41,421 nucleotides of DNA, from NCBI GenBank assembly GCA_029262115.1, contig JAJCZZ010000080.1:1-41421 (forward strand), written 5' to 3'. The DNA comes from Gemmatimonadota bacterium. GTDB lineage: Bacteria; Gemmatimonadota; Gemmatimonadetes; Longimicrobiales; Gaopeijiaceae. How positions within the stretch are numbered: position 1 is the stretch's first letter; each line of letters opens with the position of its first letter. The notes below the pieces were generated by a model. That model searched no databases and was not told where the DNA came from. It worked only from the letters and a program-made list of their open reading frames with translations. Of the stretch, positions 1-41,421 are shown piece after piece. Made by a program: the position numbers and the translations under genes.

Positions 1-68
1 CCCCTCCCCTCTGGCCGCCTGACTCGATACGTGCCCGTACTTACGTCTCAGAGGACTAAGGAACGAGC

Positions 69-368
69 TTGGCCTCCAAGAAGCGGAAGTCTAAGCCCTT
101 CACTCCCCGGTCCCGCCTTTCTGTCTTCCAAGACGAGTTCAGGGAAGACCTCGAGTTCTGGGTCCAAACTGATCGACGCACTGCACTCCGACTCCTCAAG
201 CTTATCAAGGCGGTGATGCGCGACCCGTTTCGTGGCATCGGAAAGCCCGAACCTATCAAGCACCTCGACGCCAACATCTGGTCTCGAAGGGTCACTCAGG
301 AACATCGCCTCGTCTACCTGGTTCGAAACGACCGTGTCGACTTCTTGATGGACCGCTACCACTACTGA
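69..368 (+). CDS. yoeB: YoeB/Txe-family toxin (ribosome-dependent mRNA endonuclease)
   Basis: The C-terminal two thirds matches YoeB closely: a GKPEP-x-KH segment, then WSRR-x-T-x-EHRLVY, and a terminal RYHY. In YoeB the conserved Glu, Arg and His/Tyr residues cleave mRNA at the ribosomal A site. At 99 residues it is longer than the usual 84-90 because of a basic N-terminal extension (KKRKSKPFTPRSR). An in-frame stop at 57-59 leaves TTG at 69 as the only workable start; an AAGGA at 58-62 sits about six bases upstream. The partner antitoxin (YefM-like) normally precedes the toxin and would lie off the left edge. Family call strong; activity inferred. Confidence 0.88.
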   Translation: MASKKRKSKPFTPRSRLSVFQDEFREDLEFWVQTDRRTALRLLKLIKAVMRDPFRGIGKPEPIKHLDANIWSRRVTQEHRLVYLVRNDRVDFLMDRYHY

Positions 369-481
369 TGGTACTCCGGCACCTCCACGCCCCGCGAGAG
401 CAAGGCCTGACGCGCCCACCCCCCGGCCGAAGGCCCGGGGCGCCAGGTATCCTCTGAGCCCCGAAACAGCGCCCGCGAACA

Positions 482-504
482 GGGTGCCGGCTGCGCCGGC
501 ACCC
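482..504. terminator. GC-rich perfect hairpin between convergent yoeB and actF
   Basis: Bases 482-491 and 495-504 form a perfect 10-bp inverted repeat around a 3-nt loop (TGC). It lies in the 250-bp gap between two convergent genes, where a bidirectional terminator is expected. There is no T-run on either side, so it could instead act as an RNA-stabilising stem or be a small repeat unit. A weaker GC-rich imperfect inverted repeat lies near 411-453. Nothing else is visible in 369-618. Confidence 0.45.
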
Positions 505-618
505 CAGAGGACTCCCGGACTTCAGCGGAACAGCGACGAACGCAGCCCTACCGCGAACCAGCCGTCAGTGAAGCGGGCGAAGAGGACACCCGGCACCCCG
601 GGCCCCTCCCAAAAAGCG

Positions 619-1935
619 TCAGCCCGCCGCGTACCCGCGGTCTTCGTCCACCCGAATCTCAGCGTCCGTTGTCTCGGGATCCACCATAGGCTGCCACACC
701 TGCAGCACCGGAAACGTGGTCAGGAACCACCGGATCGACCCCATCCACAGCCCGAGGAACATCAACCCGATCAGCGGCTGCCAGATCGAGAAGATCGGAT
801 CACCCTCGTGGTAGAGCGACGGCGCGATCAGCCCGTACCGCTCGAACCACAGACCGGTCAGTACGACGGCCGCAAACGTACCGAGGATCCGGGGGTTCAT
901 CTTCGGCTTCCGCCCTATCAACCCCGCGAACGGGATGATGAAGCACAGGAAGATCACCATGAGGGAGTACTTGCCCCACGGCGGCGCGGACCGCGTGATG
1001 ATCCAGGCCTGCTCCCACGGCAGCTTGCCGTACCAGATCACGATATACTGGGAGAAGAACAGGTACGTCCAGAACACCGTGAACGCGAAGAGCAGCTTGC
1101 CGATGTCGTGGCGCTGCTGAAGGCCGATGTGGTTCGCGATGTCCTTGTCGGTCGTCCGTGCGTACATCGCCCAGAGGACCGTCGAGGCAATGCCGCCCCA
1201 GAACCCGCCCATGAAGAACCATGGCCCGAACATGGTGCTGAACCAGTGCGGCTCGAGGCCCATGGCCCAGTCGTAGCTGAAGATGCTCATGACCAACGCG
1301 AACACGAGCACGATCGGGGGGCCGACCGTGGTCATGCGGTGATAGCTCTTCACCTCTTCCTCCGCCTGACCAGCCCAGCCCTGCGTCAGCCGCTTACGCC
1401 AACTCGCGCGCGCCTCGTCCCCGTGCTCGGCGCCCTTCGTGTGGCCAACGTCCGCCCGAATCGCCAGGTACACGAAGTACAGAAGAAGGCCGAACAGGAC
1501 CGCGGCGCCCACGACGTTCCTCGCCAGCAGGAACGGGATGTTCAGATAGGCGGACTTCGCTTGGAGGATGGGATCGCCCGCCATCTCCGTGATCCAATGG
1601 AAGTACCCCTCCCGCAGCGTCAGCATCGGCAGCAGCAGAAGGAACGAGAACGGCAGGAACGAGACCAGAGACTGGCTCACCCGCCGAAGCGACCAGTTCC
1701 ATTTCGCCTTTGTCAGCCACGTCGCCACCGCGAAGATGACCCCGCCGACCGAGATGCTCGTGAAGAAGAGCCAGTTGCTGACGTAGCTGATCCACGCCTG
1801 TGTGGGGTCCTGTCCGAGCCGGATCACGAACGACACCAGCCCGACCACAACCATGATGCCGAACACCATGTTCGCGGTCGCGGAGCGCGGCAGATACCGA
1901 ACCGGGACCTTCGCCGGTACGTGGATATGCGCCAC
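619..1935 (-). CDS. actF: Alternative complex III subunit ActF (NrfD/PsrC-like membrane protein)
   Basis: A 438-residue polytopic membrane protein, last gene of the act operon. It has many hydrophobic helices, for example around residues 23-40, 50-68 and 85-105, and a C-terminal soluble tail. The position after the mono-heme ActE and the NrfD-like character fit ActF, the second quinol-site-type membrane subunit of alternative complex III, which resembles ActC. The start is GTG at 1933-1935, one base beyond the actE stop, so translation is probably coupled. Alternative complex III oxidises menaquinol or ubiquinol and passes electrons to a cytochrome c or directly to an oxidase. No oxidase genes follow within the window. 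Confidence 0.88.
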   Translation of the reverse strand: MAHIHVPAKVPVRYLPRSATANMVFGIMVVVGLVSFVIRLGQDPTQAWISYVSNWLFFTSISVGGVIFAVATWLTKAKWNWSLRRVSQSLVSFLPFSFLLLLPMLTLREGYFHWITEMAGDPILQAKSAYLNIPFLLARNVVGAAVLFGLLLYFVYLAIRADVGHTKGAEHGDEARASWRKRLTQGWAGQAEEEVKSYHRMTTVGPPIVLVFALVMSIFSYDWAMGLEPHWFSTMFGPWFFMGGFWGGIASTVLWAMYARTTDKDIANHIGLQQRHDIGKLLFAFTVFWTYLFFSQYIVIWYGKLPWEQAWIITRSAPPWGKYSLMVIFLCFIIPFAGLIGRKPKMNPRILGTFAAVVLTGLWFERYGLIAPSLYHEGDPIFSIWQPLIGLMFLGLWMGSIRWFLTTFPVLQVWQPMVDPETTDAEIRVDEDRGYAAG

Positions 1936-1936
1936 G

Positions 1937-2560
1937 CTACTCCTCCCCGCCCTGGCCGGCGTCGGCCTGGAGTTTTCTGACGTAGGTCACCACAGCCCAC
2001 CTGTCGATGGGACGGATCTGGTGTCCGTACGCCGGCATCAAGCCGCGTCCGACCCGAATCATCCCGTAGATGTATTGATCGCTGTACCCGGCCACCTGAG
2101 GCCCAGCGAGATTGTACGCGGCCAGCGCCGGGTACTTCTCGAAGATGTTCGCCCCCGTCCCGATACCCTGCGGTCCGTGGCATACAACGCAAGTGCGTTC
2201 GTACATCACTTGGCCCCGCGCGAGGGCTCGTTCATCATCCAGCGAGAACGGGTTTTCCATGCTCGCCACCGCCGCGTCGCCGGTGCCGATCGGGAACATG
2301 TTCGCCTGAGTGAAATACGGCTCGTTGCCACCCTCGGGCTGCCCGAGGTTGACGTCGCTGGCCAGAGCGGACGAGTTGCCCGAGGCGAAGGCGACCGACC
2401 CCTCGGGAGGCATCAGGGGGTTCTCGTACGGATCGAACGACCGGCTGTCGCGCATGCTTCGTCCGAAGATCAGGACCATGCCGTCGTCGAGCGGCTTACA
2501 CCCTGTTGCTACGCTGACGAGGGCGAAGGCCGTGAGAACAACTCGAGTGGAGCTACGCAT
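1937..2560 (-). CDS. actE: Alternative complex III mono-heme cytochrome c subunit ActE (lipoprotein)
   Basis: A 207-residue protein with an N-terminal signal ending in VATGC, a plausible lipobox that would anchor it on the outer face of the inner membrane. A single CVVCH heme-c site lies in the C-terminal half, followed by GPQGIGTG and, further on, a segment with methionines (GRGLMPAYG) that could supply the axial ligand. The start at 2560 is chosen because the lipobox signal follows it directly; it overlaps the end of actD by 8 nt. ActE is one of the two cytochrome c subunits of alternative complex III and receives electrons from the pentaheme ActA or Fe-S chain. Confidence 0.9.
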   Translation of the reverse strand: MRSSTRVVLTAFALVSVATGCKPLDDGMVLIFGRSMRDSRSFDPYENPLMPPEGSVAFASGNSSALASDVNLGQPEGGNEPYFTQANMFPIGTGDAAVASMENPFSLDDERALARGQVMYERTCVVCHGPQGIGTGANIFEKYPALAAYNLAGPQVAGYSDQYIYGMIRVGRGLMPAYGHQIRPIDRWAVVTYVRKLQADAGQGGEE

Positions 2561-3080
2561 GGGCCGCCTCCGATCCTTCCCGGAGCTCGACCGGCTCCTC
2601 GTCGTTGAGGATCTTGCGCGCTTCATCGAGTCGACCCGCGGTCGTTCCGACGTACACACCGTACCGTCCATTGCTGAACTCGGGATCGTAGATCACGGGG
2701 GGCCTAAGGTTCGGCAGCTTGCTGAGGATGAACAGCCCGATGACCGTAGCCAACGCGCCGAACAGCACCGTCATCTCGAAAGCGATGATGACGTAGGCGG
2801 GAATCGACACGATTGGCTTCCCGCCAACTACCAGGGGCCAGTCCATCGAGGTCCACGTGGTGAAGGCAAAGCCCGTGGCCGTCCCGGTCAGTCCGCCCAC
2901 CAGCGTGAAAACCCGGACAGGGCTCTGGCCGTACCCGAGCGCGTGTTCAATGTGGTGCTCAGGATACGGCGCGTACGCCTTCAGGTCGGTGAAGCCGGCC
3001 TTCCGGAGCTTCTCGATGGCGTCCACCGTGCTGTCGAGGAATTCGTACGAGGCCAGCAAGCCGTGCGTAGCGGCGCTCAT
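2553..3080 (-). CDS. actD: Alternative complex III subunit ActD (DUF3341)
   Basis: A 175-residue protein with a soluble N-terminal domain (GLLASYEFLDSTVDAIEKL, a ferredoxin-like fold pattern), a Y-x-P-YPEHHIEHALG segment typical of DUF3341, then two transmembrane helices at about residues 55-80 and 90-120. ActD is a small membrane subunit without cofactors that packs against ActC. The ATG at 3078-3080 shares its A with the actC stop codon (TGATG), so the two genes are translationally coupled; a longer in-frame extension upstream lies inside actC and is not coding. Confidence 0.9.
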   Translation of the reverse strand: MSAATHGLLASYEFLDSTVDAIEKLRKAGFTDLKAYAPYPEHHIEHALGYGQSPVRVFTLVGGLTGTATGFAFTTWTSMDWPLVVGGKPIVSIPAYVIIAFEMTVLFGALATVIGLFILSKLPNLRPPVIYDPEFSNGRYGVYVGTTAGRLDEARKILNDEEPVELREGSEAAHA

Positions 3081-4480
3081 CAGTGGGCCTCCTGGTGTGT
3101 CGCGGACTTCCGCATGGGCGGCGGCAGAACCTCTTTCAACTCCGCGATGGCCACCGGGGGCAGCAAGCGCGTGAAGAGGAGGAACCAGAAGCTGAACCAG
3201 GCGAACGAGCCGACCATGATGCTCATTTCCGTGATCGACGGACGGTAGATCCCCCAGGCCCACGGCTCGTACTCGTGGTGGAGGGACGTGACCACGATCA
3301 CGTAGCGCTCGAACCACATGCCGATGTTGATGAAGATCGAGATGACGAAGAGCGCCGGAATCGAATGCCGCACCCGCTTGAACCAGAGCATGATCGGCAC
3401 GAGGCCGTTGCACGTCAGCATGGTCCAGGTCGCCCACCAGTAGTCGCCGAAGAGGCGGTTCCAGAAGGCAGTCCGCTCGATCTCCTCACCGCTGTACCAG
3501 GCCATGAAGAACTCGGACAGGTACGCGTACAGCACAATCAACGACGTGAGCAGGCAGAGCTTGGCCAGCGCATCGAAGTGCTTGGTGGTGAAGTAGGCTT
3601 CGAGGCCGAAGGCCTTTCGCATCGGCACGGCCAGCGTGATGACCATGCCCACGCCGGAGAAGATGGCCCCGGCCACGAAGTACGGCGCGAAGATCGTGGC
3701 GTGCCAGCCGGGCACGATCGACATCGCGAAGTCCCACGACACGACCGAGTGCACCGACAGCACGAGCGGCGTGGCCAGCGCGGCCAGGAAAATGTACGCC
3801 TTGCCGAAGTGGTGCCACTGGGCGTCGGTACCGCGCCATCCCAGGGAGATGACGTTGTAGAGCTTCTTCCGGAGCCCCTTCGCCTGATCGCGAGCCGCCG
3901 CAATGTCCGGAACGGTCCCGAGGTAGAAGAAGACGGCCGATACGGTGAAGTACGTCGTGACCGCGAAGACATCCCAGACCAGCGGCGACTTGAAGTTGGG
4001 CCACAAAAAACGCGAGTTGGGATACGGCACGAGCCAGTAGGCGTGCCAGACCCGACCCACATGGATCAGCGGGAAGATCCCTGCGGTCATGACGGCAAAC
4101 ACCGTCATCGCCTCGGCAAGCCGGTACACCGCCTGACGCCACGGCGCTCGGAACAGGAACAGAATGGCCGAGATCAGCGTGCCCGAGTGGGCGATACCGA
4201 CCCAGAACACGAACGTGGTGATGTAGACGCCCCAGCCGACCGGCCCGTTCAGGCCCGAGACGCCGATGCCCCTGTAGATCTGCCAGAACCAGGCGCCGAA
4301 GAAGACGCCCACCCCTGCCACGGCCAGCGCGAACAGCAGCCACCAGCCCTTCCCGGGACGACCGAGAATGGCCAGAACATCGCGGTTGACGTCGCTGAGG
4401 CGCTCGACGTCCGGATGGGTCAGCGCGCCACGTTCGGTCGGCGTCAAAGGCGGACGTTCCGCCGGGTTGAGCGTCGTCAT
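3080..4480 (-). CDS. actC: Alternative complex III integral membrane subunit ActC (NrfD/PsrC family)
   Basis: A 466-residue polytopic membrane protein of the NrfD/polysulfide reductase family with about ten hydrophobic helices. Family hallmarks include WGVYITTFVFWVGIAHSG and a later WDFAMSIVPGWHATIFAPYFV. ActC carries the quinol oxidation site and contacts the Fe-S domain of ActB. The start ATG at 4478-4480 shares its last base with the actB stop, as at the actC-actD junction. The N-terminal 40 residues are hydrophilic and precede the first helix (GWWLLFALAVAGVGVFF). Confidence 0.94.
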   Translation of the reverse strand: MTTLNPAERPPLTPTERGALTHPDVERLSDVNRDVLAILGRPGKGWWLLFALAVAGVGVFFGAWFWQIYRGIGVSGLNGPVGWGVYITTFVFWVGIAHSGTLISAILFLFRAPWRQAVYRLAEAMTVFAVMTAGIFPLIHVGRVWHAYWLVPYPNSRFLWPNFKSPLVWDVFAVTTYFTVSAVFFYLGTVPDIAAARDQAKGLRKKLYNVISLGWRGTDAQWHHFGKAYIFLAALATPLVLSVHSVVSWDFAMSIVPGWHATIFAPYFVAGAIFSGVGMVITLAVPMRKAFGLEAYFTTKHFDALAKLCLLTSLIVLYAYLSEFFMAWYSGEEIERTAFWNRLFGDYWWATWTMLTCNGLVPIMLWFKRVRHSIPALFVISIFINIGMWFERYVIVVTSLHHEYEPWAWGIYRPSITEMSIMVGSFAWFSFWFLLFTRLLPPVAIAELKEVLPPPMRKSATHQEAH

Positions 4481-7400
4481 CAGTGCGCTCCTCCCGACAC
4501 CTCGTGGAATGTGACCTTCTTCAAGTAGTGCACGCCCGGTTGGGTGTTGATCAGCTCGTCAAGCACGCGATACGTCCGCTCGCTCTCCACCATCTGCGCC
4601 ACGCGGGTCTCCGGGTTTCGCAGGTCACCGAAGACGATGGCCTCGGCAGGGCAGCTCTGCTGACACGCCGTGACGATCTCTCCGTCGCGCGGCACCCTGT
4701 CCTGGCGTCCCTCGACTGCGGCGCGGTTCTCGGCGTCCCGGATGCGCTGCATGCACAAGCTGCACTTCTCCATGATGCCGTTCGTCCGCACGGTCACGTC
4801 CGGATTCCACTGCCAGGTCATCGGCTCGGGGACGTTCTCGTCCGTGTACCGGTACCAGTTGTAGACCCGAACCTTGTAAGGGCAGTTGTTCGCGCAGTAC
4901 CGCGTCCCGACGCACCGATTGTAGATCTGGGCGTTGACGCCCTCGGGCGTGTGATACGTGGCGAACACCGGGCACACCGGCTCGCACGGCGCGTTGCCGC
5001 AGTGCTGGCACATCATGGGCAGGAAGCGCACGTCCACGTGGCTCGCCTGTGTGGCATCGATGTGCTCGTAGTAGCGCTCGAGCCGGATCCAGTGGAGGTC
5101 GCGGCCCATCTGGACCTGATCCTCACCGACCCACGGGATGTTGTTCTCGGCCTGACACGCGGTGATGCAGGCGCTGCACCCGGTGCACTTGTCCAGGTCG
5201 ATGGCCATGCCCCAACGCGGACCCTCGTGTGCGTTGGTGTAATTGCCGTGTTGCGCCCCCTCCAGCGGAAAGGCGGTGGCGGCCCCGTCGTGCGCGTCCA
5301 CGGGCACGAAGCCCCCGACGCCCTGAAGCTCCATCAGCGCGCCGTGTCCGTCGTCGGCCTCTTCCTCGGCATGACCCAGGTCTGCCAAGGCGATGGCCGG
5401 GGCGATGGGTCGGTCGTGCTGATCCGACGAGCCTTCATTCGTGGCCAGGCGACGGCGATCACCCGTCGGGGTGACCGAGACCGTCGTCGCCACCGTGACG
5501 AAGGAGCCCGACGGCTGCTCCGCGACGGCCGGAAGGAGCGCCATGGCGTTCACGCCGTTGTCCGACGCCCACCGACCGAAGTCGGTGTGCCCGTTGCCCA
5601 TGGCGAGCGCGACCGTGTCTTCACGGATGCCGGGATAGAGCCAGACCGGCACCTCGAGCGACCCGTGCGGCGACGTGACCTCGACGAAGTCCCCCTCGCG
5701 GATGCCGCGTGCCTCGGCCGTGACCGGATTCATTTCCAGCCAGGAGTGCCACATGATCTTGGCGACCGGATCGGGCAGCTCGAGCATCCACGGGGAGTTC
5801 GCGAACTCCCCGGCTCCGAAACGAGGCGAGGGATGGACCACCAACGTCAGGTCGTCGCCTCCGTCCATCACCGGCGCATCGAACGAAAGCGCGCTGTCGG
5901 GTGACTGGAGCGCGCCGGTGCCCGGGATCGAGGCGGGCACGTCGACAACGCCCGTCTTCAGGGCCGTCCTCCACGCCTCCTCGTTTCCAAGGACACCGTT
6001 GTACTCGGTCCGCACATAGTCCCGGAAGGTGGCGGCCTCCATCGTCGCACCCATCCGGGTCGCGAGCGACAGAAGGACATCTCCCATCTCCTTCGAATCG
6101 AAGTGCGGCACCGGTTGCATGACCGGCTGCTGGATCGTACGGACGCCCGGCATCGGCGCCGAGTCGCCCCACGCTTCCAGGAAGTGGCGGTCGGGGAGGA
6201 TCAGATCCGCGAGGGCCGACGTCTCGTCGGGCGCCGAGGCGAACGACACCTTGAAGTCCACCGAAGCGAGCGCATCCTGGAATCCCGAGCCCGACGGGCT
6301 CGAGGGGAGCGAGTAGGCCGGGTTGGTGCCCCGCACCATGACCACGCCCACCTGACCGGAAGCCATGGCGCCAATGGCCGACTCCATGTCCGCATAAGGT
6401 CGCGTGGAGGAACTCGGTCCGGCGCCCATCGTCACGGTGGTTCCGACGTTCCCTGCCACGGAGTTGAGGATCATGACCGCGACGTTGGCCGCAGTGGCAT
6501 TGCGGTGATGCGCCCCGACGCCGGGTCCCATGGCCAGACTCGGACCGTCGGCGAACCGCTCCGCCAACTCCTGGATGGCGTCTTCGCTGATGCCGGTGGC
6601 CTGAGCGGCCGAGCGGACGTCAAAGGCCGACAGGACGGAACCGTACGGCCCCGCGTCTCCACCGAGGGCCGATGCCATTCCGAGGGCGAGCGCGGCTTCC
6701 GAACCCGGACGGATCGGGAGCCACTCGTCCGCGTTGAGGCCCGTCAGAGACAGGCGCGGACCCGCATACACGAAGCGGCCCTTGTCGCCGTGATCGTCCG
6801 AACCGCTCATCCGGGCGAAGGCACGGGCGTAGCCCACCGGGTTGACACCGGTCTCCAGGAAGTCGTTGCCGAACGAGACGAGCATTCGCGCCGACTCGAT
6901 ATCGTACCGGGGAAGCGCATCGGTACCGAACGCGATGCGCGCGGCCTCGCGTAGAGGCGCGTCCGACAGCGCTTCGTATTCCGTGCGCGATCCCCCTACG
7001 GCTGCCATCACTTCGTCGACCAGACTCGTGAGGGCCGGCCCCATCTGACCGTGGATCAGGTGGACGCGCCCGCCCGCAGCCTGGATCCTCGTTGCGAGAA
7101 GGGTCTCGGCGTCCTCCCACGTGACGGCGCGCAGATTCCCGCCCTCCCGCACCATCGGACCGGTGTACCGATCCGGATTGTAGAGGTGCTGAAGCGTGGC
7201 GTGACCCCGAGAACAGAGGCCGCCCTGCGACACGGGATGATTCGGGTTGCCCTCGATCTTGACCGCCCGACCCTCGCGGGTGCGCACCCACATCCCGCAT
7301 CCGGCGGAGCAGCCCTTGCAAACCGTCGTGTACCACGTGGCGACCCCGGGCGTGATGTCCTCCGGCGGAACCACGTAAGGCAGCAGCCGCTCGGCGCCCT

Positions 7401-7485
7401 CGGTGGAGCAACCGGAGAGCCCGGCCCCCGCGCCCGTGACCCCGAGGACCTTGAGAAAGTCCCGTCGCTTGATGCCGTCAGTCAT
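4480..7485 (-). CDS. actB: Alternative complex III Fe-S/molybdopterin-oxidoreductase-like subunit ActB
   Basis: A 1001-residue two-domain protein. Residues 1-27 carry a Tat signal (KRRDFLKVLG) and a possible lipobox (LSGC). The large N-terminal domain resembles molybdopterin oxidoreductases, which in ActB is thought not to bind molybdenum, yet it keeps a C56-x2-C59-x3-C63-x27-C91 motif. From about residue 755 a ferredoxin-type domain holds four cysteine clusters: CTGCSACITAC at 767, CQHCGNAPCEPVCP near 826, CVGTRYCANNCP near 858, and CSLC/CQQSCP. This domain passes electrons from the quinol site to the cytochromes. An in-frame extension upstream of 7485 overlaps actA and lacks a signal, so the ATG at 7485 is preferred. 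Confidence 0.94.
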   Translation of the reverse strand: MTDGIKRRDFLKVLGVTGAGAGLSGCSTEGAERLLPYVVPPEDITPGVATWYTTVCKGCSAGCGMWVRTREGRAVKIEGNPNHPVSQGGLCSRGHATLQHLYNPDRYTGPMVREGGNLRAVTWEDAETLLATRIQAAGGRVHLIHGQMGPALTSLVDEVMAAVGGSRTEYEALSDAPLREAARIAFGTDALPRYDIESARMLVSFGNDFLETGVNPVGYARAFARMSGSDDHGDKGRFVYAGPRLSLTGLNADEWLPIRPGSEAALALGMASALGGDAGPYGSVLSAFDVRSAAQATGISEDAIQELAERFADGPSLAMGPGVGAHHRNATAANVAVMILNSVAGNVGTTVTMGAGPSSSTRPYADMESAIGAMASGQVGVVMVRGTNPAYSLPSSPSGSGFQDALASVDFKVSFASAPDETSALADLILPDRHFLEAWGDSAPMPGVRTIQQPVMQPVPHFDSKEMGDVLLSLATRMGATMEAATFRDYVRTEYNGVLGNEEAWRTALKTGVVDVPASIPGTGALQSPDSALSFDAPVMDGGDDLTLVVHPSPRFGAGEFANSPWMLELPDPVAKIMWHSWLEMNPVTAEARGIREGDFVEVTSPHGSLEVPVWLYPGIREDTVALAMGNGHTDFGRWASDNGVNAMALLPAVAEQPSGSFVTVATTVSVTPTGDRRRLATNEGSSDQHDRPIAPAIALADLGHAEEEADDGHGALMELQGVGGFVPVDAHDGAATAFPLEGAQHGNYTNAHEGPRWGMAIDLDKCTGCSACITACQAENNIPWVGEDQVQMGRDLHWIRLERYYEHIDATQASHVDVRFLPMMCQHCGNAPCEPVCPVFATYHTPEGVNAQIYNRCVGTRYCANNCPYKVRVYNWYRYTDENVPEPMTWQWNPDVTVRTNGIMEKCSLCMQRIRDAENRAAVEGRQDRVPRDGEIVTACQQSCPAEAIVFGDLRNPETRVAQMVESERTYRVLDELINTQPGVHYLKKVTFHEVSGGAH

Positions 7486-7499
7486 GTCGCCTGGAGCCT

Positions 7500-8063
7500 T
7501 CAATAGTGGCAGACGGCGCAGTCGTCGGACGCGCCGTTCTCGCGGTGGCAGTCGATGCACCACCCCATGTTGTCCCCGCCCCATGCCGGGTCACGCTCGG
7601 TCAGCACTTCCATCTGCTGCACCTCGCCGTGGCACTGCTGGCATTCGAAGCCGGCCGCGATGTGGCGCATGTGCGGGAAGTGCGCGTGGTCCGAGATCTT
7701 GTAGATGCGAACCCACGGAATCGGCTCGCCCCGTTCGGCATATCCGAGGACCTTCTGGACTTCCTCGGGATTGTTCGCTCCGGGAATGACCTGATGGCAC
7801 CCGACACACGTCGAAACCGGAGGGATGCCCGCGTCGACGGAGCGTTCCGCGGAGAAGTGGCAGAACATGCAGTTCATGTTGTTCTGCCCGGGCTCGTTCC
7901 CGGCATGCTGATTGTGCGGGAAGGCGATGGGCTGTCCGGACGCGTAGGATTCCGGACTGTCGGCGTTCGCGACCCGCTGGGCATCCTGCGCACCCACCAG
8001 GGCGAGACCGGCTGCCAGCGTAACCACGCCAGCCGCGCCGCCGATCAGCCAGTGCTTTCTCAT
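7500..8063 (-). CDS. actA: Alternative complex III pentaheme cytochrome c subunit ActA
   Basis: A 187-residue protein with one N-terminal hydrophobic helix (WLIGGAAGVVTLAAGLALVGA) and five CxxCH heme-c sites: CMFCH, CVGCH, CQQCH, CIDCH and CAVCH. That count is the ActA signature. Extra histidines (FPHNQH, HFPHMRH) can supply distal ligands. The start at 8063 is preceded by AAGGAG about ten bases upstream and directly precedes the signal/anchor helix. It is the first gene of the six-gene act operon, and actB begins 14 bases after its stop. It would sit on the periplasmic side, anchored by its N-terminal helix. Confidence 0.95.
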   Translation of the reverse strand: MRKHWLIGGAAGVVTLAAGLALVGAQDAQRVANADSPESYASGQPIAFPHNQHAGNEPGQNNMNCMFCHFSAERSVDAGIPPVSTCVGCHQVIPGANNPEEVQKVLGYAERGEPIPWVRIYKISDHAHFPHMRHIAAGFECQQCHGEVQQMEVLTERDPAWGGDNMGWCIDCHRENGASDDCAVCHY

Positions 8064-8182
8064 CAAGGCCGTGCTCCTTGGCGAACCAGGCGCCCCCGGG
8101 CGGGGCACCACGAACGAGCATCCAGGAGACGCCGCACGGCCAACCTGTCCGTAATCCTACGGGGCTCCGGATGAAGCGCATC

Positions 8183-8211
8183 AACCTACCCGGCACCCAG
8201 AACCCGGTCAA
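8183..8211 (-). promoter_or_regulatory. Candidate sigma-70-type promoter of the act operon
   Basis: On the minus strand TTGACC (8211-8206) is followed after 17 bases by TAGGTT (8188-8183). The -35 matches the consensus at five of six positions, the -10 at only three. It would start transcription near 8176 and leave a leader of about 110 bases before actA. Spacing and orientation are right, but no experiment supports it. Confidence 0.45.
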
Positions 8212-8232
8212 GGCACGCACCAATTTTCACGA

Positions 8233-8262
8233 GAACCTTTTTCTCCGCGTGAGTGTTATACT
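8233..8262 (+). promoter_or_regulatory. Candidate promoter for the moxR operon
   Basis: A TATACT hexamer at 8257-8262 is a five-of-six match to the -10 consensus and lies in a locally AT-rich patch (8221-8270) of an otherwise GC-rich gap. The -35 at the correct distance is poor (GAACCT or AACCTT). It would give a leader of about 95 bases before the moxR ATG at 8367. The 8064-8366 gap holds this and the divergent act promoter, and nothing else I can recognise. Confidence 0.4.
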
Positions 8263-8366
8263 TTCTCCGCATTCGCCGGCCGGTTTTTCGGTCCCGCCCG
8301 GGGCCCCTCGCGGCCATCCGACGCGCGTAACGAGGACCACCTCACCTACGCAGAGGCTCCCTAAGG

Positions 8367-9350
8367 ATGCCCGAAACCAGTGTGGCCCAACCGAGCGTAG
8401 AGGTACGCCCCTCCCTGGATCTGCTCGATGATCTGGTGCGAGAGGTGGAGACCGTGTTCCACGGGAAGCGGGAGGTCGTGCGAATGGCGCTCGCGGCTCT
8501 CCTCGCGAACGGGCACATCTTGTTCGAGGACGTTCCGGGTGTGGGAAAGACGACGCTCGCGCATGCTTTGGCCAAGGCGCTGGGGGTCGGCTTCAGGCGG
8601 ATTCAGTTCACATCGGACCTGCTCCCCTCGGATGTCCTGGGGGTCAGTGTCTACAACCCGAGCTCAGCCCACTTCGAGACCCGGCCGGGTCCGATCTTCA
8701 CCAACGTCGTCTTGGCGGATGAGATCAACCGGGCACCCCCCCGCACGCAGAGTGGTCTGCTCGAGGCCATGCAGGAGGGTCGGGTCACCATCGACGATCA
8801 GACCTATGACCTTCCGCGCCCCTTCCTGGTCATGGCCACCCAGAATCCTCTGGAGCATCATGGCACCTACCCTCTGCCCGAGAGCCAGCTCGACCGGTTC
8901 CTGATGCGGTTGACGATCGGATATCCCAACAGGGAAGCCGAGCGTCGGATCCTGACCGAGACGGCCTCCAACGTGCCGGTCTTCGATCGTCTCCGCACCG
9001 TGCTGTCTCCCGACGAAGTGCTGGCTCTCCAGGCACGCGTGGACGAGGTGGAGGCTGACGACGCTATCGTCGACTACCTCATGGATGTGGTCGACCGTAC
9101 ACGGACGTCCCCGAAGCTGACGATGGGTGTCAGCCCTCGTGGTGCCATCGCATTGTTCAGAGCCAGCCGCGCGCTCGCCCTGACCTATGGCCGGAGCTAC
9201 CTGGTGCCGGACGACGTGCGCTCGCTCGCCATTCCCTGCCTCGCGCATCGAGTTCTTCCCGCCGGGGCTTCCGCCTCTTCGATGGACGCACACGAGCACG
9301 CCGCGCTGCTCCTCGAGGACATCCTGGATCAGGTCGAGGCGCCGGTTTGA
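8367..9350 (+). CDS. MoxR-family AAA+ ATPase
   Basis: A 327-residue AAA+ ATPase of the MoxR family. Walker A is GVGKTT (Lys61), Walker B is VVLADEINRAPP (Asp118-Glu119), and a sensor-1 segment ATQNPLEHHGTYPLPESQLDRF follows, all typical of MoxR. These ATPases act as chaperones that help assemble or activate complexes, often together with DUF58 and VWA-domain proteins. It heads an operon in which DUF58, transglutaminase, DUF432, MscS and a small protein follow, each joined by a 4-nt overlap. The TTG start of the next gene overlaps the stop here. The substrate is unknown; the context suggests an envelope target. Confidence 0.93.
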   Translation: MPETSVAQPSVEVRPSLDLLDDLVREVETVFHGKREVVRMALAALLANGHILFEDVPGVGKTTLAHALAKALGVGFRRIQFTSDLLPSDVLGVSVYNPSSAHFETRPGPIFTNVVLADEINRAPPRTQSGLLEAMQEGRVTIDDQTYDLPRPFLVMATQNPLEHHGTYPLPESQLDRFLMRLTIGYPNREAERRILTETASNVPVFDRLRTVLSPDEVLALQARVDEVEADDAIVDYLMDVVDRTRTSPKLTMGVSPRGAIALFRASRALALTYGRSYLVPDDVRSLAIPCLAHRVLPAGASASSMDAHEHAALLLEDILDQVEAPV

Positions 9351-10441
9351 GCGACGCGGCTCCCGCTCGGGCATGGCGGGTCGTCGCTCGACTCCGGGAC
9401 ACGTGGCGGAGGGTGCGGGCGTGGCGGCGCATTCAGTTCACTGCGGGCGGGCTGATCTTCACCGTAGGTGCCTTCGCGGTCGGTTTCGCGGCCATGAACA
9501 CAGGGAACAACCTCCTCTATCTCCTGCTCGGCGCGATGCTGGGCTTCATCGCGGTCAGCGGATGGCTCAGTGAACAGGCCATCCGGGCCGTAACCATCGA
9601 GCGCCAGGTGCCGCGTTCCGTGACGGTGGGACAGGACATGCGCATCGTCTACACGGTTCACAACCACAAGACCCGGCTTCCGAGCATGGCCGTCGAGGTG
9701 AGCGAGGAGGGCTTGCCAGAGCGCGCGTTCGTTGCGCATGTGCCGCCGTCCGAGACCGTGCAGGCCCGCTCGACCAACTCTTTCGTACGCCGCGGGATCT
9801 ACCCCCTGCGAACGCTCACGCTCAGCACGTCCTTTCCGTTCGGCCTCTTCCTCAAGGAACGGGACATCCGCCTGGATGGTGAAGTCGTGGTCTGGCCGCG
9901 AACGGACCGGCCCGTACCGGAACCGTCGCCCGGAGGCGGGCGGGTTTCGCGGCTCGGTGTGTCCGCGAAGGGGGCGTCCGCCCACCGCGGTGAGTACAGG
10001 AGCCTTCGCGAGTACCGGGTCGGCGATGATCCCCGGGATATCCACTGGCGCTCCTCGGCGCGGCTGAAGGCGCCCGTCCTCCGGGAGTACGAGCGCGACG
10101 GCGCCGAAACGCGGTGGATCTGTCTCGACACGCGAAGCGAACCTGGCGACGCCGCCGAGGTTGCGGTCGAAGTGGCGGCAGCACTCGCCAACCGGGCGGC
10201 GCTGGAACATCGCCCCTTCGCGCTGGTGGCGGGCGCGACGGTCGTCCTGCCCGGGGAGGGGGCGGGCCAGTTGGAGCGCGTGCTCGACACACTCGCCCGG
10301 GTCGACTTCGAGCCGACGGACCCTCGGCCGTCGCCCCCGATCGATCCGTCTCTGTGCGTGTTGGTTTCCGTTCAGGGCGATGGCTCGTTCGGCGAAGAGA
10401 TCCTCGTCTCCGCGGACCCCGTCCAGGAGAGCGCGGCGTGA
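9347..10441 (+). CDS. DUF58 family membrane-anchored protein
   Basis: A 364-residue protein with two close N-terminal hydrophobic helices (about residues 32-48 and 52-72) and a large soluble part. The DUF58 signature is clear near residues 222-245: LREYRVGDDPRDIHWRSSAR. DUF58 proteins are distant VWA-like proteins that commonly partner MoxR ATPases. Translation probably starts at TTG 9347, overlapping the moxR stop (TTGA). Gene order MoxR-DUF58-transglutaminase is widely conserved in bacteria; its exact function is not settled. Confidence 0.9.
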   Translation: MSDAAPARAWRVVARLRDTWRRVRAWRRIQFTAGGLIFTVGAFAVGFAAMNTGNNLLYLLLGAMLGFIAVSGWLSEQAIRAVTIERQVPRSVTVGQDMRIVYTVHNHKTRLPSMAVEVSEEGLPERAFVAHVPPSETVQARSTNSFVRRGIYPLRTLTLSTSFPFGLFLKERDIRLDGEVVVWPRTDRPVPEPSPGGGRVSRLGVSAKGASAHRGEYRSLREYRVGDDPRDIHWRSSARLKAPVLREYERDGAETRWICLDTRSEPGDAAEVAVEVAAALANRAALEHRPFALVAGATVVLPGEGAGQLERVLDTLARVDFEPTDPRPSPPIDPSLCVLVSVQGDGSFGEEILVSADPVQESAA

Positions 10442-12471
10442 GTCTGCGGCTGATTCACAGGCGCCTGGCCATCCTGATGGGGCTCTCCGGGCTGTTGGCC
10501 TTCTCGGTCGGCGCCGGTTTCGAGCCGTTGTCCGCTGTGCTCGCAGCCGTCGCGCTGAGCGTGGGTCTCTTCTGGCATCCCAGTCCGGAGCTGTCGAGAA
10601 GGATGGAGCGCGTGTGGCTGCCCCTTGCGGCTATCCTGGTCGTCCGTGCGTTGATCCACGTCTTCGTGATTCGTGACGACGTGGTCATCCCGGTCGTGGA
10701 CCTGCTCCTTCTGTTGATGGCAGCCGAAGCACTCCGTGCGCTCGACGCCCCAAACGACGTGCGCATCTACGCGCTTTCGTTTGCGCTGATCCTCGCCTCC
10801 ACGGCGTACCGCCCCGGTATCGTCTTCCTCATCGCGTTCGTGGTCTACGTAGTGCTCGCGACCCTGGCGCTGATGATCGGCCATCTGCGGCGGCAGGCCG
10901 AGCGGTACCGCGTGCGCGAGGTACCACTGGGGCGGGGCCTCATCGCCACCGCCACGGCTCTCTCCGGCGTGACGCTGCTGGTCAGCGCCATGGTCTTCCT
11001 GACCTTCCCGCGCGTATCTCGCGGATGGACAGGCCGGGGCGAGACGTTAGCAACCTCCATCGCCGGCTTCAGCGATCAGGTCTCCATCGGGGAGCATGGC
11101 GGCCGTATCTACTCCAACCCGCAGATCGTGCTGAGAGTGGAGTTCCCGAACGGTCCGCCGGACAACATTCTCGGCCTGCACTGGCGCGGACGCTCCTACG
11201 ACCGCTTCGACGGGATCCGGTGGAGCCGGTCCCGGTCGCTGCCCCCCTCGTCCGCTCCCACCGCATGGTATCGGGAGCGCTGGGCAGGCGAGAATATTGA
11301 GCAGAAGATCTACGGTGCTCCGCTCGACGTCCGCGTCCTGTTCTCGCTCCACCCGGCGCTCGACATCGATGCGGACAACGGCATCCAGCCGCTTTTCGAC
11401 AATGCTGGCGACTTCGTCTATTGGGGCTCCGGCGCTCCGGCGTACACCGCCACCTCCCGGGCGTCCGCCCCATCTGCCGACGACCTCCGCTCCGCCGGCC
11501 GGGGATACACGCCCTCGTCGCGCCATTTCCTCCAGCTGCCGCAGGATCTGGATCCTCGAATCGTGACCCTCGCCGATTCCCTGACCGCGCCTCACTCGAC
11601 GAGGTACGACAAGGCGGCCGCAATCCTGGAGCACCTGCGATCGTTTGCGTACACGTTGGAGCTTCCGGCTACGGCACGTGAGGCCACGCTCCCGCACTTC
11701 CTGTTTCAGCGGCAGATGGGCCACTGTGAGTACTTCTCGACCGCCATGGTCGTCCTTCTGCGCGCGGCGGGAATCGAGTCCCGAAACGTCAATGGCTTCC
11801 TGGGCGGTGAATGGAGCCCATTTGGCGACTATCTCGCGGTCACACAGAACCAGGCGCACTCGTGGGTCGAGGCGTGGTTCCCGGGATACGGATGGGTGAC
11901 GTTCGACCCCACTCCCGGCGGGGCCGGCGGGGGCAGCACCGAACAGGCGTGGTTCTGGCCGGGGCGTATCTTCTTCGACGGGCTACAGCACCGCTGGAAC
12001 AAGTGGGTCCTGGACTACTCGGTCGATTCGCAGTCGGGCATCCTCGGCTCGTTGGCCAGAGCGCTCCAGAACGACCCGACGGAGAGTACGAGCCCACAGC
12101 CGGTCGGGGGGCTCGACCTGCGGCGGTGGGGGCTTCTCGCGGTGCTACTCCTCCTCGGCGCCGGACTGCTGTGGGCACGACGAGGGGTGCGGCAGCTTCC
12201 TCGATCTTCTCGTCTCTATCTCCAGCTCCGAACCACGTGCGAGCGGGCCGGGCTGGGCGTGGCACCGGGCGTCACCCCGACAGCCTTGGTGGGCCGGATC
12301 GAGTCGGGGGCGACAGGCGGTGGCGCGCCCGCGCGGCGGATCGTCGACCTCTATCTCCGCGCGCGCTATGGTGGGGAGCTGTTGGATGATGCCGACCTCG
12401 ACGAAATGCGCGGGGCGCTCCGCTCGGTGCGGCGTGCCCTCCGTTCCCTGGAAGCAGAGCCGTCCACATGA
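10438..12471 (+). CDS. Transmembrane transglutaminase-like protein (TgpA/DUF3488 type)
   Basis: A 677-residue protein. The N-terminal 200 residues hold about six hydrophobic helices (DUF3488 type). A periplasmic transglutaminase-like domain follows with an intact catalytic triad: Cys430 in GHCEYFSTA, His474 in QAHSWVEAWF and Asp490 in TFDPTPGG. Another helix near residues 565-582 precedes a cytoplasmic DUF4129-like tail. Family members have transglutaminase or protease-like activity on an unknown envelope substrate. The GTG start at 10438 overlaps the DUF58 stop (GTGA); an in-frame extension upstream lies within DUF58 and is discarded. Confidence 0.9.
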   Translation: MSLRLIHRRLAILMGLSGLLAFSVGAGFEPLSAVLAAVALSVGLFWHPSPELSRRMERVWLPLAAILVVRALIHVFVIRDDVVIPVVDLLLLLMAAEALRALDAPNDVRIYALSFALILASTAYRPGIVFLIAFVVYVVLATLALMIGHLRRQAERYRVREVPLGRGLIATATALSGVTLLVSAMVFLTFPRVSRGWTGRGETLATSIAGFSDQVSIGEHGGRIYSNPQIVLRVEFPNGPPDNILGLHWRGRSYDRFDGIRWSRSRSLPPSSAPTAWYRERWAGENIEQKIYGAPLDVRVLFSLHPALDIDADNGIQPLFDNAGDFVYWGSGAPAYTATSRASAPSADDLRSAGRGYTPSSRHFLQLPQDLDPRIVTLADSLTAPHSTRYDKAAAILEHLRSFAYTLELPATAREATLPHFLFQRQMGHCEYFSTAMVVLLRAAGIESRNVNGFLGGEWSPFGDYLAVTQNQAHSWVEAWFPGYGWVTFDPTPGGAGGGSTEQAWFWPGRIFFDGLQHRWNKWVLDYSVDSQSGILGSLARALQNDPTESTSPQPVGGLDLRRWGLLAVLLLLGAGLLWARRGVRQLPRSSRLYLQLRTTCERAGLGVAPGVTPTALVGRIESGATGGGAPARRIVDLYLRARYGGELLDDADLDEMRGALRSVRRALRSLEAEPST

Positions 12472-13277
12472 ATGAACAACCCGGCACGGCGGCCCCGTGG
12501 GGTGACCACCTGCTACCGGACCGAGGCGAGACGACCCGGTTCGACATCGGGCCGCTGACTCTGTGGGTGCGCCGCATCGAGAACGAGGTCTGGGTCGCCT
12601 ACCATCGCCCGACCGAGGAGCCCACTCCAGAGGGAACGGAGCTTCCGAGCAGTGCGGAATGGCAGCGGTGGGCCTTCGAGCACCACCCGACCGCGCTCCG
12701 CCTCCTCCCGGCGCTGCCGGACCGGGTGCTGGTCGTCAAGACCGAACAGCCGTTCACGCTGCTGCGTCGCGCGAGCGCCCGCATCTTCATGCGGGTGCCT
12801 GTGTGGGTCCGCGTCCAAGCGGTGATCGGCGATGGGTCTGCGGCGCTGACCATGACCGAGATCCCCACGGAGGTGTTCTCCGACACCTGGTGGGGCGATT
12901 TCATGGAGGGTCAGATCGCGTATTGGCTCACCACGAAGGCACGCCGAGAGATCCGCGACGAGATGTTCGAGCCGAATCTTGTGGTCGCGGTCCTGCAACT
13001 TCGCAACCGATCGTCCGATGATCTGGCGGTCGAAAAGCTCGCACTGAGGGTGGAGCACCTGAGCATCTACGAATTGGACGGGCGTTTGTGGGCCGAAGAA
13101 ACCGGCGTCGACTACCAGGGTGAGGCGCTCGGCAGCGACATCCGGATGGATGATCGAGCGCCGATCGAGGCCAAGGGCGCTCGCGAGATCACGCCCGCGC
13201 GGGCCCAGGCGCGCGGCTTCAGGGCGCGAACGTTCGCGAAGCTCAGGGCCCTGTCCACGTTCGGGTTCAGCCAGTGA
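12468..13277 (+). CDS. DUF432-like protein
   Basis: A 269-residue soluble protein with no signal peptide. It has a segment around residues 90-135 (VKTEQPFTLLRRASARIFMRVPVWVRV) that recalls DUF432 proteins, which are often encoded next to mechanosensitive channels. The remainder is alternating beta-strand-like sequence, with a conserved-looking TWWGDFMEGQIAYWLTT stretch near 145-160. It overlaps both neighbours by 4 nt (ATGA upstream, GTGA downstream), so it is very likely co-translated with the MscS gene that follows. Function unknown; I infer a role with the channel or the MoxR module. Confidence in the family name is moderate. Confidence 0.6.
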   Translation: MNEQPGTAAPWGDHLLPDRGETTRFDIGPLTLWVRRIENEVWVAYHRPTEEPTPEGTELPSSAEWQRWAFEHHPTALRLLPALPDRVLVVKTEQPFTLLRRASARIFMRVPVWVRVQAVIGDGSAALTMTEIPTEVFSDTWWGDFMEGQIAYWLTTKARREIRDEMFEPNLVVAVLQLRNRSSDDLAVEKLALRVEHLSIYELDGRLWAEETGVDYQGEALGSDIRMDDRAPIEAKGAREITPARAQARGFRARTFAKLRALSTFGFSQ

Positions 13278-14167
13278 TGTGGCTCCAGGCCGCGAGCACT
13301 CCGTCCGCATTCCAGCTCCGGTCGTTCGTCGAAGCGCAGGGCATCGCACCGCTGGTTCGAGCGGCCCTTCTCCTGGTCGCCGGCCTACCCCTGGCGTGGG
13401 CGGTGGCGCACTGGGCACGTGCGTACGCGACCGGAATCGGAAAGCCGCAGAAGGGGCTGGTGGCCGGAAAGATCATCTTCTGGCCGATGGTCCTCATCAT
13501 CCTGATTTCGGTGCTGAACGAGTTGGGCTTCAGCCTGGCACCGATCATGGGCGCTGCTGGTATCCTGGGCATCGCGCTGGGCTTCGCTTCCCAGACGTCC
13601 GTGTCGAACATCATCAGCGGCTTCTTCCTGCTCGCCGAAGAGCCGTTCAAGGTCGGCGACGTGATCGACGTGGACGGGATCGTCGGCACGGTCCTGACCA
13701 TCGACACGCTGTCGGTGAAGATCCGGACCTTCGACAACAAGATGGTTCGGATACCGAACGAGACCCTGGTGAAGAGCCGCTTCACCAATATCACTCGCTT
13801 TCCGATCCGGAGAGTCGACATCCCGGTGGGCGTGGCCTACAAGGAGGACATCGGAAGGGTCCGTCGGGTCCTCCTCGAGGTCGCTGAGCACAACCCACTC
13901 GTCCTGATGGAGCCCGAGCCCATCGTGATCTTCGACGGCTACGCCGACTCGTCCATCAACTTCAAGTTCGCCGTGTGGGCCAAGCGCGAGTCTTTCCTGG
14001 ACGTTCGCAACGGCGTCACCGAGGACCTCACGGAGCGACTCGACGCCGAAGGCATCGAGATCCCCTTCCCGCATCGTACACTCTACACGGGCGCGGTGAC
14101 GGATCCGTTCCCGATCCGTATCGTACCTGAGGGCGGGCCACCGGACGGGGAGCAGATCCAGACATGA
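13274..14167 (+). CDS. MscS-family small-conductance mechanosensitive channel
   Basis: A 297-residue MscS channel. Two N-terminal helices (about residues 25-48 and 66-85) lead to the pore helix TM3, which is Gly/Ala rich (PIMGAAGILGIALGFASQTSVSNIISGFFLL), and then the beta domain (FKVGDVIDVDGIVGTVLTIDTLSVKIRTFDNKMVRIPN) and the alpha/beta C-terminal domain. It would release solutes on hypo-osmotic shock. Start is GTG 13274 or the next codon ATG 13277; the former gives a 4-nt overlap with the DUF432-like gene. Being inside a MoxR-DUF58-transglutaminase operon links osmotic response with envelope maintenance. Confidence 0.94.
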   Translation: MMWLQAASTPSAFQLRSFVEAQGIAPLVRAALLLVAGLPLAWAVAHWARAYATGIGKPQKGLVAGKIIFWPMVLIILISVLNELGFSLAPIMGAAGILGIALGFASQTSVSNIISGFFLLAEEPFKVGDVIDVDGIVGTVLTIDTLSVKIRTFDNKMVRIPNETLVKSRFTNITRFPIRRVDIPVGVAYKEDIGRVRRVLLEVAEHNPLVLMEPEPIVIFDGYADSSINFKFAVWAKRESFLDVRNGVTEDLTERLDAEGIEIPFPHRTLYTGAVTDPFPIRIVPEGGPPDGEQIQT

Positions 14168-14469
14168 CCGATAAAGCACGCGGTACCGAGGGAGAACCGG
14201 GCGTCCACATCGCATCGCTGGCCCACCACGGCCGTCTGTGGACAGCGTTCCTGGAGTTCAAGGACGACCCGCACCGCCCCGAGAGTTACCGCGGACGGAT
14301 TCGATTCGAACCAGCGGACGCGGCGGATGGGGAAGGTTCTCGCCGTACGGCCGTCATCATCATCGAACCGTCGTACGACCAGGCGCTCGCCAAGGTGCGG
14401 GGCTTCGACGAGCGGCAGCTCTCCAGCCTTTTGCGCTCCGTCTTGCCGGACGACGGCGACGACGAGTAG
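14164..14469 (+). CDS. Small conserved-looking protein of unknown function
   Basis: A 101-residue acidic soluble protein without signal or membrane segment. It starts with ATG overlapping the MscS stop (ATGA), the fifth 4-nt overlap in a row. The central part (GRLWTAFLEFKDD, then YRGRIRFEP) looks beta-rich, and the C-terminal part (YDQALAKVRGFDERQLSSLLRSVLP) helical. I do not recognise a family. Its position as the last tightly coupled gene of the operon supports it being real. Confidence 0.7.
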   Translation: MTDKARGTEGEPGVHIASLAHHGRLWTAFLEFKDDPHRPESYRGRIRFEPADAADGEGSRRTAVIIIEPSYDQALAKVRGFDERQLSSLLRSVLPDDGDDE

Positions 14470-14494
14470 CGATTCTGGCGCTCGACCTGAAGGG

Positions 14495-15625
14495 ATGACC
14501 CCGCCGCTGTCTCGGGACTCGCCGTTCCGCCTTTTGTTCCTGTGCGCCGCCGGCCTTCTCGTCTTCCTCGCGGCCACCCCGGGCCAGGACGCCTGGACGT
14601 GGGTGTTGCCGGACGGCGTCGAGCCTCCGCTCGTTCCGGCCGACAATCCCATGACGCGGGCCAAGGTCGAGCTCGGTCGCCATCTGTTCTACGATCCGCT
14701 GCTTTCGGGCAACCGGTCGTTCGCCTGCGCCACGTGTCACACCCAGGCGTTAGGATTCGCGGACAGCCACGGACGGGCCGTGGGCTCGACCGGCGAGTCG
14801 CATGTTCGAGGGGCGCCGGGTCTTGCGAACGTCGCATGGATCCGCGTTCTGACATGGGCCGACCCCCGGCTCGATCGTCTGGAAGATCAGGCACGCGTCC
14901 CGATCTTCAACGAACACCCCGTGGAGATGGGCATGGCCGGGCGTGAAGCAGAGCTCGTGAGCCGACTCCGTGAGAGTGCGGAGTATCCCGCATGGTTCGC
15001 TGAAGCATTTCCCGGATCGGCGGAACCGGTCTCGCTCGAGAACGTCACCCGAGCCGTGGCGTCGTTCCAGAGGAGCCTCGTCTCATTCGGCTCGCCGTGG
15101 GACCGTGCGCAGGCCGGTGACGAGGCGGCCATGTCGCCCTCCGCCCGCCGCGGCGAGGTCCTGTTCGGCCGGCTGGGGTGCGGTGGATGCCATGTCCCGC
15201 CTTTCTTCACGTCGGCCGCCACCGGCGCGCCGATACGCGATGTCTTCTTCAATACCGGGCTCTACGATATCGACGGGGAGGGCGCGTATCCGCCCGGCAA
15301 CGAAGGGCTTCACGCGCTCACCGGCATGCCGGAAGATATGGGTCGCTTTCGAACTCCATCGCTCAGAAACGTCGCGGTTACCGCACCGTACATGCACGAT
15401 GGAAGCCTGGCCACGCTGAACGAGGTCGTCGATTTCTACGGACGTGGAGGACGCCTGGTTCGGGACGGTCCGTACCAGGGCGACGGCTTCAGAAACCCGT
15501 ACCGGAGCCCACGGCTCACACCGTTCACTCTGTCGCTCCGGGAGCGAACGGACCTCGTGGGGTTTCTGCGGGCGCTCACCGACGAAAGCTTCCTCTCGGA
15601 CCCCGCGTTCTCGGATCCGTGGTAG
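14495..15625 (+). CDS. Di-heme cytochrome c peroxidase/MauG superfamily, MbnH-like
   Basis: A 376-residue exported protein with a signal peptide (residues 9-27, FRLLFLCAAGLLVFLAA) and two heme-c sites, C78ATCH and C229GGCH. Features such as LGRHLFYDPLLSGNRSFACATCH, LTWADPRLDRLEDQARVPIFNEHPVEMG, FNTGLYDIDGEGAYPPGNEG and NVAVTAPYMHDGSLATLNEV fit the MbnH subgroup, whose characterised member oxidises a tryptophan in its partner MbnP. No MbnP-like gene is visible in the window. The ATG at 14495 has GAAGGG just before it and directly precedes the signal peptide; the gene sits 25 bases after the previous one, so it may be read with the operon. Confidence 0.85.
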   Translation: MTPPLSRDSPFRLLFLCAAGLLVFLAATPGQDAWTWVLPDGVEPPLVPADNPMTRAKVELGRHLFYDPLLSGNRSFACATCHTQALGFADSHGRAVGSTGESHVRGAPGLANVAWIRVLTWADPRLDRLEDQARVPIFNEHPVEMGMAGREAELVSRLRESAEYPAWFAEAFPGSAEPVSLENVTRAVASFQRSLVSFGSPWDRAQAGDEAAMSPSARRGEVLFGRLGCGGCHVPPFFTSAATGAPIRDVFFNTGLYDIDGEGAYPPGNEGLHALTGMPEDMGRFRTPSLRNVAVTAPYMHDGSLATLNEVVDFYGRGGRLVRDGPYQGDGFRNPYRSPRLTPFTLSLRERTDLVGFLRALTDESFLSDPAFSDPW

Positions 15626-15637
15626 GAGTCGGGTGGT

Positions 15638-15661
15638 AGGCATGGGTCGCCTCCCACGCCT
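15638..15661. terminator. Convergent terminator hairpin
   Basis: AGGCATGGG (15638-15646) and CCCACGCCT (15653-15661) pair around a 6-base loop. The single A-C mismatch in plus-strand RNA becomes a G-U pair in minus-strand RNA, so the stem is better for the minus-strand ABC operon. It lies between convergent stops at 15625 and 15686. No T-run follows. Confidence 0.45.
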
Positions 15662-15685
15662 GCCCGTGTCTTCGGGTCATTGGGC

Positions 15686-16930
15686 TCAGGCTTCTCTCAG
15701 CCACCGAAACAGCTCGGGCAGAGTCGGACGCTTGCCCGCCATCAGGATGCCGACCTTGTAGATCCGGCCCGCCACCCAGGCGATGGCCACAATGGCCAGA
15801 GCCATCAGCACGAACGAGAGCCCGACCTGCCACGCCGGCACCCCACCGCCTGCCACCCGCGCGAACATCAAAAGGGGGCTGAAGAGCGGGAAAAGAGAAG
15901 CGACCGCCGCCACGGAGGAGTTCGGGTCCTGGATGACGCCCATGACCATCACGATGGGGACGATCAGAAGCATCATGACCGGGATCTGCGCCTGCTGGGC
16001 CTCTTCGTCGGTGCTGCACATGGCGCCCACGGCGGCGTAGAGCCCGGAGTACATGAAGAAGCCGAAGACGAAGTAGCCCAGAAAGAGGGCCACGAGACCC
16101 ATCCCGGGGAGGATCTCCGCCACGTTCTCGAGGGTCGCGAGTTCCGGCCGTGCCGCGATGATGGCCGGGAGTCCCGCCGAAAAAAGGATGACCATCGAGC
16201 CGATCCACACGCCCATCTGGGTGAGGCTCACTGCCCCGACTCCGAGGATCTTGCCGAGCATGAGGTGCCACGGCTTCATGGCGGAAATGACCACCTCGAC
16301 GACACGGTTCGTCTTCTCTTCCAGCGTGGACCGCATGACCGCCACCGAATACAGAAGGATGACCATGTAGAGGAAGAATGACCCGATATACGCCACCATG
16401 AACTGAGGATCGTCCATACCGCTGCCGTCGCCGGAAAGCACCTCCACGCGGAGATCGCCACCCTGCATCAGGGCCTCGACATCGACGCCGAGTTCAGCCA
16501 ACTGCTGCTCCAACGCGGTCTGCGTCACCGACTGCCGGATCGTGAACTGCCGAAGGCTCGAAGGCCGGTCGTCTCCGTAGTAGGTCGCTTCCCCGTTCGA
16601 CAGAGTCCGTTCGTCGAGGACGATGAAGCCGCCGAGGTCTCCGTCCGACGAGCGCTGGGACAAGTCCGCCACCGCGTCCTCGCTCCATGCCTCCGTGGTG
16701 ACGCGGTATCCGGCATCCTCCAGGCGATCGATCAGGCCCGGCGCGAGAACGCCGGTCCGATCCAGAAGGACGATATCGCGTTCGGCGCGCGACCCCTGGG
16801 CGCCGAAGTACGCGGGTATGATGAAGAGTGCCGCCATCCCGACCGGAATGCCGATGGTCGAGAAGATGAACCATTTGGATCGTACGCGTTGCAGGTACTC
16901 ACGCCGGATGACCGCCCAGACTTCTCTCAT
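15686..16930 (-). CDS. NatB-like ABC-2 type transporter permease
   Basis: A 414-residue ABC-2 permease. One helix near residues 20-42 is followed by a periplasmic domain of about 140 residues (IVLLDRTGVLAPGLIDRLEDAGYRV onward) and five more helices from about residue 180, with LEEKTNRVVEVVISAMKPWHLMLGK, a hallmark of NatB/YhaP-type permeases. The ATG overlaps the stop of the ATPase gene by 4 nt. NatAB systems export Na+ or other small compounds; the substrate here cannot be told. Confidence 0.87.
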   Translation of the reverse strand: MREVWAVIRREYLQRVRSKWFIFSTIGIPVGMAALFIIPAYFGAQGSRAERDIVLLDRTGVLAPGLIDRLEDAGYRVTTEAWSEDAVADLSQRSSDGDLGGFIVLDERTLSNGEATYYGDDRPSSLRQFTIRQSVTQTALEQQLAELGVDVEALMQGGDLRVEVLSGDGSGMDDPQFMVAYIGSFFLYMVILLYSVAVMRSTLEEKTNRVVEVVISAMKPWHLMLGKILGVGAVSLTQMGVWIGSMVILFSAGLPAIIAARPELATLENVAEILPGMGLVALFLGYFVFGFFMYSGLYAAVGAMCSTDEEAQQAQIPVMMLLIVPIVMVMGVIQDPNSSVAAVASLFPLFSPLLMFARVAGGGVPAWQVGLSFVLMALAIVAIAWVAGRIYKVGILMAGKRPTLPELFRWLREA

Positions 16931-17889
16931 CGTGCACCCCCGGCCGTTGCGGCCTCTTTCGGCAGACCGGCATCGCCCGCCGCGTCGGCTCCCGCGTGCC
17001 GCACGAAAATGTCATGGAGACGTGGCTGAACCAGATCGAAGCGATGGATGGTCGCGCCCGACTCGACACCCCGGCGCAGGATTGTCTGATGGTCCGCGCC
17101 GTCACGAAGCAGAAGGCTGACTCCGGAGCCGTTCCTCTCGATTCGACTCACCTCCGGGCCGTCGAGCCAACCGTCATCTCCCTCGAACTCCACCACGAGG
17201 ACTCCCTTTCGCTCGGAAGCCTTCAGTTCACGCAGATCGGCATCGAGCACCTTCCTCGACTTGGAGATGAGGCAGACCCGCTCACAAAGCCGCTCCGCCT
17301 GGTCCATCAGATGGGTTGAAAAGAGGATCGTCGTACCCTTCGCATGGAAGTCCCGAACGATCTCTTCGAGTACGTCCTGGTTGATTGGATCGAGTCCGGA
17401 GAACGGCTCGTCCAGAATCAGCAGTGACGGCTCGTGAAGGACAGTTGCGATGAACTGAACTTTCTGCTGCATCCCCTTCGACAGATCCTCGACCCTCTTG
17501 TCCCCCCACGCCCCGAGTCCGAGCCGCTCCAACCAGTGCTGGCTTCGCCGCTTCCCTTCACTGCGGGCGACTCCGCGGATTTCTCCCATGAACATCAGAT
17601 ACTCGAGCACCTTCATCTTCTTGTAGACCCCCCGCTCCTCCGGCAGGTATCCCACATGCTCACGCCGCGTGGTGTCCGGATCGGAACCAAACAGGCTCAC
17701 CGTGCCCTCATCCGGGTGGAGGATGCCCATGATCATGCGGATGGACGTGGTCTTCCCGGAGCCGTTCGGGCCCAGAAGGCCGTAGATGACCCCGCGGGGG
17801 ATCACGAGATCGAGGGATGACACCGCGGTGTGCTTCCCGAAGCGCTTGGTCACGCCCTCGAGGCGTACCGCGTACCCGGAATCGTTCAT
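16927..17889 (-). CDS. NatA-like ABC transporter ATP-binding protein
   Basis: A 320-residue ABC ATPase. Walker A GPNGSGKTT, signature LSKGMQQKVQ, Walker B LLILDEPFSGLDP and switch His in FSTHLMDQAE are all intact, and a C-terminal DUF4162-like extension follows as in NatA/drug-type exporters. The ATG at 17889 has CAGGAG about six bases upstream; an in-frame extension of 17 residues lacks support. It is the first gene of a two-gene operon with the permease. Confidence 0.92.
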   Translation of the reverse strand: MNDSGYAVRLEGVTKRFGKHTAVSSLDLVIPRGVIYGLLGPNGSGKTTSIRMIMGILHPDEGTVSLFGSDPDTTRREHVGYLPEERGVYKKMKVLEYLMFMGEIRGVARSEGKRRSQHWLERLGLGAWGDKRVEDLSKGMQQKVQFIATVLHEPSLLILDEPFSGLDPINQDVLEEIVRDFHAKGTTILFSTHLMDQAERLCERVCLISKSRKVLDADLRELKASERKGVLVVEFEGDDGWLDGPEVSRIERNGSGVSLLLRDGADHQTILRRGVESGATIHRFDLVQPRLHDIFVRHAGADAAGDAGLPKEAATAGGAR

Positions 17890-18060
17890 TCGAACTCCTG
17901 CAGAGCAGATGGAGAGCGGGGGAGGGCCGCTCGGAGACATCCAGGGGTACGGGGCCCGGCACCGGAAGCTTCATGGGCGGATTGGACGCGGGAATCCATC
18001 GCGCGACCGGCGCACTTACGATAGATTATTCGGCTATACATCGAAACACGAGGAGACCAG

Positions 18061-18252
18061 ATGGCGATTTACCGGACGCTCTACTACGGAGACGTCACTG
18101 TGGGGGTTGGCGGACGCATCACCATTCCCCAGGACATGCGAGACGATATCGGCATCGACGAGGGCGACACCCTCACCGTGCGCGTAGAAGAGAATCCTGG
18201 TGGCGGCCGTCAGATGGTTCTCTGGCGGGCGGAGCAACCGGTCGAGGAGTAG
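18061..18252 (+). CDS. AbrB/MazE-like (SpoVT-AbrB) DNA-binding protein
   Basis: A 63-residue protein with the swapped-hairpin AbrB motif VGVGGRITIPQDMRDDIGIDEGDTLTVRVE. AGGAG at 18051-18055 precedes the ATG by five bases and a TATACA at 18035-18040 may be a -10 element. Such proteins are antitoxins or transition-state regulators. No toxin gene adjoins it: the next gene downstream is convergent luxC-like. It stands alone between the NatAB operon and the luxCE operon. Confidence 0.8.
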   Translation: MAIYRTLYYGDVTVGVGGRITIPQDMRDDIGIDEGDTLTVRVEENPGGGRQMVLWRAEQPVEE

Positions 18253-18265
18253 TACGAGGCCGCTC

Positions 18266-19702
18266 CTACAGCGCCTCATCGCCCAGACCCGTCGTCTCGA
18301 CCCAGCGGACAAACGGGGCGAGCGGGCTCTGGCCATCATGCTTCCACCACGGCGGTGGAAACGCCATATCCGTGAACGGAACGATCCGGCTCACGCCCAC
18401 CGTCGCGAGGGCCTCAAGGAGTTCGTCCGCACAGGCACCGATGCCCGTGGCGGCGGCGGTCTGCAGGTGGGCCCCGAAAGCCCCAAGGAGCCCCGGCGCC
18501 GATCGGATGTCATGGACCGGCTTCACGCGCACGAGCCTCCCTACTCCGCCCGGAGCAAAGGCCGCGGACGGGTCGAAGATCACCGTCCAGAGCGCGGACT
18601 CCTCACGGTGGACTTCGACCCCGTTACCGGTGGCCGCCATCATGTCGGACAGGGCGCGGGCCTGATGGACGGCGCCGGCCTCGCGAGCGTCCAGGGCCCC
18701 CGACGGTAGCTCGCGCTCCACCGCGCTGAAGGCGCCGGCGAGTCGGCGAGCGAAGTCGGCGGGGCTGACCTCCCCGCCGTCCTCGACGTAGATCACGCTG
18801 GGAGAGACGCAGCCCCGCTGGTCGAAGAACGCCACGGCATGCGCGACGTCCGCGCAGGTGCGGCTGACTCGAGCCTCCCGAAGAGCTCCCCGCCCGACCA
18901 GGCCGACGCTGATCCTGTGGTGGTATGCATGGAATCGGGCGGTGACGGGCGCGAGCGTGCGAATGCTGTCCACCGTCGCGTCGCTTCCGTAGGCTACCAC
19001 GACGTCCGCAAAGGCCACCGCGGCCCGTTCGGTGACCTCATCGCCGCCCGGCCAGTAGACCACAGCCACGGCGTCCGCCACGGTGGGGCTCTCCTCCCGA
19101 AGCGCCTGGGCGAACAGAGTGGTCAGGACGACGTCTCCGAGGCCGGGCTTGATCAGCGTAGGTCCCTTCACCAGCAGACTCCGGATCATCGCGGTGGCCC
19201 CGACTCCCGGCACCGACCCGGCCACCACCTGGACCGAGAGCTTCGGACCCATTGCCCGCAGGCGGCGGCCCGGTACCGGTGAGCCGGTGTCGGCCCGGAA
19301 GCGGTCGAGGTAGGTCGCATTCCCGAGCGCGTCGGCAACGAGCACGCGAAGGCGTTCCGTGCACCAGTCCGCGGCCATCCGGTCGAGCACGACGCGGCAC
19401 ATCTGTGGCGAGAGGCCCGACGTGGCTGAGACCCGCTCCAAAGCCTCACGCCGGACGGGGTCATTCGGATCGAGGAATCTGCTCCCGACCGCGCCCAGTA
19501 TACGCGCCAATCGGTCGGACTCGAAGCGACGCAGAGCCTCTCCGTTCTCCTTCAGTCGCGTGCAGAGACCTTCGACCCATGGTGCATCAACCGAAAGGAA
19601 CCGAAGCGCGGAATCGCCGACAGAGATCGTCTCAGGAAGGCCCGCGGGCACCGCCACCCCCGCGGGAAGCGCCCACGCCTCGAAGGAGCCCCGACCGTTC
19701 AC
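18266..19702 (-). CDS. LuxC-like acyl-CoA/acyl-protein reductase
   Basis: A 478-residue aldehyde-dehydrogenase-fold reductase of the LuxC family. The probable catalytic cysteine is Cys298 in FFDQRGCVSPSVIYVED, matching the LuxC active-site context (DQ-x-x-C-x-SP). A Gly-rich GSVPGVGAT near residues 162-170 lies in the cofactor-binding half. LuxC reduces activated fatty acids to aldehydes with NADPH. The GTG start at 19702 overlaps the luxE-like stop (GTGA); an in-frame extension upstream would lie inside that gene. It is the last gene of a three-gene operon. No luciferase (luxAB) is present, so the aldehyde has another use. Confidence 0.85.
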   Translation of the reverse strand: MNGRGSFEAWALPAGVAVPAGLPETISVGDSALRFLSVDAPWVEGLCTRLKENGEALRRFESDRLARILGAVGSRFLDPNDPVRREALERVSATSGLSPQMCRVVLDRMAADWCTERLRVLVADALGNATYLDRFRADTGSPVPGRRLRAMGPKLSVQVVAGSVPGVGATAMIRSLLVKGPTLIKPGLGDVVLTTLFAQALREESPTVADAVAVVYWPGGDEVTERAAVAFADVVVAYGSDATVDSIRTLAPVTARFHAYHHRISVGLVGRGALREARVSRTCADVAHAVAFFDQRGCVSPSVIYVEDGGEVSPADFARRLAGAFSAVERELPSGALDAREAGAVHQARALSDMMAATGNGVEVHREESALWTVIFDPSAAFAPGGVGRLVRVKPVHDIRSAPGLLGAFGAHLQTAAATGIGACADELLEALATVGVSRIVPFTDMAFPPPWWKHDGQSPLAPFVRWVETTGLGDEAL

Positions 19703-20886
19703 AATCCTGACGCCCCAGTCGCCGACAGGAGGGCGTCCAGCGCCAGAGAACAGCCTCGCGGCTCGGCCCCAGGTGAGCGGCCGACCAGTCGGATCCCGTC
19801 TTCGCCGACCGATCCCACGTCCTGGGTGAGGATAGCCGAGACCGACCCTACGTTGGCGAGATCGTAGAAGGCGAGAAGACCGTCGCGGTCGAGCCCCAGG
19901 TCGTCGAGCGTGAGCGGGTCGAGCGCGCGGACAGCGAGCCAGGGGGGAGGCACATGGACCCCACCCCCGGCGTCGCCCCACTCGATGGTCGGCTCATACA
20001 GTTGAGAGAGCAGTTCGGTCATTCCGTACTCGTTCACGATATGGTCGGTCGGAATACCGAAGGCCAGGGCGATGGCCTCGTGGAGATCGTCGCGCGTGAC
20101 GGTTCGAGAGCGACCCTTGAAGCCGCCGGTTTCCATGACCCGGGAGCCTTCGGGTAGACGAGGTGCTACCGAGCGCTCGCTCTCCCACCGGTCGATGAAG
20201 TGGACGAACGCGAACGCCGTACCGACGAGAACGACCGGCGTGTCTCGGTCGGCCGCAACCGCACGCGTCAGTTCGTCCGGGTCGGGCGAACCGTCCGACC
20301 CGACCGCCCACACAACGCTCGAACAGAATTCCCGAGCGGCCGTCTGGACCATGAACGAGAGCGATGAATCCACGGCCTGATCCGCGCTCGGGATCAGAGA
20401 CAGCATTCGCGGACGCTCGAGGCCCGCGAAGAGGAATCTCCCGATCGAAGGTCGGAGAGAGGCACGGTAGAGGTCGAGATCACGCACCAGATGCCGTCCG
20501 CGCCCGCGCGACGGGTTGGCGACCTTGGTGGCGGGTCGCGTGCCAGCGCCGTGATCGGTGGCGTCCTGCGGGCCGGCGCTCCGGGTGGCGACGCCCCGAC
20601 TCGTCGTTCCGCTCGTGACGAACACGGCCTCAGCGTCGGACAGTCGACCGACGATCAGATCCATGTGTTTGAAGGCCGTCGCCGGGACCAGTGGTGCGTC
20701 CCGCCAATCGTCCAGATTCTCCGGGCGAATGCCGCGCGCGTCGCACAGCGCCCGGTAGGGGGCATTCTCACCATACTGGACAGAGAAGGCCTCGAACGCC
20801 CGTTCATCGAAGTCTGGCCAGGAGTTCAGGTCTCCGCTGGAGAACCGGGCGGCCAGACGGGCGGCCAACTCCTCGAAGTCACGCAA
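19699..20886 (-). CDS. LuxE-like acyl-activating enzyme (acyl-protein synthetase family)
   Basis: A 395-residue member of the LuxE family of the adenylate-forming superfamily. The ATP loop SGTTSRG is at 92-98, the family motif NEYGMTELLSQLY near 280-292. LuxE adenylates a fatty acid and hands the acyl group to LuxC. Between the ATP loop and the expected GRGRHLVRDLDLYR there are about 30 extra residues (99-128) rich in Ala, Thr, Gly and Arg that look like an insertion. The TTG start at 20886 overlaps the FAD oxidoreductase gene by 8 nt. Confidence 0.83.
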   Translation of the reverse strand: MRDFEELAARLAARFSSGDLNSWPDFDERAFEAFSVQYGENAPYRALCDARGIRPENLDDWRDAPLVPATAFKHMDLIVGRLSDAEAVFVTSGTTSRGVATRSAGPQDATDHGAGTRPATKVANPSRGRGRHLVRDLDLYRASLRPSIGRFLFAGLERPRMLSLIPSADQAVDSSLSFMVQTAAREFCSSVVWAVGSDGSPDPDELTRAVAADRDTPVVLVGTAFAFVHFIDRWESERSVAPRLPEGSRVMETGGFKGRSRTVTRDDLHEAIALAFGIPTDHIVNEYGMTELLSQLYEPTIEWGDAGGGVHVPPPWLAVRALDPLTLDDLGLDRDGLLAFYDLANVGSVSAILTQDVGSVGEDGIRLVGRSPGAEPRGCSLALDALLSATGASGL

Positions 20887-22102
20887 AACGGCGGGGGGCC
20901 ATCAGTTCGGACCCGGAGGGCATAGGCGATCCGGCGATCACCGCGGCCACGGTGCGCCCGCAATCGAACGCGAACGAGAGACCGCCTCCGCTGAAGCCAC
21001 CCACCACCATCTCCCGGGGGGAACCGGGGAGCGGTCCCGCCATGGGGAGTCCGTCGGCTGTCCAGCCATACACCCCGCCCCACTCGCGCTCGATCGGGAG
21101 AGGGCCGAGGTCCGGGAAGGCGCCCTCGAACCATAGTCGCAATTCTCTTTGCACGACGTCGTCGACCTCGGCTCGGTTCTTCCAGTACGCACGCTCCCAC
21201 GAGGCCCAGCGCCACCCGGTCAGCCACACCCGTCCGTCCGGGTCCTGTCGCCAGCGATTCATGTTCATGTGCGTACTCCAACCACCGGAGCCGATCGGGT
21301 CGAGAGGTTCAGTGACGAGCGCCTGCCCCAACATCGGCACGATCTCATGTCCCAGAAAGTTGGAGAATCGACGAGAGGCCGTGTGCGTCGCGTACACGAC
21401 GACCTCCGCACTGAGCGCCCCGCGGTTGGTCGTGACCTTCAGGTCGGAGCCGACGGCTGCGACCGATTCCACCGCTGTCCCTTCGTCGACCCGAGCACCC
21501 AGAGTCCCCGCGAGCGTCGAGAGGGCGCGGGTGGCCGCGACCGGGTCGAGCGCCCCGGCGCCGGCCATTCGATATCCCCACGGAAACCGACCCGCCCCTT
21601 CCAACCACGTCGGGTCCAGCCCCGCCGCCGACAGCGCCTCGAAGGTGGTATGGAGTCGGTCGAGATCGTCGGCCCCGCCGACGACTCGGAAGCCCGTGCC
21701 GTCCAGCGCCACCGCATCGGAGAGGCCCGCCTCCTCCAACGTGTCCGCCAGTCCGCGGGTGGAGGTCAGCGCGAAGTTCCAGGCGGATAGGGCCGCCTCT
21801 TCGCCATAGAAGCGCACGGTCTCGTCGAACGGTTGGCGGAGCGGAGGACCCAGAACGCCCGCGGCGGCGGCCGTGGCGCCCCCGGCCACCTCACTCGCCT
21901 CGAGGAGGATCACGTCTACGCCGGCCCGTGCGAGATGGTACACCGCCGACACCCCCGCCAGACCGCCGCCGATCACCACGACGTCCGCTCGGTCGGGCAG
22001 CGGGGCCATGTTGCCAACACGTCGAGCGGAAGGGTCGGGCATGGCCGGCTGAAATGGGTGAACGCGCCCGACGAATCTATCACGAGGCCCCGTGCGCAAC
22101 AT
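20879..22102 (-). CDS. FAD-dependent oxidoreductase (DAO/glycine-oxidase-like)
   Basis: A flavoprotein of up to 407 residues with an ADP-binding fold at about residues 37-68 (ADVVVIGGGLAGVSAVYHLARAGVDVILLEA) and a C-terminal FAD segment (TADGLPMAGPLPG, then GGFSGGGLSFAFDCGR). The DAO family oxidises amines or amino acids, or dehydrogenates C-N or C-OH bonds. ATG 22102 has AGAGGA five bases upstream; ATG 22042 and ATG 22009 are alternatives nearer the Rossmann fold. It leads the operon with the LuxE- and LuxC-like genes, so its product may be linked to acyl activation and reduction. That link is inferred. Confidence 0.82.
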   Translation of the reverse strand: MLRTGPRDRFVGRVHPFQPAMPDPSARRVGNMAPLPDRADVVVIGGGLAGVSAVYHLARAGVDVILLEASEVAGGATAAAAGVLGPPLRQPFDETVRFYGEEAALSAWNFALTSTRGLADTLEEAGLSDAVALDGTGFRVVGGADDLDRLHTTFEALSAAGLDPTWLEGAGRFPWGYRMAGAGALDPVAATRALSTLAGTLGARVDEGTAVESVAAVGSDLKVTTNRGALSAEVVVYATHTASRRFSNFLGHEIVPMLGQALVTEPLDPIGSGGWSTHMNMNRWRQDPDGRVWLTGWRWASWERAYWKNRAEVDDVVQRELRLWFEGAFPDLGPLPIEREWGGVYGWTADGLPMAGPLPGSPREMVVGGFSGGGLSFAFDCGRTVAAVIAGSPMPSGSELMAPRRFA

Positions 22103-22165
22103 GGCGTCCTCTTTCGGTGTCGTTGTGGTCGCGACTACCCCCTCTCAAAATCCCTGGAGTCCACC

Positions 22166-24424
22166 ATGACCCGAGCCCTCGGGGCCCGGATCACCGGAAT
22201 GCTGCTGGCCCTGAGCGTCGGCACCCCCCTGGCCGTCCACGGCCAGGAAGGAGGGGTCCGCGCACCGCTCCAGGCCGTGCGAGTCGCGGAGGGGACGTCG
22301 TTCGACCTCGATGGGCGCTTGAGCGAGGACGAGTGGAAGACCGCTCCGGCCATCTCCGACTTCACACAACAAGAACCCGTTGAAGGCAACGACCCGTCGC
22401 GACGGACCGAAGTTCGGGTCATCTACGACGCGGACAACCTGTACATCGGGGCGAAGGTGTTCGACGATCCGTCGGAGATCCTGGCGTTCCAGCGTCGACG
22501 CGACGCGGGCCTCGGTACCGATGACCGCTTCATGTGGATCCTCGACACCTTTTTGGACGGTCGCACGGGCTATTTCTTCGAGATCAACGCTGCCGGCCTG
22601 ATGGGTGACGGACTGATCACTGGCGGCCAGGGCTTCGGCATCAACAAGTCATGGGACGGGATCTGGGAGGCACGCACGGATCGCCAGGACGACGGGTGGT
22701 CGGCGGAAATTAGAATCCCGTTTCAGACGCTTAATTTCAATCCTGAATCCGATACGTGGGGCATCAACTTCCAGCGGACGATCCGGCGTACGAACGAGGA
22801 GATCCTCTGGCGCGGGTGGCGGCGCGATCAGGGGCTGTTTCGCCCGATCCACGCCGGGCGTCTCGTGGGACTCGATAGCATGTCTCAGGGGATTGGATTG
22901 GAGGCCCGGACGTCGGCCGTCGGCGGGTGGCGAACGACCCCGGGCGATATCGATCCGACCTCGTACACGAGGGACGTCAGCCTGGACGTCAACTACAACC
23001 TCACGTCGAGCCTGCGCGCGTCGCTGTCGGTCAACACGGACTTCGCCGAGGTCGAGGTCGATCAGAGACGGGTGAACCTGACCCGGTTCCCCCTCCGCTT
23101 CGAGGAGCGTCGCGACTTTTTCCTCGAGGGATCGGGCGTCTTCACGTTCGCCCCTCGTTCGGGCCCATCTCCCTACTTCAGTCGCCGCATCGGACTCGAA
23201 CAGGGTGAACAGATTCCGATCGACTACGGGGCCCGCCTCGGGGGGCAGGCGGGGCCCTTCGAGCTCGGCTTCATCCAGGTCGGCACCGGCAGCACACGAT
23301 TTCTGACGGACGGAGTGCCCTTCCCCCTGCCCTCCGAACAGTTCACGGTGGCGCGCGTCAAGCGACAGCTCTTCAGCCAGTCCACGATCGGGGCCATCTA
23401 CACCCGACGGGCAACGAACGCATTGGAGGGTGAAATCTCGCCCCTGGATCGTCACACGGCGGGCCTCGACCTCAACCTCGCGACGACGAGCCTCTTCGGC
23501 TCCGCCAACGCGGAAATGGAGGCGTTCGTCGCGTGGAATTCCAATCCGGTGCCGGACACGGACCGAGGCTTGAGCGAACTGACCGCCCGCGGTTTTCGCG
23601 TGAACTTCCCGAATGATGTCTGGGAGGGACACCTATCCTATCGGGAGTTCGGGGATGACTACTCGCCAGCCGTGGGCTTCGTGACCCGCAACGACTTCCG
23701 TCGGGTCGAGCCGCGGATCGCCTGGAACCCGAGGCCTTCATCGATCGCCTGGCTTCGTCAGATCGAGAACTCCGTGCAGTACCGTTACCTGGAGGGACTC
23801 GGCGACGAGGGCGTGAAGGAGGAGGAGCAGTGGCAGTTCCGACCGCTCGGCCTGGAGTTCGACAGCGGGGACCGCGCCAACTTCAGCCTCACCAGGACCT
23901 ACGAGTTCCTCGCCAACGGCTTCGGCGTCACGGACGAGATTGACATCCTACCGGGCGAGTACACCGTCTGGGAGCGCTCGGCGAGCATTCGGACCGCCGG
24001 ACGCCGACAGATCTCGGGGAACGCCGAATGGTCGGACGGCGGCTTCTGGGACGGCGACCGTACCCGCTACGAGTTGGGCCTGAATCTGCGCCCGGCTCCC
24101 GGACTCAGCATCTCCACGGACTTCGAGCGAAACGACGTCACGTTACCCCGCGGAGACTTTGCCACCAACCTGTACCGGCTGAGCGGCGGGTGGGACGCGA
24201 GCCCGTGGCTCTCGTTCAACAGCAACGTTCAGTTCGACGACGTGAGCGAGATCGTCGGGCTCTTCTTCCGGGGTCGATGGATCCTCACGCCCGGGCGGGA
24301 CATCTTCGTGGTGTACACTCAGAACTGGCAGGAATTCGGGCCGGCGGACGACCCGCTCGACCGACGGTTCTCCACGATCTCGAGGGGCGGTGCGTTCAAG
24401 GTGAACTATACGTATCGGTTCTGA
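22166..24424 (+). CDS. CBM9-like + DUF5916 outer-membrane protein
   Basis: A 752-residue exported protein. A signal peptide (residues 1-26, cleavage after VHGQ) precedes a CBM9-like domain (LDGRLSEDEW, YDADNLYIGAKVFD, to about residue 215) and then a DUF5916 domain that reads as alternating beta strands ending in VNYTYRF with a C-terminal Phe, as in outer-membrane beta barrels. FPLRFEERRDFFLEGSGVFTF is typical of DUF5916. The ATG at 22166 has TGGAG upstream. It is divergent from the FAD oxidoreductase with a gap of only 63 bases. The ligand is unknown; some relatives accompany polymer or peptide uptake. Confidence 0.85.
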   Translation: MTRALGARITGMLLALSVGTPLAVHGQEGGVRAPLQAVRVAEGTSFDLDGRLSEDEWKTAPAISDFTQQEPVEGNDPSRRTEVRVIYDADNLYIGAKVFDDPSEILAFQRRRDAGLGTDDRFMWILDTFLDGRTGYFFEINAAGLMGDGLITGGQGFGINKSWDGIWEARTDRQDDGWSAEIRIPFQTLNFNPESDTWGINFQRTIRRTNEEILWRGWRRDQGLFRPIHAGRLVGLDSMSQGIGLEARTSAVGGWRTTPGDIDPTSYTRDVSLDVNYNLTSSLRASLSVNTDFAEVEVDQRRVNLTRFPLRFEERRDFFLEGSGVFTFAPRSGPSPYFSRRIGLEQGEQIPIDYGARLGGQAGPFELGFIQVGTGSTRFLTDGVPFPLPSEQFTVARVKRQLFSQSTIGAIYTRRATNALEGEISPLDRHTAGLDLNLATTSLFGSANAEMEAFVAWNSNPVPDTDRGLSELTARGFRVNFPNDVWEGHLSYREFGDDYSPAVGFVTRNDFRRVEPRIAWNPRPSSIAWLRQIENSVQYRYLEGLGDEGVKEEEQWQFRPLGLEFDSGDRANFSLTRTYEFLANGFGVTDEIDILPGEYTVWERSASIRTAGRRQISGNAEWSDGGFWDGDRTRYELGLNLRPAPGLSISTDFERNDVTLPRGDFATNLYRLSGGWDASPWLSFNSNVQFDDVSEIVGLFFRGRWILTPGRDIFVVYTQNWQEFGPADDPLDRRFSTISRGGAFKVNYTYRF

Positions 24425-24489
24425 GGGGGGCGGTCGGCTACCCAGAGGATGCCGCCTCGGGACGGCCGAACCACGTGGTCGCCCAGGAT

Positions 24490-25086
24490 CTACTTTGGGA
24501 AGGTGATCGCACGAATCGCTTCGAACGATCGAGCCAGGCTCTCCGACGCTTCACAGGCTGCCGCAACGTCCCAGCTGTGACTTGCGAAGCGAGACAACGT
24601 ATCATTGTACAGGGGCCCAACTCGGCCGCCCGAACCGGCGCGGGGAAGCAGCTCCCGCTTGATCAAGCTGCTCCGTGACTTCGCCGCGAGGTTTAGCAGA
24701 GCCTCCTTGGCGTCACCTACGAGATCAGGACTATCCGGGACCTGAGAACGGCGCACCGACAATAGGTCCGCCAGGCCAGCGGCGTCGGCCATGAGCCAAG
24801 ACTCCACCTGAGGGACGGGAACACGGAAGCACAGGTAGGTCGGCTGATCGGGCACCAGCTTAGCCAGCAGGGCCGGGGGACAAGGAGCGTCCTGATCCAA
24901 GTCCCTTAGTGTCAGCCACGGCCAATACGCTGCTGCGCGCGCGTAGCCGGGAATCCGAGGGTCCAGATCGCTTTTCCCGCGCCTTAGGTACACCTCCTCC
25001 GCCTCAAGCCCCGCCTCCTTGAGGAGACGTCCCGCGACAGCGGCATCTATTCGCCCTTCGACCGCAATGTGGACACCCACGCGCAT
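24490..25086 (-). CDS. DUF4276/TOPRIM-like protein, partner of the ATPase upstream
   Basis: A 198-residue protein. An early VEGRIDAAV (Glu near residue 10) and an acidic WLTLRDLDQDAPC (near 58-69) look like the Glu and DxD of a TOPRIM nuclease core, followed by RVPVPQVESWLMADAAGL, seen in DUF4276-type proteins. The ATG shares its A with the stop of the ATPase gene (TGATG), so the two are co-translated. ATPase + TOPRIM pairs occur in OLD-like, Gabija-like and PARIS anti-phage systems; that role is inferred. This gene is intact even though its partner is frameshifted. Confidence 0.62.
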   Translation of the reverse strand: MRVGVHIAVEGRIDAAVAGRLLKEAGLEAEEVYLRRGKSDLDPRIPGYARAAAYWPWLTLRDLDQDAPCPPALLAKLVPDQPTYLCFRVPVPQVESWLMADAAGLADLLSVRRSQVPDSPDLVGDAKEALLNLAAKSRSSLIKRELLPRAGSGGRVGPLYNDTLSRFASHSWDVAAACEASESLARSFEAIRAITFPK

Positions 25087-26221
25087 CAACTCCCGAAGAA
25101 CGAGAGCTGGGATGTTTCCTTCGGGGTGGTTCTGGCCAAGGCGATGTCAGCCAGAGAAATTCCACTATCCATCTGGCGGCGGATGCGATCGTCCGAAGCG
25201 GCAACGATCGCCTCCGTACCTTCCGGGGTCGGCGTGAGCAAGATCACCTCGTCTGGTGCGATACCCTCATCGCTCAGAAGATCTTGGGAGTGGGTACTCA
25301 CGTAGATCTGGCGCGGCTCCTTCTGCCTCCGCCCCACTCGAGCCATCATGCCCGGAATCGTTCGAATGACGCCCGGGTGCAGGGATAGTTCCGGCTCTTC
25401 AAGAAGAAGAGGAGCGTTGCCGTCCAAGAAAGCCCACAGTAGGCCCATCAGCCTCAGCGTTCCGTCCGAGAACTGCTCTTCGGTCTGCCAACCGGCGTTC
25501 TGCCGCCAATGGTCATAGCGGCCTCGCAGGTGGGGCACCCCCTTCTCGTCCGGGTCGAGGCTGAGGTCCTTCAAGTAGGGGAGAGCACCCTGGAGAGCCT
25601 CGTTGATCCTCCTCAGCCTAGACTCAAGCGTCGGCTTCTTCGTCCGTGCCAACTGATGCAGGAAGTCGGTACCGTATGGGTCGTTATGCTGAGGCAGCAC
25701 TCGGTCCGAATCCCGAATCAACTGCGGAATGATGTGCATGTACTTGATGTCGCCGAGGAAGGTCGCCACCGACCTGAACACCTGGTTAACGTTCACTTGC
25801 TCCAGGTGTGTCTGGGTGAGCCTTTGGGGGTCGCCCTCATCATCTTGGTTGGGCCGCTGAAGAAGTGTCGCGCCATTGAGTGCGACCACCTCCTTGCGCA
25901 CTAGCGGAACCCTCTGGGAATCCTGTGCGAATTCAAGCTCATAGGTCCAACTGTCTTCACCGTCCACCATGTCCACGGCCACTCCTACGTTTGGCCGCTT
26001 ACGTGCATGTAAGCATCGCACCTGCGATACACCACCTCGGGCGGCGACCCCCGTTGCAGGCCCCCCTCCGGGTCGGCAATAGCCTTCAGGAATCGAAAGG
26101 CATCGAGCAGGTTTGACTTCCCTGAGGCGTTCGGTCCGATGATGAACGCCCGCTGGGCAATAGGGAGGCTGAGGCTCCGAAAATTTCGCCAGTTCTCCAA
26201 CCTGATTCGACTAATTCGCAT
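25086..26221 (-). pseudogene. AAA_15/AAA_21 (OLD-like) ATPase, frameshifted
   Basis: Two reading frames together encode one ABC-type/SMC-like ATPase of about 380 residues. The first (26221 down to 25985) has RISRIRLENWRNF and Walker A GPNASGKSN; the second (from about 26021 to 25086) has the signature region FSDGTLRL, Walker B PLLLEEPELSLHP and STHSQDLL. The frames change near 26028-26035: removing two bases (one GT of a GTGGTGT run on the minus strand) would give EVVSQVRCLHARKRP, which reads smoothly into the second frame. So the break is recent, or a sequencing or assembly error. The first frame alone ends at HVSGQT, without the catalytic half. Confidence 0.8.
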
Positions 26222-26227
26222 CGTTCG

Positions 26228-26280
26228 TCACGAATTGGGGTGGTTGAGCAAGTTTAGCGTCGTGTCACGAAATTCACGAA
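26228..26280. repeat. Three TCACGAA direct repeats upstream of the ATPase gene
   Basis: TCACGAA occurs at 26228-26234, 26265-26271 and 26274-26280, in the 116 bases between the ATPase start and the DUF6314-like stop. The last two are 9 bases apart and overlap a possible minus-strand promoter (TAAACT at 26255-26250). The arrangement resembles an operator. Confidence 0.4.
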
Positions 26281-26337
26281 CCACCAGGAGGCGCGACGCG
26301 CGACCAGATCCTGCGGGCCCAGATGCCCCTGGTTAGG

Positions 26338-26853
26338 TCAAAACGAGAAGTACCGCGACAACGAAATGCTTGCGATGAGGGACGCCGTAGACGTGTACTC
26401 CCTCACGGCCGTGTACCGCTTCCGCGCTCCCCGAACCGTCCACTCGAGCACGAGCCGACTCGGCCCCACGGTCAGCCGGGCCGTGTAGCTGTCCGCGCCG
26501 CATTCGTGCGGCATGCGCGACTCGAAGTGGTCGCCCTTGGGTACGAGGGCCACCAGTGGGACGGGGCTGCTCGCGCTGTGGCGAAGATGCTCGACGTTCA
26601 GCGCCCGGCCGTCGCGATCCAGACTCCACCTCAACACGTCCGAGTACCGCACACCACCCGCCGGCCCCGCGTCGGTCCACGCTCCCGTCTCGTGAAAGAC
26701 GAAGGCGCCCGATAGCTCAGCGACGACCTCGACCGAGCCCCGAGCGCGCATGATGACCGGCGGCTCCGACGACTCGTCATGGATTTCCACGCTCGAGGCA
26801 CGGACCCGAGCGAGCGCTTCCCAGACGGCCTCCAAGGAGGCCTCGCCGATCAT
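26338..26853 (-). CDS. DUF6314-like protein
   Basis: A 171-residue soluble protein. From about residue 34 (ARGSVEVVAELSGAFVFHETGAW) to the end it reads as a beta-rich barrel, with HECGADSYTARLTVGPSRLVLEWTVRGARKRYTAVREYTS near the C-terminus, which resembles the DUF6314 pattern (CG-x-D-x-Y then W-x-V-x-G-x-RK-x-Y). The ATG at 26853 overlaps the rsmD stop by 4 nt (ATGA), so the two are co-translated; a much longer in-frame extension lies inside rsmD and is not coding. Function unknown. Confidence 0.65.
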   Translation of the reverse strand: MIGEASLEAVWEALARVRASSVEIHDESSEPPVIMRARGSVEVVAELSGAFVFHETGAWTDAGPAGGVRYSDVLRWSLDRDGRALNVEHLRHSASSPVPLVALVPKGDHFESRMPHECGADSYTARLTVGPSRLVLEWTVRGARKRYTAVREYTSTASLIASISLSRYFSF

Positions 26854-27464
26854 TCCGAGCGCGCTCCTCTTCGGCGGCGCCCCCGGCTCCGGCGCTTGCC
26901 CGGCAGCCCGTAGATCGTCACCGCCGTCTCGTCGAACGTGAAGGTGCGCCCGCCATCGGGCAGCTCGTGATCCGGGGCGTGCTCGACGCCCAGAAGCTTG
27001 GAGAAATGGCTGACCTGCCACGCGGCGACCACGCGGTCCAGCTTCCCGGACCCGTACGGAGCATCCGCGAAGGCGACGTCGTAGGTGCCTCTCTCCAGAG
27101 CCTCCGAGAAGGGGATCGCGTCTCGCTTGAAGACCCGCACCGTCGGTTTCTTGCCGGGGCGCCGGGGGGCGCCGGGACGCCATCCCCGGTGCGGTCCGGC
27201 CAGGCGGAACGCGGCCACGTTCGCCTTGAGCGCATGGAGCGCAGCGGGGCCGTTCTCCACGAAGTCCGCATGGACGGCGCCGCGCGACAGGGCCTCCAGC
27301 CCGAGGGCGCCGGAGCCGGCGAACAGGTCGAGGACGACCGCTCCGGCAAGACGCTCCCCGAGGAAGTCCATCCACCCCACACGGACGGCCTCCGCCGTCG
27401 GTCGGACCTGCCGCCCTGGTGAGACGAGATCTCTACCGCTCCAGACACCTCCGACGATTCGCAT
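26850..27464 (-). CDS. rsmD: RsmD-like 16S rRNA (guanine-N2) methyltransferase
   Basis: A 204-residue class I methyltransferase. The start MRIVGGVWSGRDLVSP then RPTAEAVR, and the SAM-binding VLDLFAGSGALGLEALSRGA (residues 43-62), are typical of RsmD, which methylates G966 of 16S rRNA during 30S assembly. The catalytic loop, usually DPPY or DPPF, reads ADAPYG here, with Ala in place of the first Pro. The C-terminal tail is Arg-rich (GKRRSRGRRRRGARSE). It begins 15 bases after the ADOP permease stop and overlaps the DUF6314-like gene. Confidence 0.85.
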   Translation of the reverse strand: MRIVGGVWSGRDLVSPGRQVRPTAEAVRVGWMDFLGERLAGAVVLDLFAGSGALGLEALSRGAVHADFVENGPAALHALKANVAAFRLAGPHRGWRPGAPRRPGKKPTVRVFKRDAIPFSEALERGTYDVAFADAPYGSGKLDRVVAAWQVSHFSKLLGVEHAPDHELPDGGRTFTFDETAVTIYGLPGKRRSRGRRRRGARSE

Positions 27465-27479
27465 CCGTGAAGTTCGCCA

Positions 27480-30122
27480 TCAGGCCTCGCTTCGCAACGC
27501 CTCCACCGGATCCACACGGGTGGCCCTGCGGGCCGGGACGAAGACGGCAAGGACGCCCGCACCCAGTAGGAGGAGTGGGACCGCCACGAAGGTCACCGGG
27601 TCCGTGGCGGAGACGCCGTACAACAGTCCTTCAAGCGTTCGTGCCGCCGGGATCGCCAACGCGACTCCGATGGCCGCGCCCGGCAGCGAGAGGCGAAGGC
27701 CGTCCGCCAGGACCTGCCCCCGGATACGCTCGGGGGGGGCGCCGAGCGCTACCCGCACGCCGATCTCCTTCGTGCGCTCCTTGACCGAGTAGGAGACGAC
27801 GCCGTAGACGCCGATGCAGCCGAGAAGGAGGGTGGATACGGCGAACATTCCCAGCAGCCATGTGGTCCAACGTGCGCGCGCCAGCGATTCCGCAATCAGG
27901 TCGTCCATTGCCGCCACCGAGCTGATCGGCACCCTGGGATCCAGCTCCCTGATGGTCGCGCGGAGAGGGGCGGCCAGCGCCATGTCGGCTCGGGAGGCCC
28001 GCACGACGACGGTGGCATCCGGGCCCGGCGTCTGCTGCATGGGAACGTACAGCGTGGGCTCCCTGGCGGTGGACAGGTCGCGGCCGGCGATACCCGTTAC
28101 GACCCCCACGACTTCGACCCACTCGGCTCCCCTCCACGGCCACCGGATCCGGCGGCCCACCGGGTCCTCACCGGGCCAGAACCGGTCGGCCGCGGTCTGG
28201 TCCACGACGGCCACGAGCGGTGAGTCGGGACCGTCTGCAGAGGTGATCGAGCGACCAGCGGTGACCCTGAGCCCCAGCGTCTCGGTGAAACCGGGAAGCA
28301 CTCTGTATCGCTCCAGTACCGGCAACGAGTTCGGGTCCTCGGTCACTCCATCGATGAAGGTGGCCATCGCTTCCCAGCCATCTCCAAAAGGAACGCGATT
28401 CGCAACCGACGCGGAAGCCACACCCGGGACGCTCTCGATACGTTCGATGACGCGCTCGAGGAATGCGATGCGTGAAGGGCCGTCGTCGTATCCGCTCCCG
28501 ACCAGCGTCAATCGAGCGGTGGTGAGGCCGGTACTCTGGAAGCCGGGGTCGACCGAGTTGAGTTGTCCAAGGCTCCGGACGAGGAGGCCCGCACCGACCA
28601 CCAGCACGACCGCGACGGCCATCTGGGCCACGACCATGGCCGACGTGATCCGGCGACGCGCCGACGACACGCTCCCGCCGCGCCCTCCTTCGCGAAGAAC
28701 CAGACCGGGGTCCGCCCTGGAGCTCTTGAACGCCGGCAGAAAGCCAGCGAGCGTCCCGGCCACAACGGCCAGACCGACGCCCACCGCAACCACCCGCAGG
28801 TCCAGGGTGATGGCCCCTGTCCTGGGGATCTCTGGAGGCATGAACCGCACCAGGACGGACAGACCCCACTGCGCGATGACCAGCGCGGCGACGCAGCCGG
28901 TCAGGGCCAGGAGCATCGACTCGATCATGTGCTCCCTGATGATCCGTCGGCGCGAAGCACCCAAGGCGGTCCTCACAGCCACGTCCCGCCCCCGACCCAG
29001 ACCGCGAGTCAGAAGGAGATTCGCGACATTGGCGCAAGCGACCAGAAGGACAAGGCCGACCGCACCGAGCAACACGAGAAGAGTGCCGCGAACATCGCCA
29101 ACCAATTTGTCCTGAAGGCGCACAACGGGACTTTGCGCGCGGTAGCCTTCGTTGGGCGTCCAGAAAGGATTCTCGAGACGGCTGCGTTCGGCTGTACGCA
29201 GCAGGTCGACCCTGACCTGCTCGGGGTCGGCGTCGGGGGCCATCCGGCCGATGACCTGATAGCCTCCGCGTCCCCACATCAGTTGCAGGTCGGAGGGGTC
29301 GTCCACCATCGGGAGATAGACGTCGAGGCCCACGGACGGGAAGGCAAAGCCCGCCGGCAGGACTCCGACCATGCGGAGCGCCCGACCATCGACCACGATC
29401 GACTGGCCGATCATGGAGGGATCTCCTCCGAAGCGGTCCATCCAGAATCCGTGTGATATGAGCGCGACATCGTCGGAGCCGCGCGAAACGTCCTCAGGCG
29501 TGAAGCCACGTCCCACCGCCGTCTCTACGCCGAGAACCGGGAGGAGGTGCGCGTCAATCAGGGCACCGCTCACCCGGACACCACCGTCGGTGAGCGTGAG
29601 GTTGAAGCCCTCGGTCTCGAGGTAGCCGGCCACCCGGTCCAGCGTCCGCGTGTCCTCTCGAATCATCTCGACTTCCGCTCGCTGCGCTCCCTCCCACACG
29701 GAGACGAGCCGGTCGGCGTCGGCGTACGGAAGCGGTCGCAGGACCACATGGTCCACCACGCTGAAGATGACGGTGTTGGCGCCGATTCCCAGTGTCAGAG
29801 TAGCCACCGCCATGACGGTGAAGCCCGGCTCCCTCACGAGTGAGCGCACGGCCCTACGGATATCCCTGCCCAGATCGCCCATCCCACCCTCCCATTTGAT
29901 TGAGCGCGCAAGCGTTCGGCCGAGCGAAGCCAGCGGCACCAGTGTGACGAATGCGAGCACTTCGCGGCGGTACCAGCGGTCTGCCGCGCGTCGACCGGAA
30001 CTGGCGCGGCGGTGTCGGTAGAGGCGGTCCAACTCGTCCGCCATATCGCTGCGCACGCCGTCTCGCAACGCGAAGTCCAGAAACCTCCGCCACCGGGCGG
30101 GCGGAATCGGGCTGTCGCTCAC
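27480..30122 (-). CDS. ADOP-type ABC transporter permease (FtsX/MacB-like)
   Basis: An 880-residue permease with the layout of acidobacterial duplicated orphan permeases: a short cytoplasmic N-terminal segment (PPARWRRFLDFALRDGVRSDMADELDRLYR), then two MacB-type periplasmic domains each followed by FtsX-type helices. FTVMAVATLTLGIGANTVIFSVVDHVVLRPLPY at about residues 100-132 is the family hallmark; the second FtsX domain ends with VKERTKEIGVRVALGAPPERIRGQVL. No ATP-binding partner is adjacent. It overlaps the PadR-family regulator gene upstream by 4 nt, the usual pairing. Substrate unknown. Confidence 0.9.
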   Translation of the reverse strand: MSDSPIPPARWRRFLDFALRDGVRSDMADELDRLYRHRRASSGRRAADRWYRREVLAFVTLVPLASLGRTLARSIKWEGGMGDLGRDIRRAVRSLVREPGFTVMAVATLTLGIGANTVIFSVVDHVVLRPLPYADADRLVSVWEGAQRAEVEMIREDTRTLDRVAGYLETEGFNLTLTDGGVRVSGALIDAHLLPVLGVETAVGRGFTPEDVSRGSDDVALISHGFWMDRFGGDPSMIGQSIVVDGRALRMVGVLPAGFAFPSVGLDVYLPMVDDPSDLQLMWGRGGYQVIGRMAPDADPEQVRVDLLRTAERSRLENPFWTPNEGYRAQSPVVRLQDKLVGDVRGTLLVLLGAVGLVLLVACANVANLLLTRGLGRGRDVAVRTALGASRRRIIREHMIESMLLALTGCVAALVIAQWGLSVLVRFMPPEIPRTGAITLDLRVVAVGVGLAVVAGTLAGFLPAFKSSRADPGLVLREGGRGGSVSSARRRITSAMVVAQMAVAVVLVVGAGLLVRSLGQLNSVDPGFQSTGLTTARLTLVGSGYDDGPSRIAFLERVIERIESVPGVASASVANRVPFGDGWEAMATFIDGVTEDPNSLPVLERYRVLPGFTETLGLRVTAGRSITSADGPDSPLVAVVDQTAADRFWPGEDPVGRRIRWPWRGAEWVEVVGVVTGIAGRDLSTAREPTLYVPMQQTPGPDATVVVRASRADMALAAPLRATIRELDPRVPISSVAAMDDLIAESLARARWTTWLLGMFAVSTLLLGCIGVYGVVSYSVKERTKEIGVRVALGAPPERIRGQVLADGLRLSLPGAAIGVALAIPAARTLEGLLYGVSATDPVTFVAVPLLLLGAGVLAVFVPARRATRVDPVEALRSEA

Positions 30123-30445
30123 GCGCCCCCCACCGTTCCCTCGAGGCCGTCGATCAGACGCATGTACATCTCGTGCTCCTGACGCGCCTTGGCGCGCCCC
30201 GCCGATGTCACCATGAAGTGACGCCGGTCCCTGCCGCCCTCGGCGCCAGGCGAACGCATGGCGGAGGCCACGAACCCCTTCTCTTCCAACCTGCGCAGCG
30301 CGATGTAAACCGAAGCCGACTTCACTGGCCGACCTGTGCGCTCCTCCAACTCCACCACGATCGGCGCGCTGTACGCGTCCTCGCCGAGGCGAAGAAGCGC
30401 CAGGAGCACGCGGTGCTCGAATTCGCCCAACGCATCTCTGCCCAT
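30119..30445 (-). CDS. PadR-family transcriptional regulator
   Basis: A 108-residue winged-helix protein: LGEFEHRVLLALLRLGEDAYSAPIVVELEERTGRPVKSASVYIALRRLEEKGFVAS, with the wing and dimerisation helix following (GGRDRRHFMVTSAGRAKARQ). PadR proteins are ligand-responsive repressors. ATG 30445 is preceded by GGAGG about five bases upstream, a strong ribosome site. It overlaps the ADOP permease gene by 4 nt and probably controls itself and the permease through the dyad at 30492-30512. Confidence 0.9.
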   Translation of the reverse strand: MGRDALGEFEHRVLLALLRLGEDAYSAPIVVELEERTGRPVKSASVYIALRRLEEKGFVASAMRSPGAEGGRDRRHFMVTSAGRAKARQEHEMYMRLIDGLEGTVGGA

Positions 30446-30491
30446 CTCGCCTCCGGAAGACCGTACCGATACAGACAATCTTAGAACCTGA

Positions 30492-30512
30492 GATCCTAAC
30501 ATTATTAGGATC
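30492..30512. promoter_or_regulatory. Probable PadR operator
   Basis: GATCCTAA and TTAGGATC form a perfect 8-bp inverted repeat around CATTA, 47 bases upstream of padR and inside the only AT-rich stretch there. A related half-site TTAGAACC (30481-30488) lies next to it. Position and symmetry suit an autoregulatory site; a TAATAAT in the dyad may be part of the promoter. Confidence 0.5.
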
Positions 30513-30581
30513 ACCACTCCAAGAGACAGGGCGATGCGCGGGAGGGTTGCGTGCGCGGGGCGATGCACCGGCTGGAGCGAC

Positions 30582-30610
30582 TCACTGGGTGACGTTATTC
30601 ACCTGGGTGA
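30582..30610. repeat. Two near-palindromes TCACTGGGTGA / TCACCTGGGTGA
   Basis: TCACTGGGTGA at 30582-30592 and TCACCTGGGTGA at 30599-30610 are almost self-complementary and start 17 bases apart. They lie in the 264-base gap between padR and ada, upstream of padR. A looser copy of the half-site (GTGAGGTGA) follows near 30640-30650. They could be operators or part of a terminator for ada's upstream neighbour; no factor can be named. Confidence 0.35.
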
Positions 30611-30709
30611 GCCCCGTGCGCGGGACGTGAGTTGCCCGAGTGAGGTGATTCGCCAACGGACGGCCGCCGATCCGAGCCGAATCAGTGGCAGGGACGCCTG
30701 CCGAGCCGG

Positions 30710-31759
30710 CTAGCCCCGCTCGAGCTCCAGCAGCCTCCGCTTCCGCCACACGCCGCCTCCGTATCCGGAAAGCCCGCCGTCCGCCGCAATCACCCGGTGG
30801 CAGGGGATGACGATGGCCAGGCGGTTGGTACCGTTGGCGCGGGCGACCGCGCGGACCGCCGTCGGACGCCCCACACGCTCGGCGATGTCGGAGTAACTCC
30901 GCGTCTCGCCTGAGGGGATCTCGCGGAGCGCGTCCCACACCTCCTCCTGAAACGGCGTTCCCGGGGCATGGACGGGCAGATCGAATTCGGAGCGTGTGCC
31001 TTCGAAGTACTCGTCCAACTGTGCCCGTGTCCGCTCCAGTATCTCGCCCCCACCCGGCACGAACACGCTCCCGGTCCGCCGTGCGAGAGTTCGAAACTGC
31101 GTGCTCAGCATGCGGCGGTCAGCGAACTCCAGCAGAAGGAGGTTCTCCGCATCCGCAGCCGCGACCATGAGGCCCAGGGGAGTCGAAAGACGCGTTACCG
31201 ACACAACCGGCGCGTCTGCCGCGGCCGTTGGCGACGCCCCCGCCAGCTTGCGGAACGCCTCCTGGAAGCCGCTGAGCGAATCATATCCGCTGTCGAACGC
31301 GGCGCGGGTGACGGGATCGCCCTCCCGTATCCGCCCCATCGCTGATGCGAGCCGTCGTGCCCGACTGTAGGCGTGGAACGTCATGCCGTGGTGTTGCTTG
31401 AACCACCGACGGACGCGTGTGGGCTCGAGGCCGAGCCGACGGAGATCCCGGTCGGTCCACCGGCGGGAAGCATCCGACTCAACTTCCTCGATGAGCGGGC
31501 GAACCCAGTCAGGCGCCTCGCCTACCGGCTCCATGGGACGGCACCGCAGGCAGGCCCGATACCCGGCCAGAAGCGCCGCATGTGCGGACGGGAAGAACTC
31601 GACGTTCTCCGGCTTCGGCTTGCGAGCGGTACATGTCGTCCTGCAAAAGATGCCGGTCGTCACGACCCCCGTCAGGAATACGCCCTCGTAGCTGGGATCG
31701 CGCGCGAGAAAGGCGTCCAGCATTTCGGCCCGTTCGGGCAACTCCAGTTGAATTTCCAT
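30710..31759 (-). CDS. ada: Bifunctional methylated-DNA repair protein/AraC-type regulator Ada
   Basis: A 349-residue full-length Ada. The N-terminal zinc domain has Cys39, Cys43, Cys70 and Cys73 (GIFCRTTC and ACLRCRP), matching the ligands where the first accepts a methyl group from phosphotriesters. An AraC-type HTH follows (residues 95-180), then the O6-methylguanine methyltransferase domain with Cys320 in PCHRVIAADGGLSGYGGG. Methylated Ada normally activates its own gene and other repair genes. ATG 31759 is chosen because the family N-terminus begins there; its ribosome site is weak. Single gene, not overlapping its neighbours. Confidence 0.94.
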   Translation of the reverse strand: MEIQLELPERAEMLDAFLARDPSYEGVFLTGVVTTGIFCRTTCTARKPKPENVEFFPSAHAALLAGYRACLRCRPMEPVGEAPDWVRPLIEEVESDASRRWTDRDLRRLGLEPTRVRRWFKQHHGMTFHAYSRARRLASAMGRIREGDPVTRAAFDSGYDSLSGFQEAFRKLAGASPTAAADAPVVSVTRLSTPLGLMVAAADAENLLLLEFADRRMLSTQFRTLARRTGSVFVPGGGEILERTRAQLDEYFEGTRSEFDLPVHAPGTPFQEEVWDALREIPSGETRSYSDIAERVGRPTAVRAVARANGTNRLAIVIPCHRVIAADGGLSGYGGGVWRKRRLLELERG

Positions 31760-31936
31760 GTCAGAAAGGTCGAAAAAGCGTCCGTGGACGGCTACCGGAA
31801 AATCGACACGGAATTGGCGGGATGTGCCCGGAGGAACGTGGGCACGATTTACACCACCGCCACCCCACCCCCCGGGCTGGACCAATCAAGGCGCCTCCAC
31901 GGGAAGACACCATAGCCGTGCGAGTCACCGAGCCGG

Positions 31937-33592
31937 CTACCCCCACCTCACGGACCGTCCCCCGAGCCGCCCGGTATGCTCTCCGTCCCTGATGGTTACC
32001 ACGCCGTTCACGACCACCGTGGAGATCCCCACCGGATACTGATGGGGCGCCGTGAACGTGGCGCGATCTCCGACCGAGCCGGGGTCGAACACAACCAGGT
32101 CGGCCATCATCCCGACGGCGATGGTACCACGATCATGGATCCCAACCCGCCGGGCCGGTTTCTCCGTCACCTTGTGGATGGCGTCCCGCAGGGTGAGCGC
32201 ACCCAATTCGCGGACGTAGCGGCCGAGGAGCCGCGGGAAGGAGCCGTAGCCACGCGGATGGGGAGAGCTTCCGCTCAGCGGGCCGTACGGCGCATACGCC
32301 CCACCGTCTGAGCACATCATCGCCAACGGATGCGCAAGCAGCTTCGCTACGTTCTCCTCGTCCATCCCGTGGCCGATCATGCCCACGCCGCCGTCGTTGG
32401 ACTCCAGAAGCGTGAGCGTCAGCTCGTACGGGTCCACACCGCGCTCGGTGGCCAGATCGCCCATCAACTTCCCTTGAGCCCACGCCTCCTTCGCGCTGGC
32501 GACCTGCACCCGGTTCCAGTCGCCGAGGAGGGCGACCTTGTCTCGCGCGGCCGCCTCCAGCGACTCCGCCGTTCCCGGTGCCCGAAGCCTGGCCAGGAAC
32601 GCTCGAGTACCCCCCGCACGCATCTCCGTGGGAAAGAGGTTCGTGAGGCCGGTCTGGTAGGCGGTATAGGGATAGACATCGAACATCACGTCAATGCCTG
32701 CCGTCCTCGACTCCTCCAGAAGGCCCAGGACCGCGTCCGCCTTCCAGTAGTTCCGCAGGCCCTGCTGCTTCAAGTGGGAGATCTGGACGGGCACGCCCCC
32801 CAGACGTCCGACCATCACCGTCTCCTCGATGGCGGCCAGGAGTCGATCGTCTTCGTTTCTCATGTGGGACGCGTAGGGGAGGCCCTGCGCCGCCATCACG
32901 GAGGCCAGTTCCGCCAACTCGTTCGTCGACGCGAAGCCGCTCGGCGTGTACTCCAGTCCGGACGAGAGGCCAACGCACCCCCGCGCAACGTAGTCGCTCA
33001 GGAGCTCCTTCATACGAGTCAGTTCGGCATCGGTCGCAGGCCTGTTCTCGTTTCCGATCACGTACCCACGAAGCGCGCCGTTGCCCACCATGGAGGCGAC
33101 GTTCACCGCAGGGCGTTCTCGATCGATCCGATCGAGGAATCCAGGGGGATCCCTGAAGTCGATATCGACGTCGTACCGGTCGCGATACCGCTCGCGTGTG
33201 GCCCGGAACGCATCCTCCGACCACGGCCCGATCGAGCCACCGTCCTGCCCGACCACTTCGGTGGTCACGCCCTGACGAATACGGCTCTCCGCCCGGTTCT
33301 CCACCAGCAGGGACAGATCGGCGTGCGAGTGGATATCGACGAAGCCCGGAGACAGCGCCTGACCGCGCCCGTCGATCTCCTCGCCGCCGCGCGGGAGGTT
33401 GGCGCCCACGGCCGAGATTCGGTCCCCGGTCACCGCCACATCGACCACGCGACCCGGTGCACCGGTCCCATCGAACACCGTTGCTCCTCGGAACACGTAG
33501 TCGGCCCGCCGGCTCCCGTACACGAAGTCGGGGGGGAGCATCGCGCCGGCGGCGAGTGCGGAGGACGAACGAAGGAAGGTTCGGCGGCGCAT
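31937..33592 (-). CDS. Tat-exported D-aminoacylase/N-acyl-D-amino-acid deacylase-like amidohydrolase
   Basis: A 551-residue amidohydrolase. The N-terminus is a Tat signal (RRRTFLRSSSALAAGAML). H88SH90ADLS provides metal ligands; VQISHLKQQG, HMRNEDDRLLAAIEE and CSDGGAYAPYG fit the D-aminoacylase group of the amidohydrolase superfamily. These remove the acyl group from N-acyl-D-amino acids, releasing free D-amino acids, for instance from peptidoglycan turnover. It would act in the periplasm. Single gene, 177 bases before ada. Confidence 0.88.
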   Translation of the reverse strand: MRRRTFLRSSSALAAGAMLPPDFVYGSRRADYVFRGATVFDGTGAPGRVVDVAVTGDRISAVGANLPRGGEEIDGRGQALSPGFVDIHSHADLSLLVENRAESRIRQGVTTEVVGQDGGSIGPWSEDAFRATRERYRDRYDVDIDFRDPPGFLDRIDRERPAVNVASMVGNGALRGYVIGNENRPATDAELTRMKELLSDYVARGCVGLSSGLEYTPSGFASTNELAELASVMAAQGLPYASHMRNEDDRLLAAIEETVMVGRLGGVPVQISHLKQQGLRNYWKADAVLGLLEESRTAGIDVMFDVYPYTAYQTGLTNLFPTEMRAGGTRAFLARLRAPGTAESLEAAARDKVALLGDWNRVQVASAKEAWAQGKLMGDLATERGVDPYELTLTLLESNDGGVGMIGHGMDEENVAKLLAHPLAMMCSDGGAYAPYGPLSGSSPHPRGYGSFPRLLGRYVRELGALTLRDAIHKVTEKPARRVGIHDRGTIAVGMMADLVVFDPGSVGDRATFTAPHQYPVGISTVVVNGVVTIRDGEHTGRLGGRSVRWG

Positions 33593-33628
33593 CAGCTTGG
33601 TCCTGCGGAAGGTGATCGGTCAGACAGG

Positions 33629-33910
33629 TTAGGTCGTAGCGCTTGGGTCGTCGAGCGAAACGCGAACACGGTTGACGCCCGATCGGTCGTCGACCACGGC
33701 CGAACGAACGGGTACACGGGCGTTTAGCACTCGAGAACTCTGTTGAAGATCGCCGCATCGGAAGGTCGGGACAGCATGCGGCCACCGCCGTTGCCAGAAG
33801 CTCAGATCGAGCACCGTTTCCAGCTTCCGAAGCTTGTGGCCGGTAGGAACCAGACTCTCCACATCCACCATCTGGAAAAACGACGGAGTCGACGAATCGG
33901 GACCCAACAC
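33629..33910 (-). pseudogene. Fragment of an IS1182-like transposase N-terminus
   Basis: The first 45 residues of this frame (MLGPDSSTPSFF then VDVESLVPTGHKLRKLETVLDLSF) look like the N-terminus of IS1182/IS5-group transposases, whose pattern is LF...V-x-VP-x-H-LRK-x-D-x-VLDLSF. After that the sequence no longer fits, and no DDE domain follows, so it is a decayed remnant. It lies in the 425-base gap 33593-34017 between the amidohydrolase and the ABC permease, which otherwise shows nothing recognisable. No terminal repeats were identified. Confidence 0.5.
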
Positions 33911-34017
33911 CGGTGAAACGACCCCGGCTAGCTAGAAAGCGGTGTGGATCCTCACCCCAACCTACCCTCTAGCCCTTCATTGGGTGGCCCAAATGCCCAG
34001 CGTCTTTCACCATACTT

Positions 34018-34761
34018 CTAGTCCAAGGGTAGCCTGCCTCTCCGAAAACGCTTCACTGCCACGACCTGAAGGCAGACGGCGAGAAGCGTTGCGAGGCTCA
34101 GGGCCAAGAGGATCAATCGGTCCAGGTCCGACGAGGTAGCGACAGCCATCAGCTCGGCTCGAATCCACTCGGGAGCGGCCATCACCACCAGGAAGGGGAT
34201 CAAGATCACTCCGACTATGGCGAACCCGAGCATCTGCTGCGCCCGGCGGACCGTAGAGGAGTTCAGCGAGACGATCGTACCGGCGCCGGCCACCAGGAGA
34301 GGGAGGAGCCCGATGAGTGCTACGGTGGCCCAGAATAGCGAACCGGGCGGCAGGATCAGGGACCCGGCCTCCGCGTGCTTCAGATTGACCGTGGCAAGGC
34401 CGAGGGCCAAGAGCACGAGACCCGCAACGAAGGCGGGTATGACGGCGGCCATGATCTTACCCGCTACGATCCCTCGATCCGACAGCCGCGATGCGAGCAG
34501 CGTCTCGAGCGTGTGCCGTTCGCGCTCTCCTGCGAACGAATCCACGATCGGTTGAATGGCGATCGACGCCGCCAGCAGGGGGTAGTTCACGAGTGCCACC
34601 GGCGACTCCACCCACGCGGGTCCCGCGAAGAACGCGCCAAAGGTGCTCAAGCCGACGAACAGCGCCCCCACCATCCAGAGCCCGAACCGGGAATCCCCTC
34701 CGAGTTGGTCGGCAAGCGCCTTCCACTCCTTCGAGAAGACGATCAATGCATCACGCCACAT
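34018..34761 (-). CDS. ABC-2 type transporter permease
   Basis: A 247-residue membrane protein with six hydrophobic helices (about residues 30-50, 60-75, 108-130, 145-165, 180-200 and 215-235). GERERHTLETLLASRLSDRGIVAGKIMAA is typical of ABC-2 permeases of the NosY/Nat type. Its start overlaps the ATPase gene by 11 nt. With the ATPase and the secreted hydrolase upstream it forms a three-gene operon. Confidence 0.87.
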   Translation of the reverse strand: MWRDALIVFSKEWKALADQLGGDSRFGLWMVGALFVGLSTFGAFFAGPAWVESPVALVNYPLLAASIAIQPIVDSFAGERERHTLETLLASRLSDRGIVAGKIMAAVIPAFVAGLVLLALGLATVNLKHAEAGSLILPPGSLFWATVALIGLLPLLVAGAGTIVSLNSSTVRRAQQMLGFAIVGVILIPFLVVMAAPEWIRAELMAVATSSDLDRLILLALSLATLLAVCLQVVAVKRFRRGRLPLD

Positions 34762-35698
34762 CCTCGGCCTCCGAGAGCAGGTTCAAGTAAGCAGTCTCGA
34801 GCTCGGAACCGACCGGGCGAACCTCCTCGATCCTCGCGCCGCGATGGACGAGGAATGCCACGAGGTCCGGGACGGAATGGACACCCGCCTCGAAGTTCAC
34901 GACGACGTGGGGGCCGGCGCCGGTCACTGGGGCGATCGAGGTGTTCGAGTCCCAGCTCCTCAGCGCTTCTGCGAGGGCTGGTACGTCGTCGGCGATCCGC
35001 ACCCGGTGAACTCGATGCCCGACGCGAGCGAGGAGCTCCCGGACTGTTCCTTCCGCCCGGATGATTCCCGACTCGACGACGGCCACCCGCGTACAGATTC
35101 GCTCCACCTCGTCGAGGTCGTGGGTGGTTAGGAACACGGTCACGCCCTCCTCGGCAAGGTCTACGAGGTCGGCGCGCACACGGGCTGCCGACTCGGGATC
35201 GAGCCCGCTGGTGGGCTCGTCCAGGACGAGCAGCCTTGGCTGGTGAAGCACCGCTCGCGCGATTCCCACCTTCTGCTTCATTCCCTTGCTGAGAGTTCCC
35301 GCGCGGTCCCTTCGGCGCGACGAGAGGCCGAAACGATCCAGCACCTCGGAGATTCGACCGTCGAGTTCCGCCCCGCCGAGTCGGTTGATGCGGCCGAACA
35401 GTTGGAGATTCTCCTCAACCGTGAGCCGCTCGTAGACGCCCGGGTGCTCGAGGAGGGCGCCGGTCTGGGCGCGAATACGATCTGACTCCATTGTCGCGTC
35501 GAACCCCATCACTCGACACGAGCCGGCATCCGGCGTCAGAAGTCCCAGCATGAGGCGAATGGTCGTTGTCTTGCCAGCCCCGTTCGGGCCGAGGAAGCCG
35601 AAGATCGACCCTGGGTCGACTTCGAGGTTCAACCCCCGCAGGGCCACGGTGTCTCCAAAGGCGATTGAAAGCCCGTGGACGTCGATCACAGGGCTCAT
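34751..35698 (-). CDS. ABC transporter ATP-binding protein
   Basis: A 315-residue ABC ATPase of the drug/Nat exporter type: Walker A GPNGAGKTT, signature LSKGMKQKVG, Walker B LLVLDEPTSGLDP, and switch His in LTTHDLDEVE. A C-terminal extension of about 90 residues follows. ATG 35698 overlaps the alpha/beta hydrolase stop by 4 nt. It is the energising subunit for the permease at 34018-34761. Confidence 0.93.
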   Translation of the reverse strand: MSPVIDVHGLSIAFGDTVALRGLNLEVDPGSIFGFLGPNGAGKTTTIRLMLGLLTPDAGSCRVMGFDATMESDRIRAQTGALLEHPGVYERLTVEENLQLFGRINRLGGAELDGRISEVLDRFGLSSRRRDRAGTLSKGMKQKVGIARAVLHQPRLLVLDEPTSGLDPESAARVRADLVDLAEEGVTVFLTTHDLDEVERICTRVAVVESGIIRAEGTVRELLARVGHRVHRVRIADDVPALAEALRSWDSNTSIAPVTGAGPHVVVNFEAGVHSVPDLVAFLVHRGARIEEVRPVGSELETAYLNLLSEAEDVA

Positions 35699-36798
35699 CT
35701 CCGGCCGTGAACCCGGGCCGTGAGCCATGTGGTCAACCGGTCGACCAGTTCGGGAGCGAATCGGGGTGGCAACATCGCGTATTCGCTGGGATGTCCCGTA
35801 CCGGCCGTTTGGAAGAGATGATTCGCACCGCCAATGACGACCGTGTCGAAATCCGGGTGGCTAACCTCGGTGAGCGTTGCGTGGAGCGCGTCGAGGTTGA
35901 GTTGCGGTGACACCTGAACGTCCAGTTCCCCGAAGACTCCAAGTATGGGTGCATCGACTCCTTTCAGCGACGCGCGGGGGTCGACGGAGATCAAGGATCT
36001 GAACCAGAGCATATTTGAGATCGCCATTTGCTGCTCCACCTGCGCCGTGACCACCGCGTCAATGTCCCCCATCGCCGCTCGTCGCTGCTCCGGCAACGTC
36101 AGCACCGCATCCCGGGTGACTTCTTCCGTGAGGGTTCTGACTTCCGCCCACCCCTCCCCCGTTTCGATGGCCCGGAAGGTCTTTCGCTGTAGGGCGTGGT
36201 GGCGGGCGATCTCGGGGTCGTCCGATCCGGACGCCCTGAGCGCGGCTTCGGTCTGCGCCATCAACACCTCACGGATCGGGGCAACGGGGCTGGCGAGCAG
36301 AACGAGGAAGGCCAGCCGGTGGTCACGAGCCGCGACGAGTGCCGCCGTGACCCCACCTTCGGAGTGCCCGATCAAACCGACCATCGCCGGGTCGATCTCC
36401 GGTTGGTCGCGAAGCGCCCGAAGTGCTGTGGTGAGGTCAAGCTCGAGGTCTGAGAGCGTGGAACTCATCCAGTCACCCGTCGATCCGCCGACACCGGGGT
36501 CGTCGAGTCTGAGCGTGGCAATCCCCTCGGCGCGAAGGATGTCGGCGATCAGAGCGAACGGCTTCATCCCGGCAACCGACTGGTCACGGTCCTGAGGGCC
36601 GCTACCCGACACAAGCAAGGCAGCAGGATGCGGGCCTGGCCCCGCCGGAAGCGAAAGCGTTCCCGCGAGGCGGACTCCGCGCTCAACCTCTACGATCAGT
36701 TCCCGATTGGTCTGTGCTGAGCCGAATGATGGGAGGCAGATGAGTGTGCCACCCAAGAGCAGTGTAGTGAAGAGCCGGTGTGTTCTGGTGTGGTTCAC
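35695..36798 (-). CDS. Exported alpha/beta hydrolase
   Basis: A 367-residue hydrolase. A signal peptide (residues 8-28, RLFTTLLLGGTLICLPSFGSA) follows the GTG start at 36798, which has AAAGGG eight bases upstream. The nucleophile is Ser146 in GLIGHSEGG; an Asp in FGELDVQV and a His in GANHLFQ complete a plausible triad, and the LVSGSGPQDRDQSV segment resembles the oxyanion region of dipeptidyl-peptidase-like and acetyl-xylan-esterase-like hydrolases. It leads an operon with an ABC exporter. Longer in-frame starts upstream lack a signal peptide and are less likely. Confidence 0.8.
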   Translation of the reverse strand: MNHTRTHRLFTTLLLGGTLICLPSFGSAQTNRELIVEVERGVRLAGTLSLPAGPGPHPAALLVSGSGPQDRDQSVAGMKPFALIADILRAEGIATLRLDDPGVGGSTGDWMSSTLSDLELDLTTALRALRDQPEIDPAMVGLIGHSEGGVTAALVAARDHRLAFLVLLASPVAPIREVLMAQTEAALRASGSDDPEIARHHALQRKTFRAIETGEGWAEVRTLTEEVTRDAVLTLPEQRRAAMGDIDAVVTAQVEQQMAISNMLWFRSLISVDPRASLKGVDAPILGVFGELDVQVSPQLNLDALHATLTEVSHPDFDTVVIGGANHLFQTAGTGHPSEYAMLPPRFAPELVDRLTTWLTARVHGRR

Positions 36799-36993
36799 TC
36801 GGTCAACCCTTTGTCTATTGTCTTGAATCGTGAGGTGGCGAATCGGAGATCGTCCACGGAGGCGCAGCATTGTCGTGCCCTCCAAGACTGGCAGCCTGCT
36901 CCACTTCCCACTTATCGTACCGGTTGCGACCAAATGTAACCTATGTGACTCTTTATGGGCAATACGTGTTTCTCCAACGGACGGACATGGACC

Positions 36994-37470
36994 ATGCGTA
37001 GGCCGGATCAGAGATACGATTTGACATCGCGGAAGCAGGAGATCACCGACCACCTGGATCGCTCGAGGCGGGCGGCGCTGAAGGGGTTCGTCGTGACCTA
37101 CGTCTTGTGGCAGGGAATCGTGCTTGCGGACAAGTTCTGGCGAGAGCGCCCGGGGGCGGCGGCCGATACCTTGTTCTGGCCGGCACTGCTGCTGGGGGTC
37201 ATCTGGCTCGTTTTCGGCGTGCGATACGCACTCGTGGCCCGTCAGATCGCTTCCGACGTCGTCGTGGCCCGAGCGTTGGACGATGAGCGGGTACGCCACG
37301 TCAGGGGCGCGGCCTACGCGGTCGGCTTCTGGTCGCTGGGTGCCTACCTGATCGGGGCGCGCCTGCTCGCTTTCATCGTGGATGTGCCTGGATCGCTCGT
37401 CGCCCAGGGCGGAATCGCAGTGGCGTTAACCTCAGCCGTTATCGGGTTTCTCGTCCTGGACAGGGCCTGA
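36994..37470 (+). CDS. Small four-helix membrane protein of unknown function
   Basis: A 158-residue protein with a basic N-terminus (RRPDQRYDLTSRKQEITDHLDRSRR) and about four hydrophobic helices (about residues 28-45, 55-75, 105-125 and 130-155). I do not recognise a family, though short membrane proteins paired with an XRE regulator are common. The regulator gene begins two bases after its stop. ATG 36994 is preferred to ATG 36955 because the basic N-terminus follows it; the ribosome site is weak in both. The 195-base gap to the divergent hydrolase holds an AT-rich patch near 36935-36970. Confidence 0.72.
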   Translation: MRRPDQRYDLTSRKQEITDHLDRSRRAALKGFVVTYVLWQGIVLADKFWRERPGAAADTLFWPALLLGVIWLVFGVRYALVARQIASDVVVARALDDERVRHVRGAAYAVGFWSLGAYLIGARLLAFIVDVPGSLVAQGGIAVALTSAVIGFLVLDRA

Positions 37471-37472
37471 CG

Positions 37473-37700
37473 ATGCCCGATGCCTATCCACTTCGGAATC
37501 GGATCAAGGTGCTCCGCGCCGAGCACGACTGGACGCAGGCCGAATTGGCGAGTCGGGTGGGGGTCACCCGCAAGACGATCAACACGGTCGAACGGGCCAT
37601 CTACGTGCCGAGTACGATCTTGGCCCTGAGGATCGCCAATGCATTCGATGTCCGGGTGGAACGGGTCTTCTGGCTCGACGAGGAGCCCCCCCTCGGCTGA
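37473..37700 (+). CDS. XRE-family HTH regulator
   Basis: A 75-residue Cro/C1-type HTH protein: LRNRIKVLRAEHDWTQAELASRVGVTRKTINTVERAIYVPSTILALRIANAFDVRVERVFWLDEE. This short type with a C-terminal VFWLDEE-like tail is often encoded right after a small membrane protein, as here (gap two bases). It probably represses its own operon; no clear operator was found. Confidence 0.9.
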   Translation: MPDAYPLRNRIKVLRAEHDWTQAELASRVGVTRKTINTVERAIYVPSTILALRIANAFDVRVERVFWLDEEPPLG

Positions 37701-37741
37701 TCGGCGTGGAGAGGCCCTAACCCCCTGAGAAGGTTGGTCAC

Positions 37742-38467
37742 ATGTCTCGACGCTTCGATGAACAGGAAGTCGCGCTGATTCTCCGCGAAGCCACGCGGGT
37801 GGAGCGAGGATCCGAGGCCGAAACTGGGGACCCTCTCACCCTGAGTAGGCGCGAGGGTCTAACACTTGAGGACTTAAAGGAGATCGCGTCTGAGGCCGGG
37901 ATCGATCCGATTCGAGTGGATCGGGCCGCGCGCATCCTGTTGGCGCGGCCCCGCCAATCGCCCTTTCGCGTGTTCTTGGGAACTCCGGCTCAGATCAGGC
38001 TCCAGTACGAATTCCCCACGAAGATCGACGACAGAGATCTCAGCGAGGCGCTCTTTGAGATCCGATCAGTAATGTCTGTCCAAGGTACGTCCGGCGGTTC
38101 GCCCGGCGCATGGGAATGGGAGTCGGGGGATGAGTTAGGCGCTAGGTACGTCACCATCGCGCGGACCTCCACCGGGACCCGCCTGGACGTTACAGGGGAT
38201 TTCGGAAATGCGGCTCGGGGAGCGGCCGGAGTCGGAGCGGTAGTGGCCGGCGCGGGAGCAGTCGGCGTGACCGCAGCAGTCGCAGCAGTGGGAGCGATGG
38301 GCTGGGCCCTCGCTCCGGTCGTGGCGGTTGGCGTGGTTCTGATACCGCGCCTGACCGCCGGCCGCCTCGTTGTCCGGGAGACGCAGAAGTTATCGCGACT
38401 AGCGAGTCGGCTGCGAGCACTCCTATCCGCGAACGCCACCGACAGCGATCCGACAGAAGATGAGTGA
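37742..38467 (+). CDS. Ala/Gly-rich hypothetical protein
   Basis: A 241-residue protein in three parts: an N-terminal helical segment (RRFDEQEVALILREATRVERG; LTLEDLKEIASEAGIDPIRVDRAARILL), a central domain with few clear features, and a Gly/Ala-rich hydrophobic stretch near residues 155-205 (AARGAAGVGAVVAGAGAVG onward) that could form one or two membrane helices. The first part resembles hypothetical proteins I associate with Gemmatimonadota, but I have no function. It follows the XRE gene by 41 bases with AGAAGG upstream, and may share the operon. Confidence 0.65.
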   Translation: MSRRFDEQEVALILREATRVERGSEAETGDPLTLSRREGLTLEDLKEIASEAGIDPIRVDRAARILLARPRQSPFRVFLGTPAQIRLQYEFPTKIDDRDLSEALFEIRSVMSVQGTSGGSPGAWEWESGDELGARYVTIARTSTGTRLDVTGDFGNAARGAAGVGAVVAGAGAVGVTAAVAAVGAMGWALAPVVAVGVVLIPRLTAGRLVVRETQKLSRLASRLRALLSANATDSDPTEDE

Positions 38468-38518
38468 CGCGGGGGTGACCGAGATGCTACCTATGTTCGG
38501 CCAGCCGCGCGCGGTCCC

Positions 38519-38782
38519 CTATCCCCGACGCACCCGTCCCGGCTCGACACCTCCGGCGTGGAGGATCTTCTCCTGGAGCCGCCGCCCCTCCTCCTCGGTG
38601 AAGTCGAGAACCCGGTCGAGCGACTCGGCGACTTCGAGGTAGGCATCCACCGGGAAGTCCGGCCCTTCCGCGCGTCGAAGAGCGCCGTCCAGGGCGCTCA
38701 ACTCGCGGGCGGCTTTCTCCGCAGCCCGACGAAGACGGTTCAGAGCCTTTCGCGCCTCGGACTCCGCTCCCCCGGCGGTCAA
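38519..38782 (-). CDS. Small coiled-coil protein of unknown function
   Basis: An 87-residue protein from TTG 38782, which overlaps the stop of the gene upstream (TTGA). The sequence ARKALNRLRRAAEKAARELSALDGALRRAE then LEVAESLDRVLDFTEEEGRRLQEKIL is strongly helical and charged, so a coiled coil is likely. No signal or membrane segment. Its tight coupling with the repeat-bearing membrane protein suggests a joint role. Confidence 0.55.
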   Translation of the reverse strand: MTAGGAESEARKALNRLRRAAEKAARELSALDGALRRAEGPDFPVDAYLEVAESLDRVLDFTEEEGRRLQEKILHAGGVEPGRVRRG

Positions 38783-39936
38783 AACACCGCCCGGAACAGT
38801 GTCACGCCGAGGGCGGGCTTCAGCTCGATCCCTCGGGGTCCGTCGAGCGCGTGCAGGACGGGATACGGAGCCGGCGGCTGGAGCGACAGCGACCCGCTCT
38901 GCCAACCCATGAGCGAGCCAGCGTTCTGCTCACCTCCGTCCAGCGAGTTCGGATCGCCTCGGGTCGCGTAAATGCCCATTGCGAGCCCCGCAACGCTGGT
39001 GATCAGCGGAATCGCGAGAATCGCCTGGCTATCATCGACCCCGGCAATCAGGTCGATACCGAAGCCGCCGATGGCTCCCAGGAGGCCGGCCGCGCTGACG
39101 ATACGCCAACGGCTGCGGCTCCACCGCAACTCGTCCGCCGAGAGCGCCGCGGCGGCCAGCCCAACGTTGCCGCCGACCACGGCAGAGGTGAGTAGCCCAT
39201 CCCCCTCGATATCGGCGACCACCCCGAGCGCGGTTCCGAACCAGGTGCCCCACAGGCCGCCGAAGTTCGCGCCCGTCGCCGCGCCATCCGAGATCGGCTT
39301 TCTGGCCAGAAACGACCCGACCGCCAGCCCCAGGGCGCTTCCCCCGATCATCGCCCATGCGGTCTCCTCCTCCCCACCGCCCACGTTGCAGAAGTCGACG
39401 TCGCAGTGGAAGGACTCCCCGAGGTCCAGGATCTCAGAGAGCGCGTAACCCTGCCACACGCCCCATGACCCACCGAGCGTGATCGCACGGGCCTGCCCCA
39501 CCGTGTACTGCTTGGCCTGCGCCGCTTTCCGTGCCGCGATGAAACCCGCGGGCCCTCCGAGCAACAGCCCGACGCCGAAAGCCTCCGCATCTTCGGCGCC
39601 GAGCGCCGTCGGCAGGGCGATGCCCAGGAAGATCCCGTACGTCGTGCCCCACACCTGAAGCTCCGTCGCACCACCCGCCGCCGCAGAGAAGCGTTCGCTC
39701 CGGATGACCGCAGCCGCCCGTTCAGCCTGCGCGGTGCCGGGAAAGCGCTCCACGATATATCGGTAGAGCGCACGCGCCACGCCGCCGTTTCCTTCCGCCA
39801 GGAACGCGTCCGCAGCCTGGATCAAGACCGCGGCAGAGTCGGCCACGCTGACCTGGGCGTCCACTTGTGATGGTGGCACGAATGCGAACAGGCACACGGC
39901 CCACATGAGCCCGGTGAGGGCGTGGCGGATCTTCAT
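38779..39936 (-). CDS. Exported protein with a TPR-like start and about eight Gly-rich ~29-residue repeats
   Basis: A 385-residue protein. A signal peptide (residues 1-27, cleaved near VDAQ) is followed by one TPR-like pair of helices (residues 35-78). Then a glycine-rich motif, roughly GG-x-x-G-x-x-x-G, recurs at about residues 97, 127, 155, 198, 226, 255, 287 and 314. Spacing is near 29 residues except one step of 43. Each unit could be a membrane-spanning hairpin or a strand pair, so the protein may be an outer-membrane or multi-pass membrane protein. I recognise no named family. ATG 39936 is preferred because the signal peptide follows it. Confidence 0.7.
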   Translation of the reverse strand: MKIRHALTGLMWAVCLFAFVPPSQVDAQVSVADSAAVLIQAADAFLAEGNGGVARALYRYIVERFPGTAQAERAAAVIRSERFSAAAGGATELQVWGTTYGIFLGIALPTALGAEDAEAFGVGLLLGGPAGFIAARKAAQAKQYTVGQARAITLGGSWGVWQGYALSEILDLGESFHCDVDFCNVGGGEEETAWAMIGGSALGLAVGSFLARKPISDGAATGANFGGLWGTWFGTALGVVADIEGDGLLTSAVVGGNVGLAAAALSADELRWSRSRWRIVSAAGLLGAIGGFGIDLIAGVDDSQAILAIPLITSVAGLAMGIYATRGDPNSLDGGEQNAGSLMGWQSGSLSLQPPAPYPVLHALDGPRGIELKPALGVTLFRAVF

Positions 39937-40086
39937 TCGATGAATCGCGGTTCGGAGGGATCGCTCGGGCCGGCGAAGTGGGTGATCTCCCACGGGGTCG
40001 ACGAACACCCTTCATATGTTGTGACGCCCTCAGACGTTCCGGAGTGGCCAGGAACACCCCCAACCATCGGGGTTACGCCAGCCACG

Positions 40087-41061
40087 ATGACCGAGCGATT
40101 CGATTTTCTGGTGGTGGGAGCGGGCCCGTGCGGCATTGCCGTGGGTGCAGCTGCGGCGCGCGTCGGCGCATCATGCGCCCTGTTCGACAAAGGGTGCGTC
40201 ACCGCGTCGATCGTGGACTATCCCTACTACATGTCGTTCTTCAGCACCGCTCGAATGCTGGAGATTGGCAATGTCCCGTTCACGATTCCGAACGACAAAC
40301 CGACGCGCCGCGAGGCCCTGGCCTACTACCGGTATGTCGTGGATCACTGGGACCTGGACGTCCGGCAGTACGAGCGTGTGGAACAGATCGAGGGGTCGGT
40401 GGGCGGCTTCACGGTTCACACCCGGTCGATGGACGGCGTGGCACATATCTATGCTGCGGACCGCGTCGTGGTCGCCACAGGTGGTTTTCACGAACCGAAC
40501 CTCCTCGGCGTGCCCGGAGAGGACTCCGTGAAAGTTCGGCACTACTACAAAGAGCCGTACGAGTACTACGACCAGGACGTCCTGGTCGTGGGTGGACGCA
40601 ACTCGGCGGTAGAGTCGTCCCTCGAGCTCTTCCGGAACGGCGCACGGGTGACCCTCGTCCACTTCGAGCCGACGATCGACTCCGGCGTGAAGTCGTGGGT
40701 CGTGCCCGACATCCAGAACCGCCTGGACAAGGGCGAGATTGCTTCGTACTTCCGGCACCGGGTGGTCGAAATCCTGCCGAAGTCCGTCCGACTGCGCTCC
40801 GAGGTCGACCGCACCGAAGTGGAAGTCGCCAACGACTTCGTTGTGGCCATGACCGGATGGCGCGCGAACCCCTCTCTACTCACGGCGATGGGCGTGGAGA
40901 TCGACCCTGACACGGGGAAGCCGGTTCACGACCCGGCGACCATGGAAACGAACGTGCCCGGGGTCCACATTGCCGGGGTCATCGCAGCCGGCCACGACGC
41001 CAACAAGATCTTCATCGAGAACGGTCGGGAGCACGGCGAGTTGATCGTCGGGAGCGGGTAG
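40087..41061 (+). CDS. ypdA: YpdA-family bacillithiol disulfide reductase (FAD/NAD(P)-binding)
   Basis: A 324-residue flavoprotein. GxGxxG sites are FLVVGAGPCGIAVGAAAA (residues 6-23) and VLVVGGRNSAVESSLEL (near 165-180). SFFSTARMLEIGNVPF-x-IP-x-DKPTRREALAYYR is the YpdA signature. YpdA reduces oxidised bacillithiol with NADPH, so the organism probably makes bacillithiol. The ATG at 40087 directly precedes the Rossmann fold; a longer in-frame start at 39922 overlaps the divergent gene and is unlikely. No bshA/B/C genes are in the window. Confidence 0.9.
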   Translation: MTERFDFLVVGAGPCGIAVGAAAARVGASCALFDKGCVTASIVDYPYYMSFFSTARMLEIGNVPFTIPNDKPTRREALAYYRYVVDHWDLDVRQYERVEQIEGSVGGFTVHTRSMDGVAHIYAADRVVVATGGFHEPNLLGVPGEDSVKVRHYYKEPYEYYDQDVLVVGGRNSAVESSLELFRNGARVTLVHFEPTIDSGVKSWVVPDIQNRLDKGEIASYFRHRVVEILPKSVRLRSEVDRTEVEVANDFVVAMTGWRANPSLLTAMGVEIDPDTGKPVHDPATMETNVPGVHIAGVIAAGHDANKIFIENGREHGELIVGSG

Positions 41062-41154
41062 TTTTCTGACACCCGACCGGCCGTGATGGCGGAGCCTTCG
41101 TGCCGGGGCTAGGGTAGGACCAATATCTGACCTCCGACCGTCGCAGGAGAACGT

Positions 41155-41319
41155 ATGACGCCCAGCCCGATCACCCGTGAGCAGCTTGAGGTCGAAGCCC
41201 GCAGCCTGCCGCGTGACGAACGAGCGCGTCTGGTGGAGGCCCTGCTTGCCTCGCTAGAGGAGGAGGCCGAGATCGAAGAGGCTAGCCGCAATACTCTTGC
41301 TTTAAGCTATATACAATAG
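41155..41319 (+). pseudogene. Addiction-module antitoxin, 3' end lost to an insertion
   Basis: The first 43 residues (ITREQLEVEARSLPRDERARLVEALLASLEEEAEIEEA) match the short RelB/ParD-type antitoxins (PF09720 pattern EA-x-x-LP-x-xERA-x-LVEALLASL). The usual continuation (W-x-x-E-x-x-RR) is missing; instead the frame runs 11 residues into AT-rich DNA and stops at 41319. AGGAGA precedes the ATG by five bases. The break near 41283 coincides with the left end of the transposable element. A toxin gene would be expected beyond that element. Confidence 0.75.
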
Positions 41320-41421
41320 CGAGATTTCTGGAAGGTGTTCTTCCTTCCAGGAGGCCAGTGATGGCGCGAACGGTTGCGGGGCTACCGAGCGGGACGCGAG
41401 TGACGGATTTCATCAGCCTGG
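41283..41421 (+). mobile_element. Left end of an insertion sequence with transposase start
   Basis: From about 41283 the base composition changes abruptly (AATACTCTTGCTTTAAGC and similar), ending the antitoxin homology. A new reading frame starts with ATG 41361 after AGGAGG (six-base spacing) and reads MARTVAGLPSGTRVTDFISL to the window edge, which resembles the N-terminus of IS4-group DDE transposases. The exact end and the terminal repeat cannot be fixed from one end. Confidence 0.6.
41361..41421 (+). CDS. Transposase, N-terminal 20 residues only (partial)
   Basis: Open at the right window edge. The start is set by a strong AGGAGG at 41349-41354. The short sequence (ARTVAGLPSGTRVTDFISL) fits transposase N-termini of the IS4 group; the catalytic DDE domain is outside the window, so the family call is provisional. 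Confidence 0.55.
   Translation, partial: MARTVAGLPSGTRVTDFISL

Follow-up and report, generated by a model that had tools for sequence, protein, structure and literature searches.

What kind of membrane protein is encoded at positions 38779..39936 of the minus strand of the window (the whole 41,421-nucleotide stretch of Gemmatimonadota contig JAJCZZ010000080.1 that was analysed), and in which membrane would it reside? The reading frame runs from an ATG at 39936 to a TGA stop, with no stop codon within its 385 residues, and the gene is single-copy in its own genome (one match at E ≤ 0.1). A scan for promoters and terminators found none. The gene is real and belongs to a conserved family that is unnamed in Pfam and NCBIfam: the query drew no Pfam family at E ≤ 1 and two NCBIfam matches, both far under their cut-offs, which agrees with the possibly unnamed family suggested by the first-pass annotation.

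Relatives of the protein were found in 20 of the 59 nearest genomes, the window's own counted. A first protein-only scan of the contig collection gave no confirmed relative, and an alignment-based scan of the contigs of 84,980 species confirmed 29 loci among 37 pattern matches. Twenty-eight of these loci are labelled Gemmatimonadetes, Gemmatimonadota or Longimicrobiales and one Rhodothermales, a result that hinges on one peptide pattern and thus does not demonstrate absence outside Gemmatimonadota. The sole Rhodothermales-labelled match (L041, 40% identity) may come from a misnamed Gemmatimonadota bin. A survey of 395 genomes of the phylum yielded matches at E ≤ 0.001 in 108; 72 of these reached E ≤ 1e-20 in five listed families (41 in f1, 7 in f2, 9 in f4, 3 in f6 and 12 in f7), and the remaining 36 were weak, 33 of them with a best match confined to the TPR region described below. 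Plasmids searched by tblastn and the PHROGs collection contained no match to the protein, and among the papers searched none on Gemmatimonadota joins outer membrane protein with glycine-rich. The family statistics given below refer to 49 distinct rows kept of 89 matches, after removal of rows whose last 250 residues duplicated those of another and of matches that stopped short of model position 370 (50 rows, with the query present twice, for loops, cysteines and hydropathy; 45 complete rows for joint charge); the rows are related, and their counts are therefore not independent.

The mapped parts of the protein all lie on the minus strand. A putative signal peptide (residues 1-28; 39853..39936), with a candidate cleavage site at VDA-Q, stands at the N-terminus. 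AlphaFold2 was run on the window protein with 33 relatives (mean pLDDT 87.5, pTM 0.71; about 95 pLDDT in the core). After the signal, the model has a TPR-like part, probably periplasmic (residues 31-79; 39700..39846; helices 31-47, 51-64 and 69-79), and continues with eight glycine-rich helices in four hairpins. Hairpin 1 (residues 89-141; 39514..39672) consists of helices 89-111 and 117-141, hairpin 2 (146-210, long loop included; 39307..39501) of helices 146-169 and 189-210, hairpin 3 (217-270; 39127..39288) of helices 217-240 and 246-270, and hairpin 4 (274-324; 38965..39117) of helices 274-298 and 303-324. Two strands in loop 3-4 (175-179 and 182-186) form a beta hairpin (residues 175-186; 39379..39414) that carries Cys178 and Cys183. 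Further strands from 341 to 384 make up a C-terminal beta tail (residues 341-385; 38782..38916), whose last residue is Phe385 in an OMP-like terminal motif. Modelling of the membrane part alone produced the same architecture (pLDDT 89.2, pTM 0.74), the two runs having used a nearly identical alignment.

Fold searches were filled by TPR matches and helical bundles. Foldseek, run against the PDB with the full protein and with its membrane part, gave no match at E ≤ 0.001, and the best VIA-align result for the helical domain reached Z 6.3 with an rmsd of 7.4 over 118 residues. The lack of a convincing PDB match is not proof of a new fold.

The first-pass annotation had described the protein as eight units of about 29 residues, each with a glycine motif, and had proposed structure prediction as a check, with a model lacking any repeated unit as the outcome that would speak against it. 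Glycine-rich stretches do start at residues 97, 127, 155, 198, 226, 255, 287 and 314 (spacings of 30, 28, 43, 28, 29, 32 and 27), two in each hairpin in that order, the 43-residue spacing being due to the long loop, variable in the family, that joins helix 3 to helix 4. The strict form GGxxGxxxG occurs at two of the eight positions (155 and 226), so that "motif-like" is the correct wording. Many invariant residues of the family are glycines of these motifs: alignment A1 (18 sequences, 36-49% identical to the query) has 15 invariant columns, 12 of them glycine, and alignment A2 (34 rows) has 11, namely G123, G147, G155, G156, G159, G203, G230, G234, G256, A151 and W229. Repeated units are present in the AlphaFold2 model, and membrane-type helices are likewise supported.

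The size of the repeat unit differs from the one proposed. When the family profile was compared with itself across residues 86-325, the top offset was 128 (z 4.6; in 500 shuffles the highest value at any offset had 99th and 95th percentiles of 3.95 and 3.5), followed by offsets of 71, 32 and 57 (z 3.8, 3.6 and 3.4). Profile-profile alignment of the six hairpin pairs with hhalign returned probabilities of 97.9, 96.5, 95.2, 76.6, 75.2 and 1.2%, where 60 column-shuffled comparisons reached at most 4%; the pair without a match is hairpins 1 and 4. Scored unit by unit, the odd helices are alike (155-226, 97-155), and so are the even helices (198-255), which makes the repeat a two-helix hairpin of approximately 57-71 residues, present four times. 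A repeat architecture is thus upheld, and eight equal units are ruled out by both comparisons since odd and even helices form separate classes.

The N-terminal helices resemble TPR proteins. The family profile matches CpoB (6g5s) at E 7.5e-5, TPR_14 turns up at E ≤ 0.1 in 7 of the 18 members scanned, and Rhodothermus BamD (3qky) superimposes on the TPR-like part with Z 6.8 and an rmsd of 2.1 over 57 residues; TPR structures score up to Z 7.8 over ~50 residues, a level that 14-3-3 attains as well. The helix pair characteristic of TPR proteins corresponds to AlphaFold2 helices 31-64. The query alone has no Pfam TPR match, and against the full-length TIGR02795 (CpoB/YbgF) profile the score was 13.4 bits, below the cut-off of 90.1. 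The protein shares a TPR-like helix pair with CpoB/YbgF and BamD but differs from them in having about one TPR unit and in its hairpins, which have no counterpart in the matched parts. In the profile scan of the 18 members, TPR was also the commonest hint, accompanied by a single weak PIG-F match (E 1e-4) and one Gly-zipper_YMGG match (E 0.0078, in 1 of 18 members); the query itself matches no Gly-zipper profile of Pfam. At five loci in two close groups, a second copy without the TPR part lies directly upstream of the full-length gene (L032:4904-5920 and L043:4855-5859; L036:5091-5933, L037:2309-3208 and L040:5034-5933). These copies suggest that the core module is signal, hairpins and tail, with the TPR part optional.

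The signal and the loops provide the first indications of which membrane is involved. Of 34 family rows, 32 have a permissive small-x-small pattern followed by Q or E somewhere in residues 13-55, and none has a lipobox pattern. The TPR-less paralogues, five among the 34 rows, also start with a signal-like segment, with the small-x-small pattern in 4 of 5. With an SPase-I-type signal and no lipobox, the TPR part and the start of helix 1 would be expected outside the cytoplasm, and loops 1-2, 3-4, 5-6 and 7-8 would consequently be cytoplasmic if the protein resided in the inner membrane. These odd loops are net negative in 93-94% of rows, and loops 2-3, 4-5 and 6-7 are net positive in 70, 72 and 94%; the joint pattern, odd loops summed negative and even loops summed positive, holds in 44 of 45 complete rows. 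Counting K and R alone, even loops are richer in 38 of 45 rows and not richer in 7 (mean 5.9 versus 2.5 in odd loops). Given an exported N-terminus, this pattern would be the opposite of the positive-inside rule, which SecY and two of the genome's MFS proteins follow in the usual alternation (the control was clean in three of six inner-membrane proteins, the other three having missed or extra peaks).

An even-loop-basic pattern is, however, normal for an inner-membrane protein whose N-terminus is inside, and basic even with acidic odd loops are what such proteins of the same genome have. An inner-membrane protein whose N-terminal hydrophobic segment leaves the TPR part unexported, and which obeys the positive-inside rule, would account for the charges; we nevertheless regard it as improbable, as the small-x-small pattern precedes Q or E in nearly all rows and recurs in the TPR-less paralogues. 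An eight-helix inner-membrane protein with its N-terminus outside and its TPR part and tail in the periplasm would instead break the positive-inside rule: its cytoplasmic loops would be the acidic ones, including the loop with the cysteine pair. In 50 rows, loop 3-4 (residues 170-190) has no cysteine in 29 and two in 21, but never one. This 0-or-2 pattern is what a disulfide, possibly Cys178-Cys183, would lead one to expect, and a disulfide would fit an oxidising side and not the cytoplasm. Against this argument, the rows without a cysteine in the loop are the majority.

Helix hydropathy bears on the same choice. The eight helices have a mean Kyte-Doolittle (KD) value of 1.32 over 19 residues, with helix 3 as low as 0.38 and helices 4, 6, 7 and 8 at 1.52-1.87. 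The best eight KD peaks of the mature protein average 1.39 across the family (range 1.05-1.58). For SecY and five of the genome's MFS proteins the best eight peaks average 1.86-2.20, and all peaks above 1.2 average 1.76-1.99; both measures lean high, because eight peaks were picked from 10 or more or only peaks above 1.2 were kept. Two of the six frames behind the best-eight values (L093 and L094) differ in length from the matched frames of the positive-inside control. SlyB gave peaks of 1.51 and 0.88 and TraT of 1.63 and 0.58, these being their best KD peaks, unmapped to their structures; in their weak hydrophobicity the family's helices are closer to these two than to SecY or the MFS proteins. 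The N-outside inner-membrane arrangement gains from the resemblance of eight glycine-rich helices to an ordinary inner-membrane bundle, from the four more hydrophobic helices, and from the best Foldseek matches, which, though not significant (E ≥ 0.19), are for the most part transporters or further polytopic proteins of inner or plasma membranes. Helices 7 and 8 (KD 1.83 and 1.87) are like some inner-membrane helices and might be hydrophobic enough to stop in SecYEG. The low hydropathy of helix 3, the OMP-like C-terminus and the acidic loops argue the other way, and we consider this arrangement unlikely, if to be taken seriously.

The C-terminus resembles that of an outer membrane protein. The last residue is F or W in 42 of 49 rows, with FR in a further 5, and of these 47 rows 45 have a phi-x-phi-x-F pattern (hydrophobic at -3 and -5, polar at -2 and -4); the family thus carries the C-terminal phi-x-phi-x-F/W of BAM-dependent OMPs. 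Among distinct Omp85/TonB-receptor matches of the same genome, 20 of 25 end in F, compared with 9 of 159 called neighbour genes, a background taken from rough gene calling in related loci and in the window, where some calls may be spurious. Outside a barrel, a terminal Phe may reflect only the tail's own fold. This motif, and the suitability of 29 residues for a beta hairpin, would fit a classical outer-membrane beta-barrel that AlphaFold2 had wrongly made helical. Such a barrel would also draw on the weaker component near 180 degrees in the conservation periodicity (p 0.066), but the peak lies at 105 degrees (p 0.006) and helical pLDDT was about 95 in both runs, albeit on nearly the same alignment. 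Hydropathy periodicity did not decide between helix and strand (p 0.05 in the alpha band, 0.12 in the beta band). The body is predicted to be helical, short strands being predicted only in loop 3-4 and the C-terminus and none as barrel-forming transmembrane strands, and we hold a barrel to be very improbable.

The genes around the locus were also compared. Directly downstream, and overlapping the TGA of the target gene with a likely TTG start at 38782, a gene on the minus strand (38519..38782) encodes a small, charged, helical, coiled-coil-like protein of 87 residues. Its family (searched with the 86 residues after the start codon) occurs in 41 of the 59 genomes, the window's own counted, with the target in 20 of the same 59. 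The best seven relatives aligned are 68-78% identical, and eight members scanned had no convincing Pfam or NCBIfam name; it is a separate conserved family, likewise unnamed. Co-translation with this protein, mentioned in the first-pass annotation, finds no support as a clue to function. Of 19 genomes with both genes, two have them adjacent, the window's and the sole other genome of the genus; in two others they are far apart on one contig and in 15 they lie on different contigs of draft assemblies. An operon was rejected on this count. As the coiled-coil gene was not found beside the target elsewhere, the pairing is a local accident of the genus or a recent coupling.

Neighbourhood genes at 30 loci were taken from a crude GC-based caller, which left the target itself uncalled in 7, the window included. 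Up to 12 closely related loci share three flanking gene types, which we take to be ThiF/MoeB-rhodanese-like, dehydrogenase-like and DUF255-like; this looks like plain synteny, and a conserved functional neighbourhood was set aside. A Pyr_redox-type reductase lies near the target at 4 of the 30 loci in differing arrangements. In the window, this is a divergent Pyr_redox_3-type FAD reductase at 40087-41058 (+) (Pfam E 7.5e-73), whose family lies near the target at three other loci. Also on the plus strand, a short ORF at 41155-41316, near the contig end, matches Unstab_antitox (E 4.2e-6), and 37742-38464 encodes a 241-residue protein with a Gly/Ala-rich hydrophobic stretch and no Pfam family at E ≤ 0.001.

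Taken together, the signal type, terminal Phe, loop charges, paired cysteines and weak hydrophobicity favor placement in the outer membrane, although each of these signs is indirect. We put the probability that the protein is a Sec-exported, polytopic alpha-helical outer-membrane scaffold at roughly one in two. The more specific proposal, a single-chain eight-helix outer-membrane family in Gemmatimonadota whose glycine-weakened helices pass SecYEG and whose OMP-type C-terminal Phe is the delivery signal, is tentative and somewhat short of an even chance. On the outer-membrane scaffold reading the signal peptide would be cleaved and the TPR hairpin would remain periplasmic, while the four Gly-zipper hairpins would cross SecYEG and escape retention in the inner membrane. 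The eight weakly hydrophobic helices would then pack in the outer membrane through their conserved glycines, with basic turns 2-3, 4-5 and 6-7 toward the periplasm and acidic turns 1-2, 3-4 (sometimes with the cysteine pair), 5-6 and 7-8 toward the cell surface. The C-terminal beta tail, with its terminal Phe, would lie on the periplasmic side and might direct the protein either to BAM or to a partner barrel.

Because the gene neighbourhood is not conserved, the function of the protein can only be inferred. Most likely it would serve the outer membrane as a structural element or scaffold, acting in the manner of SlyB or TraT, with the TPR part as an optional adaptor. A scaffolding or packing role fits better than an enzyme given the Gly-zipper helices, the CpoB/BamD-type TPR and the lack of an obvious catalytic motif; the invariant residues are Gly, Trp and Ala, and conserved polar residues in A2 include Q148, Q162 and R278.

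In the general view, outer membranes take in little besides beta-barrels and lipoproteins, since hydrophobic helices become trapped in the inner membrane, and proteins with many membrane-crossing helices are hardly known there. The helical exceptions are small: SlyB has a single hairpin, and each chain of Wza, TraT or SlyB contributes one or two helices. Single-chain outer-membrane proteins with eight transmembrane helices are, to our knowledge, unprecedented. If the outer-membrane reading is true, an outer membrane can be the destination of polytopic helical proteins, and a family with eight marginally hydrophobic helices and an OMP-like C-terminus would allow the rule for sorting between inner and outer membranes to be tested directly. 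SecY and MFS proteins are similar to the target in having multiple helices, but the target is less hydrophobic, has a cleavable-type signal and, given an exported N-terminus, would have loop charges opposite to the positive-inside rule. Recognition of hydrophobicity by SEC is described in part of a review (PMC13067283), passages of which also present SlyB and Wza as precedents for outer-membrane helices and SlyB as forming ring-shaped complexes that may encapsulate OMPs. SlyB and other Gly-zipper 2TM lipoproteins have glycine-rich helices of low hydrophobicity, as the target does, in the outer-membrane setting (PMC13067283) that is proposed for the target; SlyB, however, is annotated as a lipoprotein, whereas none of the 34 target rows has a lipoprotein signal. 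TraT, the surface exclusion protein of the F plasmid, is described in sections of PMC12258729 as a homodecameric lipoprotein that spans the outer membrane with transmembrane helices, two beside a globular core. The best two hydrophobic windows of TraT are glycine-rich (21% Gly each) and weak, as are the helices of the target. The target differs in being a non-lipoprotein with a TPR-like part and a C-terminal beta tail; where TraT has its helix pair and globular core, the target is predicted to have four hairpins of two helices each. TraT and SlyB are both lipoproteins, which counts against the outer-membrane placement of a family without a lipobox. We think that the target family may nevertheless work like TraT and SlyB, though it has eight helices and no lipobox.
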